A DNA stretch of 64,000 nt, from positions 1 to 64,000 of the forward strand of contig JALSQW010000064.1 of the NCBI GenBank assembly GCA_026985095.1. The letters run 5' to 3'. The position numbers and the translations under genes are program-made. This DNA is from Acidimicrobiia bacterium. Lineage in GTDB: Bacteria; Actinomycetota; Acidimicrobiia; Spongiisociales; UBA5794. Shown here one piece after another: positions 1 through 64,000 of the stretch. Under the pieces are notes generated by a model that saw nothing but the letters and a program-made list of their open reading frames with translations, made no database searches and had not been told where the DNA came from. Every line of letters starts with the position of its first letter. Within the stretch, counting starts at the first letter, position 1.

Positions 1-104
1 ACCTCGACGTCGACCTCGACGACGCCCCCGACCTCGACGACGACCTCGACGACGCCCCCGACCTCGACGACGACCTCGACGACGCCCCCGACCTCGACGA
101 CGAC
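1..104 (+). repeat. 30-bp tandem repeat coding for a Thr/Ser/Pro linker
   Basis: Bases 1-90 are three units of period 30 (one base differs at position 10 of the first), followed by a partial unit to about 104. The period is a multiple of three, and each unit encodes ten residues such as TSTTTSTTPP, so changes in copy number keep the frame. The array touches the window edge and may continue upstream. Confidence 0.9.
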
Positions 105-486
105 CACGGTCGCCCCCGACACGATCGCGCCGACGATCCGTCGCCTGGCCGTGTCGCCCGCAGAGATCTGGGAGCTCGATGACGCCGACCGCTCGTGTCC
201 GTCGGCCCTGCCGCGCCAGGCCGACATCATCGTGGATGCGGTCGACGACGTCGCCATCGACCGGGTCACGGCCTCCTGGAACGTCGGTGCCTCCTCGACC
301 ACGATCGTCCTGACGTCCTCGGGGAGCACCTACACGGGGGTCGTGGGCCCCTTCGCGGCCGGAACGGTCGGCCCTCGTCAGTCTCCGATGGCGATCGAGA
401 TCATCGTCGTCGCCGTCGACACGTCGGGGAACGAGTCGAAGGACACGACGACGTTGTTCCTCCACAGCATCCAGGAGTGCTCCTGA
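1..486 (+). CDS. C-terminal part of a secreted Thr/Ser/Pro-rich protein (5' end outside window)
   Basis: The frame is open from base 1 to a TGA at 484-486, so the start lies upstream of the window. The visible part begins with a Thr/Ser/Pro linker made of about 30-bp DNA repeats. A roughly 110-residue domain beginning APTIRRLAVSP follows, with alternating polar/hydrophobic segments and a VDTSGNESKDTTTL-like end. That pattern resembles an Ig-like or Big-type beta-sandwich of cell-surface proteins. A PTS-type linker tying a beta-sandwich to an upstream domain fits an exported protein, but the signal peptide cannot be seen. It is convergent with the pgsBC operon. Exact family unknown. Confidence 0.55.
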   Translation, partial: TSTSTSTTPPTSTTTSTTPPTSTTTSTTPPTSTTTTVAPDTIAPTIRRLAVSPAEIWELDDADRSCPSALPRQADIIVDAVDDVAIDRVTASWNVGASSTTIVLTSSGSTYTGVVGPFAAGTVGPRQSPMAIEIIVVAVDTSGNESKDTTTLFLHSIQECS

Positions 487-544
487 GGGCGGCACCGGAA
501 GCGGTCGCGACCTGCTCGGCTCCGACGCCGGATCCTCCCGGTGA

Positions 545-1669
545 TCAGCCCAGGGCCGGTCGCCGCGTACCCAGCCGCGGTCTCAGGTCCCGCGCGAGCG
601 TCGCGAGCTGCCCGTTGAAGATCGTCAGCGCCATCGCCATCGCCGTCGTCGTCCAGGCCAGGTCGATCCCGCTGCCCGCCGTCACGGACCTGAGCGCCGC
701 GATCGTGGCGTAGACGAAGCCGGCCGCGAGGGCCGTGCCTGCCAGCGTACGCAGGGCTCCGCCTCGCTCCATGTCGTTGGCGATGAGACCGGGGACGAAC
801 AGCGGGCTGAGGGCGATCCCCGCCATCGGCAGGACATCGGGCGGGATCGCCCCGGGAGGCGCGACCACCGTCAGCGCGGTCCACGACAGGACCCCCGCGA
901 CCACCAGCGAGGTCCCGAACTTCCGACGTCCGAACACGATCGAGTGCTGCATCAACACCTTGGTCACCAGGAACCAGCTCGCCGTGGCCACCCCGGCGAT
1001 GAACAGGACCTGGGCCCACGTCGCGGCGAGCACCGCCACGTACGCCGCACCGACGAACCCTCCCGCTCTCCACCCGAAGTTGTGATGGAGACCCCATGAG
1101 GCGATCGCCCCGAGGAGGACCGCCAGCGGGATCCAGTGGGCGGGGATCGCCGTCGCCAAGCGGCCCGTACCCGGCCCCAGGTCGTTGAGAGCGGGGAACA
1201 CATAGGCGACGGTGAGCACGGGCAGCGCCACCAGCAGGCCCGACCCCAGGACGACCCGGAGGGTTCTCCGGGTTCCCTGGCGTCCCATGTCGTGGGCGAT
1301 GACCGCCGGGATCACGTACCCGACGCCGACCAGGAACGGGATGTCGGGGCGCCACAGGTACGGTCCGCGGGGACTGAACGCCAAGAACAGCGCCTGGATC
1401 GTGATGGTGGTGATCGACAGGGCGACCAGGCGGTCGCGGCCGTACAGCACGATCTTGCGAGCCAGCAGATCGTCGATCAGCCAGCGTGACGCGAGCGCGT
1501 TGGCGATCGTCGCGGCGATGACCAGCGGCTGCAGGGCGTAGACCGCGATGTAGCCGGGCACGATCAGGCTCCCGGTGGTCAGATGCCGCTTCTCGTAGAG
1601 GACGAGGGACACCATGACGCCGATCAGGAACGCGAACCTGGGGATCTCGAGACCGAGGAGGTAGTCCAT
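545..1669 (-). CDS. pgsC: Poly-gamma-glutamate biosynthesis protein PgsC/CapC
   Basis: A 374-residue multi-spanning membrane protein starting MDYLLGLEIPRF. It has the CapC hallmarks of a short N-terminal helix followed by YEKRHLTTGSLIVPGY, and is almost entirely hydrophobic with about ten or more predicted helices. CapC partners the ligase CapB in making and moving the gamma-linked glutamate polymer at the membrane. The usual Bacillus PgsC is about 150 residues; this one is more than twice as long and contains a second similar-looking half (VPGLIANDMERGG echoing VIPAVIAHDMGRQG), which suggests an internal duplication. Its ATG overlaps the TGA of the upstream ligase by one base (TGATG), so the two are translationally coupled. 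No PgsA homologue lies next to it in the window. Confidence 0.85.
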   Translation of the reverse strand: MDYLLGLEIPRFAFLIGVMVSLVLYEKRHLTTGSLIVPGYIAVYALQPLVIAATIANALASRWLIDDLLARKIVLYGRDRLVALSITTITIQALFLAFSPRGPYLWRPDIPFLVGVGYVIPAVIAHDMGRQGTRRTLRVVLGSGLLVALPVLTVAYVFPALNDLGPGTGRLATAIPAHWIPLAVLLGAIASWGLHHNFGWRAGGFVGAAYVAVLAATWAQVLFIAGVATASWFLVTKVLMQHSIVFGRRKFGTSLVVAGVLSWTALTVVAPPGAIPPDVLPMAGIALSPLFVPGLIANDMERGGALRTLAGTALAAGFVYATIAALRSVTAGSGIDLAWTTTAMAMALTIFNGQLATLARDLRPRLGTRRPALG

Positions 1670-3039
1670 CACGCCACCCGGCCGCTGTCGTCGTCTGCGG
1701 TGACCGTCGGTGCCGGTTCCTCGACGGCCCGGTCGTCGCGGGTCGTGCGCAACGCGGCCGCAGCCGCCCGGCGGGCGGCGCTGGCCGGCATCGTCGCCGG
1801 GACGTCGAGATCGGCGGTGCGGACGGCTTCGACGCCCTCGAGCAGTTCCATCAGCATCTCGGCCTGATGGGTGTGGATGTTGACGAACCCCACGAGCATC
1901 ACGTCGTCGGTGGGTGCGTTCACCACCAACTCCTCGACGATCTCGTCGACCGACGGGTCCCGCCGCTCCCCGAGGTTCACGATCCGGTCCCGGGGATAGC
2001 CGTTGGCGACCAGACGCGTCGTCACCGTCTCCTCGAACGCTCCGAACGTCGCCAGGCGATCGAAGGACAGGTCCCGTACGGCGACGTCGGCGAACTGGAT
2101 CGCCCGGCGAGCGCGGTCGGGCCGGTTGTTCAGGATCCCCACGACGGTGGTGTTCGGCGTGCGCCACGGTTCCAGCCGCTCCATGGCGGCCACCATGGAC
2201 TCGCGGTCGTTGACCGCGAACAGGTTCGCCCAGGTGACGTGCTTGCCGCCGAGGAGCACCCGGCGGATCCGCAGGACGCCGGGATCGGCCGGCGCCGCCG
2301 CCATGCCCTCCAACGCGGTCTCGCGGTCGATCCACAACAGCTCCGCCAGCGCCAACCCGATGGCCACGTTCTCCTTGAACGCCACGTATCCGAATCGTGC
2401 CAGGTCCTCCTCGGTCACCGCGTCGGCGTCGGCCCAGACGACCAACGTCCCGCGGCGCCTCGCCTCCTCGGCGATGATCGGGACGATCTCCGGGTTGGAT
2501 TCCGCCGTGATCAGGATGCCGTTGCGGGGACAGGTGGACATCAGGGAGACGGCGATCTCCGGAAGGGTCTCTCCCATGAGGTCCTGGTGATCCTCCCGGA
2601 CGTTGGTGAGGATGCCGATCGTGGAGCGGATCATCCGTTCTTCCGACACCTTCTGGTAGATCGGGTTGACCGCCATGCATTCGATGACGAGGGCGTCGAG
2701 ACCCGCCGCCGCGTGACGTTCGATGACGTCGAGCTGCTCGAGGATCGTCGGGGGTCCATTGCGGTGGATCTTGATGTCGAAGCCGGCCCTGGTGATGACC
2801 GCGGCCGCGGTGCCGGTCGTCTTGGCGATGGTCGCGTAGCCGGCTTCGCGGAGGAGCCCGGCGACGATGCGGGTCACGGTCGATTTCCCGCGGATGCCGT
2901 TGACGTGGATGCGGTGCGGGATCCGGCGGATCCTCCGGTTGTGACGCCAGGCTTCGACACCCCAGCGCCAGTTGAGCGCTGCGGCGAAGGCGGCCGCGGT
3001 CGCGATGAGGAGATAGATCGGCATCGGCATAGGGATCAT
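1669..3039 (-). CDS. pgsB: Poly-gamma-glutamate synthase PgsB/CapB (Mur-ligase-like)
   Basis: A 456-residue protein from the ATG at 3039 (MIPMPMPIYLL). One N-terminal membrane helix (residues about 7-24) is followed by HVNGIRGKSTVTR, the P-loop of the CapB/Mur-ligase family at residues 46-57. The downstream segment beginning IAKTTGTAAAVI and the ECMAVNP motif are typical of amide ligases that activate a carboxylate as an acyl phosphate. The expected role is ATP-dependent gamma-linkage of glutamate at the inner face of the membrane. Upstream codons are open to 3183 but would run into the divergent glutamate dehydrogenase gene and lack family similarity, so the start at 3039 is preferred. It is coupled to pgsC. 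Confidence 0.88.
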   Translation of the reverse strand: MIPMPMPIYLLIATAAAFAAALNWRWGVEAWRHNRRIRRIPHRIHVNGIRGKSTVTRIVAGLLREAGYATIAKTTGTAAAVITRAGFDIKIHRNGPPTILEQLDVIERHAAAGLDALVIECMAVNPIYQKVSEERMIRSTIGILTNVREDHQDLMGETLPEIAVSLMSTCPRNGILITAESNPEIVPIIAEEARRRGTLVVWADADAVTEEDLARFGYVAFKENVAIGLALAELLWIDRETALEGMAAAPADPGVLRIRRVLLGGKHVTWANLFAVNDRESMVAAMERLEPWRTPNTTVVGILNNRPDRARRAIQFADVAVRDLSFDRLATFGAFEETVTTRLVANGYPRDRIVNLGERRDPSVDEIVEELVVNAPTDDVMLVGFVNIHTHQAEMLMELLEGVEAVRTADLDVPATMPASAARRAAAAALRTTRDDRAVEEPAPTVTADDDSGRVA

Positions 3040-3108
3040 CGGCTCGCAGGGACGCCCGCTGAACCGGCTTGCGGCGCCGGGATGCCTTCTGTCGGGGCCT
3101 GGTTGGGG

Positions 3109-3121
3109 TAACCTCGCGTCG
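3109..3121 (+). promoter_or_regulatory. -10 box for leaderless glutamate dehydrogenase mRNA
   Basis: TAACCT at 3109-3114 ends six bases before the GTG start at 3121 and no Shine-Dalgarno sequence precedes the GTG. This is the actinobacterial layout in which transcription starts at the first base of the start codon. The -35 is not obvious. Confidence 0.5.
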
Positions 3122-6100
3122 TGGCAACTACCGCGTCCGATCAGGCGGACGAGTCGCGGATCGACGCGCGGCTCGCCGGCCACATCCCCGACGATCTCGA
3201 CCCCCGAACGGCGGCCGCCTTGGCGGCCTTCGCCCAGGCATTCGTCCGCCGGCTCCCGGCAGAAGACCTGGAGGACGTCCCGGAGAACGAGCTGTTCGCC
3301 GAGATCGAGGACGCCTTCAGGTTCCTCGCTTCACGGGGCAACCGGCCGCTCGTCATTCGGGTGTTCGACCCCGACCCGGAGGCCGTCGGCTACCAGTCCG
3401 AGGGCACGATCGTCCAGATCGTCACCGACGACATGCCGTTCCTGGTCGACTCGGTGACGAACGTCCTCGACCGTCACCGGTTCCACCTCCGGCGCTCGAT
3501 CCATCCGGTGATCGGCGTCGTTCGAACCGACGACGGAACGCTGATCGACATCGTGCCCGCCCGCCACGGCGAACACACGGAGTCCTTCCAACACCACGAG
3601 CTCGACCGCCGTCTCCCGGAGCCCGAGCGGGCGGCACTCGAGCGGGAGCTCCGCCAGGTCCTCGAGGACGTGAGGGCGGTCGTGCACGACTTCGAGCCGC
3701 TGCGTGGGGCGATCGACCGGATGGTCGAGCTGGCTCGCCATGGCGTCGTTCGCTACACCCCGGCCGAGGTCGACGAAGCCGTGGACTTCCTCGAGTGGTT
3801 GCGAGACGACAACTTCGTCTTCCTCGGGTACCGGGAGTACGAGATCGTCCCGACCGACGCGGGTCCGGCGATCCACGCCATCGCCGGCTCCGGCCTCGGG
3901 ATCCTCCGCGACGACCAGGCGTCTCACTTCGCCGCACCGGTGCCCCTGTCGGAGCTCCCGCCGGATCTCCGCGTCCGGTACGAGGAAGGTGACCTGTTGG
4001 TGGTCACCAAGACGAACCGGCACGCCACGGTGCACCGCGACGCCCGGATGGACTACATCGGTGTCCGCCACATCGGCCCCGACGGGACGGTGGTCGGCGA
4101 AGGCCGCCTCCTGGGGCTGTTCACGTCCAAGGCGTATATGACCGAGGCGGCATCCATCCCGATCCTGCGGCGCAAGCTCGAAGCCATCCTCGAGGCCGAG
4201 GACGTCATCGAGGGATCCCACGACTACAAGCTGCTCGTCCAGCTCTTCGACAGCTTCCCGAAGGACGACCTGTTCGCGTCGTCGATCCCCGACCTGCGGC
4301 GCAACCTCGTGGCGCTCCTCGGCGCCGAGGAGCGCCATCGGGTCCGGCTGTTCGTTCGCAAGGACCTGCTCCTGCGCAGCGTCAGCGTGTTGGTGGTCCT
4401 TCCCCGCGACGTGTTCAACGCGGATCTGCGCCGGAAGCTCCAGGCGCTGTTCCTGGAGCGGTTCGGCGGATCGTCCGTCGACTACCGGTTGTCCTTGGGG
4501 GAATCCGGAGATGCCCGACTCCACTTTACGATCTGGATCGAGCATGGCCAGGTGCCCGATGTGCCCTTCGACGAGCTCGAGGCCGAGGTGCTCGAGCTGG
4601 CGCGTACCTGGGACGATCGGGTTGCCGAGGCACTCGCCGGGCGGGTGAACGAGGATCTCGCCCGCGACCTGGCGGAACGGTGGTGTCCCCGGTTCCCGGA
4701 CTACTACCGAGCATCGACCCAGCTGCCGGTCGTCGCCGGCGACATCGTGGCCCTCGAGGAGCTGTACTCGTCAGGACGTCGCATCCTCGTCGGCATCCAG
4801 AACGAGGTCGCTGCCGGTGAGCAGCTCACCCGTCTCGCGATCTACCGTCGGGACGGCAAGATGGAGCTCTCACAGGTCCTACCCCTTCTCGAGGACCTCG
4901 GGCTTCGGGTCGTCGAAGAGGTCCCGACCCGCCTCCTGGGAGGGGACGGGGAGACGTTCATCCACGACTTCGGGGTCCTCGGGCCCCAGGGAACGCAACT
5001 CGACGTTCCCGTGGTCGCCGACCGGGTGGCGGCGTCGATCGTCGCCTGCCTGACCGGCGAGGCCGAGTCCGATCCGCTTCATCGGCTCCTGGTGACCTCG
5101 GGCCTCGACCATCGCCAGATCACCGTCCTTCGGGCCTACCGGCGGTACTGGCGACTCGTCAAACCGGTGTTCTCCGAGGGCTACATCAACGCGACGCTGG
5201 CGGCCCATCCCGAGATCGCCCACAACCTGATCCGCTTGTTCGAGGCTCGCTTCGGACCGGACGGGGACGAAGGGACCGAGGCGACCCTCCGGTCGGACAT
5301 CCTGCACGACCTCGACGCGGTCGCGTCGATCGACGAGGACCGCATCTTGCGGTCGTTGTTGAACCTGATCGACGGCACCATCCGGACCAACGCCTTCCGG
5401 TCGCCACGCCGGAGCCTGGCGCTGAAGTTCCGCTCGGATCGGGTCCCCGACATGCCGGCGCCGCGCCCGTTGTACGAGATCTTCGTCTACTCCCCCGACG
5501 TCGAAGGGGTTCACCTGCGTGGCGGCCGGGTCGCGCGCGGCGGGATCCGATGGTCGGACCGGATGGAGGACTACCGGACGGAGGTCCTCGGGTTGATGAA
5601 GGCCCAGATGACCAAGAACGCGGTGATCGTGCCGACGGGTGCCAAGGGCGGGTTCGTCGTCCGCCGGATCCCCGACGGCGGGGTCGACTTCGAGACGGTC
5701 CGGGAGGCGTATTCGATCTTCATCGAAGGCCTGCTCGACATCACCGACAACCTGGTCAAGGGCGAGGTTCGCCACCCCGAAGGGGTGCGGGTCCACGACG
5801 GGCCCGATCCCTACCTGGTCGTCGCCGCCGACAAGGGAACCGCTCGCCTGTCGGACACCGCCAATGAGATCGCGCTCCGCTACGGGTTCTGGCTCGGAGA
5901 CGCCTTCGCGTCGGGCGGGTCGGCCGGATACGACCACAAGGCGTTGGGGATCACCGCCAAGGGCGCATGGGAATCGGTGCGGCGGCACTTCCTCGAACTC
6001 GGTGTGGACGTCGACCGCGATCCCATCACCGTGGTGGGGATCGGCGACATGTCCGGCGACGTGTTCGGGAACGGCATGTTGCGGTCCCGGACGATCCGAC

Positions 6101-7914
6101 TGGTCGCCGCCTTCGATCACCGCCACATCTTCATCGACCCCGATCCGGATCCGGATGGATCCTTCGACGAGCGGGCCCGCCTGTTCGCCCTTGCGGGATC
6201 GTCCTGGGACGATTACGACCGATCGGTGATCTCGGAAGGCGGCGGGGTCTGGTCCCGTGCCACCAAGAGCATTCCCCTGTCGGACCAGGCCCGCCGTGTC
6301 CTCGGCATCGACCGATCCGAGATGGCGCCCGGCGAGCTGATCAAGGCCATCCTCACCGCTCCGGTCGATCTCCTGTGGAATGGGGGGATCGGCACCTACG
6401 TCAAGGCGCGAACCGAGACGAACGAGATGGTGCAGGACCGTTCCAACGACGCCGTCAGAGTCGATGGCTCCGATCTGCGCTGTCGCGTCGTGGGGGAAGG
6501 CGGCAACCTGGGGTTCACGCAGCTCGGCAGGATCGAGTTCGCCCGGGCCGGCGGCCACATCTTCGCCGATTTCATCGACAACAGCGGCGGCGTTCACTGT
6601 TCGGACCGTGAGGTCAATCTGAAGATCCTGCTCGGGTTGGCCATGGAGCGGGACGAGATCGACCGCCCCGAGCGGGACGATGTGGTCGCCGTCGCCGCCG
6701 GCGAGGTCGTGGAGGCGGTCGTGTACAGCAACTTCCTGCAGGCCCAGATCCTGGCGCAGGAGAAGGTCCGGTCTCGATCCCGGATCGACACGTACGAGGA
6801 TCTCATGGTGCAGCTCGAGGACGAGGGGCTCCTCGATCGGGAGCTCGAGTTCTTGCCGTCGACCGAAGCGATGCTGGAACGGTCGCGCGATGGTGTGGAC
6901 ATGGCCACCCCCGAGCTGGCGGTGTTGCTTGCCTACGCCAAGCGGAGCCTGACGAACGCGCTGGTGGCCTCGGGCCTCCCGGACGATCCGGTGTTCCAAG
7001 AGGATCTCGTCGAGTACTTCCCGCCTTCGGTCACCGAGCGGTTCTCGCACCTCCTCGCCGATCATCCGCTTCGACGCGAGCTCATCGCCACGGCGGCGGC
7101 CAACGAGGTGATCGATTCGGAAGGCGTCACCTTCGTGTCGCGGCTCGGCCTCGAGACGGGGGCAGGCCCGGCCAACATCGTTCGTGCCTACCGGATGGCG
7201 CGGGGCGTGACCGACGCCGACGTCCGTTGGCACGAGATCGAACAGCTCGGTGCCGCCGTTCCGCCAGCGGTCGCGCACCGGCTCCTCGCCGGTGTGGATG
7301 ATCTGGTGGAGGCGGTCACCCGTTGGTACCTGGGGCGTCCCAATGGCCGGCGTGTCGACGAGGAGATCGGGTTCACCAGGGGAGCGTTCGCGTCGCTCGC
7401 CGATCAGATCAGACTCGTCGGGCCCGACGACTGGCGACGGGATCGTGACGAGTTGGCCGCGCAGCTCGTCGATGCGGGGGTTCCGCCCGCGCTGGCTCGT
7501 CGGCATGCCTACGAGCAGGAGTTGGTCCACGGCCCCGACATCATCGACCTGGCTCGGCTCACCGAGCGGCCGATCGACGACGTCGCCCGGATCTTCTTCC
7601 GCGTCGGCCAGGCGTTCCGGTTGGACTGGCTGGAGGAGCAGGTACGAGGTTTGCCCGCCGAGACCCGTTGGCAGCGGTACGCCATCCGCGCCCTCGGCGA
7701 CGACCTGCTCTTGCTGCGTCGGCAACTCGCCGAACGGGTGCTGGCGACCGGTGAGACGCTCTCGGCGGACGAAGCGGTCGACGTGTACCTCCTCGAGCGC
7801 CGGAGGGGGGAGGGTCGGCTCATCCGATTCATGCGTCTGCTGGCTCGTGACGGCGTCACCGACGCGGCCGCGGCGGTGGTCGCGATCCGCCAGATCCGTT
7901 CCCTCGTCGGCTGA
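3121..7914 (+). CDS. Large NAD-specific glutamate dehydrogenase (about 180 kDa class)
   Basis: 1597 residues, matching the L_180 class of NAD-glutamate dehydrogenases, which deaminate glutamate to 2-oxoglutarate and feed carbon to the TCA cycle. The long N-terminal half has ACT-like regulatory segments (about residues 1-480). The catalytic core begins near residue 801 with [14 protein letters not shown] and continues through [20 protein letters not shown]. The Rossmann fingerprint [15 protein letters not shown] is at about 971-985. The [16 protein letters not shown] and [14 protein letters not shown] motifs of the family follow. The GTG start is preceded by a -10 box at leaderless distance. 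The gene is divergent from pgsBC across about 80 bp, which links glutamate breakdown and polyglutamate synthesis by position. Confidence 0.95.
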
Positions 7915-7961
7915 CGGCCCTCGGCGCCTCGGCGGTGGGTTCGACGCGACCCCACCGGGCT

Positions 7962-7990
7962 CCGACAAACGAACGTTCGTTTGCTATGCT
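7962..7990 (+). promoter_or_regulatory. paa operon promoter with an 18-bp perfect palindromic operator
   Basis: The 18 bases 7966-7983 (CAAACGAACGTTCGTTTG) form a perfect palindrome. A candidate -35 (CCGACA, 7962-7967) and -10 (TATGCT, 7985-7990) are separated by 17 bp, so the palindrome fills the spacer, where a bound repressor would block RNA polymerase. The TetR-family gene closing this operon (11830-12402) is the obvious candidate binder; that is inference. Confidence 0.7.
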
Positions 7991-8014
7991 GGGTGCACCG
8001 ACCGAGGAGATGGA

Positions 8015-8944
8015 TTGGACCCCGAAGAGCGATTCCACGAGATCATCGCCGCGGACGAGAAGGTCGAACCCGGCGACTGGATGCCCGAGGGTTACCGGCA
8101 GACGCTGATCCGCCAGATCGCCCAACATGCCCATTCCGAGGTGATCGGCATGCAGCCGGAGGGGAACTGGATCACCCGAGCTCCCACCTTGAAGCGCAAG
8201 GCCATCCTCATGGCCAAGGTCCAGGACGAAGCAGGTCACGGCCTCTACCTGTACTCGGCGGCCGAGACGCTGGGCGTCTCGAGGGACGAGCTGGTTCGCC
8301 TCCTCCACGAGGGTCGCCAGAAGTACTCGTCGATCTTCAACTACCCGACCTTGACCTGGGCCGACATCGGCGCCATCGGCTGGCTCGTCGACGGCGCCGC
8401 CATCACCAACCAGGTCGCCCTGACCCGGACCTCCTACGGCCCCTACTCGAGGGCGATGGTGCGGATCTGTAAGGAGGAGAGCTTCCATCAGCGTCAGGGC
8501 TACGAGATCATGATGGTCCTCGCCCGAGGATCGGAGGAGCAACGCGCGATGGCCCAGGACGCCCTCGACCGGTTCTGGTGGCCGTCGTTGATGATGTTCG
8601 GTCCCCACGATTCGGAATCGACGCACTCGGACCAGTCGATGAGATGGAAGATCAAGCCGGTCTCCAACGACGACCTCCGCCAGCAGTTCGTCGATGCGAC
8701 CGTGCCTCAGGCCGAGTACCTGGGGCTGACGATCCCCGATCCGGACCTGCGCTGGAACGCCGAACGCGGGCACTACGACTTCGGTGAGATCGACTGGGAC
8801 GAGTTCTGGCGCGTCGTCAAAGGTCACGGCCCCATGAACCGCGAACGGATGGCCCACAAGATCGAGGCATGGGAGAACGGCGCCTGGGTGCGTGAAGCCG
8901 CCGTTGCCCACGCAGTCAAGCGGTCCGCCGCCCGGTCGGCGTGA
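8015..8944 (+). CDS. paaA: 1,2-phenylacetyl-CoA epoxidase, catalytic subunit PaaA
   Basis: Ferritin-like di-iron subunit of the multicomponent oxygenase that epoxidises the ring of phenylacetyl-CoA in the aerobic hybrid phenylacetate pathway. 309 residues from a TTG at 8015, chosen because GAGGAG (8004-8009) sits five bases upstream and family similarity starts there. Visible hallmarks are [20 protein letters not shown], then iron ligands around Glu42, the EAGH motif (Glu72/His75) and EESFH (Glu155/His158). It is the first gene of paaABCDE and lies just downstream of the palindromic promoter. Confidence 0.95.
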
Positions 8945-8954
8945 GGAGCTCCCG

Positions 8955-9521
8955 ATGAGCTACTCGGTTCCCAAGATCGCCGGAGAGCAGGACACCATCG
9001 TCGGGCGCAGCGAGGATCATCTCTGGTCCCGATGGGAGGTGTTCGTCCGCCCTCGGGGAGGGGTCACCCACGTCTACTCCGAGTCGGTTCACGCCCCCGA
9101 TGCCGAGACGGCGCTGCTCAACGCCAGGGACACCTACCTGCGGCGGGTGGAGGGGGTCAGCCTCTGGGTCATCCCGGAGGGGGCGATCTCCCGCTGGGAC
9201 GAGCACCAGGAGCTGCCGAGGTCCGCCGCGGGCCAAGACGCGTCGCCCCGGCCGCTCTGGGAGGCCTTCATCCGGCACCGCCGCGGCGCCCAGTTCCTCC
9301 ATGCGGGCTCGATCGTCGCCGTCGACGCCCGCGACGCCATCGCCCGCGCCCGAGATGCGTTCCTGACCAAGACCGACGGCGTCGCCATCTGGGTCGCGCC
9401 GTCGGCGTCGATCGTCGCCGCGGATCCCGCCGAGGCCGAGATGCTCTTCGAACCGTTCGCCGACAAGGGCTACCGCCAGGCGACCTACTACGACATCCCC
9501 GAGGAAGTGGGGTACATGTGA
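8955..9521 (+). CDS. paaB: Phenylacetyl-CoA epoxidase subunit PaaB, double-domain form
   Basis: Small structural subunit of the PaaABCE epoxidase. 188 residues, about twice the usual length of roughly 95. The sequence contains two PaaB-like domains in tandem: SRWEVFVRPRGGVTHVYS with ARDTYLRRVEGVSLWVIP, then PLWEAFIRHRRGAQFLHA with ARDAFLTKTDGVAIWVAP. The ATG at 8955 follows GAGGAG of the preceding intergene. The final ATG-TGA overlaps the GTG of paaC by four bases. The duplication may let one chain occupy two PaaB positions in the complex; that is inference. Confidence 0.92.
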   Translation: MSYSVPKIAGEQDTIVGRSEDHLWSRWEVFVRPRGGVTHVYSESVHAPDAETALLNARDTYLRRVEGVSLWVIPEGAISRWDEHQELPRSAAGQDASPRPLWEAFIRHRRGAQFLHAGSIVAVDARDAIARARDAFLTKTDGVAIWVAPSASIVAADPAEAEMLFEPFADKGYRQATYYDIPEEVGYM

Positions 9522-10288
9522 CGGACACGATCACCACCAGCCGACCGCTGGCCACCTACCTGGTTCGCCATGGCGACGACAACCTGGTGCTGGCGCAACG
9601 GCTCGCCGAGTACATCTCGTGGGCGCCCGAACTGGAGGAGGACCTGGCGGTCGCCAACATCGCTCTCGACCATCTCGGCGTCGCGCATCATCTCCTCACC
9701 TACGCGGCCACGGTGGAAGGCGACGGACGGGACGCCGACGCCCTGGCGTTCCTCCGATCCGAGCGGGAGTTCACCAACCTGCTGCTCGTCGAGCGCCCGA
9801 ACGACGACTTCGCCGTGATCATGGTGCGACAGTTCCTCTTCGACGCCTACCAGGTGCCGCTGTGGGAGGCCTTGGAGCGCTCGGCCGATCCGACCTTGGC
9901 GGGCATCGCCGCCAAGGCCCTCAAGGAGGCGCGGTACCACCTTCGCCATTCGCGCAACTGGGTCGTGACGCTCGGCGACGGGACGGCCGAGAGTCATCGC
10001 CGGACCCAGCAGGCCTTGGACGAACTGTGGCGGTTCACCGGCGAGCTGTTCGCCGGCGACGAGCTGGATGCGGCCATGACCACGGCCGGGATCGGTGTCG
10101 ATCCGGCATCGCTGGAGGCACCCTGGCGGCGGACGGTGCTCGCGGTCATCGCCGAGGCGACCTTGTCCGAGCCCGACGACACGACGGTGCGGGTCGGGGG
10201 GCGGTCGGGCTTCCACACCGAGGCGTTGGGCCACATGCTCGCCGAGATGCAGTGGCTCCAGCGGTCCTATCCGGGGCTCGCATGGTGA
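9518..10288 (+). CDS. paaC: Phenylacetyl-CoA epoxidase subunit PaaC
   Basis: 256 residues. PaaC is the inactive ferritin-like partner that pairs with PaaA and stabilises the catalytic heterodimer. Visible family motifs are YLVRHGDDNLVLAQRLAEYI near the N-terminus, the ANIALDHLGVA segment, and EARYHLRHSRNWV. The GTG start at 9518 overlaps the stop of paaB (GTGA), consistent with translational coupling. The end overlaps paaD by several bases. Confidence 0.93.
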   Translation: MTDTITTSRPLATYLVRHGDDNLVLAQRLAEYISWAPELEEDLAVANIALDHLGVAHHLLTYAATVEGDGRDADALAFLRSEREFTNLLLVERPNDDFAVIMVRQFLFDAYQVPLWEALERSADPTLAGIAAKALKEARYHLRHSRNWVVTLGDGTAESHRRTQQALDELWRFTGELFAGDELDAAMTTAGIGVDPASLEAPWRRTVLAVIAEATLSEPDDTTVRVGGRSGFHTEALGHMLAEMQWLQRSYPGLAW

Positions 10289-10758
10289 CCGCCATCCACG
10301 AGCCCGAGACGGTGTGGGCCATCCTCGAGCAGGTCGTCGACCCCGAGATCCCCGTGTTGACGATCGGCGACATGGGCATCCTGCGGGACGTGATCGTGGC
10401 TGATGACGGCGCGGTGCGCGTCGTCGTCACTCCCACGTACTCGGGCTGTCCGGCGATGGACCTCATCGAGGACGAGATCGTCGCGGCCCTGGCGGCGGCG
10501 GGGATCGAGCGGGTCACGGTGGAGATGGTCTTCTCGCCGCCGTGGACCACCGAGTGGATGTCCGACCAGGCCAAAGAGAAGCTCCAGGCCTTCGGCATCG
10601 CTCCTCCCGGTCCGACGGACGGAGCCGATCCCGTCCGGTGCCCGCGATGCGCCTCGGCGTCGACCCGGACGGTGAGCGAGTTCGGATCGACGGCATGCAA
10701 GGCCCTGATGGTGTGCGAGCACTGTGGGGAACCCTTCGATCGCTTCAAGGAGATCTGA
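10282..10758 (+). CDS. paaD: PaaD, MIP18-family Fe-S assembly factor of the epoxidase
   Basis: 158 residues. The N-terminal MIP18/DUF59 domain (residues 1-105) contains PTYSGCPAMD, and the C-terminus is a zinc- or iron-binding knuckle with Cys120-x2-Cys123, Cys139 and Cys145-x2-Cys148. PaaD is thought to serve maturation of the iron-sulphur cluster of PaaE. The start is the ATG at 10282, overlapping paaC by seven bases. A GTG at 10285 (four-base overlap) is equally possible. Confidence 0.92.
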   Translation: MVTAIHEPETVWAILEQVVDPEIPVLTIGDMGILRDVIVADDGAVRVVVTPTYSGCPAMDLIEDEIVAALAAAGIERVTVEMVFSPPWTTEWMSDQAKEKLQAFGIAPPGPTDGADPVRCPRCASASTRTVSEFGSTACKALMVCEHCGEPFDRFKEI

Positions 10759-10759
10759 C

Positions 10760-11833
10760 ATGCCCCCAGCCGCCGACTTCCATCCCCTGCGCGTCGCCGA
10801 CGTGGAGACCCTCACCGACGACGCCGTCGCGATCGTCTTCGACGTTCCCGACGACCTGGCCGAGGAGTTCTCCTTCCTTCCCGGCCAGCACGTGACCGTC
10901 CGGGCCGAGATCGACCGGCGGGATGTCCGTCGTAGCTACTCGATCTGCTCACCGGCTCCCGACGGGCCGCTCCGGATCGGGGTGAAACGCATCGATGGGG
11001 GGCTGTTCTCGACCTACGCGACCAAGGAGCTCCGCGTCGGTGACGTCCTCGAGGTCGCCCCGCCGGTCGGCGAGTTCGTCGTCGAGATCGACCCCGGCCG
11101 TGCGTCCCATCGCGGAGCGGTCGTGGCCGGGTCGGGGATCACGCCGGTCCTGTCGATGGTGTCGACCGTGCTCGCACGAGAGCCCGAAGGTCGCTTCACC
11201 CTCATCTTCGGCAACCGGCATCGTCGGAGCATCATGTTCCTGGAGGAGCTCGAAGCGCTCAAGGACCGGTATCCCGACCGGCTGCAGCTGATCCACGTGC
11301 TGTCGCGGGAACCGTCGGTCGTGCCGTTGCTGAGCGGACGCATCGACGGGGCGAAGCTCGGGACCTTGCTCGACGCCGTGGTCGACGCCTCCAGCATCGA
11401 CGACTGGTACCTGTGCGGACCCTACGAGATGGTGCACGAGGCGGCCGAGACGTTGTCGGCGAGGGGATGGACGCCCGAGCACATCCACGACGAGTTGTTC
11501 TTCGCGGAACCCGCGCCGGAGCGCCCCGAACCGGCGGCCGTGCCGGCAGACGAGGGCGTTCCCGTGACGTTCACGCTCGATGGGAGGACCGCCACGGTGA
11601 TCGTGCCTCGGGACGGCGCTCCGGTCCTGGACTACGTGCTCCAGGTTCGGCCGGATGCTCCCTGGTCCTGCCGTGGGGGGATGTGCACGACCTGTCGGGC
11701 CAAGGTCTCCGTCGGCGCCGCCGAGCTCGACCGGAACTTCGCGCTCACCCAGGCCGAGCTCGACCGAGGGTACGTGCTGACCTGCCAGGCGCATCCCACG
11801 ACCGATCGCCTCGAGCTCAGCTACGACGCATGA
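10760..11833 (+). CDS. paaE: Phenylacetyl-CoA epoxidase reductase PaaE
   Basis: 357 residues. It passes electrons from NAD(P)H to the PaaA di-iron site. Domains in order are a ferredoxin-reductase FAD domain with RRSYSICSPAP (about 54-64), an NAD domain with GSGITPVLS and LCGPYEMV, and a C-terminal plant-type [2Fe-2S] ferredoxin with Cys304, Cys309, Cys312 and Cys342. The ATG at 10760 is one base after the paaD stop, and the stop overlaps the next gene (ATGA). Confidence 0.95.
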   Translation: MPPAADFHPLRVADVETLTDDAVAIVFDVPDDLAEEFSFLPGQHVTVRAEIDRRDVRRSYSICSPAPDGPLRIGVKRIDGGLFSTYATKELRVGDVLEVAPPVGEFVVEIDPGRASHRGAVVAGSGITPVLSMVSTVLAREPEGRFTLIFGNRHRRSIMFLEELEALKDRYPDRLQLIHVLSREPSVVPLLSGRIDGAKLGTLLDAVVDASSIDDWYLCGPYEMVHEAAETLSARGWTPEHIHDELFFAEPAPERPEPAAVPADEGVPVTFTLDGRTATVIVPRDGAPVLDYVLQVRPDAPWSCRGGMCTTCRAKVSVGAAELDRNFALTQAELDRGYVLTCQAHPTTDRLELSYDA

Positions 11834-12402
11834 GCCACTCGCGCGAGGACGTGATCAGCGCCGCCGGGCGCCTCTTCGCCAGGGATGGGTACCACGGGAC
11901 CTCGATGCGCGATCTCGGCCGCGAGCTCGGACTGTTGGGGTCCTCGTTGTACAGCCACGTCGAGGGGAAACAGGAACTGTTGGTGGCCGTGGTCGAGCGA
12001 GGGGCGGAGTTCTTCCAAGCTTCCGCGGACGCGGCGCTCGCGGCGGAGGGTCCGGCCTCCGAGCGGCTCCGCCGGCTCATCGAAGGTCATCTCGGCGTGA
12101 TCCTCGACCACCGCGACGAGGTCCGGACGTACCTCAACGAGGCTCGCTCGCTGGAACCGGCATCGCGGGAGCGGATCGTCGCGGCGCGAGACCGCTACGA
12201 GCAGGCGTTCCGCACGGTGCTCAAAGAGGGGGTCGCCGACGGATCGTTCCGGGCGGACGTCGATCCGAAACTGGCCGGCATCTTCGTCCTATCGATCCTC
12301 AATGCCGTCGACCGCTGGTACGAGGAGGACGGTCGGCTCGATCGAACCGCCCTGGCCTCACGCATCGCCGACATGGTGGAGCGGGGTCTCCGCACCGGGT
12401 AG
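11830..12402 (+). CDS. TetR-family regulator at the end of the paa operon
   Basis: 190 residues. The N-terminal TetR helix-turn-helix (about residues 5-50) contains AAGRLFARDGYHGTSMRDL and LGSSLYSHVEGKQELL; the rest is an all-helical ligand-binding domain. The ATG overlaps the paaE stop, so it is cotranscribed with the catabolic genes. The likely role is a PaaR-type repressor released by phenylacetyl-CoA and acting on the palindrome at 7966-7983. This is inferred from position and was not shown. Its 3' end overlaps the convergent transporter gene by 45 bp. Confidence 0.88.
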   Translation: MSHSREDVISAAGRLFARDGYHGTSMRDLGRELGLLGSSLYSHVEGKQELLVAVVERGAEFFQASADAALAAEGPASERLRRLIEGHLGVILDHRDEVRTYLNEARSLEPASRERIVAARDRYEQAFRTVLKEGVADGSFRADVDPKLAGIFVLSILNAVDRWYEEDGRLDRTALASRIADMVERGLRTG

Positions 12403-14022
12403 CTCGTTGGGGGTCGACCGGTCGTCGGCGGGGTCGTCCCGCTCGGGGGCTTCCGCGACGTCAGGCAGGGTGAGCGACAGGAGGAACCCGAACACGATGA
12501 AGGCCGCGGCGGTCAGGCCTGCGGTCGTCGCCGCGGAGCCGAAGGCTTCCTCGATGGCGGTCACGACCGGTCCGGAGTCCGGTCGGGCGGCGATCTCGGG
12601 AAGCGCTTGGCCTCCCGTCGTCTTGATGATCTCGGTCACCGTGTCGGCCACCGCCGGAGGCAGACCGGGGATCCGGGACAGGTTGTCGGCGGTGTGGGCG
12701 CCCAGGGACGTGGCCAGGACCGTGCCGATGATGGCGATCCCGAGCGCGGATCCGATCTGGCGGAACCCGGTGCGGGCGCCAGACGCCATACCCGACTCGG
12801 TGGCGGGGACCTCCACGAGGATGACGTTGGTGAGCTGGGCGGTGGCCAGGCCGACGCCGATCCCGTAGACGAACAGGAGCGGCACGAGCGCGGTCACGGA
12901 CATGGCGGGGTCGAGGACCCAGGCGATGGCGAAGACGGCGACGGCCTCGATCGCCATACCGGCGCTGACCACGCGACGGGGGCCGTATCGATGGGCGAGG
13001 CCGGCAGCGAAGGGGCCGCCGATGAACGCGCCGAGGGCGAGGGAGGACAAGACCAGGCCGACCCGGAAGGCGGTGAAGCCCAGGACCGCTTGGAGGAACA
13101 GCGGCAGGACGAAGATGACGCCGAACTCGCCGAGTCCGAGCACCGCCGAGGTGAGGTTCCCGTTGCGGAAGCTCCGCAGGCGGAGCAGACCCAGGTCGAG
13201 GAGGACGGTTCTCCCCTCGGCGCCGCGCCGGCGTTCGATGGTGACGAACCCCACCAGGGCCATCGCCCCGACGGCGATCGCGACGGGGACGGGGGACAGG
13301 ACGGTCGATGGCCAGGTCCACGAGCCGACCCGGAACTCCCGGATGGGCGTCCACCAACCGTACCGGTTCCCTTCGATCAGGCCGAAGACGATCCCGCCGA
13401 GTCCGACCGCCGAGGTGGCGATGCCGCCGACGTCCCACCCTGGGGCGTGTGTCCGGTCGATCGTCTCGTCCACCAGAACCGAGCCGACGAGGACCACCAG
13501 GACGATGGGCACGTTGATCCAGAACGCCCATCGCCAGTCGAAGGTCGTGGTCAGCCATCCTCCCAGGAGCGGTCCGAGGGCGGCCATACCACCGACCACC
13601 GATCCCCAGACGCCGAAGGCGATGGCGCGCTCTTTGCCTCGGAACAGGGCGTTGACGCTGGCCAGGGTGGAGGGGAGGATCATGGCGGCGGCGAGACCCT
13701 GGAGGACCCTGGCGCCGATCAAGGCGGCACCCGACGGTGCGGCGGCGGCGAGGATGCTCGCGGCACCGAACCCGATCAGCCCGATCCGGAACATCCGCCG
13801 GCGTCCGAGGAGGTCACCCACCCGGCCGAGGGGCAACAGCAACGCGGCGAAGAGCACCGAGTAGATGGTGACGACCCATTCGGCGTCGGCGATCTCGAGG
13901 CCGAGGTCCCCGATGATGGAGGGAACGATGACGTTGACGATCGTGGCATCGACGATGATCACCGAGACGCCGAATGCGAGCACCGCCAGTCCGAACCACC
14001 GCCGAGACGAGTTGTGGGCCAT
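12358..14022 (-). CDS. Major facilitator superfamily exporter, DHA2 (14-helix) type
   Basis: 554 residues starting MAHNSSRRWFGLAVLAFG. Family motifs seen are VDATIVNVIVPSI in helix 1, GRVGDLLGRRRMFRIGL (motif A loop) and LGPLLGGWL (motif C-like). About 14 hydrophobic segments place it in the EmrB/QacA drug:proton antiporter group. A long charged C-terminal tail (DDPADDRSTPNELPG) overlaps the end of the convergent TetR gene. GAGGAG precedes the ATG and two copies of a 15-bp inverted repeat lie in its promoter, so it is probably repressed by a local or distant regulator. Confidence 0.88.
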   Translation of the reverse strand: MAHNSSRRWFGLAVLAFGVSVIIVDATIVNVIVPSIIGDLGLEIADAEWVVTIYSVLFAALLLPLGRVGDLLGRRRMFRIGLIGFGAASILAAAAPSGAALIGARVLQGLAAAMILPSTLASVNALFRGKERAIAFGVWGSVVGGMAALGPLLGGWLTTTFDWRWAFWINVPIVLVVLVGSVLVDETIDRTHAPGWDVGGIATSAVGLGGIVFGLIEGNRYGWWTPIREFRVGSWTWPSTVLSPVPVAIAVGAMALVGFVTIERRRGAEGRTVLLDLGLLRLRSFRNGNLTSAVLGLGEFGVIFVLPLFLQAVLGFTAFRVGLVLSSLALGAFIGGPFAAGLAHRYGPRRVVSAGMAIEAVAVFAIAWVLDPAMSVTALVPLLFVYGIGVGLATAQLTNVILVEVPATESGMASGARTGFRQIGSALGIAIIGTVLATSLGAHTADNLSRIPGLPPAVADTVTEIIKTTGGQALPEIAARPDSGPVVTAIEEAFGSAATTAGLTAAAFIVFGFLLSLTLPDVAEAPERDDPADDRSTPNELPGAETPLHHVGDA

Positions 14023-14041
14023 GACCGAGCTCCTCGAAAAG

Positions 14042-14101
14042 CCGACACCGTGTCGGTTTCCGAGTCTAGGGGCATTCCGGCGGAATCCGACATCGTGTCG
14101 G
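14042..14101 (-). promoter_or_regulatory. Two operator-like palindromes in the exporter promoter
   Basis: CCGACACCGTGTCGG (14042-14056) and CCGACATCGTGTCGG (14087-14101) differ at one base and are 45 bp apart centre to centre. A minus-strand -10 candidate TAGACT (complement of 14063-14068) lies between them. This is a typical dimer-repressor layout. The motif is unrelated to the paa palindrome at 7966-7983, so a different regulator is likely. Confidence 0.7.
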
Positions 14102-14175
14102 GTTCCGATCGCGGCGGCGGGAATAGCGCCCGTCTGGTGCGGTTCTCCCTGACACGTCGACGAGGAGATGGTGCG

Positions 14176-14928
14176 ATGAGCGGTGCCCGAGGCAGGGTGA
14201 AGGTCGAGAACGGGCTGAAGCGGGTCCGGACGTATCTCGGTGGTGTTCCCATCGCCGACTCCACCCGGGTCAAGCTGGTGTGGGAGAAGCCCTACTACCC
14301 GACCTACTACTTCCCGCCCGAGGACGTGCAGATGGAGTACCTCGTCGCCACCGGCGAGACCACGCGGTCTCCGAGTCGCGGGACGGCGGTGATCCACACC
14401 GTCAAGACCGCCCGTGCCGAGGCTCCGGGCGCCGCATCGGTCTGGTCGGAGGCGAAGATCGACGAGATCGGCGGGTACGTCTCGTTCGATTGGGGCGCCA
14501 TGGACCGTTGGTTCGAGGAGGAGGAAGAGGTCTACGTGCACGCCCGCGATCCGTACACGAGGATCGACGTGTTGCAGAGCTCCCGCCACATCGAGGTGGT
14601 GGTGAACGGCGTGAAGGTGGCCGACTCACACCAGCCGCGCCTGCTGTTCGAGACGGGGCTGCCGGTGCGGTACTACCTCCCCAAGACCGACGTTCGGCTC
14701 GATCTGCTGACCCCCTCCGACACGAGGACGAGCTGCCCCTACAAGGGCACCGCCGAGTACTGGTCCGTCACGGCGGGCGGGGAGACCTTCGACGACATCG
14801 TCTGGGGCTATACGACGCCGCTGGCCGAGTCGATCGAGGTCGCCGGCTACGTCTCGTTCTACAACGAGAAGGTGGACATCTACGTCGACGGAGAGCTCGA
14901 GGAGCGTCCCCGCACGGTCTTCTCCTGA
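14176..14928 (+). CDS. DUF427 family protein, two tandem DUF427 domains
   Basis: 250 residues from the ATG at 14176, with CGAGGAG a few bases upstream. It contains two copies of the small beta-rich DUF427 fold: one around VRTYLGGVPIADSTRVKLVW with YYFPPEDVQMEYL and GYVSFDW, the second around VEVVVNGVKVADSHQPRLLF with YYLPKTDVRLDLL and GYVSFYNEKVDIYVDG. The biochemical role of the family is not established. It is divergent from the exporter and may share the region holding the two palindromes. Confidence 0.85.
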   Translation: MSGARGRVKVENGLKRVRTYLGGVPIADSTRVKLVWEKPYYPTYYFPPEDVQMEYLVATGETTRSPSRGTAVIHTVKTARAEAPGAASVWSEAKIDEIGGYVSFDWGAMDRWFEEEEEVYVHARDPYTRIDVLQSSRHIEVVVNGVKVADSHQPRLLFETGLPVRYYLPKTDVRLDLLTPSDTRTSCPYKGTAEYWSVTAGGETFDDIVWGYTTPLAESIEVAGYVSFYNEKVDIYVDGELEERPRTVFS

Positions 14929-14945
14929 TCCGTCTCCGGACGGGC

Positions 14946-15764
14946 TCAGTCGCCGGCGGGCGGGCGGAGCTTCCTCAGCGAGTCGCTCATGCTCTCGGCA
15001 TCGGCACCGATGGTCGGCAGCCCTGCCGATCGTGACCGGTACCGGGTCGTGCGCTCTCCGCTCATCGCGGTCGCCGCGGCCGGTGTGCCCCTGAGCCGGT
15101 CGCGGAGGTCGACGGAGACCTCTTCCGCCTCGCCGATGGCGATCTCGACATCGGCCAGTGCCTGCGGTCGATCGATGGCCGTCGCGGCTCGCGCTTCGAG
15201 GTCCGCGACGAGGCCTCGGAGCTGTCGGAGGGCAGCGGTCAGCTCCATGTGCTCCGCCTCGGCGTCGGTCAGGATCCGCTGGGCCTCCTCCTGGGCGCGT
15301 TCGCGCGCCGACGCGATGAGCCGGTCGGCCTCCTTGCGCGCCTCCTCGAGCCTGATCGCGGCGGCCGTCGCCATGGCGTCGGCCTCCCTGCGCGCCTCGG
15401 CCTGGATCTCGGACGCTCGAGCCTCCGCTGCCTCGATGGCGGCTCCGGTGTCGCCGGCCGTCGCCGCCCGTTCGCGGGCCGCGGCGACGATGTCGGCGGC
15501 TTCGGCGCTGGCCCGAGCGAGCATGTTCTCCTTGGCCACGACCGCTTCGGCATAGACCTGGGCGGCGCGGTCGTCGGCTCGGCGCAGGTCGCGGAGCTCC
15601 TTGTCGAGTCGTTCGGCTCGGGTGGTGGCGATGTTGACCCGTTCCTCGAGGTCGGCCATCGCCCGGGAGATCCGATGAACGAAGGCGTCCACCTCGTCGC
15701 GGTCGTAGCCCCGCATCGCGGTGGAGAACTCGGTCGCTTCGACGTCGGTCGATCGCAGCTGCAT
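14946..15764 (-). CDS. DivIVA/Wag31-domain coiled-coil protein
   Basis: 272 residues. The N-terminal DivIVA membrane-targeting motif FSTAMRGYDRDEVDAFVHRI (residues about 15-34) is followed by about 180 residues of nearly uninterrupted Ala/Glu/Arg coiled coil and a short disordered tail. DivIVA proteins gather at curved membrane at poles and septa and recruit growth or division machinery. The ATG at 15764 is preferred over the GTG two codons earlier, because AGGGGG lies eight bases from the ATG but only two from the GTG. Confidence 0.85.
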   Translation of the reverse strand: MQLRSTDVEATEFSTAMRGYDRDEVDAFVHRISRAMADLEERVNIATTRAERLDKELRDLRRADDRAAQVYAEAVVAKENMLARASAEAADIVAAARERAATAGDTGAAIEAAEARASEIQAEARREADAMATAAAIRLEEARKEADRLIASARERAQEEAQRILTDAEAEHMELTAALRQLRGLVADLEARAATAIDRPQALADVEIAIGEAEEVSVDLRDRLRGTPAAATAMSGERTTRYRSRSAGLPTIGADAESMSDSLRKLRPPAGD

Positions 15765-15929
15765 GATCACATCCCCCTGGTGCCCGTTCCCTGCACCCCC
15801 ACCCTACCCGAGCACCGGGGCGACGCGCCGGTGGGCCGCGGGGCGGGCCACCGTGGGGAAGTCGCGAATAGGACCGCCTCGAAGCCGGTTGATCCTGGCA
15901 GACGGCTCGGGCAGAGGAGAGAGGTTGCC

Positions 15930-16439
15930 ATGGTCGGTCAGTACGACATCGCGGTGGTGATCCTGCGGGTGGCGGTCGGCGCGGTGATCCTCGCTCACGG
16001 CGTCAAGCACGCGAAGGGACGCGTCAAGACCGGGAACTGGTTCGCCAGCATCGGGTTCCGGCATGCTCCCCTCCAGTGGCTGGCGTCGACCGCGACCGAG
16101 ATCGGGGTCGGCGTGCTGCTGATCGTCGGTGCGTTGACCGGCCTGGCCGCTGCCGGGCTGATCGGCGTGATGACGGTGGCGTTCTGGACGGTGCATCGGA
16201 AGGTCGGCTTCTGGGTGACGGCGCGACCCGATGAAGGGTGGGAGTACGTGTTCGTCCTGACGGCGGTGGCCTTCGCCATCGCCATCGCGGGTCCCGGGGA
16301 GGTGTCCGTCGATGCGTCCATCGGCCTGGCGGAGCTGCTGGACGGTTGGGTCGGGCTCGCCCTCGGCCTCGGCGGGGTCGTGGCCGGCTTCGGGCAGATG
16401 GCCGTGTTCTGGCGACCGGTGGCCGACGCGTCGTCGTGA
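15930..16439 (+). CDS. DoxX-family membrane protein
   Basis: 169 residues with four hydrophobic helices (about 8-28, 50-75, 80-98, 113-130) plus a C-terminal pair. The motif AVVILRVAVGAVILAHGVKH and the GFRHAPLQWLA loop are typical of DoxX/YphA membrane proteins. Members are linked to redox homeostasis in several bacteria, but the reaction is uncertain. AGAGGAGAGAGG precedes the ATG. It is divergent from the DivIVA gene. Confidence 0.82.
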   Translation: MVGQYDIAVVILRVAVGAVILAHGVKHAKGRVKTGNWFASIGFRHAPLQWLASTATEIGVGVLLIVGALTGLAAAGLIGVMTVAFWTVHRKVGFWVTARPDEGWEYVFVLTAVAFAIAIAGPGEVSVDASIGLAELLDGWVGLALGLGGVVAGFGQMAVFWRPVADASS

Positions 16440-16495
16440 TGGTGTCGGCGCGTTCGAACGCCGCGTGCGCCCGACCGGGCGCAGGCGGCAGCGGG

Positions 16496-16678
16496 CTATT
16501 CCCGGTTGGTCCCGTACACCATGTTGCGGAGCCGAGCCTCGACCTCGGCGGCGTCGCGTTCGGCGATCCGCTTGGTCATGTTGTCGAGCCCCCGGAGACG
16601 GTCCGTGGCCTTGGCCTCGTGACGCTCCGTGTCCGCCTTCGAGAACGGCTCTCTGTCCTTGTTCCTACGCCAACGCAT
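16496..16678 (-). CDS. Hypothetical small charged helical protein (60 aa)
   Basis: The candidate frame begins MRWRRNKDREPFSKADTERH and is almost entirely charged and helix-prone, ending LRNMVYGTNRE with a TAG stop. The same frame is open further upstream, but that part has a composition typical of an antisense or shadow frame and overlaps the next small gene. No good ribosome site is seen before the ATG, so the gene is tentative. No recognisable family. Confidence 0.35.
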   Translation of the reverse strand: MRWRRNKDREPFSKADTERHEAKATDRLRGLDNMTKRIAERDAAEVEARLRNMVYGTNRE

Positions 16679-16730
16679 GGACCAGGTATCGGTCCGGGAA
16701 CGCCGACGGTTGAGCGGTTTTCCCCGAACG

Positions 16731-16958
16731 TCACCGGTCGGCGACCGGGTGCGGCAGGTCCTCCCGTTGGAGATGCCAGGCTTCGTCGTCGCTGAGGTGG
16801 GGGAGGGCGCCCGAATGCCGCTGGTAGCGGGTCTCGACGGAGGTGAGGTCGATGACGATCTGCGCGGCTGGTGCGGCGACTCGAAGGTCCTCGAGTCGGG
16901 GCAAACCGGCCGATCGTCGCACGTACCGTGACGTCTCGCGAACCGGTTCCTTCGCCAT
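16731..16958 (-). CDS. Hypothetical small protein (75 aa)
   Basis: Starts MAKEPVRETSRYVRRSAGLP with AGAGGAAAGG about ten bases before the ATG, a good ribosome site. The central segment IVIDLTSVETRYQ is followed by an acidic His-rich tail (LSDDEAWHLQRED). No family recognised. It lies directly upstream of, and in the same direction as, the 60-residue candidate, so the two may form a small operon. Confidence 0.45.
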   Translation of the reverse strand: MAKEPVRETSRYVRRSAGLPRLEDLRVAAPAAQIVIDLTSVETRYQRHSGALPHLSDDEAWHLQREDLPHPVADR

Positions 16959-17150
16959 GGCGGCCGCCTTTCCTCTGGCGTCACTCAGTGTAGTCGAATG
17001 ACCACGCCCTAGGCCAGGGTCCTTCGACCCTGGCGTCTCGGCACGCCGCGCCGGTGGCGGCGAACACGGGCGCGAGGCTCGTCGGATCGGTGTCCGCGGG
17101 ACGGGGGGCGGAGCTCGGAGCCGTCGAGCCGAGGGGCACCGGCGGACGGC

Positions 17151-17714
17151 TCATCGACCCATGCCGTAGAACTCCGGGTTCGGCATCATCGAGGTGAGGT
17201 TCGCCATCCGGTTCGAGTAGGCGAAGAAGGCGGTGATCGCTCCGATATCCCAGATCTCGTCGTTCGAGAAACCGGCCTCACGCATCCGGGTGAAGTCGTC
17301 GTCGTCGAGCGCGCCCGAGTCGACGGCGGTCTTGATCGCGAACTCGATCATGAGTCGCTCCCGCTCGCTCAAGGGGGCCTTCTTGTAGTTGACGGCGAGC
17401 TGGTCGGCCAGGAGCGGATCCTTGGCGCGGATCCGCAAGATCGCGCCGTGGGCGACCACGCAGTAGAGGCAGTCGTTGAGCGCGCTGGTGGCGACGACGA
17501 TCATCTCCCGCTCGGCTTTCGTCAGACCTTCCTTCTTGTCCATGAGTGCGTCGTGCATGGCGATGAACGCCCTGAGCTCTGCCGGTCGGTGGGCCAGCAC
17601 GAGGAACACGTTCGGGACGAATCCGGTGCGTTCCTGGACCGCGAGCACGATCTCCCGAAGGTCGTCGGGGAGCTCGTCGATCGACGGCACGGGGAACCGG
17701 CTGATCTCGGTCAT
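17151..17714 (-). CDS. Carboxymuconolactone decarboxylase / AhpD-like peroxidase-related protein
   Basis: 187 residues. The segment LTKAEREMIVVATSALNDCLYCVVAHG carries the AhpD-type Cys82-x2-Cys85 pair and His89, the redox site of alkylhydroperoxidase-like proteins of the peroxidase-related (PRM) subfamily. The downstream helices (SERERLMIEFAIKTA, FSNDEIWDIGAI) complete the fold. It probably acts as a thiol peroxidase or disulphide reductase in the cytoplasm; the substrate is unknown. GGAAGGGAAG precedes the ATG. Confidence 0.88.
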   Translation of the reverse strand: MTEISRFPVPSIDELPDDLREIVLAVQERTGFVPNVFLVLAHRPAELRAFIAMHDALMDKKEGLTKAEREMIVVATSALNDCLYCVVAHGAILRIRAKDPLLADQLAVNYKKAPLSERERLMIEFAIKTAVDSGALDDDDFTRMREAGFSNDEIWDIGAITAFFAYSNRMANLTSMMPNPEFYGMGR

Positions 17715-17739
17715 GGGTCTTCCCTTCCTGGCTGGGTGC

Positions 17740-18420
17740 TCAGCGTACCGCCACGAGTTCGATCGTCCCATCTCCGGATCGGGCTTCCATGGCGAACGGG
17801 AACCGATCGACGTCGAGACAGAGATCGAGGTCGTCGGGGTGCGCCCAGTCGGCGGTCGCCAATCGGCGAGCCGTGACCGCATCCCGGAGCTCGGCGACGG
17901 CCCTGGGGTCGATGGGGCGTCCCTCGAGGCGGGCCACGATCAGGTCGCCGGTGACGTCGTCTTCGGGCGCGGGTTCGACGCCCGAGCGACCGGCCGAGAC
18001 GATGGTCAGTCGCGCGTTGTCGGCGACGGCCCGGGCGGTCGCGGAGACGACGACGAGGGATGCCGCCCATAGGGGTCGGGCGCCGGCGCGATGGGCACCG
18101 ACCAGGCAGCGGGTGCCGGCGGTGCTGCGCATCACCACCGTGCGGCCGCGCACGCGGTGTCCGGCGGCTCGAACCTCACCGGGGGCGTTCCCGAGGTCGA
18201 AGTCGTCGGGCCGCCGTCCACCGTCCTCACCACACAACACGGCGTCCAGGTCGTGGGCGAGGGCCCGCGCCTCGTCGAGTTCGGTGGCGAGGAGGAGGCG
18301 GTCGACACCGGCGTCGAGGAGGAACGCGGCGGTCGTGAACGCACGGAACGTGTCGATGACGATCGCCGGCCCTCGAACCTGGCCTGCAGCGTCGAGCCCG
18401 TGGACACGTCGGATGAGCAT
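17740..18420 (-). CDS. 2-phosphosulfolactate phosphatase-family protein (ComB-like)
   Basis: 226 residues. Family motifs are VIDTFRAFTTAAFLLDAGVD at the N-terminus (corresponding to the ComB VIDVLRA signature), CGEDGGRRPDDFDLGNAPGE, and STAGTRCLVGA. ComB is a Mg-dependent phosphatase in coenzyme M synthesis in archaea. Bacterial homologues are widespread without coenzyme M, so the true substrate is unclear. A -10 candidate TACAGT lies seven bases before the ATG, consistent with a leaderless mRNA. The gene ends just upstream of the AhpD-like gene in the same direction. Confidence 0.8.
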   Translation of the reverse strand: MLIRRVHGLDAAGQVRGPAIVIDTFRAFTTAAFLLDAGVDRLLLATELDEARALAHDLDAVLCGEDGGRRPDDFDLGNAPGEVRAAGHRVRGRTVVMRSTAGTRCLVGAHRAGARPLWAASLVVVSATARAVADNARLTIVSAGRSGVEPAPEDDVTGDLIVARLEGRPIDPRAVAELRDAVTARRLATADWAHPDDLDLCLDVDRFPFAMEARSGDGTIELVAVR

Positions 18421-18466
18421 CGGGCCACTGTACGGCGTGGAGGCTCCGGAGGTCGGCGCCGGTTGG

Positions 18467-18472
18467 TAGGTT
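18467..18472 (+). promoter_or_regulatory. -10 box (TAGGTT) of a leaderless transcript
   Basis: TAGGTT is followed by six bases and then the ATG at 18479, with no ribosome site between. It is divergent from the ComB-like gene promoter about 45 bp away. Confidence 0.5.
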
Positions 18473-18478
18473 GTCGCG

Positions 18479-19273
18479 ATGCAGCAGATCCGCACCCTCG
18501 GGAGACAGGTCTTCGAGCTGGGAACCGTGCAGTTCCTGTGGGGGAACCCTCATGTCGGCGCCATCTTCGACACGCTGGGGATCGAGCCCACCCGCGGCTA
18601 CTTCGTTCTCCGCGCCGCGCCGATGGGTCGGCCCGCACCGGCCCTCATCGGCAACGCCTTCGCGTTCTTCCCGCCTGTGATGGTCGCCAAGCTCGTGTCA
18701 CGTTCCTGGGACGAGCATCTCCCGTCTGAGGTCGTTGCGCTCGCCGTGCCTCATCTGGCAGAGGCGGCACGATCGGTCTTCGGGGACGGGGAGGCGGTCC
18801 GAGACCTCGCCGAGCACCTCGCGGCCGTCCGCGCCGCCGGTCGATACGACGGTCGCATGCTGTCGTCGGCATGGAACGCGCTCCGATGGCCGGACGATGC
18901 CGCTCCGACGCTGTTCGCCGCTGCGACCGTGCTCCGTGAGCATCGTGGCGACGGCCATATCCTCGCCCTCCAGCGGTTCGATCTGTCGCCTCTCGAAGGG
19001 ATGCTGCTGTCGACGTCCCGCCGTCAGGAGGACATCGTGGCGGCTGCCCGCTCGCGGGGGTGGAGGGATGACGACCTCGAGGAAGCCACCGCCCGCCTGG
19101 TCCGACGAGGTGCGGTGGCGGACGGGGTGATCACCGATGGGGGAGCAGAGCTGTGGGAGGCGGTGGAGCGGGCGACCGACCGTCTGGCCGCCCAGCCGTG
19201 GCGATCGTCGGGTGTGGACCTCGACGAGGTGGTGGCACTGGCCGCACAGGTCATCGACACCGCCCGTTGGTGA
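18479..19273 (+). CDS. SCO6745-family protein
   Basis: 264 residues. The characteristic stretch is GTVQFLWGNPHVGAIFDTLG..., followed by GRPAPALIGNAFAFFPP, a helical middle containing MLSSAWNALRW, and a C-terminal winged-helix-like part (SRRQEDIVAAARSRGWRDDD). Actinobacterial members of this family have no proven function; the C-terminal half looks like a helix-turn-helix domain. It begins at a leaderless promoter. Confidence 0.75.
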   Translation: MQQIRTLGRQVFELGTVQFLWGNPHVGAIFDTLGIEPTRGYFVLRAAPMGRPAPALIGNAFAFFPPVMVAKLVSRSWDEHLPSEVVALAVPHLAEAARSVFGDGEAVRDLAEHLAAVRAAGRYDGRMLSSAWNALRWPDDAAPTLFAAATVLREHRGDGHILALQRFDLSPLEGMLLSTSRRQEDIVAAARSRGWRDDDLEEATARLVRRGAVADGVITDGGAELWEAVERATDRLAAQPWRSSGVDLDEVVALAAQVIDTARW

Positions 19274-19280
19274 TCATGCC

Positions 19281-19309
19281 CGGTCGGCGGGAGGTATGCC
19301 GCCGGACCG
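19281..19309 (+). terminator. Imperfect hairpin after the SCO6745-family gene
   Basis: CGGTCGGCGG pairs with CCGCCGGACCG across an eight-base loop, with one bulged base. There is no U-tract. It sits eight bases after the TGA. Confidence 0.4.
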
Positions 19310-19450
19310 AGCCGGGAGGGGAACGGACCGGCCGCACGAGGGGAGTCGGGCGCCCCCGACAACCAGAGCCGGCGCGGCTCGGATGGCTGTCGTCGATTCG
19401 ACTTCGGTCGGGCCGGGTCGGTGGTGTCGATCGTCAGACCTGAGGCGTGG

Positions 19451-21667
19451 TCACGGCGAGGAGGTGGGGCCGTGGTCCCGGTCACCCGGAGCGTAGGAGA
19501 TGACGGCGTGAGCGCGTACCTCGTCCGCCGACAGCCAGGTCGGCTTCATCTCTTCGTTCGCGAAGAGCGGAGCCTGGTCGGCGTAGTGGGGCGATGCAGG
19601 CCGCAGGGTCGCGGCTCCGAACTGGTGGATGCTCTGCACGGTCGGATCGCCTCGCGGATCCCAGTCGACGAAGAGGATGTAGGAGTCGCCGGCGATGCTG
19701 GTCAGGGTGCCGTCGTCCTGCCGCTCGCCGTAGACGGCTCGCAGAAGATCGGGTCCGCCGGCCAGTGGGAGGTCCAGCTCGCCGCGGCGGAGACGGTTGA
19801 CGTCGCCCCACCGAGGGGAGAGATCGCCCCGGCGTCGAGCCAGCCATTCGACGGCGTCGACGAACGCCGATTCCACGATATCGTCGCCCACCGACGTCGT
19901 CGTCAGACGGGACGGTTCGAAGTCGATCGCCGGGGTGCCCTCGACCGCGTCGAACACGAAGCTGAGGGTGACGACCACCAGGGCCGTGGCCTCGTCGGCG
20001 ACGTCGGCGGAGCGGTCCCAGGACCGGAGGAGCTCTTGGGCGCGTTCGATCGCCGCCACCGGCACCTCGCGGCCCGACACCAACCTCGCCGGATCGGCCT
20101 CCGCCAGGCGGCGAGCCCACCGGACCGGGAGGGAGCGTTCGTCGTAGGTCGCATCGAACTTGATGGCGACGAGCTCGGGGAGCGTGATCGAATCGTCGGC
20201 AGCGAGGAGCTCGAGAGCCCGTAGGGAACGGTTGGTGGGATCGTCTTCGATGCCGAAGCTGTCCGGGTAGTCCCGGGGATCGGGGTTCCCGGCGCCGGTG
20301 GTGGTCTGGAAGGGTGTCGAGTTGGCGTTGACGATGAACCCCGCCGGCGGGTTCATGACGGAGGGGAGCTGGTCGAAGGGCAGGTACCTGGTCCACAGGG
20401 TGGCCCTGGTGTCCCCGGGAACGATCCCCGACCAGTCGAAGCCGGCGTCGCGCAACGGGAGCATGGCGTTGTAGGCGTAGTAGATGGTGCCCTCCCGATC
20501 CGCGTAGCCGACGTTGAAGGTCGGGAGCCCGTCCTGGGAACGCAGTGGGGCGATCCAGTCGTCGAAGCTGCGAGCCTTGGCCATGGCATAGAGCTGGTCG
20601 AAGATCCCGACCGATCCCATGCCGGCGTAGCGGATCGCGTACGTGCCGTGGGGACGGCGCAGGACCGGACCGTAGATCGACCACAGCACCTCTTCGGTGA
20701 CGGTCCAGCGGAACCGTCCGGCGAGCTTCACGGTGATGGGGGCGGGGCGGCGTTCCATCTCGAGCCATTCGCCGTCGACCCGGTACCGGTAAGGGTCCTC
20801 GGGGTCGACGTCGAGGAGGTACACGTCGACGAGATCGGGGTGGTTGACGGTGAAGGACCAGGCGAGGTCGCCGTTGGTGCCGAGGGCGTGGACGGGCATG
20901 CCGGGGAAGAGGGCGCCGGTGAACTCCCATCCCTCATCGGAATGGACGCTGGCCTCGTACCAGGCGACCGGGCCTTCCCATGGTTGATGTGAGTTGGAGA
21001 CGAACATCGTGTGTCCATCGGCGGCGCGTCCGGGTCCGACGGCCATGACGTTGGATCCGAAGCGGGTCTCGGCGAAGGCGGTCTCGAAGGTGGGGCGCTC
21101 TTCGCCGAACAGGGCGATGAGGGTCTTCTCGAGTCCGAAGAACAAGGGCGATTTGTGGACCGAGGTGGCCACGATGTCCTTGCCCTCGATGGGGAAGAGC
21201 CCGACGAGCGCCTCGTCGGGATGGAGGGCGGCGTACTGGTTCAGGCCGGCGGCGTACGCTTCGACGATCGCTCGCATCTCGGGGGACACATCGGTGTCGT
21301 AGCGAGCGTCGACGGTGTCCCACACCCGGAGGAGCTGGACCATGTAGTCGTTGGCGGCTGCCTCCTTGCCGTAGGTGGCGGCCAGGGTTCCACGGGCAGC
21401 GATGACGCTCTGCTGGATGGTGAGGAAGTCGTCTTCGGCATGGGCATAGGCGAGGCCATAGGCGACGTCGGGGTCGGTTCGGCCGAAGACGTGGGGCACG
21501 CCGTAGGCGTCGCGAACGATCTCGGCGTCATACGGATCGCCGGCCCGTTCGAGGCCGGCGACCTCGCCCGATGCCGACTCGGGCCAGTAGGCCCACACCG
21601 CCAACGCCGCGAAGACGCCCAGGAGGGCGAGGACGATCCGCACGAACCAGACGAACCAACGCGGCAT
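19451..21667 (-). CDS. Penicillin acylase-family (S45) hydrolase
   Basis: 738 residues. An N-terminal membrane anchor or signal (FVWFVRIVLALLGVFAALAVW, residues 4-26) is followed by the alpha chain beginning IVRDAYGVPHVFG. The autocatalytic cleavage site is at Gly204-Ser205 (RFGSNVMAVGP), Ser205 being the N-terminal nucleophile of the beta chain. Further family motifs are NSHQPWEGP, GTNGDLAWSFT and FDWSGIVPG. Relatives cleave amide bonds in penicillins, cephalosporins or acyl-homoserine lactones; the substrate here cannot be told from sequence. The protein should work outside the membrane. It is divergent from the dehalogenase gene. Confidence 0.9.
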   Translation of the reverse strand: MPRWFVWFVRIVLALLGVFAALAVWAYWPESASGEVAGLERAGDPYDAEIVRDAYGVPHVFGRTDPDVAYGLAYAHAEDDFLTIQQSVIAARGTLAATYGKEAAANDYMVQLLRVWDTVDARYDTDVSPEMRAIVEAYAAGLNQYAALHPDEALVGLFPIEGKDIVATSVHKSPLFFGLEKTLIALFGEERPTFETAFAETRFGSNVMAVGPGRAADGHTMFVSNSHQPWEGPVAWYEASVHSDEGWEFTGALFPGMPVHALGTNGDLAWSFTVNHPDLVDVYLLDVDPEDPYRYRVDGEWLEMERRPAPITVKLAGRFRWTVTEEVLWSIYGPVLRRPHGTYAIRYAGMGSVGIFDQLYAMAKARSFDDWIAPLRSQDGLPTFNVGYADREGTIYYAYNAMLPLRDAGFDWSGIVPGDTRATLWTRYLPFDQLPSVMNPPAGFIVNANSTPFQTTTGAGNPDPRDYPDSFGIEDDPTNRSLRALELLAADDSITLPELVAIKFDATYDERSLPVRWARRLAEADPARLVSGREVPVAAIERAQELLRSWDRSADVADEATALVVVTLSFVFDAVEGTPAIDFEPSRLTTTSVGDDIVESAFVDAVEWLARRRGDLSPRWGDVNRLRRGELDLPLAGGPDLLRAVYGERQDDGTLTSIAGDSYILFVDWDPRGDPTVQSIHQFGAATLRPASPHYADQAPLFANEEMKPTWLSADEVRAHAVISYAPGDRDHGPTSSP

Positions 21668-21735
21668 TCGCGCATTCTGGCCGCGGTGGACACCCAACGC
21701 GTCGGGTACGCTCGGTGCCGAGCGCAGGAGGTCGG

Positions 21736-22581
21736 ATGGAGAAGCGGTTCGTCGAGGTCGCCGGCGTCGAGATGGCCTATGTGGAGGCGGGTGAGGGCGA
21801 CCCGATCGTGTTCCTTCACGGGAACCCGACCTCATCGTATCTGTGGCGTAGCGTGATCCCGGAGCTCGTCGACGTCGGGCGATGTGTCGCCCCTGACCTG
21901 CTCGGGATGGGGGACTCGGCGAAGGTGGACGGATCCGAGTACCGCTTCGTGGATCACCGTCGCTACCTCGATCGGTTCCTCGAGGTCGTCGACGCCACCG
22001 AGCGGGTGACGTTGGTCGTTCATGACTGGGGGAGCGCCCTGGGGTTCGATTGGGCGAACCGCCATCGCGACGCGGTGTCCGGCATCGCCTACATGGAGGC
22101 GATCGTTCGTCCGGTGTCGTGGGACGAATGGCCCGAGGCGTCGCGTCGGATCTTCCAGGGCCTGCGCTCTTCTGCCGGCGACGAACTCGTCCTCGAGCGC
22201 AACGTCTTCGTGGAGAAGATCCTCCCCGGATCGGTCCTGCGGGAACTCACCGACGAGGAGATGAACGAGTACCGACGTCCGTTCCGTGAACCGGGTGAGG
22301 GTCGGCGGCCCACGTTGACGTGGCCACGGGAGATCCCGATCGACGGGGAACCCGCGGACGTGCATGCGATCGTCTCCGACTACGCCTCGTGGCTCGCCGG
22401 GTCTCCGGTCCCCAAGCTGTTCGTCAACGCCGATCCGGGCGCCATCCTGGTGGGCCCGCAGCGGGAGTTCTGCCGGGGATGGCCGAACCAGACGGAGGTG
22501 ACGGTTCCCGGCATCCACTTCCTCCAGGAGGACTCGGGACCACAGATCGGTCGCGCCGTTGCCTCGTGGCTGGCGTGGTAG
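21736..22581 (+). CDS. dhaA: Haloalkane dehalogenase (HLD-II type)
   Basis: 281 residues of alpha/beta hydrolase fold. The halide-binding HGNPTSSYLWR includes Asn30, and DLLGMGDSAK follows. The nucleophile elbow VVHDWGSALG has Asp97 followed by Trp98, the YMEAIV motif supplies Glu121 as catalytic acid (the HLD-II arrangement), and His261 is in GIHFLQED. All five signature residues of haloalkane dehalogenases are present, so hydrolysis of carbon-halogen bonds is likely. GCAGGAGG is eight bases before the ATG; a TACGCT -10 candidate lies upstream. Confidence 0.92.
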   Translation: MEKRFVEVAGVEMAYVEAGEGDPIVFLHGNPTSSYLWRSVIPELVDVGRCVAPDLLGMGDSAKVDGSEYRFVDHRRYLDRFLEVVDATERVTLVVHDWGSALGFDWANRHRDAVSGIAYMEAIVRPVSWDEWPEASRRIFQGLRSSAGDELVLERNVFVEKILPGSVLRELTDEEMNEYRRPFREPGEGRRPTLTWPREIPIDGEPADVHAIVSDYASWLAGSPVPKLFVNADPGAILVGPQREFCRGWPNQTEVTVPGIHFLQEDSGPQIGRAVASWLAW

Positions 22582-22629
22582 GGACCTTCGCCCCTTGTGG
22601 ACCGAGCCGCGGGCAGGCATCCTGCAGAT

Positions 22630-22646
22630 GGTTGCAGAACGCAACC
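22630..22646 (+). promoter_or_regulatory. Short inverted repeat before the DoxX-like gene
   Basis: GGTTGC-AGAAC-GCAACC, a six-base perfect inverted repeat three bases before the AGGAGG ribosome site of the gene at 22662. It could be a leader hairpin or an operator. Confidence 0.4.
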
Positions 22647-22661
22647 AGAAGGAGGTGTGAG

Positions 22662-23225
22662 ATGTCGTCGATGACGGCGAAGCAAGAGGCGGGTTCGTTC
22701 GTCGTGACGCACGAGTTCCCAGCCGCGCGGAAGGTGTTCGCGCTGGTTCGGGTCGCCCTGGGATGGATCTTCCTGTGGGCGTTCCTCGACAAGACGTTCG
22801 CACTCGGGTTCGCCACCGGGCGTCTCGAGGACGGCACGATCGATCGATCCGCCGCGTGGATCAACGGTGGCTCTCCGACGACCGGGTTCCTGACGTTCGC
22901 CACGAAGGGGCCCTTCGCGGAGTTCTTCCAGGGCCTGGCCGGTCAGGCGTGGGTCGATTGGCTGTTCATGATCGGCCTGCTCGGCATCGGCCTGGCGTTG
23001 ATCTTGGGCGTTTTCATGCGGATCGGCGCCGTCGCCGGCGCGGCGATGCTGTTCCTCATGTACCTGGCGGTGCTGCCGCCGGAGCACAACCCGATCGTGG
23101 ACGACCACATCGTCTACGGGTTGACGCTCATCGGCTTGATGCTCGCGCGGATGGAGGACGTCTGGGGCCTCGGGACCTGGTGGGGTCGGCTCACCTTCGT
23201 CCAGCGGTACCCGATCCTCAAGTAG
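22662..23225 (+). CDS. DoxX/DoxD-like membrane protein
   Basis: 187 residues with the ARKVFALVRVALGWIFLWAF first helix, a conserved polar loop (DKTFALGFATG), and three further helices (about 102-122, 124-142, 150-166), the last followed by WGLGTWWG. The architecture matches DoxX-like/TQO small-subunit membrane proteins, such as the DoxD subunit of thiosulfate:quinone oxidoreductase. No partner oxidoreductase gene is adjacent, so the role is open. A near-perfect ribosome site AAGGAGG precedes the ATG. Confidence 0.8.
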   Translation: MSSMTAKQEAGSFVVTHEFPAARKVFALVRVALGWIFLWAFLDKTFALGFATGRLEDGTIDRSAAWINGGSPTTGFLTFATKGPFAEFFQGLAGQAWVDWLFMIGLLGIGLALILGVFMRIGAVAGAAMLFLMYLAVLPPEHNPIVDDHIVYGLTLIGLMLARMEDVWGLGTWWGRLTFVQRYPILK

Positions 23226-23241
23226 CCCGTTCGCGGGTTCG

Positions 23242-23272
23242 GGGGCGGCGGAGGCAGTTCCTCCGCCGCCCC
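23242..23272 (+). terminator. Strong GC hairpin terminator
   Basis: A 13-bp perfect stem (GGGGCGGCGGAGG, loop CAGTT, then its complement) 17 bases after the TAG of the DoxX-like gene. There is no U-run, as is usual for such high-GC genomes. Confidence 0.75.
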
Positions 23273-23452
23273 GTCGCGTTGGCGTCCGGGCGTCGGCACG
23301 CCGGCGGCGTGCCGGTCCCGACGCCTGGTCGGGTGCATCCCCACGCGGCGCATGAGGTGAGCCGGGCCGGGACCGGGTCGATGGAGGCCCGGGGCGCGAC
23401 CCCGACCCGCGGCTCGTAGGATCGGCGATCGAGGCTCGAGACGGGAGGGACG

Positions 23453-23947
23453 ATGCTCGAGAACATGTGGCGGGCAGCGAAGCTCGACAAGGACCTGTAC
23501 GACGCTGTGGAGGCGGACCCGTCGTTCACCGTTCAGGCCGCCGTGGTGGTGGTGCTGGTGGGGCTTTCGTCGGGGGTCGGGACGTGGCTGTCGTTCGCGG
23601 GGAGAGGGTTGGTCGGATCGGTCATCGGATCCGTCGTCGGAGCGCTGGTCGGTTGGGTGCTGTGGGCGGCCTTGACCGCGTGGATCGGTACCAGGATCTT
23701 CGGTGGGACCGCGGACCTGGGGGAGATGTTGCGGGTACTGGGTTTCGCGTCCTCCCCGTTGATCATCGGCGTCATCCCCTTCCTCGGGTTCGTCGCGGCC
23801 GTGTGGTCCTTGGCGGCGGCGGTCGTCGCGATCCGTGAAGGTCTCGACTTCGGCACCGGGTCGGCGATCGGGACGTTGGTGCTCGGGTGGATCGGTTGGG
23901 TGGTCGCGATGTTCGTCCTCGGGATCATCTTCGGCGGCGTGTTCTGA
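23453..23947 (+). CDS. Yip1-domain membrane protein
   Basis: 164 residues. A short cytoplasmic N-terminus (MWRAAKLDKDLYDAVEAD) is followed by four to five helices. The Gly-rich third and fourth helices, with GGTADLGEMLRVLGFASSPLI between them, are the recognisable Yip1 pattern. The role in bacteria is not established. GGGAGGG precedes the ATG. Confidence 0.75.
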   Translation: MLENMWRAAKLDKDLYDAVEADPSFTVQAAVVVVLVGLSSGVGTWLSFAGRGLVGSVIGSVVGALVGWVLWAALTAWIGTRIFGGTADLGEMLRVLGFASSPLIIGVIPFLGFVAAVWSLAAAVVAIREGLDFGTGSAIGTLVLGWIGWVVAMFVLGIIFGGVF

Positions 23948-23971
23948 TCGGTTCCCGCTCGGGCTCGCCGA

Positions 23972-25084
23972 TCAGGAGGACATGGCTCCGGCTTGGCCCC
24001 GGTCGGCGGTGCGCCAGTCCTGATGCCAGCTCGAGTTGGACCGCCAGAAGACCCACGAGGCGAGGCCGACAGGGATCGGCGGCAGGTAGCTGAGGGCGCG
24101 GAAGAGCAACACCCCGGCGGCGATCAGATCGGCGTCGGGGGTCGCTGCGGGGTTGGTCGTCTGCCAACCCAACGTGAGCAGCCCGATGTACCCCAGATCG
24201 ACGAGGCCGAGACCGCCCGGCGAGATCGGGATCATCACCAGAAGCCGGCCGAGGGAGAACGCCAGGACGATCCAGGGCCACGGGATCTCGCTCTCACCGA
24301 TGCCGACGGCCCGGACCGAGGCCAGGAACAGGCCGACCATGGCGAGGTTGTTGGCCAGTGTGGCGGCTACCACGGCCCGCCACCGTCGGGTGACGATCCC
24401 GATGGCATTGGCCCGGAATCGCAGGACGGTGCCCTCGGCATCGACGGGATCGCGATGGAGCCTGGTGAGCACGGCGTTGATGGGTCTCCCCAGGCCGCGA
24501 GCGACGCGGCGGGCGAATTCCTCCGATCGGAACACCAGTGCGATGACCACGGCCAGGCCCACCACGACGCCGATCCCGACGATCGCCGCCATCCACATCC
24601 ATCCGGCGGCGGCCCCGATGAGGGCGATGCCGGTGACGGCGAACACCGGGAGGCCGAGCCGAGCCATCTGATCGAAGATTCCCGCGGCGACGAACCCGGC
24701 GGTGACCGCTTCGGGGGCGAAGCCCCACGACAGGTACATGGCGAACTGGAGGGGAAGCGAGAACGCTCCTCCGGCGGGGATCGAGTTGTTGATGGCGGTG
24801 GCGGTGGTCTGGACGACGAGGGCCTCCCGGAACCGCAGGCTGGGCATGACCGCCACCAGCACCAGGGCGTAGCCGACGAGGAAGAACGCAGCGAGCAGGC
24901 CCAGGATGAGCCACTCGAGGGCGTTGATGTTGCCGATGACCTCGAGGACCTTCTCGTAGTCGGCGAGCTTCGGGATGACGAAGCCGAAGACGACCACCAC
25001 GACCAGGATCGTCAGGCCGTACTGGACGGCCAGCTTCCACCATGGGCGCCGGGGTGTGGTCGGGATCGAGTCGGGTCCGGTCAT
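23972..25084 (-). CDS. Lysylphosphatidylglycerol synthase TM-region / flippase-like protein (UPF0104)
   Basis: 370 residues with eight or more helices. Recognisable family segments are NNSIPAGGAFSLPLQFAMY, and RLLVMIPISPGGLGLVDLGY near the C-terminus (the P-G-G-L-G signature of the AglD/MprF flippase domain). The catalytic lysyl-transferase half of MprF is absent, so this is a stand-alone membrane domain, perhaps a lipid or lipid-linked sugar flippase. A TAGGAT -10 box ends six bases before the ATG, so the mRNA is probably leaderless. Confidence 0.82.
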   Translation of the reverse strand: MTGPDSIPTTPRRPWWKLAVQYGLTILVVVVVFGFVIPKLADYEKVLEVIGNINALEWLILGLLAAFFLVGYALVLVAVMPSLRFREALVVQTTATAINNSIPAGGAFSLPLQFAMYLSWGFAPEAVTAGFVAAGIFDQMARLGLPVFAVTGIALIGAAAGWMWMAAIVGIGVVVGLAVVIALVFRSEEFARRVARGLGRPINAVLTRLHRDPVDAEGTVLRFRANAIGIVTRRWRAVVAATLANNLAMVGLFLASVRAVGIGESEIPWPWIVLAFSLGRLLVMIPISPGGLGLVDLGYIGLLTLGWQTTNPAATPDADLIAAGVLLFRALSYLPPIPVGLASWVFWRSNSSWHQDWRTADRGQAGAMSS

Positions 25085-25115
25085 CGGCGCATCCTAGGTT
25101 CGCCGGCCGGCGGCG

Positions 25116-25601
25116 TCAGGGTCCGATCTCCCGCCGGCGTCTGCTCGAGATCACCCCGGTGTCGAAACCGGCGAGGTGGAGACCGCCGGCGAAGCGGGCG
25201 TGCTCGATCTTGAGGCAGCGGTCCTGGACCACCTCGAGCCCGGCGTCGAGGGCTCGGCGGGCGGCCTCGTCGTTGCGGAGGCCGAGCTGGAACCACACCA
25301 CCTTGGCGCCCACCTCGATGGCTTCGTCGACGACGCCGGGAAGATCTTCGGGCCGCCGGAACACGTCGACGATGTCGGGGACCTCGGGCAGGTCCGCCAA
25401 CGACGGGTAGCAGCGGAGGCCGAGGACCTCCTCGTAGCGAGGGTTGACCGGGTAGACCCGGAGGTCGGTCCGGACCAGGTAGGTGGCGACGAAGTTCGAC
25501 GAGCGCAGCTCGTTGGCGGAGACACCGACGAGCGCCACCGACTCGGCGTTGCGGAGGATGCGCAGGCGGTCCCGAGCGGAGGCTTCCGGTACCGGCGTCA
25601 T
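25116..25601 (-). CDS. CoA-binding domain protein (YccU-like)
   Basis: 161 residues. The Rossmann CoA-binding fold shows VALVGVSANELRSSNFVATYL, VYPVNPRYEEVLGLRCYPSL, DIVDVFRRPEDLP and VWFQLGLRNDEAARRA, the full signature of the YccU/CoA_binding_2 family. The function is unknown; it probably senses or binds CoA. Its ATG overlaps the metY stop (ATGA), so it is cotranscribed and translationally coupled with it. Confidence 0.88.
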   Translation of the reverse strand: MTPVPEASARDRLRILRNAESVALVGVSANELRSSNFVATYLVRTDLRVYPVNPRYEEVLGLRCYPSLADLPEVPDIVDVFRRPEDLPGVVDEAIEVGAKVVWFQLGLRNDEAARRALDAGLEVVQDRCLKIEHARFAGGLHLAGFDTGVISSRRRREIGP

Positions 25602-26884
25602 GATGCCGGCTCCAGGGCGTTGCCCAGGTCCCACACGATGTCGTCGGCGTCCTCTAGCCCGACGGAGATGCGGATCATGTCGTCGGAGATACCGGCTGCC
25701 TCGCGCTCGTCGACCGGCACCTGCTGGTGCGTCGTCGACGCCGGATGGATGACGAGCGTCTTCGCGTCGCCGATGTTGGCCAGATGAGAGGCGAGCTCGA
25801 CGCCTTCGATGAACCGGACACCTGCCTCGTACCCGCCCCGGAGCCCGAAGGTGAAGACCGCTCCCGGTCCCTTCGGCGTGTACCGGCGGGCCAGGGGCGT
25901 CCAGGGGTTGTCGTCGAAGATCGGGTACGAGATCCACGATACCGCTGGGTGATCCCGGAGGAAGCGGGCGATGGCCTCGGCGTTGGCGACATGGCGGTCC
26001 ATGCGAAGCGGCAGGGTCTCGAGGCCGAGGAGGAACAGGAAGGCGTTGAACGGTGACAGGGAGGCTCCGGTGTCCCGGAGGAGCTCGACGCGGGCTTTGG
26101 TCAGGTAGGCGTACTCGCGGAAGTTCTCCCAGAACCGCAGCCCGTGATAGGCGGGGGAGGGCTCGGTGATCTGCGGGAACCGACCGTTGTCCCAGGGGAA
26201 CGTCCCCGACTCGACGATGACACCGCCGATGGCGACGCCGTGCCCGCCGATGAACTTCGTCGCCGAATGGACGACGATGTCCGCTCCGTGCTCGATCGGC
26301 CGGCACAGGGCGGGGGTGGCGAACGTGTTGTCGACGACGAGCGGAAGCCCGTGGGCGTGGGCGACGTCGGCGACCGCGCCGATGTCGAGCACGTCGGCCC
26401 TGGGGTTGCCGATCGTCTCGCCGTAGATGAGCTTGGTGCGCCCGGAGATGGCGGAGACGAGCCGGCCCTCGTCGTCGAGGTCGACGAAGGTCGCCGAGAT
26501 CCCCATCTTGCGCAAGGTGACGTCGAACTGGGTGTAGGTGCCGCCGTAGAGCGACCTCGAGGCCACGATCTCGTCGCCCGCTTCGCACAACGAGAGGACG
26601 GCGATGAGCTGGGCGGCCTGACCGGAGGCGGTGGCGACCGCCCCCAGGCCTCCTTCGAGAGACGCCATCCGTTCTTCGAACGCGGCCGTCGTCGGGTTCC
26701 CGATGCGGGTGTAGATGTTCCCGTAGGTCTGGAGCGCGAACAGGTCCGCGGCGTGTTGGGCGTCCTCGAAGACGAACGACGTCGTGGCGTAGATGGGTTG
26801 AGCCCTGGCTCCGGTCTCGGGGTCCGGGCGTTGCCCGGCGTGGATGGCGCGGGTGGCGAACCCGAAGTCGTGGGGCGAGGTCAT
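25598..26884 (-). CDS. metY: O-acetylhomoserine sulfhydrylase-like PLP enzyme
   Basis: 428 residues, in the Cys/Met-metabolism PLP family. Key motifs are YTRIGNPTTAAFEERMASLEG, the SLYGGTYTQF loop, VVDNTFATPALCRPIEHGAD, and the Schiff-base Lys210 in HSATKFIGGHG. Length and the IGGVIVESG segment fit the MetY group, which makes homocysteine from O-acetylhomoserine and sulfide. The first gene of a two-gene operon with the CoA-binding protein. No SAM riboswitch is evident upstream; the intergene holds the palindromic repeat at 26953-26983. Confidence 0.9.
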   Translation of the reverse strand: MTSPHDFGFATRAIHAGQRPDPETGARAQPIYATTSFVFEDAQHAADLFALQTYGNIYTRIGNPTTAAFEERMASLEGGLGAVATASGQAAQLIAVLSLCEAGDEIVASRSLYGGTYTQFDVTLRKMGISATFVDLDDEGRLVSAISGRTKLIYGETIGNPRADVLDIGAVADVAHAHGLPLVVDNTFATPALCRPIEHGADIVVHSATKFIGGHGVAIGGVIVESGTFPWDNGRFPQITEPSPAYHGLRFWENFREYAYLTKARVELLRDTGASLSPFNAFLFLLGLETLPLRMDRHVANAEAIARFLRDHPAVSWISYPIFDDNPWTPLARRYTPKGPGAVFTFGLRGGYEAGVRFIEGVELASHLANIGDAKTLVIHPASTTHQQVPVDEREAAGISDDMIRISVGLEDADDIVWDLGNALEPAS

Positions 26885-26952
26885 GGTCGCGTCCTCTCGG
26901 TGTCGTCGCCATGATGGCGCGCCCGTCGGGCTCGGGCGACGATCGCCGTGGT

Positions 26953-26983
26953 GGGCTCCCCGAACCCAGGGTTCGGGGAGCCC
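26953..26983. repeat. Solitary copy of the palindromic repeat family, acting as a terminator-like hairpin
   Basis: GGGCTCCCCGAACCC, one A, then the exact 15-base complement GGGTTCGGGGAGCCC. Its core (GAACCC-N-GGGTT followed by GGGGAGCCC) matches the 37-bp units at 28448-28581 and 29667-29703. It lies between the end of the OsmC gene and the start of metY, both on the minus strand, so it may terminate the OsmC transcript. Confidence 0.85.
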
Positions 26984-27026
26984 GCAGAGGGCTTCGTCAG
27001 CCCACGGTTGCCGGCGGCGGGTCTGC

Positions 27027-27551
27027 TCACGCCCCCTCCGCGAGGGCGACGGCCACCGGGACGGGCCGCTGCAGGGTGTGCGCGACCGGGGATGTGGCCA
27101 CGACCGTGTCGTGGAGACGCCCGACGGCCTCGGCGTCGGCATCGGTGTCGATCCGTACGGTGACCCGGATGTCGTCGAACCCGGCATGCGTTCCGCCCAG
27201 TCCGAGGAACGTGGTCAGGTCGAGATCGCCTTCGATGTCGACGTCAAGGCCTCGCAGGTCGATGCCGGCCGCTGCCGCGTTGACGGCGTAGCCGACGACG
27301 AGGCAGTTGGCGAGCGCTCCCAGGAGCTGTTCGACCGGGTTGGGGGCCGTGTCGCTGCCGCCGAGGGCGGTCGGCTCATCGGAGGGGATGGGGTCGAACG
27401 CTCGGATGCGGACCTCGGAGCGGAACGCGCCGGTCCAGGTGGCGGACGCCCGCCAGGTGGTGGCCGCCCGCTCGGGTTCGGCGGCGATCGCGCGGGCGAG
27501 GGTCTGTACGGTCTCGAGGTCGACGTCGTTGGTGTGGGTGTGGATGGTCAT
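27027..27551 (-). CDS. OsmC-family protein with a Ser in place of the second cysteine
   Basis: 174 residues. The OsmC/Ohr fold is shown by PNPVEQLLGALANCLVVGYA with the first redox Cys83, and by RLHDTVVATSPVAHTL. There, position 154 is Ser where peroxiredoxin-like OsmC proteins usually have the second Cys (CPV). That makes a classical two-cysteine peroxidase mechanism unlikely and points to the YhfA-like branch. GGAGCGAAGGAG lies before the ATG and an inverted repeat a little further upstream suggests regulation. Confidence 0.87.
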   Translation of the reverse strand: MTIHTHTNDVDLETVQTLARAIAAEPERAATTWRASATWTGAFRSEVRIRAFDPIPSDEPTALGGSDTAPNPVEQLLGALANCLVVGYAVNAAAAGIDLRGLDVDIEGDLDLTTFLGLGGTHAGFDDIRVTVRIDTDADAEAVGRLHDTVVATSPVAHTLQRPVPVAVALAEGA

Positions 27552-27573
27552 GGTTCGCTCCTTCGCTCCATGC

Positions 27574-27589
27574 TCGGTAGGGGTACCGA
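27574..27589 (-). promoter_or_regulatory. Inverted repeat upstream of the OsmC gene
   Basis: TCGGTA-GGGG-TACCGA, a six-base perfect inverted repeat 22 bases upstream of the OsmC start codon. It fits an operator for a small dimeric regulator; none is adjacent. Confidence 0.4.
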
Positions 27590-28132
27590 ACGCCTGGTTC
27601 CCTCCCGGGTGGTGGCGTTCGTCAGGAGCGGTGGGATGCCGCGTCCGGGGAGGCCACCCGGGAGCTGGGCATCATCGCCATGGGGCGCGAAGGGACCGTG
27701 ATGATGGGGGTCCGTGGTGTCGTCATCGGCGTGCTCCTCGTCGTCCGTGCGCTCGGCGAGCGCCTCGGGCGGGGGTCCGCCGTCGGCGTCTCATCGTTCA
27801 GGCGTTGGCACCGTGCGTCTCCGTCGGTTGCCGCGGCGTCTTCGGGCCTGTCCCTCGACCGCTCTGGATGAGCGCGTTGTGTCGGGGGAGTGAAGCACGG
27901 TTCGTCGGTTGCGTCAAGGGCCGATCCGGAGATCCGCCCGGTACCGGCGCCGGTGGCGTACACTTCCCTCAGCGCACGGCTCAGCGTGCGGCGCCTCTTC
28001 GCTCCTTCGTTCCGTCGGGTGAAGTCGCCGTGGGGCTCCGTCGCCGTCCCGATCTCCCTCGGGCACGGTTCCGGAGTGCGCAACCCACGGGGCGTTGTCA
28101 ACGACGGTCCAAGCTCCAAGGAGCGAACAGCA
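27590..28132. other. 540-bp stretch without a convincing gene; leader of the RNA-binding protein gene
   Basis: No frame here has a family match or a good start. A -10 candidate TACACT is at 27959-27964, giving a leader of about 160 nt for the RRM gene at 28133. A six-base hairpin (CGCACG, six-base loop, CGTGCG) at 27973-27990 would form near the 5' end of that RNA. Long leaders are common for cold-induced RNA-binding proteins; a regulatory role is only inferred. Confidence 0.4.
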
Positions 28133-28384
28133 ATGTCCAGCAAGCTCTATGTCGGGAACCTTCCCTTCTCCAGCGACGCCGCCCACCTCCGCACCGTGTT
28201 CGGTGAGTTCGGTGAGGTCGTCGACGCCGTGGTCATCACCGATCGCGACACCGGCCGCTCCCGCGGTTTCGGGTTCGTCGAGATGGCGAACGACGATGCG
28301 GCCCAAGCCGCCATCAGCGCCATGAACGGTGCCGACCTCGACGGTCGTTCCCTCACGGTGAACGTGGCGAAGCCTCGCCGCTGA
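28133..28384 (+). CDS. RRM-domain RNA-binding protein
   Basis: 83 residues, a single RNA-recognition motif: RNP2 LYVGNLPFS (residues 5-13) and RNP1 RGFGFVEM (about 45-52), followed by INA-type helix DAAQAAISAMNGAD. Bacterial single-RRM proteins of this size are often cold-inducible and bind RNA non-specifically. CAAGGAGCG is nine bases before the ATG. It is followed by a strong terminator. Confidence 0.95.
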   Translation: MSSKLYVGNLPFSSDAAHLRTVFGEFGEVVDAVVITDRDTGRSRGFGFVEMANDDAAQAAISAMNGADLDGRSLTVNVAKPRR

Positions 28385-28400
28385 ACGAACCCCGTTCGTC

Positions 28401-28432
28401 GGAAAGGCCCGGGATTGCTCCCGGGCCTTTCC
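28401..28432 (+). terminator. Terminator of the RRM gene
   Basis: A perfect 13-bp stem GGAAAGGCCCGGG / CCCGGGCCTTTCC with a six-base loop, ending in CTTTCC, 17 bases after the stop codon. Confidence 0.85.
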
Positions 28433-28447
28433 GCGTCCCGACTCGGC

Positions 28448-28581
28448 GAACCCTGGGTTGGGGAGCCCCCTGGAGGGGTGTGGTGAACCCTGGGTTGTGG
28501 AGCCCCCTGGAGGGGTGTGGTGAACCCTGGGTTGGGGAGCCCCCTGGAGGGGTGTGGTGAACCCTGGGTTGTGGAGCCCCC
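28448..28581. repeat. 37-bp tandem direct repeats, left array (3 full units plus a partial)
   Basis: Units start at 28448, 28485, 28522 and 28559, exactly 37 bp apart. Each begins GAACCCTGGGTT and continues with GGAGCCCCCTGGAGGGGTGT; units 1 and 3 have GGGG where 2 and 4 have GTGG. There are no unique spacers. The array ends immediately before the stop codon of the lipoprotein gene. Confidence 0.92.
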
Positions 28582-28582
28582 G

Positions 28583-29200
28583 TCAGTCTTGGCTGAAGAG
28601 GAAGACATTGGTCGAGTACTGCTCGATACACGGACGAGCGCGCCGGTCCGCGACGAACGTGGGGTCCGACTCGAAGGAATCGATGCTCGCATTGCTATCG
28701 ATGTCGAGGCCTCGTTCACGCAGACATTCAACGTAGTCGATTCGTACCGCCTCCGCTTCGGACCCGGTCGGTTGTTGCTGGACGATCCACGCCGCGGCGA
28801 TGCCGTCGAGGTAGGTGGCCTCGCACAGGGTCTGAACCGATTCGAACGTGTCGGAAGGAGCGCCGCCCGGCCCTTCGTCGGGTCCCAGGCCTACCACGTA
28901 GCCGAGGAAGCGGCCTGCATTGATCTCGAGCGGGCCTGTGACGGCCAACCCCTGTTGCTGCATGCAGGCGATCGTCGCGGCGATGGCCCGCTCGTACTCG
29001 GCCCGGGTGACGATTCCGTCGGCCAGGATCTCGCGCTGGAATCCGGTGGAGTTGCCTGCGAGGCGCCCAGAGCGGAGGGCCGTGTCGTCGGTCGGAGGGG
29101 CGCATGCGGAGGCGGCGAGCATCACCAACGTGACCAGCGTAGTCAAACCGATCGTCACCCCTCGGGTGGCTCGGCGCGAAACGATGGTGCGACGGGTCAC
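28583..29200 (-). CDS. Cassette A lipoprotein, four-Cys family
   Basis: 205 residues from a GTG at 29200. The N-terminal Arg-rich signal peptide ends in the lipobox LAASAC (Cys33), so it is probably anchored outside the membrane. The mature part has ADGIVTRAEYERAIAATIACM, then Cys79, Cys126, Cys159 and Cys191. The protein at 49435-50067 aligns over its whole length (EILxDGxVTxAE, IxCM, then three more Cys) and the lipoprotein at 44018-44620 shares the Cys spacing and the C-[ML]-R-[ED]-x-G-x-D motif. It starts 10 bp after the peptide gene stop, so both are in one operon. It might be an immunity protein or chaperone for the peptide (inference). Confidence 0.75.
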   Translation of the reverse strand: MTRRTIVSRRATRGVTIGLTTLVTLVMLAASACAPPTDDTALRSGRLAGNSTGFQREILADGIVTRAEYERAIAATIACMQQQGLAVTGPLEINAGRFLGYVVGLGPDEGPGGAPSDTFESVQTLCEATYLDGIAAAWIVQQQPTGSEAEAVRIDYVECLRERGLDIDSNASIDSFESDPTFVADRRARPCIEQYSTNVFLFSQD

Positions 29201-29210
29201 TCCGGCCCCG

Positions 29211-29561
29211 TCAGTACGAGTATCTGTAGGAACTCCATCCCTTCTGCGCGTCCTTTCCGCGATGGGCTCCCGTGACGTCGCTCGGGTAGACGTGCAGGGT
29301 CTCCTGAACGACCCAACGTGATCCGTAGGCGTTGCCGGTGGAGTACCAGTAGCCGTCTACCTTGTATTTGACCTTTGCTGACACGGCAGTGCAGGTGAAG
29401 TCCCATTCCGTGGTCTTGGCATACCCGACCCCGGCTCCCATCCAACTGGTGCCATCGAACTCGCAGTTCCAATAGGACCATGCGTGGGCGGGCGGTACCG
29501 AGCTCAGCGACAGGCTCACCGTCACGATCGCGATCAGCCTCCGGATCGAGCGTCGCGTCAT
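29211..29561 (-). CDS. Cassette A small exported two-Cys peptide
   Basis: 116 residues from the ATG at 29561, chosen for the GAGGAGG ribosome site five bases upstream. The signal peptide is MTRRSIRRLIAIVTVSLSLS followed by SVPPAHA, with cleavage expected after Ala27, giving an 89-residue mature peptide rich in Trp and Tyr with Cys33 and Cys57. The C-terminal half (VKYKVDGYWYSTG, GSRWVVQE, GAHRGKDAQKGW) aligns with that of the peptide at 48954-49343, including the two cysteines (24-25 apart). Size, aromatic content and an adjacent lipoprotein suggest a bacteriocin- or toxin-like secreted product, unproven. A TACGAT -10 candidate lies at 29609-29614. Confidence 0.75.
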   Translation of the reverse strand: MTRRSIRRLIAIVTVSLSLSSVPPAHAWSYWNCEFDGTSWMGAGVGYAKTTEWDFTCTAVSAKVKYKVDGYWYSTGNAYGSRWVVQETLHVYPSDVTGAHRGKDAQKGWSSYRYSY

Positions 29562-29666
29562 CACGTCCTCCTCTCTGTCGGTCACGGGGTGCGACGACCT
29601 CTGGAGTCATCGTATGACGGGTCGGGGGGGTCAAGGCGTCGGCAGTCCCGAAGGCCAGCCTGTTGT

Positions 29667-29727
29667 GAACCCTGGGTTGTGGAGCCCCCTGGAGGGGTGT
29701 GGTGAACCCTGGGTTCGCCGAGTCGGG
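29667..29727. repeat. Right-hand copy of the 37-bp repeat plus the inverted end of cassette A
   Basis: A full 37-bp unit (29667-29703, identical to units 2 and 4 of the left array where compared) is followed by a partial unit from 29704. That partial unit switches after GGGTT into CGCCGAGTCGGG, the inverted counterpart of the left end. Two bases later comes the stop codon of the aldehyde dehydrogenase. Confidence 0.9.
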
Positions 29728-29729
29728 CC

Positions 29730-31232
29730 TCAGCGGCCGCCGCGACCGAGGTTGATCCAGGTCGTCTTGACGTTGGTGTACTTGTCGAGGGCGTGGACGC
29801 CCTTGTCCTTGCCCCCGAAGCCCGACTCCTTGAACCCGCCGAAGGGGGCGGTGATGTCAGCCTGATCGAAGTTGTTGATCCACACCGTGCCCGCTCGGAG
29901 CCCTCGGGCCATGCGGTGGGCCCTGGCCAGGTCTGACGTCCACACCGCCGCCGACAGCCCGTAGCGGGTCTCGTTGGCGATGCGCAGGGCCTCCTCCTCG
30001 TCATCGAAGGGGATGACGGCCAGGACCGGACCGAAGATCTCGTCCTGGGCGATGGCCATGTCGTTACGGACCCCGGCGAACACGGTGGGTTCGACGTAGA
30101 AGCCACCCGTCTCTTCGAGGATCCGACGCCCGCCGGCGACGAGCTCGGCGCCTTCGGCGACGCCTCGTTCGACGTAGCCGAGGATCCGCTCCAGGGCCTC
30201 CTCCTCGACGACCGGTCCGGCTTTGGTCTTCGGGTCGAGGGGATTCCCGGGTCGCCAGGCGGCGGCGAGCTCCTTCACCTTGTCGATGGCGGCGTCGAGG
30301 ATCGGGCGCTGGACCAAGAGCCGCGACCCGGCCACGCACATCTCGCCGGTGTTCCAGAAGATCGAGAACCCGATGGCGGACAGGGCGAAGTCGAGGTCCG
30401 GAGCGTCGGCGAAGATGATGTTCGGGGTCTTGCCGCCCGTCTCGAGCGACACCCGTTTCATGTTCGACTGGCCGGCGTACTGGAGGAGCAGCTTGCCCAC
30501 CGGGGTGGAGCCCGTGAACGTGATCGCGTCGACATCGCGGTGCAGGGCGAGGGCCTTGCCGGCGTCCTCGCCGAAGCCGGGCACGACGTTGAGCACGCCC
30601 GGGGGGACGCCGGCTTCGGCCGCCAGTTCGGCGATCCGGAGGGCGACGAGCGGGGACTGTTCCGCCGGTTTGAGGACCACGGAGTTCCCCGCGACGAGGG
30701 CTGGGGCGAGCTTCCACGCATCGATCATGAGCGGGAAGTTCCACGGAGTGATCGCTCCGACCACGCCGACCGGCTCTCGCGTGATGAGGCCGAGGGCGTC
30801 GGGCCCGGTGGGGCTGATGGCGTCGTACAGCTTGTCTGCGGCCTCTCCGTACCAGCGGTAGCTGATCTCGGCCTGGACCAGGTCGACCTTCGACGAGTAC
30901 CGGATCGGTTTGCCCATGTCGAGGGTCGTCAGCAGGGCGAGCTCGTCGCCGTGCTCCACCAGGAGGTCGGCGAGCCGGACGAGTACTCGTCCCCGGGCGC
31001 GGGGGGTCAGGTCTCGCCAGCGGCCGTCTTCGAAGGCGGCGCGGGCGGCGGCGACGGCCCGGTCGATGTCCTCGGCGCCGCCTTCGGCGACCTCGGCGAC
31101 CTCCTCGCCGCTGATCGGACTGCGGTCGGTGAAGGCCCGGCCGGACACCGGGTCGACGTGGCGTCCGTCGATGTAGGGGCGGCCGTCGGGCCGGATCTCG
31201 GTGACGGCCTCCTGGACGGTGAGCGTGGTCAT
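29730..31232 (-). CDS. Aldehyde dehydrogenase (PuuC/betaine-aldehyde-dehydrogenase type)
   Basis: 500 residues. NAD-dependent aldehyde oxidation is indicated by TPWNFPLMIDAWKLAPAL, the cofactor-binding FTGSTPVGK, the general base Glu in SLETGGKTPNII, and the catalytic Cys in WNTGEMCVAGSRL. The C-terminal GFKESGFGGKDKG is typical of gamma-glutamyl-aminobutyraldehyde or betaine-aldehyde dehydrogenases. The substrate is not certain. GAGGAGG precedes the ATG. It is divergent from hpaE, and cassette A abuts its stop codon. Confidence 0.9.
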   Translation of the reverse strand: MTTLTVQEAVTEIRPDGRPYIDGRHVDPVSGRAFTDRSPISGEEVAEVAEGGAEDIDRAVAAARAAFEDGRWRDLTPRARGRVLVRLADLLVEHGDELALLTTLDMGKPIRYSSKVDLVQAEISYRWYGEAADKLYDAISPTGPDALGLITREPVGVVGAITPWNFPLMIDAWKLAPALVAGNSVVLKPAEQSPLVALRIAELAAEAGVPPGVLNVVPGFGEDAGKALALHRDVDAITFTGSTPVGKLLLQYAGQSNMKRVSLETGGKTPNIIFADAPDLDFALSAIGFSIFWNTGEMCVAGSRLLVQRPILDAAIDKVKELAAAWRPGNPLDPKTKAGPVVEEEALERILGYVERGVAEGAELVAGGRRILEETGGFYVEPTVFAGVRNDMAIAQDEIFGPVLAVIPFDDEEEALRIANETRYGLSAAVWTSDLARAHRMARGLRAGTVWINNFDQADITAPFGGFKESGFGGKDKGVHALDKYTNVKTTWINLGRGGR

Positions 31233-31357
31233 CGGTCCTCCTCGGTGTGATGGTTCGATCAGCGTACCAACGGGGGTCCAGGATCCGTTCGAGACGGGGG
31301 CTGCCCGGAACGCACGCGGTAATGTGAAGGCTCATCATCTCGGTCGAGGAGGAGCGT

Positions 31358-32821
31358 ATGGCGACGGTCGGGGGAGTGGAGGTGCCGACCGAGCACCTCA
31401 TCGGGAGCGACCGGGTCGGGTCGTCCGAGACGTTCGCGGTTCACAGTCCGATCGACGGTTCACACCTGGCCGACGTCGCTCGAGGCGGCGAAGCCGAGGT
31501 CGAGGCCGCGGTGGCCGCCGCTCGCGGCGCCTTCGATGCCTGGGCCGGCCTCGGGCCGGAGGGTCGCGGTGCGATCCTCGACCGGCTCGCAGCGCTGATC
31601 CTCGACCGGGTCGACGACATCGCCACGCTCGAGACCCACGACAACGGCTCGTTGATCGTCGGGAACCGCCGTAACGTCATCCCCCGCGGCGCCAAGAACG
31701 TGTCGTTCTTCGCCGAGTGGGCTCGCAGCCGCCTCCGGCATCCACCCATCGAAGGCAAGTCCACCATCGATCACGTCCGTTACGAACCCGCCGGGGTGGC
31801 AGCGCTCATCGTCCCGTGGAACGCCCCGTTCATGCTGGGGACCTGGAAGGTCGGCCCGGCCTTGGCGGCGGGCGACACCGTCGTGCTCAAGCCGCCCGAA
31901 TGGGCGCCGCTCACGCTCTCGTTGCTCGGCGATCTGGCCCTCGAAGCGGGCCTCCCAGCCGGTGTCCTCAACATCGTTCACGGCATCGGGGAGGAGGCCG
32001 GGGCGGCCCTGGTACGGCATCCCGACGTCGCCCGGATCTCGTTCACCGGCTCCACCGAGACCGGCGCATGGATCGGCTCGGTCGCCGGCGGCAACATCGT
32101 CCCCACCTCGATGGAGCTCGGTGGCAAGTCGCCGTTCGTGGTGTTCGCCGACGCCGATCTCGAGGCGGCCGCCCGTACCGTGTCCCGGCAGTTCGTCAAC
32201 GCCGGGCAGGTCTGCCTGGCCGGGACCCGGATCCTCGTCGAGGAGACCGTCGCCGACCGGTTCCTCGAGATGGTCCGGGCCGAGACCGAGCGGCTCCCGG
32301 TCGGTGATCCGCGGAGCGAGACGACGCGGATCGGTCCGCTCATCACCCCCGAGCATTTCGCCCGCGTCTGCGGGTTCGTCGACCGCGCCCTCGCTGCCGG
32401 CGCCGTGGCGTTGCTGGGTGGTGAGCCGCACCCGTTCGGGGACCTGTACTTCCGGCCCACGATCCTGGGGAACGTGGACCAGGACGACGAGATCGTCCAG
32501 AAGGAGGTCTTCGGGCCGGTGCTCACCTTCCAGACGTTCGTCGACGAGGACGAGGCCATCGCCCTCGGCAACGGGACGGCGTATGGTCTGGCGGCGATGG
32601 TCTACACCACGGACGAGGCGAGGGCCCTGCGGATGGCCGCCGCCCTCGTGGCGGGCACCGTGTGGGTCAACTGCTTCTTCGTCCGGGAGCTCGCCTCGCC
32701 CTTCGGCGGTGCCCGCAAGTCGGGCATCGGCAGGGAGGGCGGCTCCTGGAGCTTCGAGTTCTACTGTGACGTCAAGAACGTGTCGATCCGTCGTGGATCC
32801 TTCGAGGGAGGTACCCCATGA
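31358..32821 (+). CDS. hpaE: 5-carboxymethyl-2-hydroxymuconate semialdehyde dehydrogenase-like (HpaE)
   Basis: 487 residues. Aldehyde dehydrogenase motifs are VPWNAPFMLGTWKVGPAL, ISFTGSTETG, the Glu of SMELGGKSPFVV and the catalytic Cys in AGQVCLAGTRI. ETHDNGSLI near residue 90 is typical of the HpaE/hydroxymuconate-semialdehyde group. The position at the head of genes for hpaG, hpaB, hpaD and hpaC supports oxidation of the ring-cleavage semialdehyde of homoprotocatechuate. GAGGAGGAG precedes the ATG; the stop overlaps the next gene (ATGA). Confidence 0.88.
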   Translation: MATVGGVEVPTEHLIGSDRVGSSETFAVHSPIDGSHLADVARGGEAEVEAAVAAARGAFDAWAGLGPEGRGAILDRLAALILDRVDDIATLETHDNGSLIVGNRRNVIPRGAKNVSFFAEWARSRLRHPPIEGKSTIDHVRYEPAGVAALIVPWNAPFMLGTWKVGPALAAGDTVVLKPPEWAPLTLSLLGDLALEAGLPAGVLNIVHGIGEEAGAALVRHPDVARISFTGSTETGAWIGSVAGGNIVPTSMELGGKSPFVVFADADLEAAARTVSRQFVNAGQVCLAGTRILVEETVADRFLEMVRAETERLPVGDPRSETTRIGPLITPEHFARVCGFVDRALAAGAVALLGGEPHPFGDLYFRPTILGNVDQDDEIVQKEVFGPVLTFQTFVDEDEAIALGNGTAYGLAAMVYTTDEARALRMAAALVAGTVWVNCFFVRELASPFGGARKSGIGREGGSWSFEFYCDVKNVSIRRGSFEGGTP

Positions 32822-33609
32822 GCCTCGTCGGCTGGACCCTGCCGCTCAGCCCCACCGGGCGTTCCCAGCTCGTCCCGCCGCCGCCGTGGCGGTACTCGGG
32901 CGAGATCATCGGCGTGGATTTCCGGGCCGATCCGGAGCGCGTCGCCGCCTACCTGCCGGACGGCTTCGAACCGGCGGGCGACGGCTCGGCATCGTTCGTG
33001 TTCGCCGACTGGTGCTCGGCGGCCGACGTGGATCCTTCGGTCCGTGACGATCCGGCTCGCGGCCAGTACAAGGAGGCCTATCTGGTTCTCCACGGCCGGT
33101 TCGCCGGTCGGCGGGCGGGAAGGGTCCCGTTCATCTGGGTCGACTCGGACCTGTCGCTGGTTCGAGGGCTCATTCAGGGGTTCCCCAAGAAGCTCGGCGA
33201 CATCGCCATGACCAGGCCGGTGGAGCTCGGTGTGGGCGGCTACCGCAAGGAGCCCGGCGCGCGGTTCTCCGGTCACGTCTCGTCGGCGGGACGTCGCCTC
33301 GTGACCGCCGCCGTGGACCTCGAGGCAACCCGCTCGGACTGGTACCCGCCCGGGATCGCGACCCCGTTGATCCACACCCGCCTGTGGCCGGCCCTCGAAG
33401 GCGACGAGCCGGCGGTCGCGGAGCTGACCAGGGCCCGGATCGAAGGCTTCGAGATGGGCGAGGTGCTCGTGGGTCCGGCGTCCCTCGAGTTCGGGGCTTC
33501 CGAGTTCGACGAGATCGCCGACCTCGCCCCCGCCGAGGTGGGCGACGGCTACGTGTGCTCCGTCGCCTTCGGCGTCGTCGGTGGAGAGATCGTGGAGGCC
33601 GGGCGATGA
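32818..33609 (+). CDS. Acetoacetate decarboxylase-family protein
   Basis: 263 residues. The family core is seen in VPPPPWRYSGEIIGVDFRAD at the N-terminus, YKEAYLVLHGRFAGRRAG, and LIQGFPKKLGDIAMTRPV, where the Lys pair after Pro matches the Schiff-base lysine region of acetoacetate decarboxylase. In this setting a role on a beta-keto or unsaturated ring-cleavage product is more likely than acetone formation. It overlaps hpaE upstream and hpaG downstream by four bases each, so it belongs firmly to the hpa operon although it is not part of the textbook pathway. Confidence 0.82.
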   Translation: MSLVGWTLPLSPTGRSQLVPPPPWRYSGEIIGVDFRADPERVAAYLPDGFEPAGDGSASFVFADWCSAADVDPSVRDDPARGQYKEAYLVLHGRFAGRRAGRVPFIWVDSDLSLVRGLIQGFPKKLGDIAMTRPVELGVGGYRKEPGARFSGHVSSAGRRLVTAAVDLEATRSDWYPPGIATPLIHTRLWPALEGDEPAVAELTRARIEGFEMGEVLVGPASLEFGASEFDEIADLAPAEVGDGYVCSVAFGVVGGEIVEAGR

Positions 33610-34487
33610 GCGTCCTCGAGGGTCCCCGCCGGGAGCTACGCCGGATCCACCACGAGGGCCGGCCGCAGTGGGTCGAGCCCGATGGTGACGAGCTCGTCCT
33701 CGGTGACGGTCGCCGGATCGTCGAAGCCGACGCCCGTTACCTGCCGCCGTTCGATCCGACCAAGATCATCTGTGTCCATCTCAACTACGAATCGCGTCGG
33801 GTCGAGTTCGACGCCCCTGAACTGGTGACACCGACCTACTTCATGAAGCCGACCACCGCGTTGGCTGGGCATCGGGGCCGGACGAACCGTCCGCAGGGGT
33901 GCCGCTACCTGAACTACGAGGGCGAGCTCGGAGTCGTCGTCGCCGAACCGATGCGCGACGTCGCCCCGAGCGAGGTGTGGTCGCGCCTGGCGGGGTTCAT
34001 CCCGGCCAACGATATCGGGGTGCATGACTTCCGGGACACCGACGCCGGGTCGATGCTGCGGGTGAAGGGCCAGGACGGGTTCTGTCCGGTCGGTCCGGGT
34101 CTCGTGCGAGGCGTCGACGTACGGGGATCGACGCTGCGCACCTACCGCAACGGCGCGATCGTGCAGGAGGCATCCCTGGAGGAGATGAACTTCGGGATCG
34201 ACTACCTGGTGGCGGACCTCGCCCGCTACATCACGCTGTTGCCCGGGGACCTGATCCTGACCGGGACGCCGGCCAACTCGCGACCGATGGAACCCGGCGA
34301 CGTCGTGGAGGTGGAGGTCACCGGTGTCGGGCGTCTGACGACCACGATCGGGGAGGCACCCGCGCCGAGTCACGACGTCGGCTTCCCGCCGACGGACTCC
34401 AAGAGCGCCAAGTTCGTCGCATGGGGGAGCGACTATCGCCGGATCCGGGAAGAGGAGAAGCGGCGGGAGGCGGAGGGAGGAGGCTGA
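33606..34487 (+). CDS. hpaG: Fumarylacetoacetate hydrolase-family protein (HpaG-like)
   Basis: 293 residues. FAH-fold motifs are IICVHLNYESRRVEF, PTYFMKPTTALAGH, the metal-binding YEGELGVVVAEPMRDV (Glu ligands) and the Asp/Glu cluster in GVHDFRDTDAGSMLRVKGQD. GDLILTGTP is near the C-terminus. In the homoprotocatechuate pathway HpaG decarboxylates and isomerises 5-oxopent-3-ene-1,2,5-tricarboxylate. A Lys/Arg/Glu tail ends the protein. The ATG overlaps the preceding stop. Confidence 0.85.
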   Translation: MSVLEGPRRELRRIHHEGRPQWVEPDGDELVLGDGRRIVEADARYLPPFDPTKIICVHLNYESRRVEFDAPELVTPTYFMKPTTALAGHRGRTNRPQGCRYLNYEGELGVVVAEPMRDVAPSEVWSRLAGFIPANDIGVHDFRDTDAGSMLRVKGQDGFCPVGPGLVRGVDVRGSTLRTYRNGAIVQEASLEEMNFGIDYLVADLARYITLLPGDLILTGTPANSRPMEPGDVVEVEVTGVGRLTTTIGEAPAPSHDVGFPPTDSKSAKFVAWGSDYRRIREEEKRREAEGGG

Positions 34488-34488
34488 C

Positions 34489-35733
34489 ATGCCGCCGTGG
34501 GGGATCGGCGAGGTCGGGGACCGGGCGGAGGCGCTGGCTCGCACGGTGCGCATGGCCCGCGAGCGGGTACCGTTCTACCGCGATCTGCACGATGGGGTGG
34601 ACTCGGTCGCACTCGCCGACCTGCCGACGTGCACCAAGGCGGACCTCCGTAGCTACGGGCTGTTCCCACTGTCGGCCTCTCCGTTGGAGGAGGCCTATCG
34701 GGTCTGTGCCACCTCGGGCACGACGGGTCCGCGGCTCTTCGTCGGATACTCGCGGCGAGACTGGGTCGAACGCGGCGGCGTCCGGTTGGCGCACCGCGCC
34801 TCCTACGCGGGGTTCGGCGCCGGCGATGTCCTGTTGAACACCCACGGGTACGGGTTGTGGGTGGGCGGTCCCGCGTTGGATCTCCTCGCCCAGAGCTCGG
34901 GCGCAGGGCTTCTCCCGGCTGGTCCCGGGGGGGTCGATCGGATGCTGGCCTGGTTCGAGGAGCTGCCCATCACCGGCTTGTCGGCGACGCCGAGCTTCAT
35001 GAGGTTCCTCATCGAGCACGCCGCCGGTGCCGGCGTCGATCCTGCGTCGTGGGGGCTCCGGGTCGGGTTCATCGGTGGCGAGTGCGCCTCGCAGGCGCTG
35101 CGCCGGGAGGTCGTCGAGGCCCTCGGCGGAGGGTTCCGCTGGCAGGAGCTGTACGGCTCCACCGAGAGCGGCGGGCCGATCCTGGGGTTCTCGCCGGCGG
35201 ATGCTCCCTACGGAGGGAAGCTCCTGATCGACACCGAGGAGTTCGTCGTCGAGCTCCTCGACCTCGACGACGACGTGCCGGTCGAGCCCGGAGCGCTGGG
35301 CGAGATCACGATCACCACGCCGTTCCGGGAGTTCTCGCCGATCCTCCGGTACCGGACGCGGGACCTCACCGTCGAGCTTCCCGGCCAGGGGGACGAGGGG
35401 TTCCCGGCGGTGGAGTCGCTCCGGGGTCGTCTCGACGATGCCATCAAGGTCCGAGGTGCCTTGGTGTACCCGACGGTGATCGAGGAGATCGTCGTGGAAC
35501 GGCTGAGCCCCGGAGCCGAGTTCCGGATCGAGATCGATCGAGAGCCGGGCCGTCTGGACGAGATCACCGTGGTCGTCGAGCACGAAGGTTCGGATCGTGA
35601 GCTCGGTGAGCTGCGAGACGAGCTTCGCGAGGCGATCGTGATGCGCGTGGAGGTCCGGGCGGTTCCGCTGCACAGTCTGGAGCGCTTCGCCGGCAAGGCG
35701 AAGCGGGTGGTCGACCGCCGACCGGCCCCCTGA
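34489..35733 (+). CDS. PaaK-like acyl-CoA ligase / AMP-forming enzyme
   Basis: 414 residues. It has the PaaK group layout: an N-terminal ARERVPFYRDL helix, DLPTCTKADLRSYGLFPL, the AMP-binding CATSGTTGPRLFVGYS, ELYGSTESGGPILGF and the lid-hinge region LRYRTRDLTVE, ending in RFAGKAKRVVDRR. Such enzymes activate aromatic acids to CoA thioesters. It starts two bases after the hpaG stop. A CoA ligase between hpaG and hpaB is not part of the canonical hpa route; it may activate 4-hydroxyphenylacetate or a ring-cleavage acid (inference). Confidence 0.83.
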   Translation: MPPWGIGEVGDRAEALARTVRMARERVPFYRDLHDGVDSVALADLPTCTKADLRSYGLFPLSASPLEEAYRVCATSGTTGPRLFVGYSRRDWVERGGVRLAHRASYAGFGAGDVLLNTHGYGLWVGGPALDLLAQSSGAGLLPAGPGGVDRMLAWFEELPITGLSATPSFMRFLIEHAAGAGVDPASWGLRVGFIGGECASQALRREVVEALGGGFRWQELYGSTESGGPILGFSPADAPYGGKLLIDTEEFVVELLDLDDDVPVEPGALGEITITTPFREFSPILRYRTRDLTVELPGQGDEGFPAVESLRGRLDDAIKVRGALVYPTVIEEIVVERLSPGAEFRIEIDREPGRLDEITVVVEHEGSDRELGELRDELREAIVMRVEVRAVPLHSLERFAGKAKRVVDRRPAP

Positions 35734-35776
35734 CGCGGCGGCATCATCGGAGGCCGCGCCGCCCGAGATGATGTGA

Positions 35777-35782
35777 TATCTT
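35777..35782 (+). promoter_or_regulatory. -10 candidate before hpaB, overlapping an AT-rich imperfect palindrome
   Basis: TATCTT lies within GTGATATCTTAC (35773-35784), an unusually AT-rich, partly palindromic patch. It could be the binding site of the MarR-type regulator encoded at 38160-38672. The hpaB ATG is 50 bases downstream, so a normal leader is expected. Confidence 0.35.
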
Positions 35783-35831
35783 ACGACCTGGAGTTCCGAG
35801 GGACGTCCCGTCCCGACCCCCAGGAGGATCG

Positions 35832-37280
35832 ATGGCACGGACCGGCAAGGAGTACCTCGACGGGATCCGCGACGACGGGCGTGCCCTGTGGCTCGATGGC
35901 GAACGGATCTCCGATGTCACGGCCCACCCTGCCCTCCGAGGGGCCGCCCAGGCGATCGCCGACCTGTTCGATCTCCAACACGAGTACGCCGACGAGTGCC
36001 TCATCGACGATCCGGACCTCGGGCAGATCAACGTCAGTCACCTCGTTCCCCGTTCGAAGGACGATCTGCGACGGCGCCGGGTCGGGCTCGAACGGATGGC
36101 ACGATCCCACGCCGGGCTCCTTGGACGGAGCCCCGACTACATCAACGTCACCCTGGCCGGGTTCGCCGGTCGCGCGGATGTCTTCGCGATGAACGGCAAC
36201 GAACAGGGGGCCGCCAACGTCGTCGCCTACCACCGGTACGTGGCCCGCAACGATCTGTCGACCACCCACGCGATCATCCACCCGACCGTCGACCGGCGCC
36301 TGTCGGTCACCGACCAGCATGGCGAGTACGCCGTCCACAAGGTCGGGGAGACCAGCGATGCGATCGTGGTTCGCGGGGCCCGCGTCCTGGCCACCCTGGC
36401 CCCTTACGCCGACGAGCTCGTCGTCTATCCCGGCCAGCCGGTCCCCAAGGACTGTCCGCAGCACGCGGTCGCCTTCGGGATCCCGATGAACACGCCCGGC
36501 CTGGTGTTCCTCTGCCGGGATCCCTACGCGGTCGACGCTCCCGCCTTCGACCGGCCGTTCTCCCGGCGATTCGACGAGCAGGATGCCGTCGTGTTCTTCG
36601 ACGACGTGGAGGTCCCCAAGGAGCGGGTGTTCGTCGACGGGGATCCCGAGATCTACATGAAGGTCATGTCCACCGGATGGACGGCCAACATCATGCAGCA
36701 CACCACCATCCGTGCCCTGGCGAAGCTCGAGTTCGCCTACGCGCTGGCCGCCGAGATGGTGGACGCCGTGGGCGACCGGAACCCCGGATCGTCGATGCTG
36801 CTCGGCGAGATCTGGACCTACGCGGAGCTGACACGGTCGGCGTTGGAGGCAGCCGAAGCGGGCGCCTACGAGTGGGGCAACGGCGTGTGGTTCCCCGACG
36901 AGCGACCGTTCCGGGCGCTGCGCCCGACGCTGCCGGGTTGGTTCGCCAGGATCCGGGAGCTCTACGAGGCGCTCGGATCCCACAACCTGCTGACCACGCC
37001 GACCGAAGCTGAGCTCGCCGATCCCGACCTGCGGCCGTTCATCGACCGGTACCTGCATGGCGCGGACGTCGACGCCGTGGAGCGGGCCCGGATCTACCGG
37101 GCCGCGTGGGACTTCGCGGGGTCGGCGTTGGCCGCCCGCAACTTCCTGTACGAGCGCTACTACCTGGCGTCGCCGGTGCGGACGTACGCGCTGGCCCACA
37201 TGGCGACGCAGAAGGAACGAGACTGGGGTGAGGTCGTCGACGACGTCCTCGAGCGGGGCCTCGCCGCCCCGACCGACTGA
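35832..37280 (+). CDS. hpaB: 4-hydroxyphenylacetate 3-monooxygenase, oxygenase component
   Basis: 482 residues, the usual size. Family motifs are GKEYLDGIRDDGRALWLDGE at the N-terminus, LGRSPDYINVTLAGFAG, AMNGNEQGAANVVAYHRYV, the R-N-D-L-S-T-T-H region, and LEFAYALAAEMVDAVG. It hydroxylates 4-hydroxyphenylacetate to homoprotocatechuate using FADH2 from HpaC (38669-39163, convergent). CAGGAGG is seven bases upstream of the ATG. Confidence 0.93.
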   Translation: MARTGKEYLDGIRDDGRALWLDGERISDVTAHPALRGAAQAIADLFDLQHEYADECLIDDPDLGQINVSHLVPRSKDDLRRRRVGLERMARSHAGLLGRSPDYINVTLAGFAGRADVFAMNGNEQGAANVVAYHRYVARNDLSTTHAIIHPTVDRRLSVTDQHGEYAVHKVGETSDAIVVRGARVLATLAPYADELVVYPGQPVPKDCPQHAVAFGIPMNTPGLVFLCRDPYAVDAPAFDRPFSRRFDEQDAVVFFDDVEVPKERVFVDGDPEIYMKVMSTGWTANIMQHTTIRALAKLEFAYALAAEMVDAVGDRNPGSSMLLGEIWTYAELTRSALEAAEAGAYEWGNGVWFPDERPFRALRPTLPGWFARIRELYEALGSHNLLTTPTEAELADPDLRPFIDRYLHGADVDAVERARIYRAAWDFAGSALAARNFLYERYYLASPVRTYALAHMATQKERDWGEVVDDVLERGLAAPTD

Positions 37281-37294
37281 GGAGGAGGAACATC

Positions 37295-38155
37295 ATGGGA
37301 GAGATCGCAGCAGCGGCGTTCGTGGCCCACATCCCGACGTTGACGGTGCCCGAGGACGTCCGGCGCCAGTGGGGCGATGGTCGCGACACGACGTTGGTCG
37401 AGGGCCTCGGCCGGCTCCGTGAGCGGCTCGACGCCGCCGATGTGGACACGTTCGTCATCATCGATACGCACTGGTTCACGACCACCGAGCATGTCTTCGC
37501 CGGAGCGGATCATTTCCGTGGCGTCTACACGTCCGAGGAGATGCCCCGGGCCATCAGCGACAAACCCTACGACTACCCGGGGGCTCCGGAGCTGGCCAAG
37601 ACCCTCCACGAGACCGCCAAGGAGCAGGGCGTCCGCACGACGAACGCGGTGAGCCCGGCGTTGCCGCAGCACTACCCGACGCTGATCCTCCTCGACTACC
37701 TCCACCGTGGAGAGAAGGTGTTGTCGGTGGGGATCTGCCAGACGGCTCAGCCGGACGACTTCCTCGCCTTCGGGCGGTCGCTGGGCGAGGCGATCCGACG
37801 TTCGGGGGCCCGTGCCGCGATCCTGGCCGCGGGCGGGATGAGCCACCGGTTCTATCCGCTCGGGGAGATCCTGGATCATCTCTCCTACGACCCGTTCCAC
37901 ATCATCACCCCCGAGGCGCGTGGCATGGACGAGAAGATCCTCGGTTACTGGGAGCGAGGCGATCACGCCGCGGTCATCGACCTGTACCCGCAGTACCGTC
38001 CGCATTCGCCCGAGGGCTTCTTCGGTCACTACCTGATCATGGCCGGCGCCCTCGGTGGTCGGGAGTGGACGGGGCCGGGAACGATGCTGTCGGCCTACGA
38101 GAACTCCGTCGGCACCGGACAGGTGCACGTCTGGTTCGATCTCGACGCGAGCTGA
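37295..38155 (+). CDS. hpaD: 3,4-dihydroxyphenylacetate 2,3-dioxygenase (LigB superfamily)
   Basis: 286 residues. Type II extradiol dioxygenase with the iron-binding His12 (FVAHIPTLT) and His59 (IIDTHWFTT), an acid-base His in the SPALPQHYPT region, and a later GGMSHRFYP motif. It opens the homoprotocatechuate ring next to the diol to give 5-carboxymethyl-2-hydroxymuconate semialdehyde, the substrate of HpaE. GAGGAGGAA precedes the ATG. It follows hpaB by 14 bases and ends five bases from the convergent regulator gene. Confidence 0.93.
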   Translation: MGEIAAAAFVAHIPTLTVPEDVRRQWGDGRDTTLVEGLGRLRERLDAADVDTFVIIDTHWFTTTEHVFAGADHFRGVYTSEEMPRAISDKPYDYPGAPELAKTLHETAKEQGVRTTNAVSPALPQHYPTLILLDYLHRGEKVLSVGICQTAQPDDFLAFGRSLGEAIRRSGARAAILAAGGMSHRFYPLGEILDHLSYDPFHIITPEARGMDEKILGYWERGDHAAVIDLYPQYRPHSPEGFFGHYLIMAGALGGREWTGPGTMLSAYENSVGTGQVHVWFDLDAS

Positions 38156-38159
38156 ACGG

Positions 38160-38672
38160 TCAGCGTTCTGGCGCCGGGCGGTCGAGGAGGCTGCGGAGGA
38201 TCCCGTTGAGGGTGGCGATCTCGGCCGGATCGAGGTCCTCGAGCCACGCCCGTTCTCGGCCGTGCTGGGCCAGGAAGACATCGCGGACCACCCGCTCGCC
38301 GGCGGGGGTGATCGCCACGGTCACGACGCGGCGATCGGTGGATTCCTTCGTGCGTCGCACGAGCCCGTTGCGTTCGAGGGTGTTGAGGACGCTCGAGATC
38401 GTCGCTCGTGACACGCCAGAGAGCGTCGCCAGTCTCGCCGGTGGCGATCCCGGTTCGACCCAGAGGCTGAACAGCACCCGGAAACCGGCCCAGGTCAACC
38501 CGTGGGGACGGTACACATGGGTGTCGAGATCGTGCAGGAGCCGGTTGACCACTCGCAGCATGTTGAAGACGGCCGACATCGTGTCGAGGTCGACGTCGGG
38601 GTCGACGCTCTCGACCCTGGCGTGGGCCTCCTTCTCGAAGGCGATGGGATCGACCGGGTCGTTGGTGGTCAT
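38160..38672 (-). CDS. MarR-family regulator of the hpa cluster
   Basis: 170 residues. The winged helix is LTWAGFRVLFSLW..., ARLATLSGVSRATISSVLNTLERNGLVRR, with the wing DRRVVTVAITPAGE. Position suggests an HpaR/HpcR-type repressor responding to an aromatic acid of this pathway, which is inference. Its ATG overlaps the stop of hpaC (ATGA), so it is cotranscribed with hpaC. Confidence 0.9.
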   Translation of the reverse strand: MTTNDPVDPIAFEKEAHARVESVDPDVDLDTMSAVFNMLRVVNRLLHDLDTHVYRPHGLTWAGFRVLFSLWVEPGSPPARLATLSGVSRATISSVLNTLERNGLVRRTKESTDRRVVTVAITPAGERVVRDVFLAQHGRERAWLEDLDPAEIATLNGILRSLLDRPAPER

Positions 38673-39163
38673 CGGTCTGCGGGCAGGAACCGACCGTAGC
38701 GGCCGGCGTGGAAGAGGAGGGGTTGCCGGTCGGCGTGTTCGATGGCGACGACCTCACCGATGACGATGGCGTGGTCGCCGGCGTCGTGTCGATCCACGTT
38801 GCGGCACTGGAGTCTGGCGACGCATCCGGGCAGGAGGGCGGTGCCGCCGAGCCCGATCTCGACGTCGAGGTCGGCGAACTTGTCCTCCCCGCGCCGGGCG
38901 AACCGGTTGGAGAGCTCGATCTGGTCGGCGGCGAGGACGTTGACCGCGAAGTGCTCCGCCTCGGTGAAGGCGTCGAGGCTCCAGGCGTCCAGGCCGATGC
39001 ACCACAGGACGAGGGGAGGGTCGAGGGACACCGACGTGAAGCTGTTGACGGTCATGCCGACGAATCCGTCGCCGTCGGGCGCGGTGACGATGGTCACCCC
39101 CGTCGCCCACCGGCCGAGGGCGTCGCGGAGTGCTCTGGTGTCGAACTCCGTGTGTGCGGTCAC
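38669..39163 (-). CDS. hpaC: Flavin reductase component HpaC
   Basis: 164 residues from a GTG at 39163 preceded by GAGGAG. Flavin-reductase-like domain: ALGRWATGVTIVTAPDGDGFVGMTVNSFTS, then VSLDPPLVLWC, HFAVNVLAADQ, and a closing GRYGRFLP. It reduces FAD or FMN with NADH for the HpaB oxygenase. It is divergent from no other hpa gene but faces hpaD and the rest of the cluster. Confidence 0.9.
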   Translation of the reverse strand: MTAHTEFDTRALRDALGRWATGVTIVTAPDGDGFVGMTVNSFTSVSLDPPLVLWCIGLDAWSLDAFTEAEHFAVNVLAADQIELSNRFARRGEDKFADLDVEIGLGGTALLPGCVARLQCRNVDRHDAGDHAIVIGEVVAIEHADRQPLLFHAGRYGRFLPADR

Positions 39164-39222
39164 TCGCGCTCCTCGTCGTCGATCCCCGTGCGTCGGAGGT
39201 GCCAGGATAGCGCGAGGTCACA

Positions 39223-40098
39223 TCATCGGTCGGGTCGGAAGCGAAGTCCCACGATCTCCTCGCTTCGACGCCACAGCCGTCGGGCGATCTGCGGGTCCTG
39301 GGCGAGGCGGCTCGGACGGGCCTCTCGACCTTCCGAGAAGTAGCGCCCGGATCGATCCTCGATGTCGGGTGCGGTTGCGAGCATGACGCTGGTGGCGGCA
39401 CCGTCGGTGGGTCCGAGGAAGCGGAAGCGCCCGAGTTTCCACAGGAGGCCGACCAGCACCGTGTCGCCGTCCTGGGCGATCCGGGTCGAGACCATCCCGG
39501 GATGCAGCGAGTACGACGAGACCCTTGTCCCGGCGGTCCTGCGGGCGAGCTCGGTGGCGAACAGGACGTTGGCGAGCTTGGAGCGGGCGTAGGCGTCCAT
39601 GCCCCGGTACCGGCCTCGCCAGTCGGGGAGCTCGTCCACATCGAAGGTCCTCGGTCGGTGATGGGCGGAGGAGGCCACGGTGATCACTCGGGCCGCTCCG
39701 GCGGCGAGGAGCCGGGGGAACAGCAGACCGGCGAGCAGGAAGTGGCCGAGGTGGTTGATGCCGATCGTCGCCTCGAAGCCGTCGACCGTGGTGCGGTGCC
39801 GGCCGTAGAACACGCCGGCGTTGAGGAGCAACACGTCGAGCCGCGGGTGGTCGGCGGCGAAGCGTTCGGCTGCGGTCCGGACCGAGTCGATGGAGGCGAG
39901 ATCGATGTCGAGGATCCCGACGCTGCGACCGGTCTCCTCCTCGATGGCGGCGACCGCGGCTTCGCCTCGGCCCCGGTCGCGAACCCCGATGGTGACATCG
40001 GCTCCTCGGCGGGCGAGTTCGGTCGCCGTCGCTCGTCCGATGCCGGCGTTGCCGCCGGTGATCAGCGCGCTGCGTCCTCGGATCGTCCACGGTTCCAT
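39223..40098 (-). CDS. Short-chain dehydrogenase/reductase (retinol-dehydrogenase-like)
   Basis: 291 residues. Classical SDR: LITGGNAGIGRATATELARRG cofactor motif (TGGxxGIG), LLLNAGVFYG, ASSAHHRP around the catalytic Ser, and YARSKLANVLFATEL with the Tyr-x3-Lys pair. The C-terminal extension (ARPSRLAQDPQIARRLWRRSEEIVGL) is typical of the RDH/WWOX-like group. Substrate unknown. TACCCT seven bases before the ATG suggests a leaderless message. Confidence 0.88.
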   Translation of the reverse strand: MEPWTIRGRSALITGGNAGIGRATATELARRGADVTIGVRDRGRGEAAVAAIEEETGRSVGILDIDLASIDSVRTAAERFAADHPRLDVLLLNAGVFYGRHRTTVDGFEATIGINHLGHFLLAGLLFPRLLAAGAARVITVASSAHHRPRTFDVDELPDWRGRYRGMDAYARSKLANVLFATELARRTAGTRVSSYSLHPGMVSTRIAQDGDTVLVGLLWKLGRFRFLGPTDGAATSVMLATAPDIEDRSGRYFSEGREARPSRLAQDPQIARRLWRRSEEIVGLRFRPDR

Positions 40099-40126
40099 GC
40101 CCGACAGGGTACGCGCGGTGGGGATG

Positions 40127-40912
40127 TCAGGCGTGAGCCCCCGGCCGGGTCCAGTCGGCAGCCCGAAGATCCGGGGTGACGGCGGTGCGGACGATGGTGG
40201 CCACGACGACGACGATGCACGAGGTCGCCGTCCCCAGCACCAGGTACATGACGAGGAGCTGGATGACGACGGCGTCGATCGGGGACACGCCGGCGAGGAG
40301 GAGGCCCGTCATGGCCCCCGGGAGTGCGATCAGGCCGACGACCTTCGTGCGCTCGACCTGGGGCACGATCGACGATCGGGCGGCTCGGGGGGCCATGAAC
40401 CGGACGATCTGGCCGGGGGCGAACCCGAGGGCGAGGAGGGCTTCGATCTGTCCCCATCCGTCTCGGCAGAGGGACATCGCCTGTTTGGCGCCCAGCACCG
40501 CCGACGGTACGGCGTTGCCGACGGTGATCCCTCCCACCACGACGAGCGATACCGGGTCGAGATCGATCACGCCGAAGCCGAAGGTGACGGCGAGGCTGAC
40601 GGTGGTCGTGCCGGCGACGACGGCTGCGGTCACCGCGGCGAGTCCGGGGAGCGGCATGCCGACCCGACGCCGGACGACGATGGTGGCGACCAGGACCATC
40701 CCCGCCACCCAGGACGCCGCCCAGAGCATCGCGGTGGAGGAGCCGAAGATGGCGGCGAAGACGACGCCGACGGCGAGGAGCTGGACCGCGGCCCTCGCCG
40801 CGGCGACGACGATCTCCTTCTCGATCCCGAGTCTGAGCCACCATGCCAATCCGAGGACGAGCCCGATCAGGGACAACGATGCCAGTACCGCGGGCCATCC
40901 GAGCGTATGCAG
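40127..40912 (-). CDS. fetB: FetB/UPF0014-family ABC permease
   Basis: About 261 residues if translation starts at the CTG at 40912, which follows AAGGAGGAG by seven bases. The frame is also open to an upstream start at 40987, but those residues (Gly/Pro/Asp-rich) look non-coding and the family length is about 260. Motifs are AARAAVQLLAVGVVFAAIF, VVGGITVGNAVPSAVL, RTKVVGLIALPGAMTGLLLAG and YLVLGTATSCIVVV, diagnostic for FetB. In E. coli it acts with the ATPase FetA in iron export. No FetA-like ATPase is adjacent; the neighbouring ATPase belongs to the MacB-type set. Confidence 0.8.
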   Translation of the reverse strand: MHTLGWPAVLASLSLIGLVLGLAWWLRLGIEKEIVVAAARAAVQLLAVGVVFAAIFGSSTAMLWAASWVAGMVLVATIVVRRRVGMPLPGLAAVTAAVVAGTTTVSLAVTFGFGVIDLDPVSLVVVGGITVGNAVPSAVLGAKQAMSLCRDGWGQIEALLALGFAPGQIVRFMAPRAARSSIVPQVERTKVVGLIALPGAMTGLLLAGVSPIDAVVIQLLVMYLVLGTATSCIVVVVATIVRTAVTPDLRAADWTRPGAHA

Positions 40913-41080
40913 GGGTTCTCCTCCTTCGCCGGGCTCATCTTGGCAGCCCGCACCGTGCCCGCCGTCTGGCGGACCGTCGGCCTCCACCGGGGCGTTGGCG
41001 GCCTCCCCTCGGACGGCCGAGGCGGAGGGGCGCCGGCGGGAACGGCTCTGGTCGTTCGGGTCCGGCGCTCGGGAAGGGTG

Positions 41081-42280
41081 TCAGAGGGTGCGGAGGGCGT
41101 CGGTGGGGCTGACGCGGGCGGCGCGCAGGGCCGGATAGAGGCCGGCGACGACACCGATGGTGATCGCCGCGACCAGGCCTCCGACGACGGCAACCTCCGG
41201 CACCAGGACGGCCCAGCCCCGGTACGACGCGTAGGCGGCGGTGACACCGGCCCCGAGGGCGACGCCGCCGAGGCCGCCGATGGCGGCCAGGAGCAGGGAT
41301 TCGCCGAGGAACTGGATGGCGATGTGGCGCTTGGTCGCGCCCAGGGCTCGGCGGAGCCCGATCTCGCCGCGACGTTCGAGGACCGAGATGACCATGACGT
41401 TGGCGATGCCGACGCCGCCAACGAGCAGGGCGACGGCGCCGAGGCCGAGGAAGAGGTTGGTGAACGCCGAGTCCGCCGCCTCTCTGGCCTCCAGGGCGTC
41501 GGAGGGCCGGGTGATCTCGACCTGGTCGGGATGTTCGGGGTTGACGGTGGCCGCCATCACCCCGCGGACGTCGTCGATGAACTCTGGTCGGGTCCGCACG
41601 TAGAGGGCGGTGGGGATGGCGTCGGCGTCGAGGAAGCGGTCGGCGGCACCGTACCCGACCAAGGCGGCGCGGTCGAGGTCGGGGGAGAGGTCGAGGGTGT
41701 CCATGATGCCGACCACCGGATACCAGCCACCGCCGAGCCACACGGCCGGCCGTCGGGCGAGGTCGTGGATCCCGAGCCGGTCGGCGGCGACCGAGCCGAG
41801 GACGGTGACCGGGAAGTCGGCCGGGGCCTCGTCGAGGAACACCCCGTGGGCCATGGTCCCCTGGAGCGTGTCGAGGAGGTCGAGGTCGGCGGCCTTGACG
41901 GTGAGGCCGCCGGTCTGGCCCTCGGGGATCAGGTCGTTGCGGTACACCTTGGCGTCGGTGTCCGAGACCGAGGCGACGGTCTGGACCGGTCCGACCCTCG
42001 ACACCATCGCGACGGCGTCTGCCGGGAGCTCGGCCGAACCGAGCCCGATGCCTTGACCCGCTTCGACACGGAGCATGTTCGTGCCGAGGCGATCGAGTTG
42101 GGCGAGGAGGTCGGACTTGGAGGAGTCCGACAGTCCGAGGACGGCGACCATCGCCGCGATGCCGATCATGATGCCGAGGGCGGAGAGGAAGCTCCGGAGC
42201 CGTCGGGTCCGCAGGCCGATGCCGGCGGCCCGGATGGCGTCGGCGGGGGCGAGGCGGGACCTCCCCAGGGTGCCGGTCAT
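41081..42280 (-). CDS. MacB-type ABC transporter permease
   Basis: 399 residues. A first helix ([23 protein letters not shown]), a large extracytoplasmic domain (about 60-290), then three helices, with the FtsX/MacB hallmark [23 protein letters not shown] after helix 2 and [10 protein letters not shown] at the end. MacB-type proteins drive mechanical transmission across the envelope rather than ordinary import. It overlaps the ATPase gene by four bases, the last gene of a lipoprotein-adaptor-ATPase-permease operon. Confidence 0.92.
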
Positions 42281-42966
42281 TTCGGCGCTCCGGCGGTCGA
42301 CTCGATGCGGCCGTCCCGGAGGTGGACACGGCGAGGGAAGGCGGCGGCGATGTCGCGATCGTGGGTGATGACGACGATGGTCGTGCCTTCGGCGTTGAGC
42401 TCTTCGAGCAGTGTCACGATCGCGGCTCCCGAACGGCTGTCGAGGTTCCCGGTCGGTTCGTCGGCGAGGACGATGTCGGGCCGACCGACGACGGCCCGGG
42501 CGATCGCAACCCGCTGGCGCTCGCCTCCCGACAGCTTGGTCGCCATGTGGTGGCGCCGGTCGGCGAGACCGACCCGATCGAGCGCCTCGGCGGCGAGCGT
42601 GCGGCGCCGTCGCAGGGGCATCCCCGTGTACAGGAGGCCGTCGGCGACGTTGTCGATGGCCGATTCGCCGGCGAGGAGGAAGAACTGCTGGAACACGAAC
42701 CCGATCTTGTGGGCCCGGAGCGCGGACAGTTTGCGGTCGCCGAGTCGCGAGACGTCGTAGCCGGCCACGGTGACGGTGCCGTCGGTGGCGCGGTCGAGGG
42801 TCCCCATGATGTGCAGGAGGGTGGACTTGCCTGAGCCGGAGGGACCGACGACGGCGACGAGCTCGCCGCGGCGGACGTGGAGATCGACGCCGTCGAGGGC
42901 GTGCACCGGCGGGGTTCCGGGATAGATCTTGCGGACGGCTTCGAGGCCGAGGACGACGTCGGTCAT
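42277..42966 (-). CDS. MacB/LolD-type ABC transporter ATPase
   Basis: 229 residues. Walker [12 protein letters not shown], the Q-loop in VFQQFFLL, signature [14 protein letters not shown], Walker [14 protein letters not shown] and switch His in VITHD are all present. It belongs with the permease at 41081 and the adaptor at 42963, overlapping both by four bases (ATGA). Confidence 0.95.
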
Positions 42967-44021
42967 GGGGCGACGACCGCGGTTCCCGGGGTCAGGTCGC
43001 CGACGACCTCGACGAGGCCGTCGGCGAAGGTGCCGGTGTCGACGCCGACCAGGTGGGTGCCGTCGGTATCGACGACCTCGACCGCGTAGCCGCCCTCGGC
43101 GAGGGCGAGGAGGGCGGTGACGGGAACCGCGAGCACCTCCTCGGCGCGTTCGGTCTCGAAGGTGACGGTGACCGGTGCCTCGTCGAGCCCTTCGCCCATC
43201 GCCGGGTCGTCGAGTTCGATCTCGACCTCGAGGAAGCTGGAGCCGTCCGGAGCGCGCTGGGCCACCGAGCCCACCGAGGTGACCGTGGCGGGAGCGTCGC
43301 GGCCGTCGGGCAGTTCGACGACGACGGCATCACCTTCGGAGAGGAGGCCCTGGTCGGCGGTGTCGAGGCGTGCGGTGACCTTGGTCGCCGGTGCACTGGT
43401 CGTGGCGACGATCTCCCCGTCGCGGATGCCGGCTCCGACGATCGGGCGCACCTCGACGACCCGGATCGGTGCGGGGACGAACACGATCCTCCCCAGATCG
43501 ACGACGCCGGTGTCGTCCATGCCGAGGGCGTCCTGCCAGTTCTCGACCGCGGTGCGGGTCGCCGACGTGAAGTCCTCGTCGATCTCGATGTTCCCGTCGG
43601 GGTCGTACCCACCGGCGACGAGCATCGCTTCGAGCTGTTGGATGTCGGGTCCGTCGGTGCTTCGGGAGCTCAGCGGCCGGTACATCGGGATGGTCCCTTC
43701 GGCGACGACTACCGGGGTGGTGTCGATGCGGTAGAGGACGTCTCCGAACCCGTAGGTCGTGCCCTCGGCCGGCAACGCGGTGACGGTGCCGGGGAGCCTG
43801 TTCACGATCGGATCACCGGCGACGAATCCCAGTGTCCCGTCGATGTCCTCGGTGACCACCAGGTCGGTGCGGAGCACCTCGGCGGTCCTCGATGGCGCGG
43901 CGACGGGGAGGGTCGTGTCGGCACGTCCGTCGCGGTCGCCGATCCCGGACCGTGCGAACCAGAGGGCACCGGCGGCGAGGAGGGCGACCGCGAGGATGGA
44001 GGCGACGAGCTTGCGGCTCAC
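42963..44021 (-). CDS. Membrane-anchored efflux adaptor with a peptidoglycan-binding-like insert
   Basis: 352 residues from a GTG at 44021 that overlaps the lipoprotein stop (GTGA). One N-terminal membrane helix ([17 protein letters not shown]) is followed by a MacA/HlyD-like barrel-sandwich half ([20 protein letters not shown]). An insert ([17 protein letters not shown] ... [15 protein letters not shown]) resembles a PG_binding_1 domain, and then come beta-barrel domains. The same arrangement is seen in the cassette B adaptor (50039-51175). It likely couples the lipoprotein or a substrate to the ABC transporter. Confidence 0.85.
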
Positions 44022-44620
44022 TCTCCGCTCCTCGGTCCACGACCCAACCGTGGCCCTTCGAAGCCGGCATCGGTGAAGATGTGCTCGCAGGCGTCGTTGG
44101 CGGCGACGAAGTCCGGATCGTTGGGGTCGATCTCCTTCCCGAAGATGCCGCCGGGCCGCCCGAAGCTGCGGAGACCGTCGGAGAGGTCCGGGTCGGGGAG
44201 GTCGTAGCCGTTGTCTCGCATGCAGGCCGCGTACTCGACGAGGGTGTCCTCGAGGTCGGTGAGGTCGCCGTCGAAGGGTCCGAGGGCGACGCCTTCGAGG
44301 AGGTCGGCGCAGGCGTTGAACGCTTCCCTGGCCGCTTCTCGGTCGAAGTCGTCCCTCGCCGCGCCGCGGGGCGGGCGGATGCGAAGGTTCCCGTCGGCGT
44401 CGACGGTCGGATCCTCCATGTCGACGCCGTGGTCGCGCATGCACTGGGCGAAGGCGAGGAGGGCTTGTTCGTCGTCGGGCGAGACGGCGGCGGTGTCGGT
44501 CGAGGCGCGGGTGGTCGTCGACTCCAAGGTGGCGACGCCTTCGGTGGGCTCGCTCGAACCGGAGCTGCACGCCGCGGCGACGACCGCAACGGTCGCCACC
44601 AGGATCATCAGTCGCTTCAT
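44018..44620 (-). CDS. Lipoprotein with duplicated CMRD-x-G motif (four-Cys family)
   Basis: 200 residues from the ATG at 44620 (GAGAGGAG upstream). Signal and lipobox VVAAAC give the lipidated Cys18, followed by a Ser/Thr-rich linker. The mature part has two repeats: [20 protein letters not shown] with a second Cys at 104, and [16 protein letters not shown] with a second Cys at 178 (Cys60, 104, 133, 178). It is the founding type in this window of the family also found in cassettes A and B. First gene of the MacAB-type operon; possible substrate-trapping or redox-sensing role is unknown. Confidence 0.82.
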
Positions 44621-44687
44621 CGTCGGGCTCCTCTCGGGATGCTGCGAAGCCAAACACGCTCCCTGCGCTACCGCGCCCGATGGGGGA

Positions 44688-44704
44688 TGAGAATCGGCTG
44701 AGAA
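44688..44704. promoter_or_regulatory. Direct repeat of TGAGAA, 11 bp apart: probable response-regulator box
   Basis: TGAGAA at 44688-44693 and 44699-44704. Read on the other strand the pair is TTCTCA repeated at 11 bp, the same word and spacing as the TCTCAGG repeats before the gene at 46868. An 11-bp (one helical turn) direct repeat is how OmpR-type regulators usually bind. The site lies between the MacAB-type operon and the regulator gene and could serve both. Confidence 0.55.
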
Positions 44705-44741
44705 CCTTCGCCGGCGCTGTCCCCAGCTCGGGTCGACGTCG

Positions 44742-44747
44742 TAGGGT
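44742..44747 (+). promoter_or_regulatory. -10 box (TAGGGT) of the leaderless regulator-kinase mRNA
   Basis: TAGGGT followed by seven bases and the ATG at 44755; no ribosome site in between. Confidence 0.55.
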
Positions 44748-44754
44748 TCGGGCG

Positions 44755-45432
44755 ATGAGCCGTCGCATCCTCGTCGTCGAGGACGATCACGCGGTCCGTG
44801 AGGCCGTCGTTCGGGCCCTTCGCTACGAGGGCTACGACGTCGCGACCGCAGCCGACGGTGCCGAGGCGCTCGCCGCCGTCGGCGCCGACGAGCCCGACGC
44901 CATCGTGCTCGACGTGATGATGCCGGTCCTCGACGGTCTCGAGACCTGCCGGCTGTTGCGAGCCCGCGGCCACGACCTGCCGATCCTGGTCCTGACGGCT
45001 CTCGGTGCCGTCTCCGACCGGGTCGCCGGCCTCGACGCCGGAGCCGACGACTACCTGGCCAAGCCCTTCGCCCTCGAGGAGCTCCTCGCCCGTATCCGGG
45101 CGCTGCTCCGCCGGGCCGACGGGGCGGTGGCCGAGGCCCTCACCGTCGCCGATCTGCGCCTGGACGTCGCTGCCCGGGAGGTGACGCGCGCCGGTGAGGA
45201 GGTGGCGTTGACGAAGACCGAGTTCGACCTCCTCGAGTTGCTGATGCGCAACGCGAGGGTCGTCGTCGATCGGGCGACGATCTACCAGGAGATCTGGGGC
45301 ATCGACTTCGAGACGACCTCCAATCCCCTCGACGTGTACATCGGCTATCTCCGTCGCAAGACCGAAGCGGGCGGGCGTCCACGGTTGATCCAGACCGTCC
45401 GGGGCGTCGGCTATGTCGTGAGGGAACCGTGA
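44755..45432 (+). CDS. OmpR-family response regulator (MprA-like)
   Basis: 225 residues. The receiver domain has the acidic pocket VVEDD (Glu9-Asp11), phospho-acceptor Asp53 in VLDVMMP, and Lys103 in LAKPF. The C-terminal winged helix has [16 protein letters not shown] and [10 protein letters not shown]. The stop overlaps the GTG of the kinase gene. The direct repeats at 44688-44704 and 46780-46811 are likely targets, implying autoregulation and control of a secreted protein and perhaps of the divergent MacAB-type operon. Confidence 0.94.
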
Positions 45433-46775
45433 CGATCCGTCGCCGGCTGGCGCTGGTGTCGGCCCTGGCGGTGGCCGTGGCCGTCGTGGCCGTCGCCGGG
45501 GCCTCGTACCTCGTCGCCCGCCAGGAGCTCCTCGCCGAGATCGACGCCAGTCTGGTCGAGCGGATGGAGATCGTCGCCCGAGCATCGGGAGACCTCCGTC
45601 CCACGTTCCGGGAGCGCATCGTCCCACGCCCGTTCTTCGGGCCGCCGGAGGGTCGCCCGTCCTTCGACACGCTGTTCTACCAGCTCACCCTTCCCGACGG
45701 CTCGACCATCGTTCCGCCCGACCAGACGCTGAACCTCCCGCCTCCCGGCCCGGTGGGCCGAGAACCGACCATCGCCGATCTGCGGATCGACGGTATCCAC
45801 GTGCGGATGGTCTCCGCCGACATCCCGGCGTTGGGCACCGTGCAGATCGCCCGGCCGCTCGATGAGGTCGACGCCACCCTCGCCGGCCTCGGGCTCGTCC
45901 TCGCCGGCGTCGGCATCCTCGGCACGATCGGTGCCGGGCTCGTCGGCCTGTGGGTGGCACGATCGACGCTCCGGCCGATCGACGAGCTGACCGACGCCGC
46001 CGAGCACGTCGCCGCCACGCAGGACCTCGACGCCCGGATCGATGTCGATCGAGGCGACGAGCTGGGTCGGTTGGCGAGGGCGTTCGACACGATGCTGGCG
46101 GCGCTCGAGTCGTCCCGTGAGCAACAGCGACGGCTCGTCAGGGACGCCGGCCACGAGCTGAAGACGCCCCTGACGGCGCTCAGAGCCAACATCGAGTTGC
46201 TGGCCAAGGCGGAGGATCTGCCCGCCGCCGAGCGAGCCGCCCTGGTGGCGAGTCTGGAGGCCGAGGTGGTCGAGCTGACCGACCTGGTGGGCGAGGTCGT
46301 CGACGTGGCGTCGGACCGGTACGCCGACGAGCCCATCGAACGGATCGACCTCGGCGAGCTCGCCACCGACGCCGCCGAGCGATGGTCCCGGCGGACGGGC
46401 CGGTCCATCTCGGTCCGAACCGACGCCGCGGGCGTGGTCGAGGGTCGGGCGGCGGCGCTGCGCCGTGCCCTCGACAATCTCCTCGACAACGCCGACAAGT
46501 GGAGCCCGCCGGAGGCTCCGATCGTGATCGACATCGGCGGGGCGCGGGTCACCGTGATCGACCGGGGCCCGGGGATCGCCCCCGAGGATCAGGACCGGGT
46601 GTTCGACCGGTTCTACCGCTCCGCCGACGCCCGCCGTCTCCCCGGTTCGGGACTCGGCCTATCGATCGTGCGCCAGATCGCCGAGGACCACGGCGGGTCG
46701 GTGTTCGCAGAGGCGGCCAGCGACGGCGGCGCCGCGGTGGGGTTCGATCTCGGCGCCGCCCACCGAGGTTCCTGA
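45429..46775 (+). CDS. Sensor histidine kinase (MprB-like)
   Basis: 448 residues from GTG. Helix 1 (about 7-29), an extracytoplasmic sensor of about 120 residues, helix 2 (about 152-177), a HAMP domain (about 178-232), the H-box [19 protein letters not shown] with His242, then N-box [11 protein letters not shown] and G-boxes [15 protein letters not shown] and [18 protein letters not shown]. It senses an envelope signal and phosphorylates the regulator at 44755. The neighbouring lipoprotein operon suggests envelope stress. Confidence 0.93.
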
Positions 46776-46779
46776 CCCC

Positions 46780-46811
46780 TCTCAGGTCCTTCTCAGGTGC
46801 GCTTCACAGGT
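46780..46811 (+). promoter_or_regulatory. Three direct repeats of TCTCAGGT type before a secreted protein gene
   Basis: TCTCAGGT at 46780-46787, TCTCAGGT at 46791-46798 (11 bp on) and TCACAGGT at 46804-46811. The two exact copies share word and spacing with 44688-44704, so the adjacent OmpR-type regulator is the likely binder. The secreted protein gene starts 57 bases later. Confidence 0.6.
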
Positions 46812-46867
46812 CCCTGACATGACCCTCGGATGCTGTGGTCACGCGATGCTCGAGAAAGGAGCACACC

Positions 46868-47347
46868 ATGAAGCGGATCATCGCATCCATGTTGGCTGCC
46901 GGCGTTCTCGTCGGCGGCGCCGGTACGGCGGCGGTCGTCGCCGTCACCCCGGCGGTGGCCCAGGAGGCCGAGACGACGACCGAGGCCAAGCCGCCACGAC
47001 CGGCCGTCGTGCTGTCGGACGTCCTCGAGGCGCTGGTCGCCGATGGGACCATCACCCAGGGTCAGGCGGACGCCATCGTCGTCGCCATGCAGGCCAAGGT
47101 GGAGCAGCTCAAGGAGCAGTTCCCGAACGCCGGGCGTCGGCGCGGCCTCGGACCGAAGGTGAGGGAGTTCCTCGACGACGGTGTCATCACCGCCGACGAG
47201 CTGGCACAGCTCCCCGACGGGCATCCCCTGCGGGACCCGGACGGGCCCGCCGCCGAGTACCTGGACGACGGCCAACTGACCAAGGACGAGCTGCAGCAGA
47301 TGCGCCAGACGTTCATCGACCAGCGACAGGCCGCCCAGGGCGCCTGA
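46868..47347 (+). CDS. Small secreted protein with three DG-x-[IL]-T-x2-[EQ] repeats
   Basis: 159 residues. The signal peptide ends AVTPAVA with cleavage expected after Ala31. The mature helical protein contains LVADGTITQGQADAI (55-70), FLDDGVITADELAQL (101-115) and YLDDGQLTKDELQQM (131-145), evenly charged helical hairpins. A related DG-x-VT-x2-E motif occurs in the lipoproteins of cassettes A and B. GAAAGGAG precedes the ATG. It lies directly behind the two-component genes and their probable binding repeats, so it looks like a regulon output; function unknown. Confidence 0.8.
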   Translation: MKRIIASMLAAGVLVGGAGTAAVVAVTPAVAQEAETTTEAKPPRPAVVLSDVLEALVADGTITQGQADAIVVAMQAKVEQLKEQFPNAGRRRGLGPKVREFLDDGVITADELAQLPDGHPLRDPDGPAAEYLDDGQLTKDELQQMRQTFIDQRQAAQGA

Positions 47348-47362
47348 GCGCCCAGCGCGCCA

Positions 47363-47392
47363 CGGAGCCCGCCGATCCCTCGGCGGGCTCCG
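47363..47392 (+). terminator. Terminator after the secreted protein gene
   Basis: Perfect 13-bp stem CGGAGCCCGCCGA / TCGGCGGGCTCCG with a TCCC loop, 15 bases after the stop. Confidence 0.85.
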
Positions 47393-47426
47393 CCGCGTCG
47401 GCGGCCGCGGTATAGGGTTCGTCTCC

Positions 47427-48698
47427 ATGGACCGCCGCCAGATCCTCATCGACGCCTGGACCGCCGGCGTCGCCGCGGTCGAGCCGCGCCGGTCGGTGCG
47501 AGGCGCGATCACCGTGAGCGACGACGGGACCGTCGCGTGTGGAGGGGCAGTCGTCGGACGACCGGTGAAGATCTCCGTCGCTGCCTTCGGGAAGGCATCG
47601 GTGGCGATGGCGACCGGGCTGTCCGAGGCCATCGGCGACCTTCCCGCCGACGGGGTGATCGTCGCCCCGCAGCCGTCGGGTGGGCCGTGGCCGGTCGTCG
47701 TCGGTGGCCATCCCACCCCGACCGAGGGAAGCGTCCGCGGGGGCACGGCGATCCTCTCGCTGGCCAGATCGGCCGGGCCGGAGCATCTCCTGGTCTGCCT
47801 GGTGTCGGGGGGTGGCTCGGCCCTCGTCGAGGTTCCCGCCGCCGGGCTGACCCTGCCCGATCTCGTGGCGAGCAACGATCTGTTGCTGCGAGCAGGGGCC
47901 GACATCGTTCAGATCAACACGGTCCGCAAGCATCTGTCGGCGATCAAGGGCGGCCGGCTCGCCGAGGCGGCCGAGCGCGCAGCGCTCCTGACGCTGATCC
48001 TGTCCGATGTCGTCGGTGATCCGCTCGACGTGATCGCCTCGGGGCCCACCGTGCCCGACCCGACGACCTACGCCGACGCGTTGGCGGTCGTCGAGCGCTT
48101 CGATCTGGCTCGACGACTTCCCTCCCCGGTCCTCGGTCACCTCCGAGCCGGTGCCGCGGGTGTGTTCCCCGAGACCCCGAAGACGGCCCACCCCCATCAG
48201 CATCTCAGGCTCGTCGGGAACGGCGCCAAGGCCGCGCGGGCCGCCGCCGAAGCCGTGGGCAGAGTCGGGTCGTCCGCTCGTGTCGTGACGACGACGCTGA
48301 CGGGCGAGGCCCGCGAGGCGGGGCCGAAGGCGGCGACCGCCCCCGTCGACACCGACGTCGGTGTCTACGCCGGGGAGACGACGGTCACGGTCAGGGGCAA
48401 CGGTCGGGGTGGCCGGAACCAGGAGGCGGCGCTCGCCGCCGCCATCGCCATCGCCGGGACCGACGCCGTGTTCCTGGCCGCCGGGACCGACGGCATCGAC
48501 GGGCCCACCGACGCGGCGGGCGCCGTCGTCGACGGCGGCACCGTCGCCAGAGGAGCGGCCGCCGGCCTCGATGCCGCGGAGCATCTGGAACGCAACGACT
48601 CGTATCGGTACCTCGCCGCGACGGGCGACCTGCTGATCACCGGCCCCACGGGAACCAACGTCGCCGACCTGTGGTTGGCGTGGCCGCGGAGCTCATGA
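47427..48698 (+). CDS. Glycerate 2-kinase family protein (DUF4147/MOFRL)
   Basis: 423 residues. N-terminal DUF4147 domain with AAFGKASVAMATGL, GGHPTPTEGSVRGG, CLVSGGGSALVEVPAAGLTL and HLSAIKGGRLAEAA; the C-terminal MOFRL domain has GNGRGGRNQEAALAAAI, AAGTDGIDGPTDAAGAVVDG and TGPTGTNVADL. This is the class II glycerate kinase that phosphorylates glycerate at C2. TAGGGT (47413-47418) eight bases before the ATG suggests a leaderless transcript. Confidence 0.93.
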   Translation: MDRRQILIDAWTAGVAAVEPRRSVRGAITVSDDGTVACGGAVVGRPVKISVAAFGKASVAMATGLSEAIGDLPADGVIVAPQPSGGPWPVVVGGHPTPTEGSVRGGTAILSLARSAGPEHLLVCLVSGGGSALVEVPAAGLTLPDLVASNDLLLRAGADIVQINTVRKHLSAIKGGRLAEAAERAALLTLILSDVVGDPLDVIASGPTVPDPTTYADALAVVERFDLARRLPSPVLGHLRAGAAGVFPETPKTAHPHQHLRLVGNGAKAARAAAEAVGRVGSSARVVTTTLTGEAREAGPKAATAPVDTDVGVYAGETTVTVRGNGRGGRNQEAALAAAIAIAGTDAVFLAAGTDGIDGPTDAAGAVVDGGTVARGAAAGLDAAEHLERNDSYRYLAATGDLLITGPTGTNVADLWLAWPRSS

Positions 48699-48873
48699 AC
48701 CGGAACGGCACCGCCGTCGAGACTTCGGCGGCTCTCGTGATCACGTCGGAGTGCGCCTCGCTCAGCGGTCGCCGAGAGATGACTTCTGCCGGAGAGGACA
48801 GCGAGGTGCGAGAACCCGGGAGGTCGACACCGTCGTGGCCGGTACCGGGATTGTGGCAATCGTCTCGGATGCC

Positions 48874-48899
48874 CTTGACGTGTGTGTGTGTGTGTCAAG
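48874..48899. repeat. GT dinucleotide run inside an inverted repeat, upstream of cassette B
   Basis: CTTGAC (48874-48879), then fourteen bases of alternating GT, then GTCAAG (48894-48899). The arms are exact complements; the alternating tract is rare in this genome composition. It is 55 bases upstream of the peptide gene start. The forward strand shows a TTGACG -35-like word, but no good -10 at the right distance. Confidence 0.75.
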
Positions 48900-48953
48900 A
48901 TCGGACGAGTGGAAGCCTCGGGCAGCGGCCGTGGTCAATGAAGGGAGATGACC

Positions 48954-49343
48954 ATGGCTCGAGTAGGCGGACGTCGATGGTTCTCGATGTTGACCATCGT
49001 CGCCTTCTTCGTGATCGCCATCACCGGTACGGCGTTGGCGGCCAGCCGGAACAACGTCCTGTTCCCCAACGGCTGTCGAATCGACGAGTGGAACGGTTAC
49101 TCGTTGTGGCGCGACCAGGCGGACGGCAAGACGCATGAGGACTACGGCTGCGAGCTGATCAAGGTGAAGATGCGCTACTACGACCCGAATCGTGGCTTCT
49201 GGGTCACTGGCTCATCGGCATGGAGCGCCGGCGACTCCAACCGGGATGTGAGAATCCACAAGTACACGGACCGGGTGCCCGCATGGACCGACCATCTCGG
49301 GAAGGCCAACGGGATCGCATGGGGACAGAAGCTCTGGTACTAG
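48954..49343 (+). CDS. Cassette B small exported two-Cys peptide
   Basis: 129 residues from the ATG at 48954 (AAGGGAG six bases upstream; the ATG at 48948 is too close to it). The signal peptide MARVGGRRWFSMLTIVAFFV is followed by IAITGTALA, with cleavage near residue 29-30. The mature peptide of about 100 residues has Cys41 and Cys66 and many Trp/Tyr. The block CELIKVKMRYYDPNRGFWVTG, then HLGKANGIAWGQKLWY, aligns with the cassette A peptide (C-x4-VK-x-Y, [FY]W-x2-G, H-x2-GK, W, terminal Y). Bacteriocin- or toxin-like role inferred. A hairpin terminator follows. Confidence 0.75.
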   Translation: MARVGGRRWFSMLTIVAFFVIAITGTALAASRNNVLFPNGCRIDEWNGYSLWRDQADGKTHEDYGCELIKVKMRYYDPNRGFWVTGSSAWSAGDSNRDVRIHKYTDRVPAWTDHLGKANGIAWGQKLWY

Positions 49344-49366
49344 GCCCCGAAGTGGGCATCCGCATA

Positions 49367-49396
49367 CGTGGGGTCGGCCAACAGGCCGGCCCCACG
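49367..49396 (+). terminator. Hairpin between peptide and lipoprotein genes of cassette B
   Basis: CGTGGGGTCGGCC, loop AACA, GGCCGGCCCCACG: 13-bp stem with one G-U pair. It would separate peptide expression from the downstream transporter genes, which seem to have their own -10 (TAGGGT, 49418-49423). Confidence 0.75.
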
Positions 49397-49434
49397 CTCC
49401 GACCGACGGCCGCCTGGTAGGGTCGGGTGAGCGC

Positions 49435-50067
49435 ATGAATCGGGTCGTGCTCGTCACCGTCGTAGCGTTGCTTGTCGTCTCGTGTCGGCCGGCCGTCCAG
49501 CAGCGGCCTTCGACCCCCTCGTCGGTCTTCCCGACCTCAGTGGCCGGGCCGGCAACGACCGCACCCCAGCTTCAGGAGCACGCAGCCAGGACTGCCGAGA
49601 TACTCGGCGATGGCGTGGTGACGACCGCGGAGATGGGAGCGGCCTACTCGTTGTATATCGGCTGCATGGAGGAGGGAGGGGCGCACGGGAGCTACGCGTT
49701 CGATCTCAGTGTCGGGCCGGGGATGAGGATCAACTATTGGGTACCGGGCGACGACCAGGAGGGAACACGATCCGAGGCGTTGGACCAGAAGTGCCAGGGC
49801 CTTCTGGCAGATGTCGAGACCGTCTACTTCGAACAACATCCCCAGACGGAGGGCCAGCGCGCGTTGGAAGCCGACCGTCTGGCATCCTGCCTCCTCGCAG
49901 CATTGCCGGAGGGCCGTACCATCCAACTCGGCAACGACCCGGATCGTGCGGCGATCGAGGCACTGATCGCGGACATCGAATCGGACCCATCGGCTGATCC
50001 CGCCGAATACGAGGCGATCTCGGACTGCGAGGTGTTCAGTGGTTTCGGACCCTGGCGCTCCTTCTGA
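49435..50067 (+). CDS. Cassette B lipoprotein, four-Cys family
   Basis: 210 residues. The short signal MNRVVLVTVVALLVVSC carries lipobox Cys17 and is followed by a Ser/Thr/Pro linker. The conserved part starts AEILGDGVVTTAEM, then IGCMEEGG with Cys77, Cys120, Cys152 (LASCLLAALPEG) and Cys198. It matches the cassette A lipoprotein in order, length and Cys spacing (43-47, then 32-33 residues). TAGGGT lies eleven bases upstream. The 3' end overlaps the adaptor gene by 29 bases. Confidence 0.78.
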   Translation: MNRVVLVTVVALLVVSCRPAVQQRPSTPSSVFPTSVAGPATTAPQLQEHAARTAEILGDGVVTTAEMGAAYSLYIGCMEEGGAHGSYAFDLSVGPGMRINYWVPGDDQEGTRSEALDQKCQGLLADVETVYFEQHPQTEGQRALEADRLASCLLAALPEGRTIQLGNDPDRAAIEALIADIESDPSADPAEYEAISDCEVFSGFGPWRSF

Positions 50068-51175
50068 CCCGTACCCCCGCTCTAAGGGGCGGAACTCTCC
50101 TTGGCGCTGGTTCGCCTTCGGGCTTGCCATCGGACTCGTCGTTGCGCCTGCTGTCGGCCTCGCGTGGGTATTGACCACAACGACCGATCGAGTGCCCGAC
50201 CTCGAGGTCTCGCCTCAGCCTGTGTACACCCTCCCGGCAACGAGCACCGATGATGAGGCGCGGGCAGTCCGCGTCCTCCCGACCTTCGGAGAGCCCGTGA
50301 CCCTTCGCTCCTCGGGCCTGGACGGGGTCGTGACCGATGTCCTCGTGCGTCCTGGAGAGACGATTCGAACCTGGGACGAGGTCCTTGCCGTCAACGGGGT
50401 CATGCGGATCGCGGCTGCAACCGATCGACCGTTCCACCGCACGTTGCGATTCGGATCCGAGGGAGACGACGTCCTGATGTTGGAGCATCTCCTTGCATCA
50501 TCCGGCCGGATCGAATCGGTTCCCGACCGCGTTTACGACCGCGGCACCGTTGCCGCGATCAAGGAGCTCGAGCGTAGCCTGGGAGTTGACCGACCGACCG
50601 GCGAGTTCGATCCGGGCCTCGTGATCTGGCTTCCGGCACCCACGGTGCAGGTCGACGAGCTTGATGTCTCAGTGCTCGATCCGGCACCCACACTGGGTGA
50701 GGTCATCGTCGAAGGTGCGCGGCCGCTGCGGCGCCTGCAACTCACCGAGCCGACCGGCGACCGGCTCGCGGGAATCGAACCAGGGAGCTACGAGTTGGTC
50801 GTCGATGGGACGGTGCTGGGCATCGTCGACGATCCCGACGCCCTCGGAGCGACCGTTCGCCAAGCCTTCCGTCGTCTGATGCATCAGGCAGGAGCTGATT
50901 CGACACCCGACGCGTACGGGATGGACGGCGTCATTCGACTCATCCAGCCTCGACGCTCGACACTCGTGCCAACCTCGTCCGTCATGACGGACCATACGGG
51001 TGAACAGACCTGCATCTGGGTCAAGGAAGAGGGGGACCACCGGGTGGTGCCGATCACGGTCGAGGGCGGGTCACTCGGAGCGACCCAGATCGCTGAGCCT
51101 CTCGATGACGAGATCGAGATCCTGGTGAACCCTGTCGACGTCCTCGAGGCACCGCAGTGCCCATCCTCCTCGTAG
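50039..51175 (+). CDS. Cassette B membrane-anchored adaptor with peptidoglycan-binding-like domain
   Basis: 378 residues from a GTG at 50039 inside the end of the lipoprotein gene. A Pro/Ser/Arg-rich cytoplasmic start is followed by one helix (FAFGLAIGLVVAPAVGLAWVL, 26-46). The HlyD/MacA-like part has LDGVVTDVLVRPGETIRTWD and DEVLAVNGV. A PG_binding_1-like insert follows (GSEGDDVLMLEHLLASSGR to KELERSLGVDRPTG), then beta-rich domains ending in cysteine. The arrangement is the same as the adaptor at 42963-44021, so the two operons are paralogous. Confidence 0.82.
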   Translation: MVSDPGAPSDPYPRSKGRNSPWRWFAFGLAIGLVVAPAVGLAWVLTTTTDRVPDLEVSPQPVYTLPATSTDDEARAVRVLPTFGEPVTLRSSGLDGVVTDVLVRPGETIRTWDEVLAVNGVMRIAAATDRPFHRTLRFGSEGDDVLMLEHLLASSGRIESVPDRVYDRGTVAAIKELERSLGVDRPTGEFDPGLVIWLPAPTVQVDELDVSVLDPAPTLGEVIVEGARPLRRLQLTEPTGDRLAGIEPGSYELVVDGTVLGIVDDPDALGATVRQAFRRLMHQAGADSTPDAYGMDGVIRLIQPRRSTLVPTSSVMTDHTGEQTCIWVKEEGDHRVVPITVEGGSLGATQIAEPLDDEIEILVNPVDVLEAPQCPSSS

Positions 51176-51786
51176 ACGTGAGCTTCGGGTACCGGTCTGG
51201 TCCGCGCGTCGTGAGCGACGCCACGGTGACGATCCATGAAGGCGAGACGTTGGCCTTCGTCGGGCCGTCGGGATCAGGGAAGACGACCATGCTCAACCTC
51301 ATCGGCGGGCTGCTTCGCCCCACCGCAGGCGTCATCGAGCGGAGCGGACCGGTGGTCCCAGGGCCGGATCCAACGTGGGTGTTCCAAACCCCTCTCGTGT
51401 TCGCCGGTCGGTCGGTGGTCGAGAATGTCGCCGCCGGTCTCCTCTCATCGGGTCTCCCTACCACCGTGCGACGGGAACTGGCGATGCAACTCCTCGATCG
51501 GCTCGGGCTCGGGTCGGTGGCGGAGCGCCGCGCCCGTACACTGTCGGGCGGGCAGCTCCAGCGTGTGTCGATCGCACGGGCATTGGTCGGACGTCCGTCG
51601 TTGATCCTGGCCGACGAACCGACCGGCGAGCTCGATCGATCGACGACGCGGCTTGTGGTCGACACGATGCTGGACGTCCGAAGCGCAGGGTCGATCTTGG
51701 TCTTTGCCACTCACGACGAGGAGGTCGCGGGTCGATGCGATCGGAGGATCGCGATCGAAGACGGCCGAATCAGGGAGATCGAGTGA
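51157..51786 (+). CDS. Cassette B ABC transporter ATPase
   Basis: 209 residues from a GTG at 51157 that overlaps the adaptor by 19 bases. Walker A GPSGSGKTTML (36-46), Q-loop VFQTPLVF, signature LSGGQLQRVSIARAL, Walker B LILADEPTGELD and switch His in FATHDEEV are intact, so it should hydrolyse ATP. It is of the LolD/MacB group that works with FtsX-like permeases. The stop overlaps the permease GTG (GTGA). Confidence 0.93.
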   Translation: MPILLVDVSFGYRSGPRVVSDATVTIHEGETLAFVGPSGSGKTTMLNLIGGLLRPTAGVIERSGPVVPGPDPTWVFQTPLVFAGRSVVENVAAGLLSSGLPTTVRRELAMQLLDRLGLGSVAERRARTLSGGQLQRVSIARALVGRPSLILADEPTGELDRSTTRLVVDTMLDVRSAGSILVFATHDEEVAGRCDRRIAIEDGRIREIE

Positions 51787-52886
51787 CCTACTGGCGACCA
51801 CGCGTCATCATCCGCGAGATCACCCTCTCGCTTGCGGCGAACACCTGGCGAGCATGGGCGTTGTTCGCCGTGGCCGTCGGCCTCATCCTCGCCGTCTCTT
51901 CGACGGAGCAGATCCAGGTCGAGCGAGCGCTCGCCGCGGAGCACGCCCAGGCTCTCGCCGGGAAGTACACCTACAGGATCGGCGCCGTCCCAACCGATGC
52001 GACCGGCGAGACGCCAGGCCTCCATGCGGGACGCTGCGTGGCTCTCGGTTCCCGGGATCATGTACTCGCGGCCGCGGGTTTCACGCTTACCGATCCGGTG
52101 ACGTTGGCACGAGCACCGGGCCAGCAAGCCGAGCTCGCCGTGGGTGTCGGCCCCGTCGCCGCGCTCTGGAGCGGCGAGAAGGAACGGCGCGGTGCGCCAT
52201 CGGCCTCGTTGCTGGTACCGGTTGATATGGCCGACGCGATCGGCCTGGCGGCAGGTCAAGGGCTGGTCGTCGACGGTCGCGCCTACCCGACGACCGATAC
52301 GTTCCGTCCCGGCCCTCGGATCCCCGAGGCGGCTGCGTGGCTGATCGCGACAGGACCACCGTCCGGCGCGGTGACCCAGTGCTGGGTGGAGTTCCCTGCC
52401 GCCGCGGCAGACGCCGGGGCGGCGGCGCTGCGAGCGTGGTTCGACCGAAACGGAGGCCAAGTCACCGTCTCGGCGGTGTTCGTCGCCGATGACCTCACCA
52501 TCGATCCGACGGTCGCATACGAGACCCGAGCGACCCGTGAGGGGTGGCTGGTCGTTGGGCTGGTGCTGGGCGGCATCTTGGCGATCGTCGGATGGTTCAA
52601 GCGGCCGGAGATCGCCCTGTATCGCACGTTGGGATCGGGTCCGATCCAGACCGCAGCCATCTTCAGCGCGCAGGGCACCGTCCTCTACTCCGGTGCTTGG
52701 CTCGTATCGGTGCTGCTGTTGGGACTTCGGGCTCTTGTGGCGTCTCCCCGTCCGCCAATCGACGCCCTCGTTCTGGGAGCGCGAGCGGGTCTGCTCACTG
52801 CGCTGGTCGGCATGGTCGCTCAGGTGATCGCGTTCGTGGCATTATCGAGTGGTGCCACGGTGCGCCAGATCAAGGATCGGGCGTGA
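51783..52886 (+). CDS. Cassette B FtsX/MacB-like permease
   Basis: 367 residues. Helix 1 at about 24-40 (WALFAVAVGLILAVS), an extracytoplasmic domain of about 210 residues with two Cys, then three helices (about 258-276, 295-318, 335-358). After helix 2, FKRPEIALYRTLGSGP corresponds to the [12 protein letters not shown] coupling motif of MacB-type permeases. The domain between helices 1 and 2 shows no recognised family. It is the last gene of the cassette and the likely mechanical partner of the ATPase for export of the peptide or for protection against it (inference). Confidence 0.82.
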   Translation: MTYWRPRVIIREITLSLAANTWRAWALFAVAVGLILAVSSTEQIQVERALAAEHAQALAGKYTYRIGAVPTDATGETPGLHAGRCVALGSRDHVLAAAGFTLTDPVTLARAPGQQAELAVGVGPVAALWSGEKERRGAPSASLLVPVDMADAIGLAAGQGLVVDGRAYPTTDTFRPGPRIPEAAAWLIATGPPSGAVTQCWVEFPAAAADAGAAALRAWFDRNGGQVTVSAVFVADDLTIDPTVAYETRATREGWLVVGLVLGGILAIVGWFKRPEIALYRTLGSGPIQTAAIFSAQGTVLYSGAWLVSVLLLGLRALVASPRPPIDALVLGARAGLLTALVGMVAQVIAFVALSSGATVRQIKDRA

Positions 52887-52931
52887 GGGGTTGGCGTGGC
52901 CATCGACCGGTGGTTCAGATCCTGACCGAGG

Positions 52932-54137
52932 TCAGGCGTTGGCGTCGAGGAACGCTTCCACCGCCGCCCGATAGCCGTCGGGGTCGAGGTTCCAGCTCTG
53001 GACATGGTCGGCGCCGGTCTCGACGAGGGTCACCAGGTCGGGGCGGAGGTTGGCGAGCCGGCGGGTCGGTCCGATGGGAACGGACGTGTCGGCGGTGCCG
53101 TGGAAGACGAGCATGGGGGTGTGGAGGTCCTGCCAGCGGTCCGTGACATCGTAGCGGTCCCAGTCGATCCCGAACCGCCACGAGGCGAGCTGCTTGGCCA
53201 CGGCGGTCAACGAACCCGGCACGGTCCCGAGCAGCGGCAGTTCCCTCGACCGGGCGTTGTGGTCGATCGTCGCCTCGAGATCGACGACGGGCGAGTCGAG
53301 GATCGCCGCCACCGTCTGGTTCCGCAGCGGCGATTCCTGCAGGTAGCGGAGCACCGCGGCCCCGCCCATCGAGTAGCCGACGACGACGATCCGGTCGGCG
53401 CCGTTGGCCCGGGCGTACGCCGCCGCGTTCGAGACGTCGATCCATTCGGTCAGCCCGTATTGGGTGTAGCCGCTGGGATCCTCCGGAAGCCCCGGGTCGT
53501 TCCGGTAGCCGATGACGAGCGCGTGGTAGCTGCGGTCGAAGGCGACGGGAAGCATCCGCAGCGCCTCGGCCTTCGAGGCGCCGCGTCCATGCACGAAGAT
53601 CATCCACAGGTCGCTGTTCCCGCGGAGGTACCAGGCGTCCATGGCGCCGATGTCGCTGTCGTAGGTGATCTCGGTGAAGGGGTAGACGAACGCGGTCCCC
53701 GGGTCGTCGGGGTAGGCGAACCCGTCGATGGCGATCGGGTCGCCCGCCTGCGGCGGTGGGCCCCAGGCTTCGACGATCTCGGCCGTGGCCTCGGCGGTGG
53801 CGGTGCCTGCGATGGGTCCCACCTGCAGATACCCGTCCCCGTCGCGGATGCCCTGGAAACCGGGCGGGAGGGTTGCTCCGGCCGTCATGGAGAGGACGAC
53901 GGCGGCATCGTCGATCTCGACGACCGTCCCGCTCGGAGCAGGATCGGTCCGAGGGGCGAGGACCAGCGCCCCGTCACGGATCTCGTTCGCGTAGTACCAG
54001 CCTCCCCCGACGTAGAACACCGCCACGGCCGCGGCGGCCAGGACGGCGACGGTCCGCAGGACGCGGCCTGCCCCGAGCCTCCGTCGCCGGGGGCTCGGGG
54101 GAGGAAGCGTCGAACCCGGTGTCGAACTTCTGGCCAT
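52932..54137 (-). CDS. Membrane-anchored alpha/beta hydrolase
   Basis: 401 residues. A Pro/Arg-rich start and one helix (LRTVAVLAAAAVAVFYVGG, 27-45) anchor it. An extension of about 120 residues leads to the hydrolase domain with FVHGRGASKAEAL (oxyanion region), the nucleophile elbow VVGYSMGGAAVLRYL, Asp in FHGTADTSVP and His in ETGADHVQSW. Substrate unknown; it resembles the BAAT/peptidase S9-like group. It is divergent from the cytochrome gene and convergent with cassette B. Confidence 0.85.
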   Translation of the reverse strand: MARSSTPGSTLPPPSPRRRRLGAGRVLRTVAVLAAAAVAVFYVGGGWYYANEIRDGALVLAPRTDPAPSGTVVEIDDAAVVLSMTAGATLPPGFQGIRDGDGYLQVGPIAGTATAEATAEIVEAWGPPPQAGDPIAIDGFAYPDDPGTAFVYPFTEITYDSDIGAMDAWYLRGNSDLWMIFVHGRGASKAEALRMLPVAFDRSYHALVIGYRNDPGLPEDPSGYTQYGLTEWIDVSNAAAYARANGADRIVVVGYSMGGAAVLRYLQESPLRNQTVAAILDSPVVDLEATIDHNARSRELPLLGTVPGSLTAVAKQLASWRFGIDWDRYDVTDRWQDLHTPMLVFHGTADTSVPIGPTRRLANLRPDLVTLVETGADHVQSWNLDPDGYRAAVEAFLDANA

Positions 54138-54187
54138 GGGACTCCTCGTCGTCGACTGTAGCTGCGCCTCCGAGATGGGCGGCGGCG

Positions 54188-54193
54188 TAGCAT
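54188..54193 (+). promoter_or_regulatory. -10 box (TAGCAT) of the leaderless cytochrome gene
   Basis: TAGCAT followed by seven bases and the ATG at 54201, with no ribosome site. Confidence 0.5.
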
Positions 54194-54200
54194 CCGACCG

Positions 54201-55502
54201 ATGTTCCGGAGCGTTCGATGGTGGCTGGTGGCGTTCGCGGTCGTCGCGTCCGCCTGCACCGGGTCGGCCACCTACGGGGCCACCGATCACCGAGCCGCCC
54301 AGGCCCCGGCGTCCATGGCCTTCGGGAACCCCGACGCCGGGCTGTCGGGCCTCGAGCTGGCACGGTTCCGGATCGGCGACCGGTTCTTCACCGAACCGTG
54401 GGTGCCGGCAGCCGTCGGTCGGGATCTGGAACGTGACGGGCTCGGTCCGACCTACGTCGCGGCCGCCTGCGCCGCCTGTCACGTCCGCGACGGCAAGGCC
54501 AACGCCCCCTGGGCGGGTGGACCGGTCGTCTACCGTATCGCCGGGGAGGCTCCACCGGCCTATGGGATCCAGATCCAAGACCGTGCCGTGCCCGGTGTTC
54601 CGCCGGAGGCCCGGGTCGACGTGGCGTTCGTGGAGGAGCCGTTCACCTATCCCGACGGGACCCGGGTCGTCCTTCGGCGACCGGAGGTGTCGGTGTCCGC
54701 ACCGGCGTTCGGCGGCGAGATCGTCGATCTCCCCGGGACGGTGCGCTCGGCTCCGGCGCTCATCGGCCTCGGGCTCCTCGCCGCGGTTCCCGCCGACGCC
54801 GTCATCGCCTACGCCGACCCCGACGACGCCGACGGCGACGGGATCAGCGGGAGGGCCGTTCGGGTCGGTCCCGATCTGGGGCGGTTCGGATGGAAGGCGT
54901 CGAAAGCGTCGGTGCTGGACCAGGCCGCCGACGCGTACCTGCGCGACATGGGGATCACCTCACCCCTCCATCCTCGGCAGAACTGTCCCGGTCCGCAGGA
55001 GGCCTGCGGGCGGGCCCCGGGGGGCGGGACCCCGGAAATCTCCGCGGATCGGTTGGCGGCCGTGGCCTTCTACGCATCGACCTTGGCGGTCCCCGAGCGT
55101 CGAGACCCGACGGCCGCCGACGTCGTCGCCGGGGAGGAGCTGTTCGACGCCGTCGGATGCACCGCCTGCCACCGATCTGTGCTCCCCACGTCGCCCGACC
55201 AGGGATGGGTCGGAGGCCGCGTCGTCCATCCCTACACGGATCTCCTCGTGCACGACATGGGCCCGGGGCTCGCCGACGCCGCTGGCCTCGAGGCGACCGA
55301 GTGGAGGACGGCGCCGCTGTGGGGGATCGGGCGGGTCGACGAGGTGAACCCTTACGCCGGGTACCTCCACGACGGCCGGGCACGGACACTGGAAGAGGCG
55401 ATCCTGTGGCACGGAGGCGAGGCGCAGGCGGCCCGTGATCGCTTCGTGGCGTTGGATTCCGCCGATCGGGCCAGGATCATCGCCTTCCTGGACGACCTGT
55501 AG
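54201..55502 (+). CDS. Di-haem c-type cytochrome lipoprotein (DUF1111, thiol-oxidoreductase-like)
   Basis: 433 residues. Lipobox VVASAC gives Cys19. Two covalent haem motifs are present: CAACH (Cys90-Cys93-His94) and CTACH (Cys320-Cys323-His324). Between them is an EF-hand-like DPDDADGDGISG stretch that may bind calcium. The motif VRSAPALIGLGLLAAVP and the C-terminal APLWGIGR and YLHDGRARTLEEAILWHGGEA segments are typical of DUF1111 di-haem proteins related to cytochrome c peroxidases. It acts outside the membrane in electron transfer; the substrate is unknown. Haem attachment machinery is not in this window. Confidence 0.88.
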   Translation: MFRSVRWWLVAFAVVASACTGSATYGATDHRAAQAPASMAFGNPDAGLSGLELARFRIGDRFFTEPWVPAAVGRDLERDGLGPTYVAAACAACHVRDGKANAPWAGGPVVYRIAGEAPPAYGIQIQDRAVPGVPPEARVDVAFVEEPFTYPDGTRVVLRRPEVSVSAPAFGGEIVDLPGTVRSAPALIGLGLLAAVPADAVIAYADPDDADGDGISGRAVRVGPDLGRFGWKASKASVLDQAADAYLRDMGITSPLHPRQNCPGPQEACGRAPGGGTPEISADRLAAVAFYASTLAVPERRDPTAADVVAGEELFDAVGCTACHRSVLPTSPDQGWVGGRVVHPYTDLLVHDMGPGLADAAGLEATEWRTAPLWGIGRVDEVNPYAGYLHDGRARTLEEAILWHGGEAQAARDRFVALDSADRARIIAFLDDL

Positions 55503-55515
55503 GGCGACGGGACCG

Positions 55516-55962
55516 TCAGGCCGGCGAGGTTCTCCGCCAGCGGAGGCGGTTGACGGCCTTGCGTCCTCCGTCGGTGGCGGTGTCGGGGGTGCTGAGGACG
55601 AGATCACGGGTGCCGTCGGGCGCGTCGACCCATTCGATGTGGCGGCGCTGGTCGTCACCGACCCAGTTCGGCATCAACGAGACGACGACGTGGTGGACGA
55701 CCTCGTCGCCGACGATCGTGTAGCGGCCGGCGTACGACAGGTACCCGGCGGCGGCTTCGGCCCGATCGACCACCGGCGCCGCGCTGATCGTCGTGGTCGG
55801 CAAGGGCTTGCGATGCCGCTTCATGAGCGCCGCCCACATCCACCCGTCGGCGGTGTAGGTGAGCAGACCCACCGGGTCACCGCCGAACGGCCGCGCCTCG
55901 CGGACTCCGTCGACCGTGAAGGTCCACTCGACGAGCTCCCAGGTTCCGACCAGGTCGTGCAT
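55516..55962 (-). CDS. Lipocalin-like domain protein
   Basis: 148 residues. LVGTWELVEWTFTVDGVREARPFG at the start and PVGLLTYTADGWMWAALM are the signature of the lipocalin-like (Lipocalin_5) family, followed by YLSYAGRYTIVGDEVVHHVV and a closing basic strand. It probably binds a small hydrophobic ligand in the cytoplasm; the role is not known. TAGGCT seven bases before the ATG suggests leaderless expression. Confidence 0.85.
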   Translation of the reverse strand: MHDLVGTWELVEWTFTVDGVREARPFGGDPVGLLTYTADGWMWAALMKRHRKPLPTTTISAAPVVDRAEAAAGYLSYAGRYTIVGDEVVHHVVVSLMPNWVGDDQRRHIEWVDAPDGTRDLVLSTPDTATDGGRKAVNRLRWRRTSPA

Positions 55963-55990
55963 GGCCGGCAGCCTACCGGGGGCGCCGACG

Positions 55991-56021
55991 CGAAGGGGCC
56001 GCCCGGCGGGCGGCCCCTTCG
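55991..56021. terminator. Terminator of the potABCD operon
   Basis: A perfect 14-bp stem CGAAGGGGCCGCCC with a GGC loop, 15 bases past the potD stop. It would also act for readthrough on the other strand. Confidence 0.85.
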
Positions 56022-56035
56022 GCGGTGCGGTGCGT

Positions 56036-57145
56036 TCAGCTCTTCACCTCGGTGAAGGCGTCCGCGTAGTTGGTGGCGAAGTCCCCGAGGTCGGCCAGGA
56101 ACTCGAGCTTCTCGAAGGTCTCCGGGGTCGGGTAGACCGCCGGGTCGGAGAGGATCTCCGGATCGATCAGCTCGTTGGCCTTGGCGTTCGGGCTGGCGTA
56201 GTAGTTCCACTCCGAGAGCTGGGCGCCGTTGGCGGCATCGAAGATGAAGTTGATGAACGTGTGCGCCGTGCACACCGCCTCGGCCGTCGTCGGGATCGCC
56301 ATGTTGTCGACCCAGGCGACGCCGCCCTCCTTCGGGATGCCGTATCCGTAGTCCTCCCATGCGTCGGCCTCGTCGAAGGCGGCGAAGAAGTCGCCGTTCC
56401 ATCCGTGGGCGAGATCCACCTCACCGGAGACGAGCAGGTCCTCGAACGAGTCGGACGTGAACGTCGCCACGCGGTCCTTGGCGGCTTTGAGGAGGGCGGT
56501 GGCTTCGTCGAGTTGGGCCTGGTCGGTGGTGTTGACCGAGTAGCCGAGGTACTTCAAGGCCGCCGCGAAGACCTCTCGCTCGTCGTCGAGGAGCGAGATG
56601 CGGCCCGTGAGCGGCGCGCTCATCTCCGGATCGAAGATCAGCCCCCAGGTCAGGTCGGCGGCATCGTCGACGACGTCGTAGCTGAAGCCGATGCCGGTGG
56701 TGCCCCACTGGTAGGGAGCCGAGTACTCGCCGTCGGGGTCGAACGGCAGGCCGGTGAACTTCGGGTCGAGGTTCGCCAGGTTCGGGATGGCGTCCTTGTT
56801 GAGCTTCACGAGGAGGCCCTCCTGGCGCATGATGTCGACCATGTAGTCGGAGGGGACGATCAGGTCGTACGTCGCGCCGCCCGCCTCGACCTGGGCCAGC
56901 ATCGCTTCGTTCGACTCGTAGAAGGTCTCGACGACGTCGACGCCGTAGGTGTCTCGGAACTTCTGGACGAGATCGGGATCGATGTACTCGCTCCAGTTGT
57001 AGAGGCTCAGGTCGCCGTCGACCTGGTCGACCTCGCAGCCTTGGGCGACCGACTCGAGGTCGCTTCCGGAGTTCCCACTGCTGCACGCCGCGGCGACGAG
57101 CGCCACCGTCAGGGCGAGCATCCCTATCGATCTGATCCTGTGCAT
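56036..57145 (-). CDS. potD: Spermidine/putrescine-type ABC transporter substrate-binding lipoprotein
   Basis: 369 residues from the ATG at 57145 (GAGGAGAAAGG upstream). Lipobox LVAAAC gives Cys21. PotD-type motifs are LSLYNWSEYIDPDLVQKF, GGATYDLIVPSDYMVDIM, PYQWGTTGIGFSYDVV and AIPTTAE. Trp and Asp residues in NWSEYIDPDL and HGWNGDFFAA would cradle the amine groups. It is the last gene of potABCD. Confidence 0.92.
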   Translation of the reverse strand: MHRIRSIGMLALTVALVAAACSSGNSGSDLESVAQGCEVDQVDGDLSLYNWSEYIDPDLVQKFRDTYGVDVVETFYESNEAMLAQVEAGGATYDLIVPSDYMVDIMRQEGLLVKLNKDAIPNLANLDPKFTGLPFDPDGEYSAPYQWGTTGIGFSYDVVDDAADLTWGLIFDPEMSAPLTGRISLLDDEREVFAAALKYLGYSVNTTDQAQLDEATALLKAAKDRVATFTSDSFEDLLVSGEVDLAHGWNGDFFAAFDEADAWEDYGYGIPKEGGVAWVDNMAIPTTAEAVCTAHTFINFIFDAANGAQLSEWNYYASPNAKANELIDPEILSDPAVYPTPETFEKLEFLADLGDFATNYADAFTEVKS

Positions 57146-57210
57146 GGTTGCCTTTCTCCTCGTGTGTGTCGGTTCGTGTTCGGTCGGTTCGGTCCGTTGA
57201 GTTCCGGTCG

Positions 57211-58038
57211 TCATGGCGCCTCCGGGCTCGGTTCCGCCTTGGTGTCCCGCTGGAACGCGAGCGACCCGAAGACGAGCACCATGGATGCGAGCAGCATCAC
57301 GGTAGACACGGCGTTGATCTCAGGGGTGACCTGTCGTTTGATGAGCCCGAAGACGAAGACCGGCAGGGTCGTCGATCCCGGACCCTGGACGAGGCTGGTG
57401 ATCACGACGTCGTCGAGCGACAAGGTCAACGCGAGGAGGGCGCCGCCGACGATGCCGGGCATGATGAGCGGTAGCGTCACTCGCCGGAACGCCTGCCACC
57501 GGTCGGCGTACAGGTCGGCGGCGGCCTCCTCCAGCGACGGATCGAGGTTGGCGAGGCGGGCGCGGACGACGATCGCCACGAACGAGATGTTGAAGGCGAT
57601 GTGCGACAGGATGATCGTGGTCAGGCTGAGGGGCCAGCTGATCGTCGTGAACCACATGAGCAGCATGACGCCCATCGTGACGTCGGGGATGATCACCGGC
57701 AGGTACAGCAACGCATCGAACGTCCGTTTCCCCAGCCAGCGCCGGTAGCGCTCCAGCGCCAGGGCCGCGGCGGTGCCCAGCACCGTCGAGATGCCGGTCG
57801 ATACCACGGCGACGACGACGGAGTTCCGCATGGACCGGAGCAGCGGGTCGTTGCTGAACATCTTCTGGTACCAGCGCAGGCTCCATCCGCCCCACACGCT
57901 CAGGTTCGACGCGCCGGAGAACGAGAACACCACGAGAAGGAGGATCGGCACGTAGAGGAACAGGAACACGGCGACGCCGTGGACCGACAGGGCCCGGTCG
58001 GTGGTGCGGGACGCGGCGGCATGGGTCGGGACGTTCAT
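57211..58038 (-). CDS. potC: Polyamine-type ABC transporter permease PotC
   Basis: 275 residues with six helices. The first is VFLFLYVPILLLVVFSF; the EAA loop is EEAAADLYADRWQAFRRVTLPLIMPGIVGG. Together with PotB it forms the channel of the importer. The ATG overlaps the potB stop (ATGA). It ends 65 bases before potD. Confidence 0.92.
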   Translation of the reverse strand: MNVPTHAAASRTTDRALSVHGVAVFLFLYVPILLLVVFSFSGASNLSVWGGWSLRWYQKMFSNDPLLRSMRNSVVVAVVSTGISTVLGTAAALALERYRRWLGKRTFDALLYLPVIIPDVTMGVMLLMWFTTISWPLSLTTIILSHIAFNISFVAIVVRARLANLDPSLEEAAADLYADRWQAFRRVTLPLIMPGIVGGALLALTLSLDDVVITSLVQGPGSTTLPVFVFGLIKRQVTPEINAVSTVMLLASMVLVFGSLAFQRDTKAEPSPEAP

Positions 58039-58931
58039 ATCGTCCTCGCGTCGGTCCGGAAGTAGATGATCGTGGCGATGAGCATCGCGACCAGCACGAC
58101 GAACGAGAGGGCCGCCCCGAAGGGCCAGTTGCGGGCGGCGGTGAACTGGCGCACGATGTAGTTGCCCAGCAGCGTCGTCTTCGCGCCTCCCAGGATGTCG
58201 GGGGTGACGTAGGCGCCGAGGGAGGGGATGAACACCAGGATCGACCCGGCGATGACCCCCGGTCTCGACAGCGGCAGGGTGACCTTCCGGAACGCCGTCC
58301 ATCCCGAGGCGTACAGGTCCCTGGCGGCCTCCACGAGGCTCCAGTCCATCCGTTCGAGGGCCGCGTAGAGCGGTAGGACCATGAACGGCAGGTAGCCGTA
58401 CAGGAGGCCGATGAACACCGCCGGTTGGGTGAACAGCAGCTTGTCCCAGAGCCCGAGGGCCCTGCCGAGTTCGGTGACGAACCCGTGCTCTCCGAGCAGC
58501 ACCCGCCAGGCGTAGGTGCGGACGAGGAAGTTGGACCAGAACGGGATGAGGACCAGCACCAGCAGGACCGCCCGGTAGCGGGCCGATCGACGGGTCGCCA
58601 GCCAGTAGGCGAACGGGTACCCGATGGCGAGGCACAGGACCGTGTTGAGGAGCGCCAACCACAGGCTCCGGGCGGCGATCTCGGCGACGACGGGTTGGAG
58701 CAGCTTGGCGTACGAATCGAGGTTCCAGTCCGACAGGACGGGCTTGCCCGTTCTCGACCGGGAGGCGAAGGAGAACACGAAGACGATGAGCAACGGGATG
58801 GCGAAGAAGAACACGAGATAGGCGTACGAGGGGAGCGCCTGGAGGAACCCCCGCACCGCCTTGGCCCGTTCGGCTCTGCGCTCGAACTCGGGCTCGGCGG
58901 CGGGGGCGGGGCGTTCCTCGGTGGTGGTCAT
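58035..58931 (-). CDS. potB: Polyamine-type ABC transporter permease PotB
   Basis: 298 residues. A charged N-terminal tail of about 30 residues, then six helices; the EAA loop is VEAARDLYASGWTAFRKVTLPLSRPGVIAG, and SNFLVRTYAWRVLLG is a PotB-type signature. It overlaps both neighbours by four bases (ATGA), so potA-potB-potC are translationally coupled. Confidence 0.92.
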   Translation of the reverse strand: MTTTEERPAPAAEPEFERRAERAKAVRGFLQALPSYAYLVFFFAIPLLIVFVFSFASRSRTGKPVLSDWNLDSYAKLLQPVVAEIAARSLWLALLNTVLCLAIGYPFAYWLATRRSARYRAVLLVLVLIPFWSNFLVRTYAWRVLLGEHGFVTELGRALGLWDKLLFTQPAVFIGLLYGYLPFMVLPLYAALERMDWSLVEAARDLYASGWTAFRKVTLPLSRPGVIAGSILVFIPSLGAYVTPDILGGAKTTLLGNYIVRQFTAARNWPFGAALSFVVLVAMLIATIIYFRTDARTI

Positions 58932-59992
58932 TCGGTCAGCGCGTCCGCGGCGTCGTGGTGGAAGCTGACGGCGATCCGCTGGCCGGCGTCCCATCGGGGG
59001 AGCGAGGGGACGTTCTCGACGCGGACGTCGATCATGTCACCCGTGGCCAGCTCGATCTGATAGAACAGCGAATCCCCGAAGTACAGCCGGTGCTGGACGG
59101 TCCCTTCCAGTCGGTTGCGTCCGTCGACGACCTCTTCGAGCCGGTGGATCTGGATCTTCTCGGGTCGGAGCATCAGCGTCACGGCCGTCCCGACCGGGGC
59201 GTTCGTCTGCGCCCTGACCCTGTGGGACGAGCCGATCTCGACGTGGCCTTCGGCGACGATGACGCCCTCGAGGAAGTTCGTCTCGCCGATGAAGTCGGCG
59301 ACAAACCGGTTGGCCGGCCGCTCGTAGATGTCCTCGGCGGTGCCGACCTGGAGGAGCCTCCCCTCGTTCATGACGCCGATGCGATCGGACATCGTCAGCG
59401 CCTCTTCCTGGTCGTGGGTCACGTAGACGAACGTGATGCCGACCTCGCGTTGGATGTCCTTCAGCTCCACCTGCATCGCCTGGCGCAGTTTCAGGTCGAG
59501 GGCGCCGAGGGGCTCGTCGAGGAGGAGCACCTTGGGGCGGTTGACGAGCGCCCGGGCGAGGGCCACCCGTTGCTGTTGGCCTCCGGAGAGCTGGGTGGGT
59601 CGTCGGTGCTCCATCCCCCCGAGACGGACGAGCTCGATCGCCTCGGCCACCCGCCGGCGCAGCTCGGTGTCGGGAACCTTGCACATGGCCAACCCGAACC
59701 CGACGTTCTCGGCGACGGTCATGTGGGGGAACAGGGCGTACGACTGGAAGACGGTGTTGACGGGCCGCTTGTTGGGCGGGGCGAGTGCTACCTCCTCGCC
59801 GAAGATCCGGATGCTCCCCTCGGTGGGGAACTCGAGGCCGGCGATCATCCGCAAGGTGGTCGTCTTGCCGCAGCCGGACGGACCGAGCAGCGAGAAGAAC
59901 TCGCCGTCGGCGACCTCGAGGTCGACGGAGTCGACGGCCGCGACGTCCCCGAACCGCTTCGTCACACCGTGCAGACCGACGGCGACGGTCAT
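58928..59992 (-). CDS. potA: Polyamine-type ABC transporter ATPase PotA
   Basis: 354 residues. Walker [20 protein letters not shown]-loop [13 protein letters not shown], signature [16 protein letters not shown], Walker [12 protein letters not shown] and [15 protein letters not shown]. The C-terminal TOBE domain has [12 protein letters not shown] and [11 protein letters not shown]. It energises import by PotB/PotC. The ATG overlaps the aldehyde dehydrogenase stop, putting transport and oxidation in one transcription unit. Confidence 0.94.
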
Positions 59993-61428
59993 CGCACGCT
60001 CTCCGTGTCGATCACCAGCGTCTGGAGGTCGGTGAACTCCTCGATCGAGCCTCTGCCCCAGCCGGTGTCGGTTCCGGCGGCTCCGCCGAAGGGTTGGAAC
60101 GTCTCCCAGAAGTCCGTCGAATCGTTGATCACCACCGTACCCGAACGGACGTGGTCGGCGTACCAGAAGGCGCGGTGGAGGCTCGAGGTGAAGACGGCCG
60201 CCTGCAGGCCGAGATGGCTGCGGTTGGCGATCGCCACGGCGTCGGCGTCGTCGCGGGCCGGGATGATCGGCAGCACCGGGCCGAAGGTCTCCTCGGTGGC
60301 CAGCGCCGAGTCCTCGGGGACCCGATCCACGATCGTCAGGTCGTAGTACAGGTCGGTCGGGAACCCGGAGGCCCGGTTCCCGCCGACGAGCACGTCGGCG
60401 CCGCGCTCGGCGGCGTCGGACAGGTGCCGGTCCATCTTCGCTGCGGTGGCTTCGTTGTTGAGGGGCCCCATCGTCGTCGCCTCGTCGAAGGGATCACCGA
60501 GGCGCACCTCGGCGGCGGCGGCGACCGCCGCGTCGACGAACCGGTCGTGGATCGTCTCGACGACGATCACCCGCTCGGTGGCGCAGCACACCTGCCCGGC
60601 GTTGTAGTGCGCCCCGTAGACCGCCAGGCGCCCGGCGCGTTCGACGTCGGCATCGTCGGTGACGATGGTCGGTCCGTTGCCGGACATCTCCATGATCGAG
60701 CGTTTGATGCCCATCGTCGCGATGATCTTGCGTCCGGTCTCGCTGGAGCCGGTGAAGCCGATCCCGTCGACGCCGTCGTGGCTCACGAGACGTTGGCCGA
60801 CGTCGGCGCCGCCGGGGAGGATCGAGACGAGACCCTTCGGGACGCCGGCTTCGTCGAAGGCCTTGGCGAGCTCGAGCAGGGCCCACGAGGTGAACGGAGG
60901 CGGCTTGACGATGACCGCGTTGCCGGTGGCCAGTCCCGGTCCGAGGTACTCCAGCGGGATCGTGACCGGGAAGTTCCATGGGGTGATCGCAACCCACACC
61001 CCGACGGGTCGGTGGAACGTGAACATCCGTTTGTTGCGGTCGGTGGTGGGGATGACGTCTCCGCGGAGGCGTTTGACGTCCTCGGCGGCGTTGATGAAGT
61101 ACTCGTTGGCTTCGGCGATGTCGTCGAGCGATTCGGCGTGATAGGGCTTGCCTTGCTCGAGGGTCTGGATGCGGGCGATGTCGGGGACCATCGGCTCGAT
61201 GGCCTCGGCGATGCGGTGCAGGAGCGCCGCGCGTTCGAAGGCGGACCAGTGGCGGTAGTCGTCCTGGGCGGCGCGGGCGGCGGCGACGGCCCGGTCGACG
61301 TCGGCTGTCGACGGGATGGGGACGTCCGCGACGTGCCGGCCGGTGACCGGGCTGACGAGCGGATACCGCTCGTCGCCGGAACCGGTCGTCCATTCCCCTC
61401 CGAGAAACAGGGACAGTTCCTCGACCAC
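59989..61428 (-). CDS. Aldehyde dehydrogenase (succinate-semialdehyde-dehydrogenase-like)
   Basis: 479 residues from a GTG at 61428, with TGGAGG upstream. ALDH motifs are [44 protein letters not shown] (general-base Glu) and the catalytic Cys in [12 protein letters not shown]. The [11 protein letters not shown] and [16 protein letters not shown] regions fit the succinate- or gamma-amino-butyraldehyde group. Coupling with potA implies a role in oxidising the aldehyde from an imported polyamine or amino acid after transamination. Confidence 0.9.
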
Positions 61429-61473
61429 GGCAACCTCCAGCGACAGGGCGACTGTAGCGGCTCGCCGGCCCGG

Positions 61474-62661
61474 TCACCGGCCGAGGCCCGCCTGTCGGTC
61501 GCGGTGGGCCCAGTACCGGCGCGCCCAGGGAGGACGGACGTCGATGGTCGGCCCGGCTGTGTCGACCCGGTGCCACCAGGCAGCGAGGCGCGCGTCGGCT
61601 TCGGTGAACGCCTCGACGGACCGGGGAGGATCGTTCAACCAGCGGGACTCGATCCGGTCGCGTTCGTCGAGGAACAGCGGCGCCAGCCTCGCCGGGTCGC
61701 GCATGGTGGCCCGGGCGAGGCGTTCGTGGCGCCACCACAGGGTCCGTTCGTCGGCCACGCCGGTCGGGATGGGACCCAGATCGACGGGCTCGTCCACCGA
61801 GACCGGCTTGAACAGTGCCAGGCATTGGGCGGAGGTCGCCGAGATCCAGTGGCGAGGCGTCTCGCCGAGGTCGGAGGCCCAGCCCGCGACGCTGGACGAC
61901 GATGCAACGGCGCCACCTCCGTGCATGCATGGGACGTCCAGGGTCCCGTTCCACAGGTGGTAGCGGGGCCACCGGCGGGTCCCATGGCTACGCAGCACCC
62001 CGAGCAGGTCCCCGACCCCGACCGCGCCCGCGGCGAGCCTGGTCGTCAGGGCGATACGCGTGTCGCACGCCGCGAATCGGGTCCGCAGCCGATCTCGATG
62101 GTCCTCGGCGAAGCCGGGGATCGTCAGCCCGTTCGAGATCGTCCGGACCCCGCGGACCACCCGCTCGGTGGCCCACAGGCGCCCGGCGGTCTCCAGGACC
62201 CATGCGTCGGTCGGGTCGGCCACGAGGAAGCTGTTGTGGTAGGTGAAGGTCGGATCCTCGAACCCGCATCCGCCACCTTGCCCGTGGGTCTCGAGGAGCT
62301 CCACGATGATCCCGACCGCCTCCTCCGCGGACGATGCACGCTCCAGGCCGAGGCGAACGAGGTCCATGCCGGTGAGCCCCGTCGCGGCATATGGCTGATC
62401 GGTGAACACCGCCTCGTTCCCGATCGTCACGCCGTGCTCGTTGGTCCCCATCTCGGCTCCCCACATCCAGAAGGGACGGGAGATCAGCACCGCGTTCGTC
62501 TGGGGGACCTGCGGGATCTCGATGTGGGTGCAGCGGACGGTCGCGTCGGTGTGGTGCCGGCGGGCGTGCCACTCGGGGATCTGCGCCTCGTTGGGATCGC
62601 GATCGGAGTTCTTGGCGAAGAGCACGCCGTCGTCGTGGACGACGACCATCGTGTCGCACAT
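61474..62661 (-). CDS. C69-family (secernin/dipeptidase-like) Ntn hydrolase
   Basis: 395 residues. It begins MCDTMVVV, so Cys2 becomes the N-terminal nucleophile after Met removal, as in peptidase family C69 and secernins. Further motifs are LFAKNSDRDPNEAQIPEWH, MWGAEMGTNEHGVTIGNEAVFT, TGMDLVRLGLERASSAEEAV and RTISNGLTI. It cleaves an amide or peptide bond; the substrate is unknown. TAAGGT ends six bases before the ATG, pointing to a leaderless transcript separate from the upstream pair. Confidence 0.88.
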   Translation of the reverse strand: MCDTMVVVHDDGVLFAKNSDRDPNEAQIPEWHARRHHTDATVRCTHIEIPQVPQTNAVLISRPFWMWGAEMGTNEHGVTIGNEAVFTDQPYAATGLTGMDLVRLGLERASSAEEAVGIIVELLETHGQGGGCGFEDPTFTYHNSFLVADPTDAWVLETAGRLWATERVVRGVRTISNGLTIPGFAEDHRDRLRTRFAACDTRIALTTRLAAGAVGVGDLLGVLRSHGTRRWPRYHLWNGTLDVPCMHGGGAVASSSSVAGWASDLGETPRHWISATSAQCLALFKPVSVDEPVDLGPIPTGVADERTLWWRHERLARATMRDPARLAPLFLDERDRIESRWLNDPPRSVEAFTEADARLAAWWHRVDTAGPTIDVRPPWARRYWAHRDRQAGLGR

Positions 62662-62685
62662 GCGGTGACCTTACCGCGTGGCTCG

Positions 62686-63537
62686 TCAGCGGCGGATGGG
62701 TGGGGGCAGCAGGAACGGGTACATGGACCCTCGGCGTCGGTGCCGCCAGCGGTCGGCGCGGCGGAGCCGCTGGAGCGTCTCCCACAAGATGGCGTTGACG
62801 CGGTAGTACCGACGGGCCTCCCTGAGGGTGATCGGGTTCTCGACCACGCTCGAGAACGCGGCGAGGGCGGCGGGGACCAGGACGTCGACCCGTTCCTTCC
62901 CGAGGTTGCCGGCGACGTCGAGGAGGACGCGACGGACGTCGTAGTAGGTGGCCAGGATGCCGGGCAGCGCGAGGCGGCGCACGGGTGCCCGCAGCGGTGC
63001 GGGCAGCGACGCGAGGAACAGCTCGGTGTCGAGGGCCTCGCGGCCGTCGGGTCCGCGGAGCAGTGGGGTGGTGACGTCGAAGTAGATCAGGTGCCCGTCG
63101 GGACCGACCGCCCAGTTCGACACCTGGGCGTCGAGGCCGACGCCGCCGTCGACGACCGCCACGACGTGGTCCCGCAACGCGGCGAACAGCGCCGAGGCGT
63201 CATCGGGGGACCCCGCGGCGAGCCGGTCGCCGAGGAGCGTCTCGTATCGAGGCTGCACCATGTAGGTGGCGTCGCCAGCCGCCGGCCGGTGGAGCTCGGT
63301 GGTGGCGACGTGGACCCCGCGGTCGCGCAGCGTCTCCAAGTAGCGGTCGACGACGGCGGCGTAGCGGGCGAAGTCGTCGTGCGACATCGGAGGCAGGCGC
63401 TTGGCGACGAGGCCGTCGTCGAGACGGAGCACCGCCGAGATCTCCCCGTATCCGAGGACCTCGAACGTCGCCGGTGCACCCCGCAGGTGCGCCTCCACCG
63501 CGGCGTCGAGCTCCCGAAGCCGGTCGGCGACCGTCAC
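62686..63537 (-). CDS. Kinase-fold (APH-like) protein paired with an aminotransferase
   Basis: 283 residues from a GTG at 63537 that overlaps the stop of the aminotransferase gene (GTGA). A Lys-bearing strand (LVAKRLPPM, Lys46), Asp136-x4-Asn141 in LDAQVSNWAV and Asp154 in IYFDVTTPLL reproduce the catalytic and metal-binding spacing of aminoglycoside-phosphotransferase-type kinases. The C-terminal helices end in a basic tail. Substrate unknown. Its tight coupling to a class III aminotransferase suggests a small amine or amino acid substrate (inference). Confidence 0.65.
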   Translation of the reverse strand: MTVADRLRELDAAVEAHLRGAPATFEVLGYGEISAVLRLDDGLVAKRLPPMSHDDFARYAAVVDRYLETLRDRGVHVATTELHRPAAGDATYMVQPRYETLLGDRLAAGSPDDASALFAALRDHVVAVVDGGVGLDAQVSNWAVGPDGHLIYFDVTTPLLRGPDGREALDTELFLASLPAPLRAPVRRLALPGILATYYDVRRVLLDVAGNLGKERVDVLVPAALAAFSSVVENPITLREARRYYRVNAILWETLQRLRRADRWRHRRRGSMYPFLLPPPIRR

Positions 63538-64000
63538 GAAAAGGTCTCCTGCACGATGGCGACGATCTGGTCGATCTCGGCGTCCTCGATCGTCAACGGC
63601 GGGAGGAACTGGAGCACCGCGGTGTCGTTGTTGGCGTACACGGCGAAGATCCCACGGTCGAACAGGGCTTTGGCGGCGAGGATGCCGGCGTCCGCGGCGG
63701 GGAACCGGAACCCCATCATCATGCCCAACCGCCGGAGCTCGAACGGCAGGCCGGAGAACCCGGCCGCGAACCGGGCGCCGAGCTCGCGGACCCGAGGGAG
63801 GAAGCCGGGGGCTTCGACGACGTCGAGCACGGCCAGGGCCGCGGCGCATCCGGGCTCGGCCCCACCGAAGGTGCTGACGTGGGAGAACGGATGCTCGTCG
63901 AAGACCCGATGCAGCTCCTTCGTCATCAGGGTCGCACTGATCGGGTAGATGCCGCCGCTGAGGCCCTTCCCGGTGACGAGGGCGTCGGGTCGGATCGACC
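63534..64000 (-). CDS. Class III (ornithine/GABA-type) aminotransferase, C-terminal part
   Basis: The minus-strand frame runs off the window edge; 155 codons are visible. PDALVTGKGLSGGIYPISAT contains the PLP-binding Lys of class III aminotransferases, followed by FSHVSTFGGAEPGCAAALAV and the C-terminal domain LGARFAAGFSG to FLPPLTIEDAEIDQIV. An ATG at 63926 in the same frame is internal. It may transaminate a diamine or omega-amino acid to give the aldehyde oxidised by the dehydrogenase at 59989. Confidence 0.9.
   Translation of the reverse strand, partial: SIRPDALVTGKGLSGGIYPISATLMTKELHRVFDEHPFSHVSTFGGAEPGCAAALAVLDVVEAPGFLPRVRELGARFAAGFSGLPFELRRLGMMMGFRFPAADAGILAAKALFDRGIFAVYANNDTAVLQFLPPLTIEDAEIDQIVAIVQETFS

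Follow-up and report, generated by a model that had tools for sequence, protein, structure and literature searches.

Results and Discussion

A unit of 1,079 bp, carrying the genes of a secreted peptide and of a lipoprotein, is likely to have been inserted as a passenger, with a cargo that may be bacteriocin-like, into a resident array of 37-bp palindromic repeats in the genome of an uncultured actinobacterium (G000). The insertion was probably accompanied by the duplication of 29 bp of the array sequence. At the same site only the array is present in the sister species G001, and G016, from another genus, has neither array nor pair; elsewhere, homologous pairs are framed by long duplications of their targets, and in two of these cases the empty site is found in single copy.

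Organisation of the focal block

The block lies at positions 28437-29727 of the window (the whole stretch of DNA that was analysed, 64,000 nucleotides), between the gene of an RRM RNA-binding protein on the left (28133..28384, plus strand) and an aldehyde dehydrogenase (ALDH) gene on the right (29730..31232, minus strand), which is 91% identical in G001; the two neighbours stand side by side also in G001 and G016. The left part of the array (28437..28581, plus strand) consists of the outer flank CCCGACTCGGCG followed by four AACCCTGGGTT palindromes spaced by 37 bp (28449-28570), and the right part (29661..29727, plus strand) of two palindromes with the same spacing (29668-29715) and of the outer flank CGCCGAGTCGGG, which is inverted relative to the left one. 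The outer ends, CCCGACTCGGCGAACCCTGGGTT (28437-28459) and AACCCTGGGTTCGCCGAGTCGGG (29705-29727), are inverted repeats matching at 22 of 23 positions, and the outer flanks share a perfect inverted match of 12 bp. The window contains 7 copies of the palindrome AACCCWGGGTT, where 0.01 would be expected, and six of the seven are at the focal block; a lone AACCCTGGGTT copy is found at 26963-26973.

The inserted unit proper (28582..29660, minus strand) comprises a putative promoter, the peptide gene (29211..29561 from its ATG, 116 aa, with an N-terminal signal-like sequence) and the lipoprotein gene (28583..29200, 205 aa, with a lipobox Cys and the DGxVTxxEYE motif of its family). These are the only genes inside the block, both on the minus strand. 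The G+C content of the core is 64.2%, compared to 69.0% for the window, which ranks it among the lowest 0.6% of stretches of the same size; its composition is foreign-like. These results confirmed the description given in the sequence-only reading, namely a block with 23-bp inverted ends and 37-bp units on both sides, devoid of any transposase and containing only homologues of the first two genes of a longer operon in the same window (cassette B), the homology being remote. The limits of the block were also as described, between a terminator and a stop codon: on the left, an apparent terminator hairpin, as read from the sequence, follows the RRM gene and precedes the outer end, and the left array stops one base before the stop codon of the lipoprotein gene.

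The 29 bp at 28553..28581 are directly repeated, with one mismatch, at 29661..29689 (both plus strand). When the core and one copy of this duplication are removed, five palindromes are left, the same number as in G001 including its degenerate copy. In a target made of tandem repeats a 29-bp duplication has no diagnostic value and, alone, proves nothing; the case rests on the relatives of the pair at other loci, reported below.

Two further features of the window were noted. Positions 1-120 are a low-complexity tandem repeat whose period is 30 bp (CGACGACCTCGACGACGCCCC type). A search of Rfam gave no match to the array and detected nearby only a SAM riboswitch (RF00162, 65.3 bits, minus strand, 27788-27874), which is located upstream of an OsmC-like gene (27027-27551) and of an O-acetylhomoserine sulfhydrylase-like gene (25598-26884).

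The RRM-ALDH site in related genomes

In G001 (JALVQZ010000241.1, L088) the interval between RRM and ALDH contains one array, with its outer flank on the ALDH side, and neither a peptide nor a lipoprotein gene. In G016 66 bp separate the RRM gene from the ALDH gene, and both the array and the pair are missing. The interval therefore exists in three states, namely 66 bp in G016, array only in G001, and array plus pair in G000. The comparison covers these two relatives, as the others searched showed no RRM gene beside the ALDH orthologue. The clean absence of the pair from this fixed site in both is in line with the gain or loss anticipated by the sequence-only reading, which had proposed to compare this interval, and homologous pairs are indeed found at other sites. 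The presence/absence of the pair at this site is thus clean; the pair was either inserted into a resident array or lost from it and, with two relatives, loss is not firmly separable from gain.

The simplest history is that the array came first and that the pair was inserted into it later. The opposite history, in which the pair was ancestral in the genus between RRM and ALDH and G001 lost it when array units recombined with each other, would yield exactly the clean array seen in that species; nevertheless, we consider it unlikely, given that G016 has neither array nor pair, that the core has a foreign-like composition, and that the closest G001 homologue (51%) resides at another locus, whose counterpart in G000 is empty.

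The family of 37-bp arrays

A pattern based on the unit gave 91 matches in the 2.93-Mb genome G000, and a paired pattern gave 105 matches in G000, 64 in G001 and 42 in another genome of the family; in the remainder of the order matches were few or absent. Among named genomes, matches to the array pattern came almost all from Acidimicrobiia and other actinobacterial records. The arrays are intergenic, frequently within a few bases of a stop codon, and are made of units of 36-38 bp around a AACCCTGGGTT core, with outer flanks that vary by locus. For 20 of the 35 arrays sampled in G000 an array is present at the equivalent intergenic site in G001, and on this basis we regard the arrays as resident. 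The figure of 20 is a minimum, as the loci considered in G001 were those returned by the array search. The similarity of the spacers between the two species was 0.53 at equivalent sites and again 0.53 at different sites, compared to 0.77 and 0.67 at different sites within one species. Spacers alike within a species, and not by site between species, indicate that the arrays evolve in concert in each species: they keep their intergenic position between sister species, and their spacers are homogenised within each (concerted evolution).

REP/BIME and MIRU elements are likewise short palindromic units, arranged in tandem, intergenic, dispersed and variable in copy number, and the arrays share all these traits with them. 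They differ from these elements in their units of 36-38 bp, in the species-specific spacers homogenised genome-wide and in the absence of the REP-associated Y1 transposase. In fact, a search for this transposase (PF01797) gave 0 matches in G000 and was positive in five control genomes, and a RAYT-driven REP system was ruled out for the arrays on this ground. A second hairpin conserved across genomes in the array spacer was not supported (mean z -0.80), and the literature on the repeat core returned chance matches only.

Some arrays surround or adjoin other genes. In G000 a lone AbiEi_4-type antitoxin-like gene lies between two arrays (L057, 11746-12669, contig C9), and the metX/nitroreductase neighbourhood of G016 has neither the arrays nor this gene; it is possibly a second unit inserted at an array. 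Genes located between two arrays are not a general mark of a cassette, as shown by the transhydrogenase-like genes of contig C56, which occupy such a position and are conserved in G001. Moreover, in G000 one locus is found at two contig ends in two instances (C21 start/C23 end and C19 end/C32 start; L063, L067, L062, L069), and the versions differ in the sequence of the array units or in the number of palindromes (2 vs 4), which suggests repeat-number variants in the population.

Homogenised arrays could in principle act as docking sites, so that a circle carrying array units and a gene unit would enter or leave any array by homologous recombination. If this were the case, gene units would circulate among dozens of equivalent sites with no dedicated recombinase, in parallel with the copies of gene tails that 'address' other units to single genes. 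We regard this reading as quite unlikely.

Duplicated targets at other pair loci

The evidence that carries the insertion of the focal pair comes from its homologues. In G000 the pair on contig C53 is framed by a 100% identical duplication of 42 bp from the 3' end of an M23-peptidase gene, stop codon included, and the G001 counterpart (L245) has a single tail and no pair. Reciprocally, a pair on contig C194 of G001 is framed by a duplication of 136 bp of the end of a response-regulator gene, 98% identical, and the G000 counterpart (C56) has a single tail, 89% identical to that of G001, and no pair; since the two G001 copies are more alike (98%) than either is to the G000 tail (89%), this duplication is younger than the species split. 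Each of the two species therefore holds a pair that is absent from the other, and the target is duplicated only where the pair is present.

Further frames were found in the same family of pairs. In G069 a stretch of 492 bp including the end of hutH is duplicated (96%), in a genome assembled as a single contig of 2.2 Mb; in G077 it is 81 bp of mnmA (85%). Two frames are decayed and their copies internally deleted: the end of an acyl-CoA synthetase gene at the pair on contig C67 of G001 (~395 bp), and the tail of an ABC exporter gene in G064 (~578 bp), behind which a whole peptide-lipoprotein-adaptor-ABC-FtsX operon is located. The targets differ at every framed unit and are mostly gene 3' ends. 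Among the ~23 isolated loci for which both flanks were available, a hand count gave 7 with clear frames, a number that includes the focal locus framed by its array, and about 16 with none. The pair next to lgt/mscL, whose site is identical in G000 and G001, was inherited vertically.

As a control, direct repeats of at least 40 bp, with at least 80% identity and a spacing of 0.3-5 kb, were searched in 1.25 Mb from G000, G069 and G064. Outside arrays such repeats were rare; those inspected were the C53 pair, a region on contig C8 upstream of, and common to, peptide genes, a TetR gene tail on C12 and a tRNA-like piece, and three weaker repeats on C56 (80-82%) may be paralogues. The TetR case (L213, C12 178086-179503) is a 53-bp gene-tail duplication framing a DTDGD-repeat gene with no Pfam match, which adjoins a further locus with a secreted peptide and an ABC transporter. 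In the control region of G069 (contig C1, 200 kb from position 100001) two gene-tail frames enclose unrelated genes (161182-162757 and 164476-167032 of that stretch), the tails being those of an alpha/beta-hydrolase gene and of a small secreted-protein gene. Because these two frames hold unrelated genes, the insertion mode is wider than the peptide-lipoprotein family; framed insertion seems to be over-represented in this family without being exclusive to it.

Direct target copies flanking inserts at many unrelated sites could also be produced by an unrecognised transposase or integrase making very long and variable staggered cuts. We hold this distinctly unlikely: no common terminal sequence was seen among the unit ends, by eye, nor any candidate enzyme within the units, and the duplications range from 42 to 492 bp (about 578 bp counting the decayed one). 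To our knowledge, duplications of 42-492 bp exceed the staggered cuts of known transposases in both length and variability. An integrase-type island was likewise rejected, as neither an integrase nor another mobility gene was seen within the units, and no attachment site is common to targets that differ each time.

Most of the genomes compared are metagenome assemblies, for which read data would be needed to establish array copy numbers and, in principle, also the focal join. Short repeats might have led the assembler to join an unrelated contig into the array: repeats of 37 bp are hard for short reads, and G000 does have contigs that stop in an array, at two loci each of which is also represented by a second version. 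However, at those arrays the assembler broke instead of joining, both outer sides of the focal block match one contiguous locus of G001, and a similar insertion is found on the single 2.2-Mb contig of G069, so that an artefact is very improbable.

Finally, the sequence-only reading had taken the repeats as the ends of a portable cassette, and this part of it did not stand. A non-autonomous mobile element moved in trans, with the inverted ends and 37-bp units as its termini, is most improbable, despite the perfect 12-bp inverted outer flanks, the repeats on both sides and the lack of a transposase inside the block, because G001 has the array, ALDH-side flank included, at the equivalent site without the pair, dozens of arrays have no such cargo, outer flanks vary by locus, other pairs have no such repeat, some being framed by gene tails instead, and the genome has no Y1 transposase. 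A transposon or MITE with terminal inverted repeats was rejected on the same grounds, namely homologous pairs lacking the repeat and differing array outer flanks.

A possible route of insertion and comparison with known systems

Taken together with the probable insertion of the focal unit into its array, the framed loci would fit a mechanism, which we favour, in which peptide-lipoprotein units move as passengers, with no recombinase of their own. DNA carrying a unit, for example a circle or a taken-up fragment, would join the chromosome by illegitimate or homologous recombination, entry would duplicate the joining stretch, and recombination between the two copies could later delete the unit cleanly.

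Insertion with long target duplication has been described in Helicobacter pylori (Nobusato et al. 2000, Gene 259:99, as cited in PMC1643837 and PMC3031569), where, according to the accounts in these two papers, the inserts often, though not obligatorily, carry restriction-modification genes. As far as those accounts go, the pairs studied here have in common with them a gene-sized insert with no transposase, polymorphic between close relatives, and long, variable direct copies of the target, with flanking repeats that permit excision or amplification. In particular, a clean site in a close relative, with the target in single copy, is found for the focal locus and for the C53/L245 and C194/C56 couples, and long, variable duplications occur in other members of the family (42, 136, 492 and 81 bp, plus two decayed ones). 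They differ from the H. pylori inserts, again as these are presented there, in having a peptide-lipoprotein cargo in Acidimicrobiia rather than restriction-modification genes, and in their targets, which are mostly gene 3' ends and, at the focal site, a tandem repeat array. The minimal mobile element of Neisseria (Saunders and Snyder 2002), summarised in PMC8627216 as variable content between conserved genes exchanged by homologous recombination, resembles the RRM-ALDH site, whose content varies in three genomes with no mobility gene; the definition as summarised there does not include duplicated target tails, unlike what is observed in the pair family.

Our reading would extend transposase-free insertion with long target duplication from Helicobacter to a peptide-lipoprotein family of Actinomycetota, a fast-diverging family in which each of two sister species has the empty site of a pair present in the other. 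The framed and empty sites are concrete places where clean gain and loss could be tested. If the cargo is bacteriocin-like, this would illustrate how competition genes can come and go cleanly at the ends of genes with no mobile-element machinery.

The peptide-lipoprotein family and its possible function

Cassette B contains remote homologues of both focal genes, a peptide (48954-49343, plus strand) and a lipoprotein (49435-50067, plus strand), followed, up to about 52900, by a peptidoglycan-binding adaptor, an ABC ATPase and an FtsX-like permease. Its lipoprotein matched the focal one with an E value of 0.002 by tblastn, and with 6.5e-39 by a family profile of 19 rows, among which it is itself included; its peptide aligns with the common Cys/His pattern. 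One Cys and one His are invariant in the peptide family, and the lipobox Cys and four more Cys are kept in 19 of 19 aligned lipoproteins. The divergence of peptides and lipoproteins is correlated (16 pairs, Mantel r 0.70, P 0.0002).

The focal peptide and lipoprotein gave no match in Pfam or NCBIfam, and sequence and profile searches of the PDB returned nothing meaningful; the single-sequence structure model of the peptide was unusable (mean pLDDT 35.5). The lipoprotein had no match in either the plasmid or the phage collection searched. The ABC ATPases of the operons have TIGR03608 (putative bacteriocin export) as their best or second-best NCBIfam match, with 134.9 and 164.3 bits (cassette B, G064), below the cut-off of 254.85. 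We infer a bacteriocin-like role of the cargo because the full-length versions add this ABC export-like module; the focal pair itself has no export ABC transporter. The reading that we favour, tentatively, is that of a bacteriocin-like peptide whose cognate partner is a co-inherited surface lipoprotein, serving for immunity or binding; a toxin/immunity or peptide/receptor function of the focal pair would be putative. The long version is similar to lactococcin 972-type loci, in which a small secreted peptide stands by an ABC/FtsX-type export module. It is unlike them in that the peptide has no match to that family (none in Pfam for 15 peptides and none in NCBIfam for five), TIGR03608 does not reach its cut-off, and it is a Cys-rich lipoprotein that invariably accompanies the peptide.

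Matches to the lipoprotein family were found in 52 of the 138 genomes of the order, the weakest of which may belong to a wider superfamily, and G000 has ~20 members, many of them clustered. Tandem peptide-lipoprotein pairs form clusters at L050 (G000, C16), L051 (C57) and L200 (G025, C38), and duplicated stretches, some covering the region upstream of the peptide genes, are shared in these clusters; this suggests exchange or tandem duplication via these stretches.
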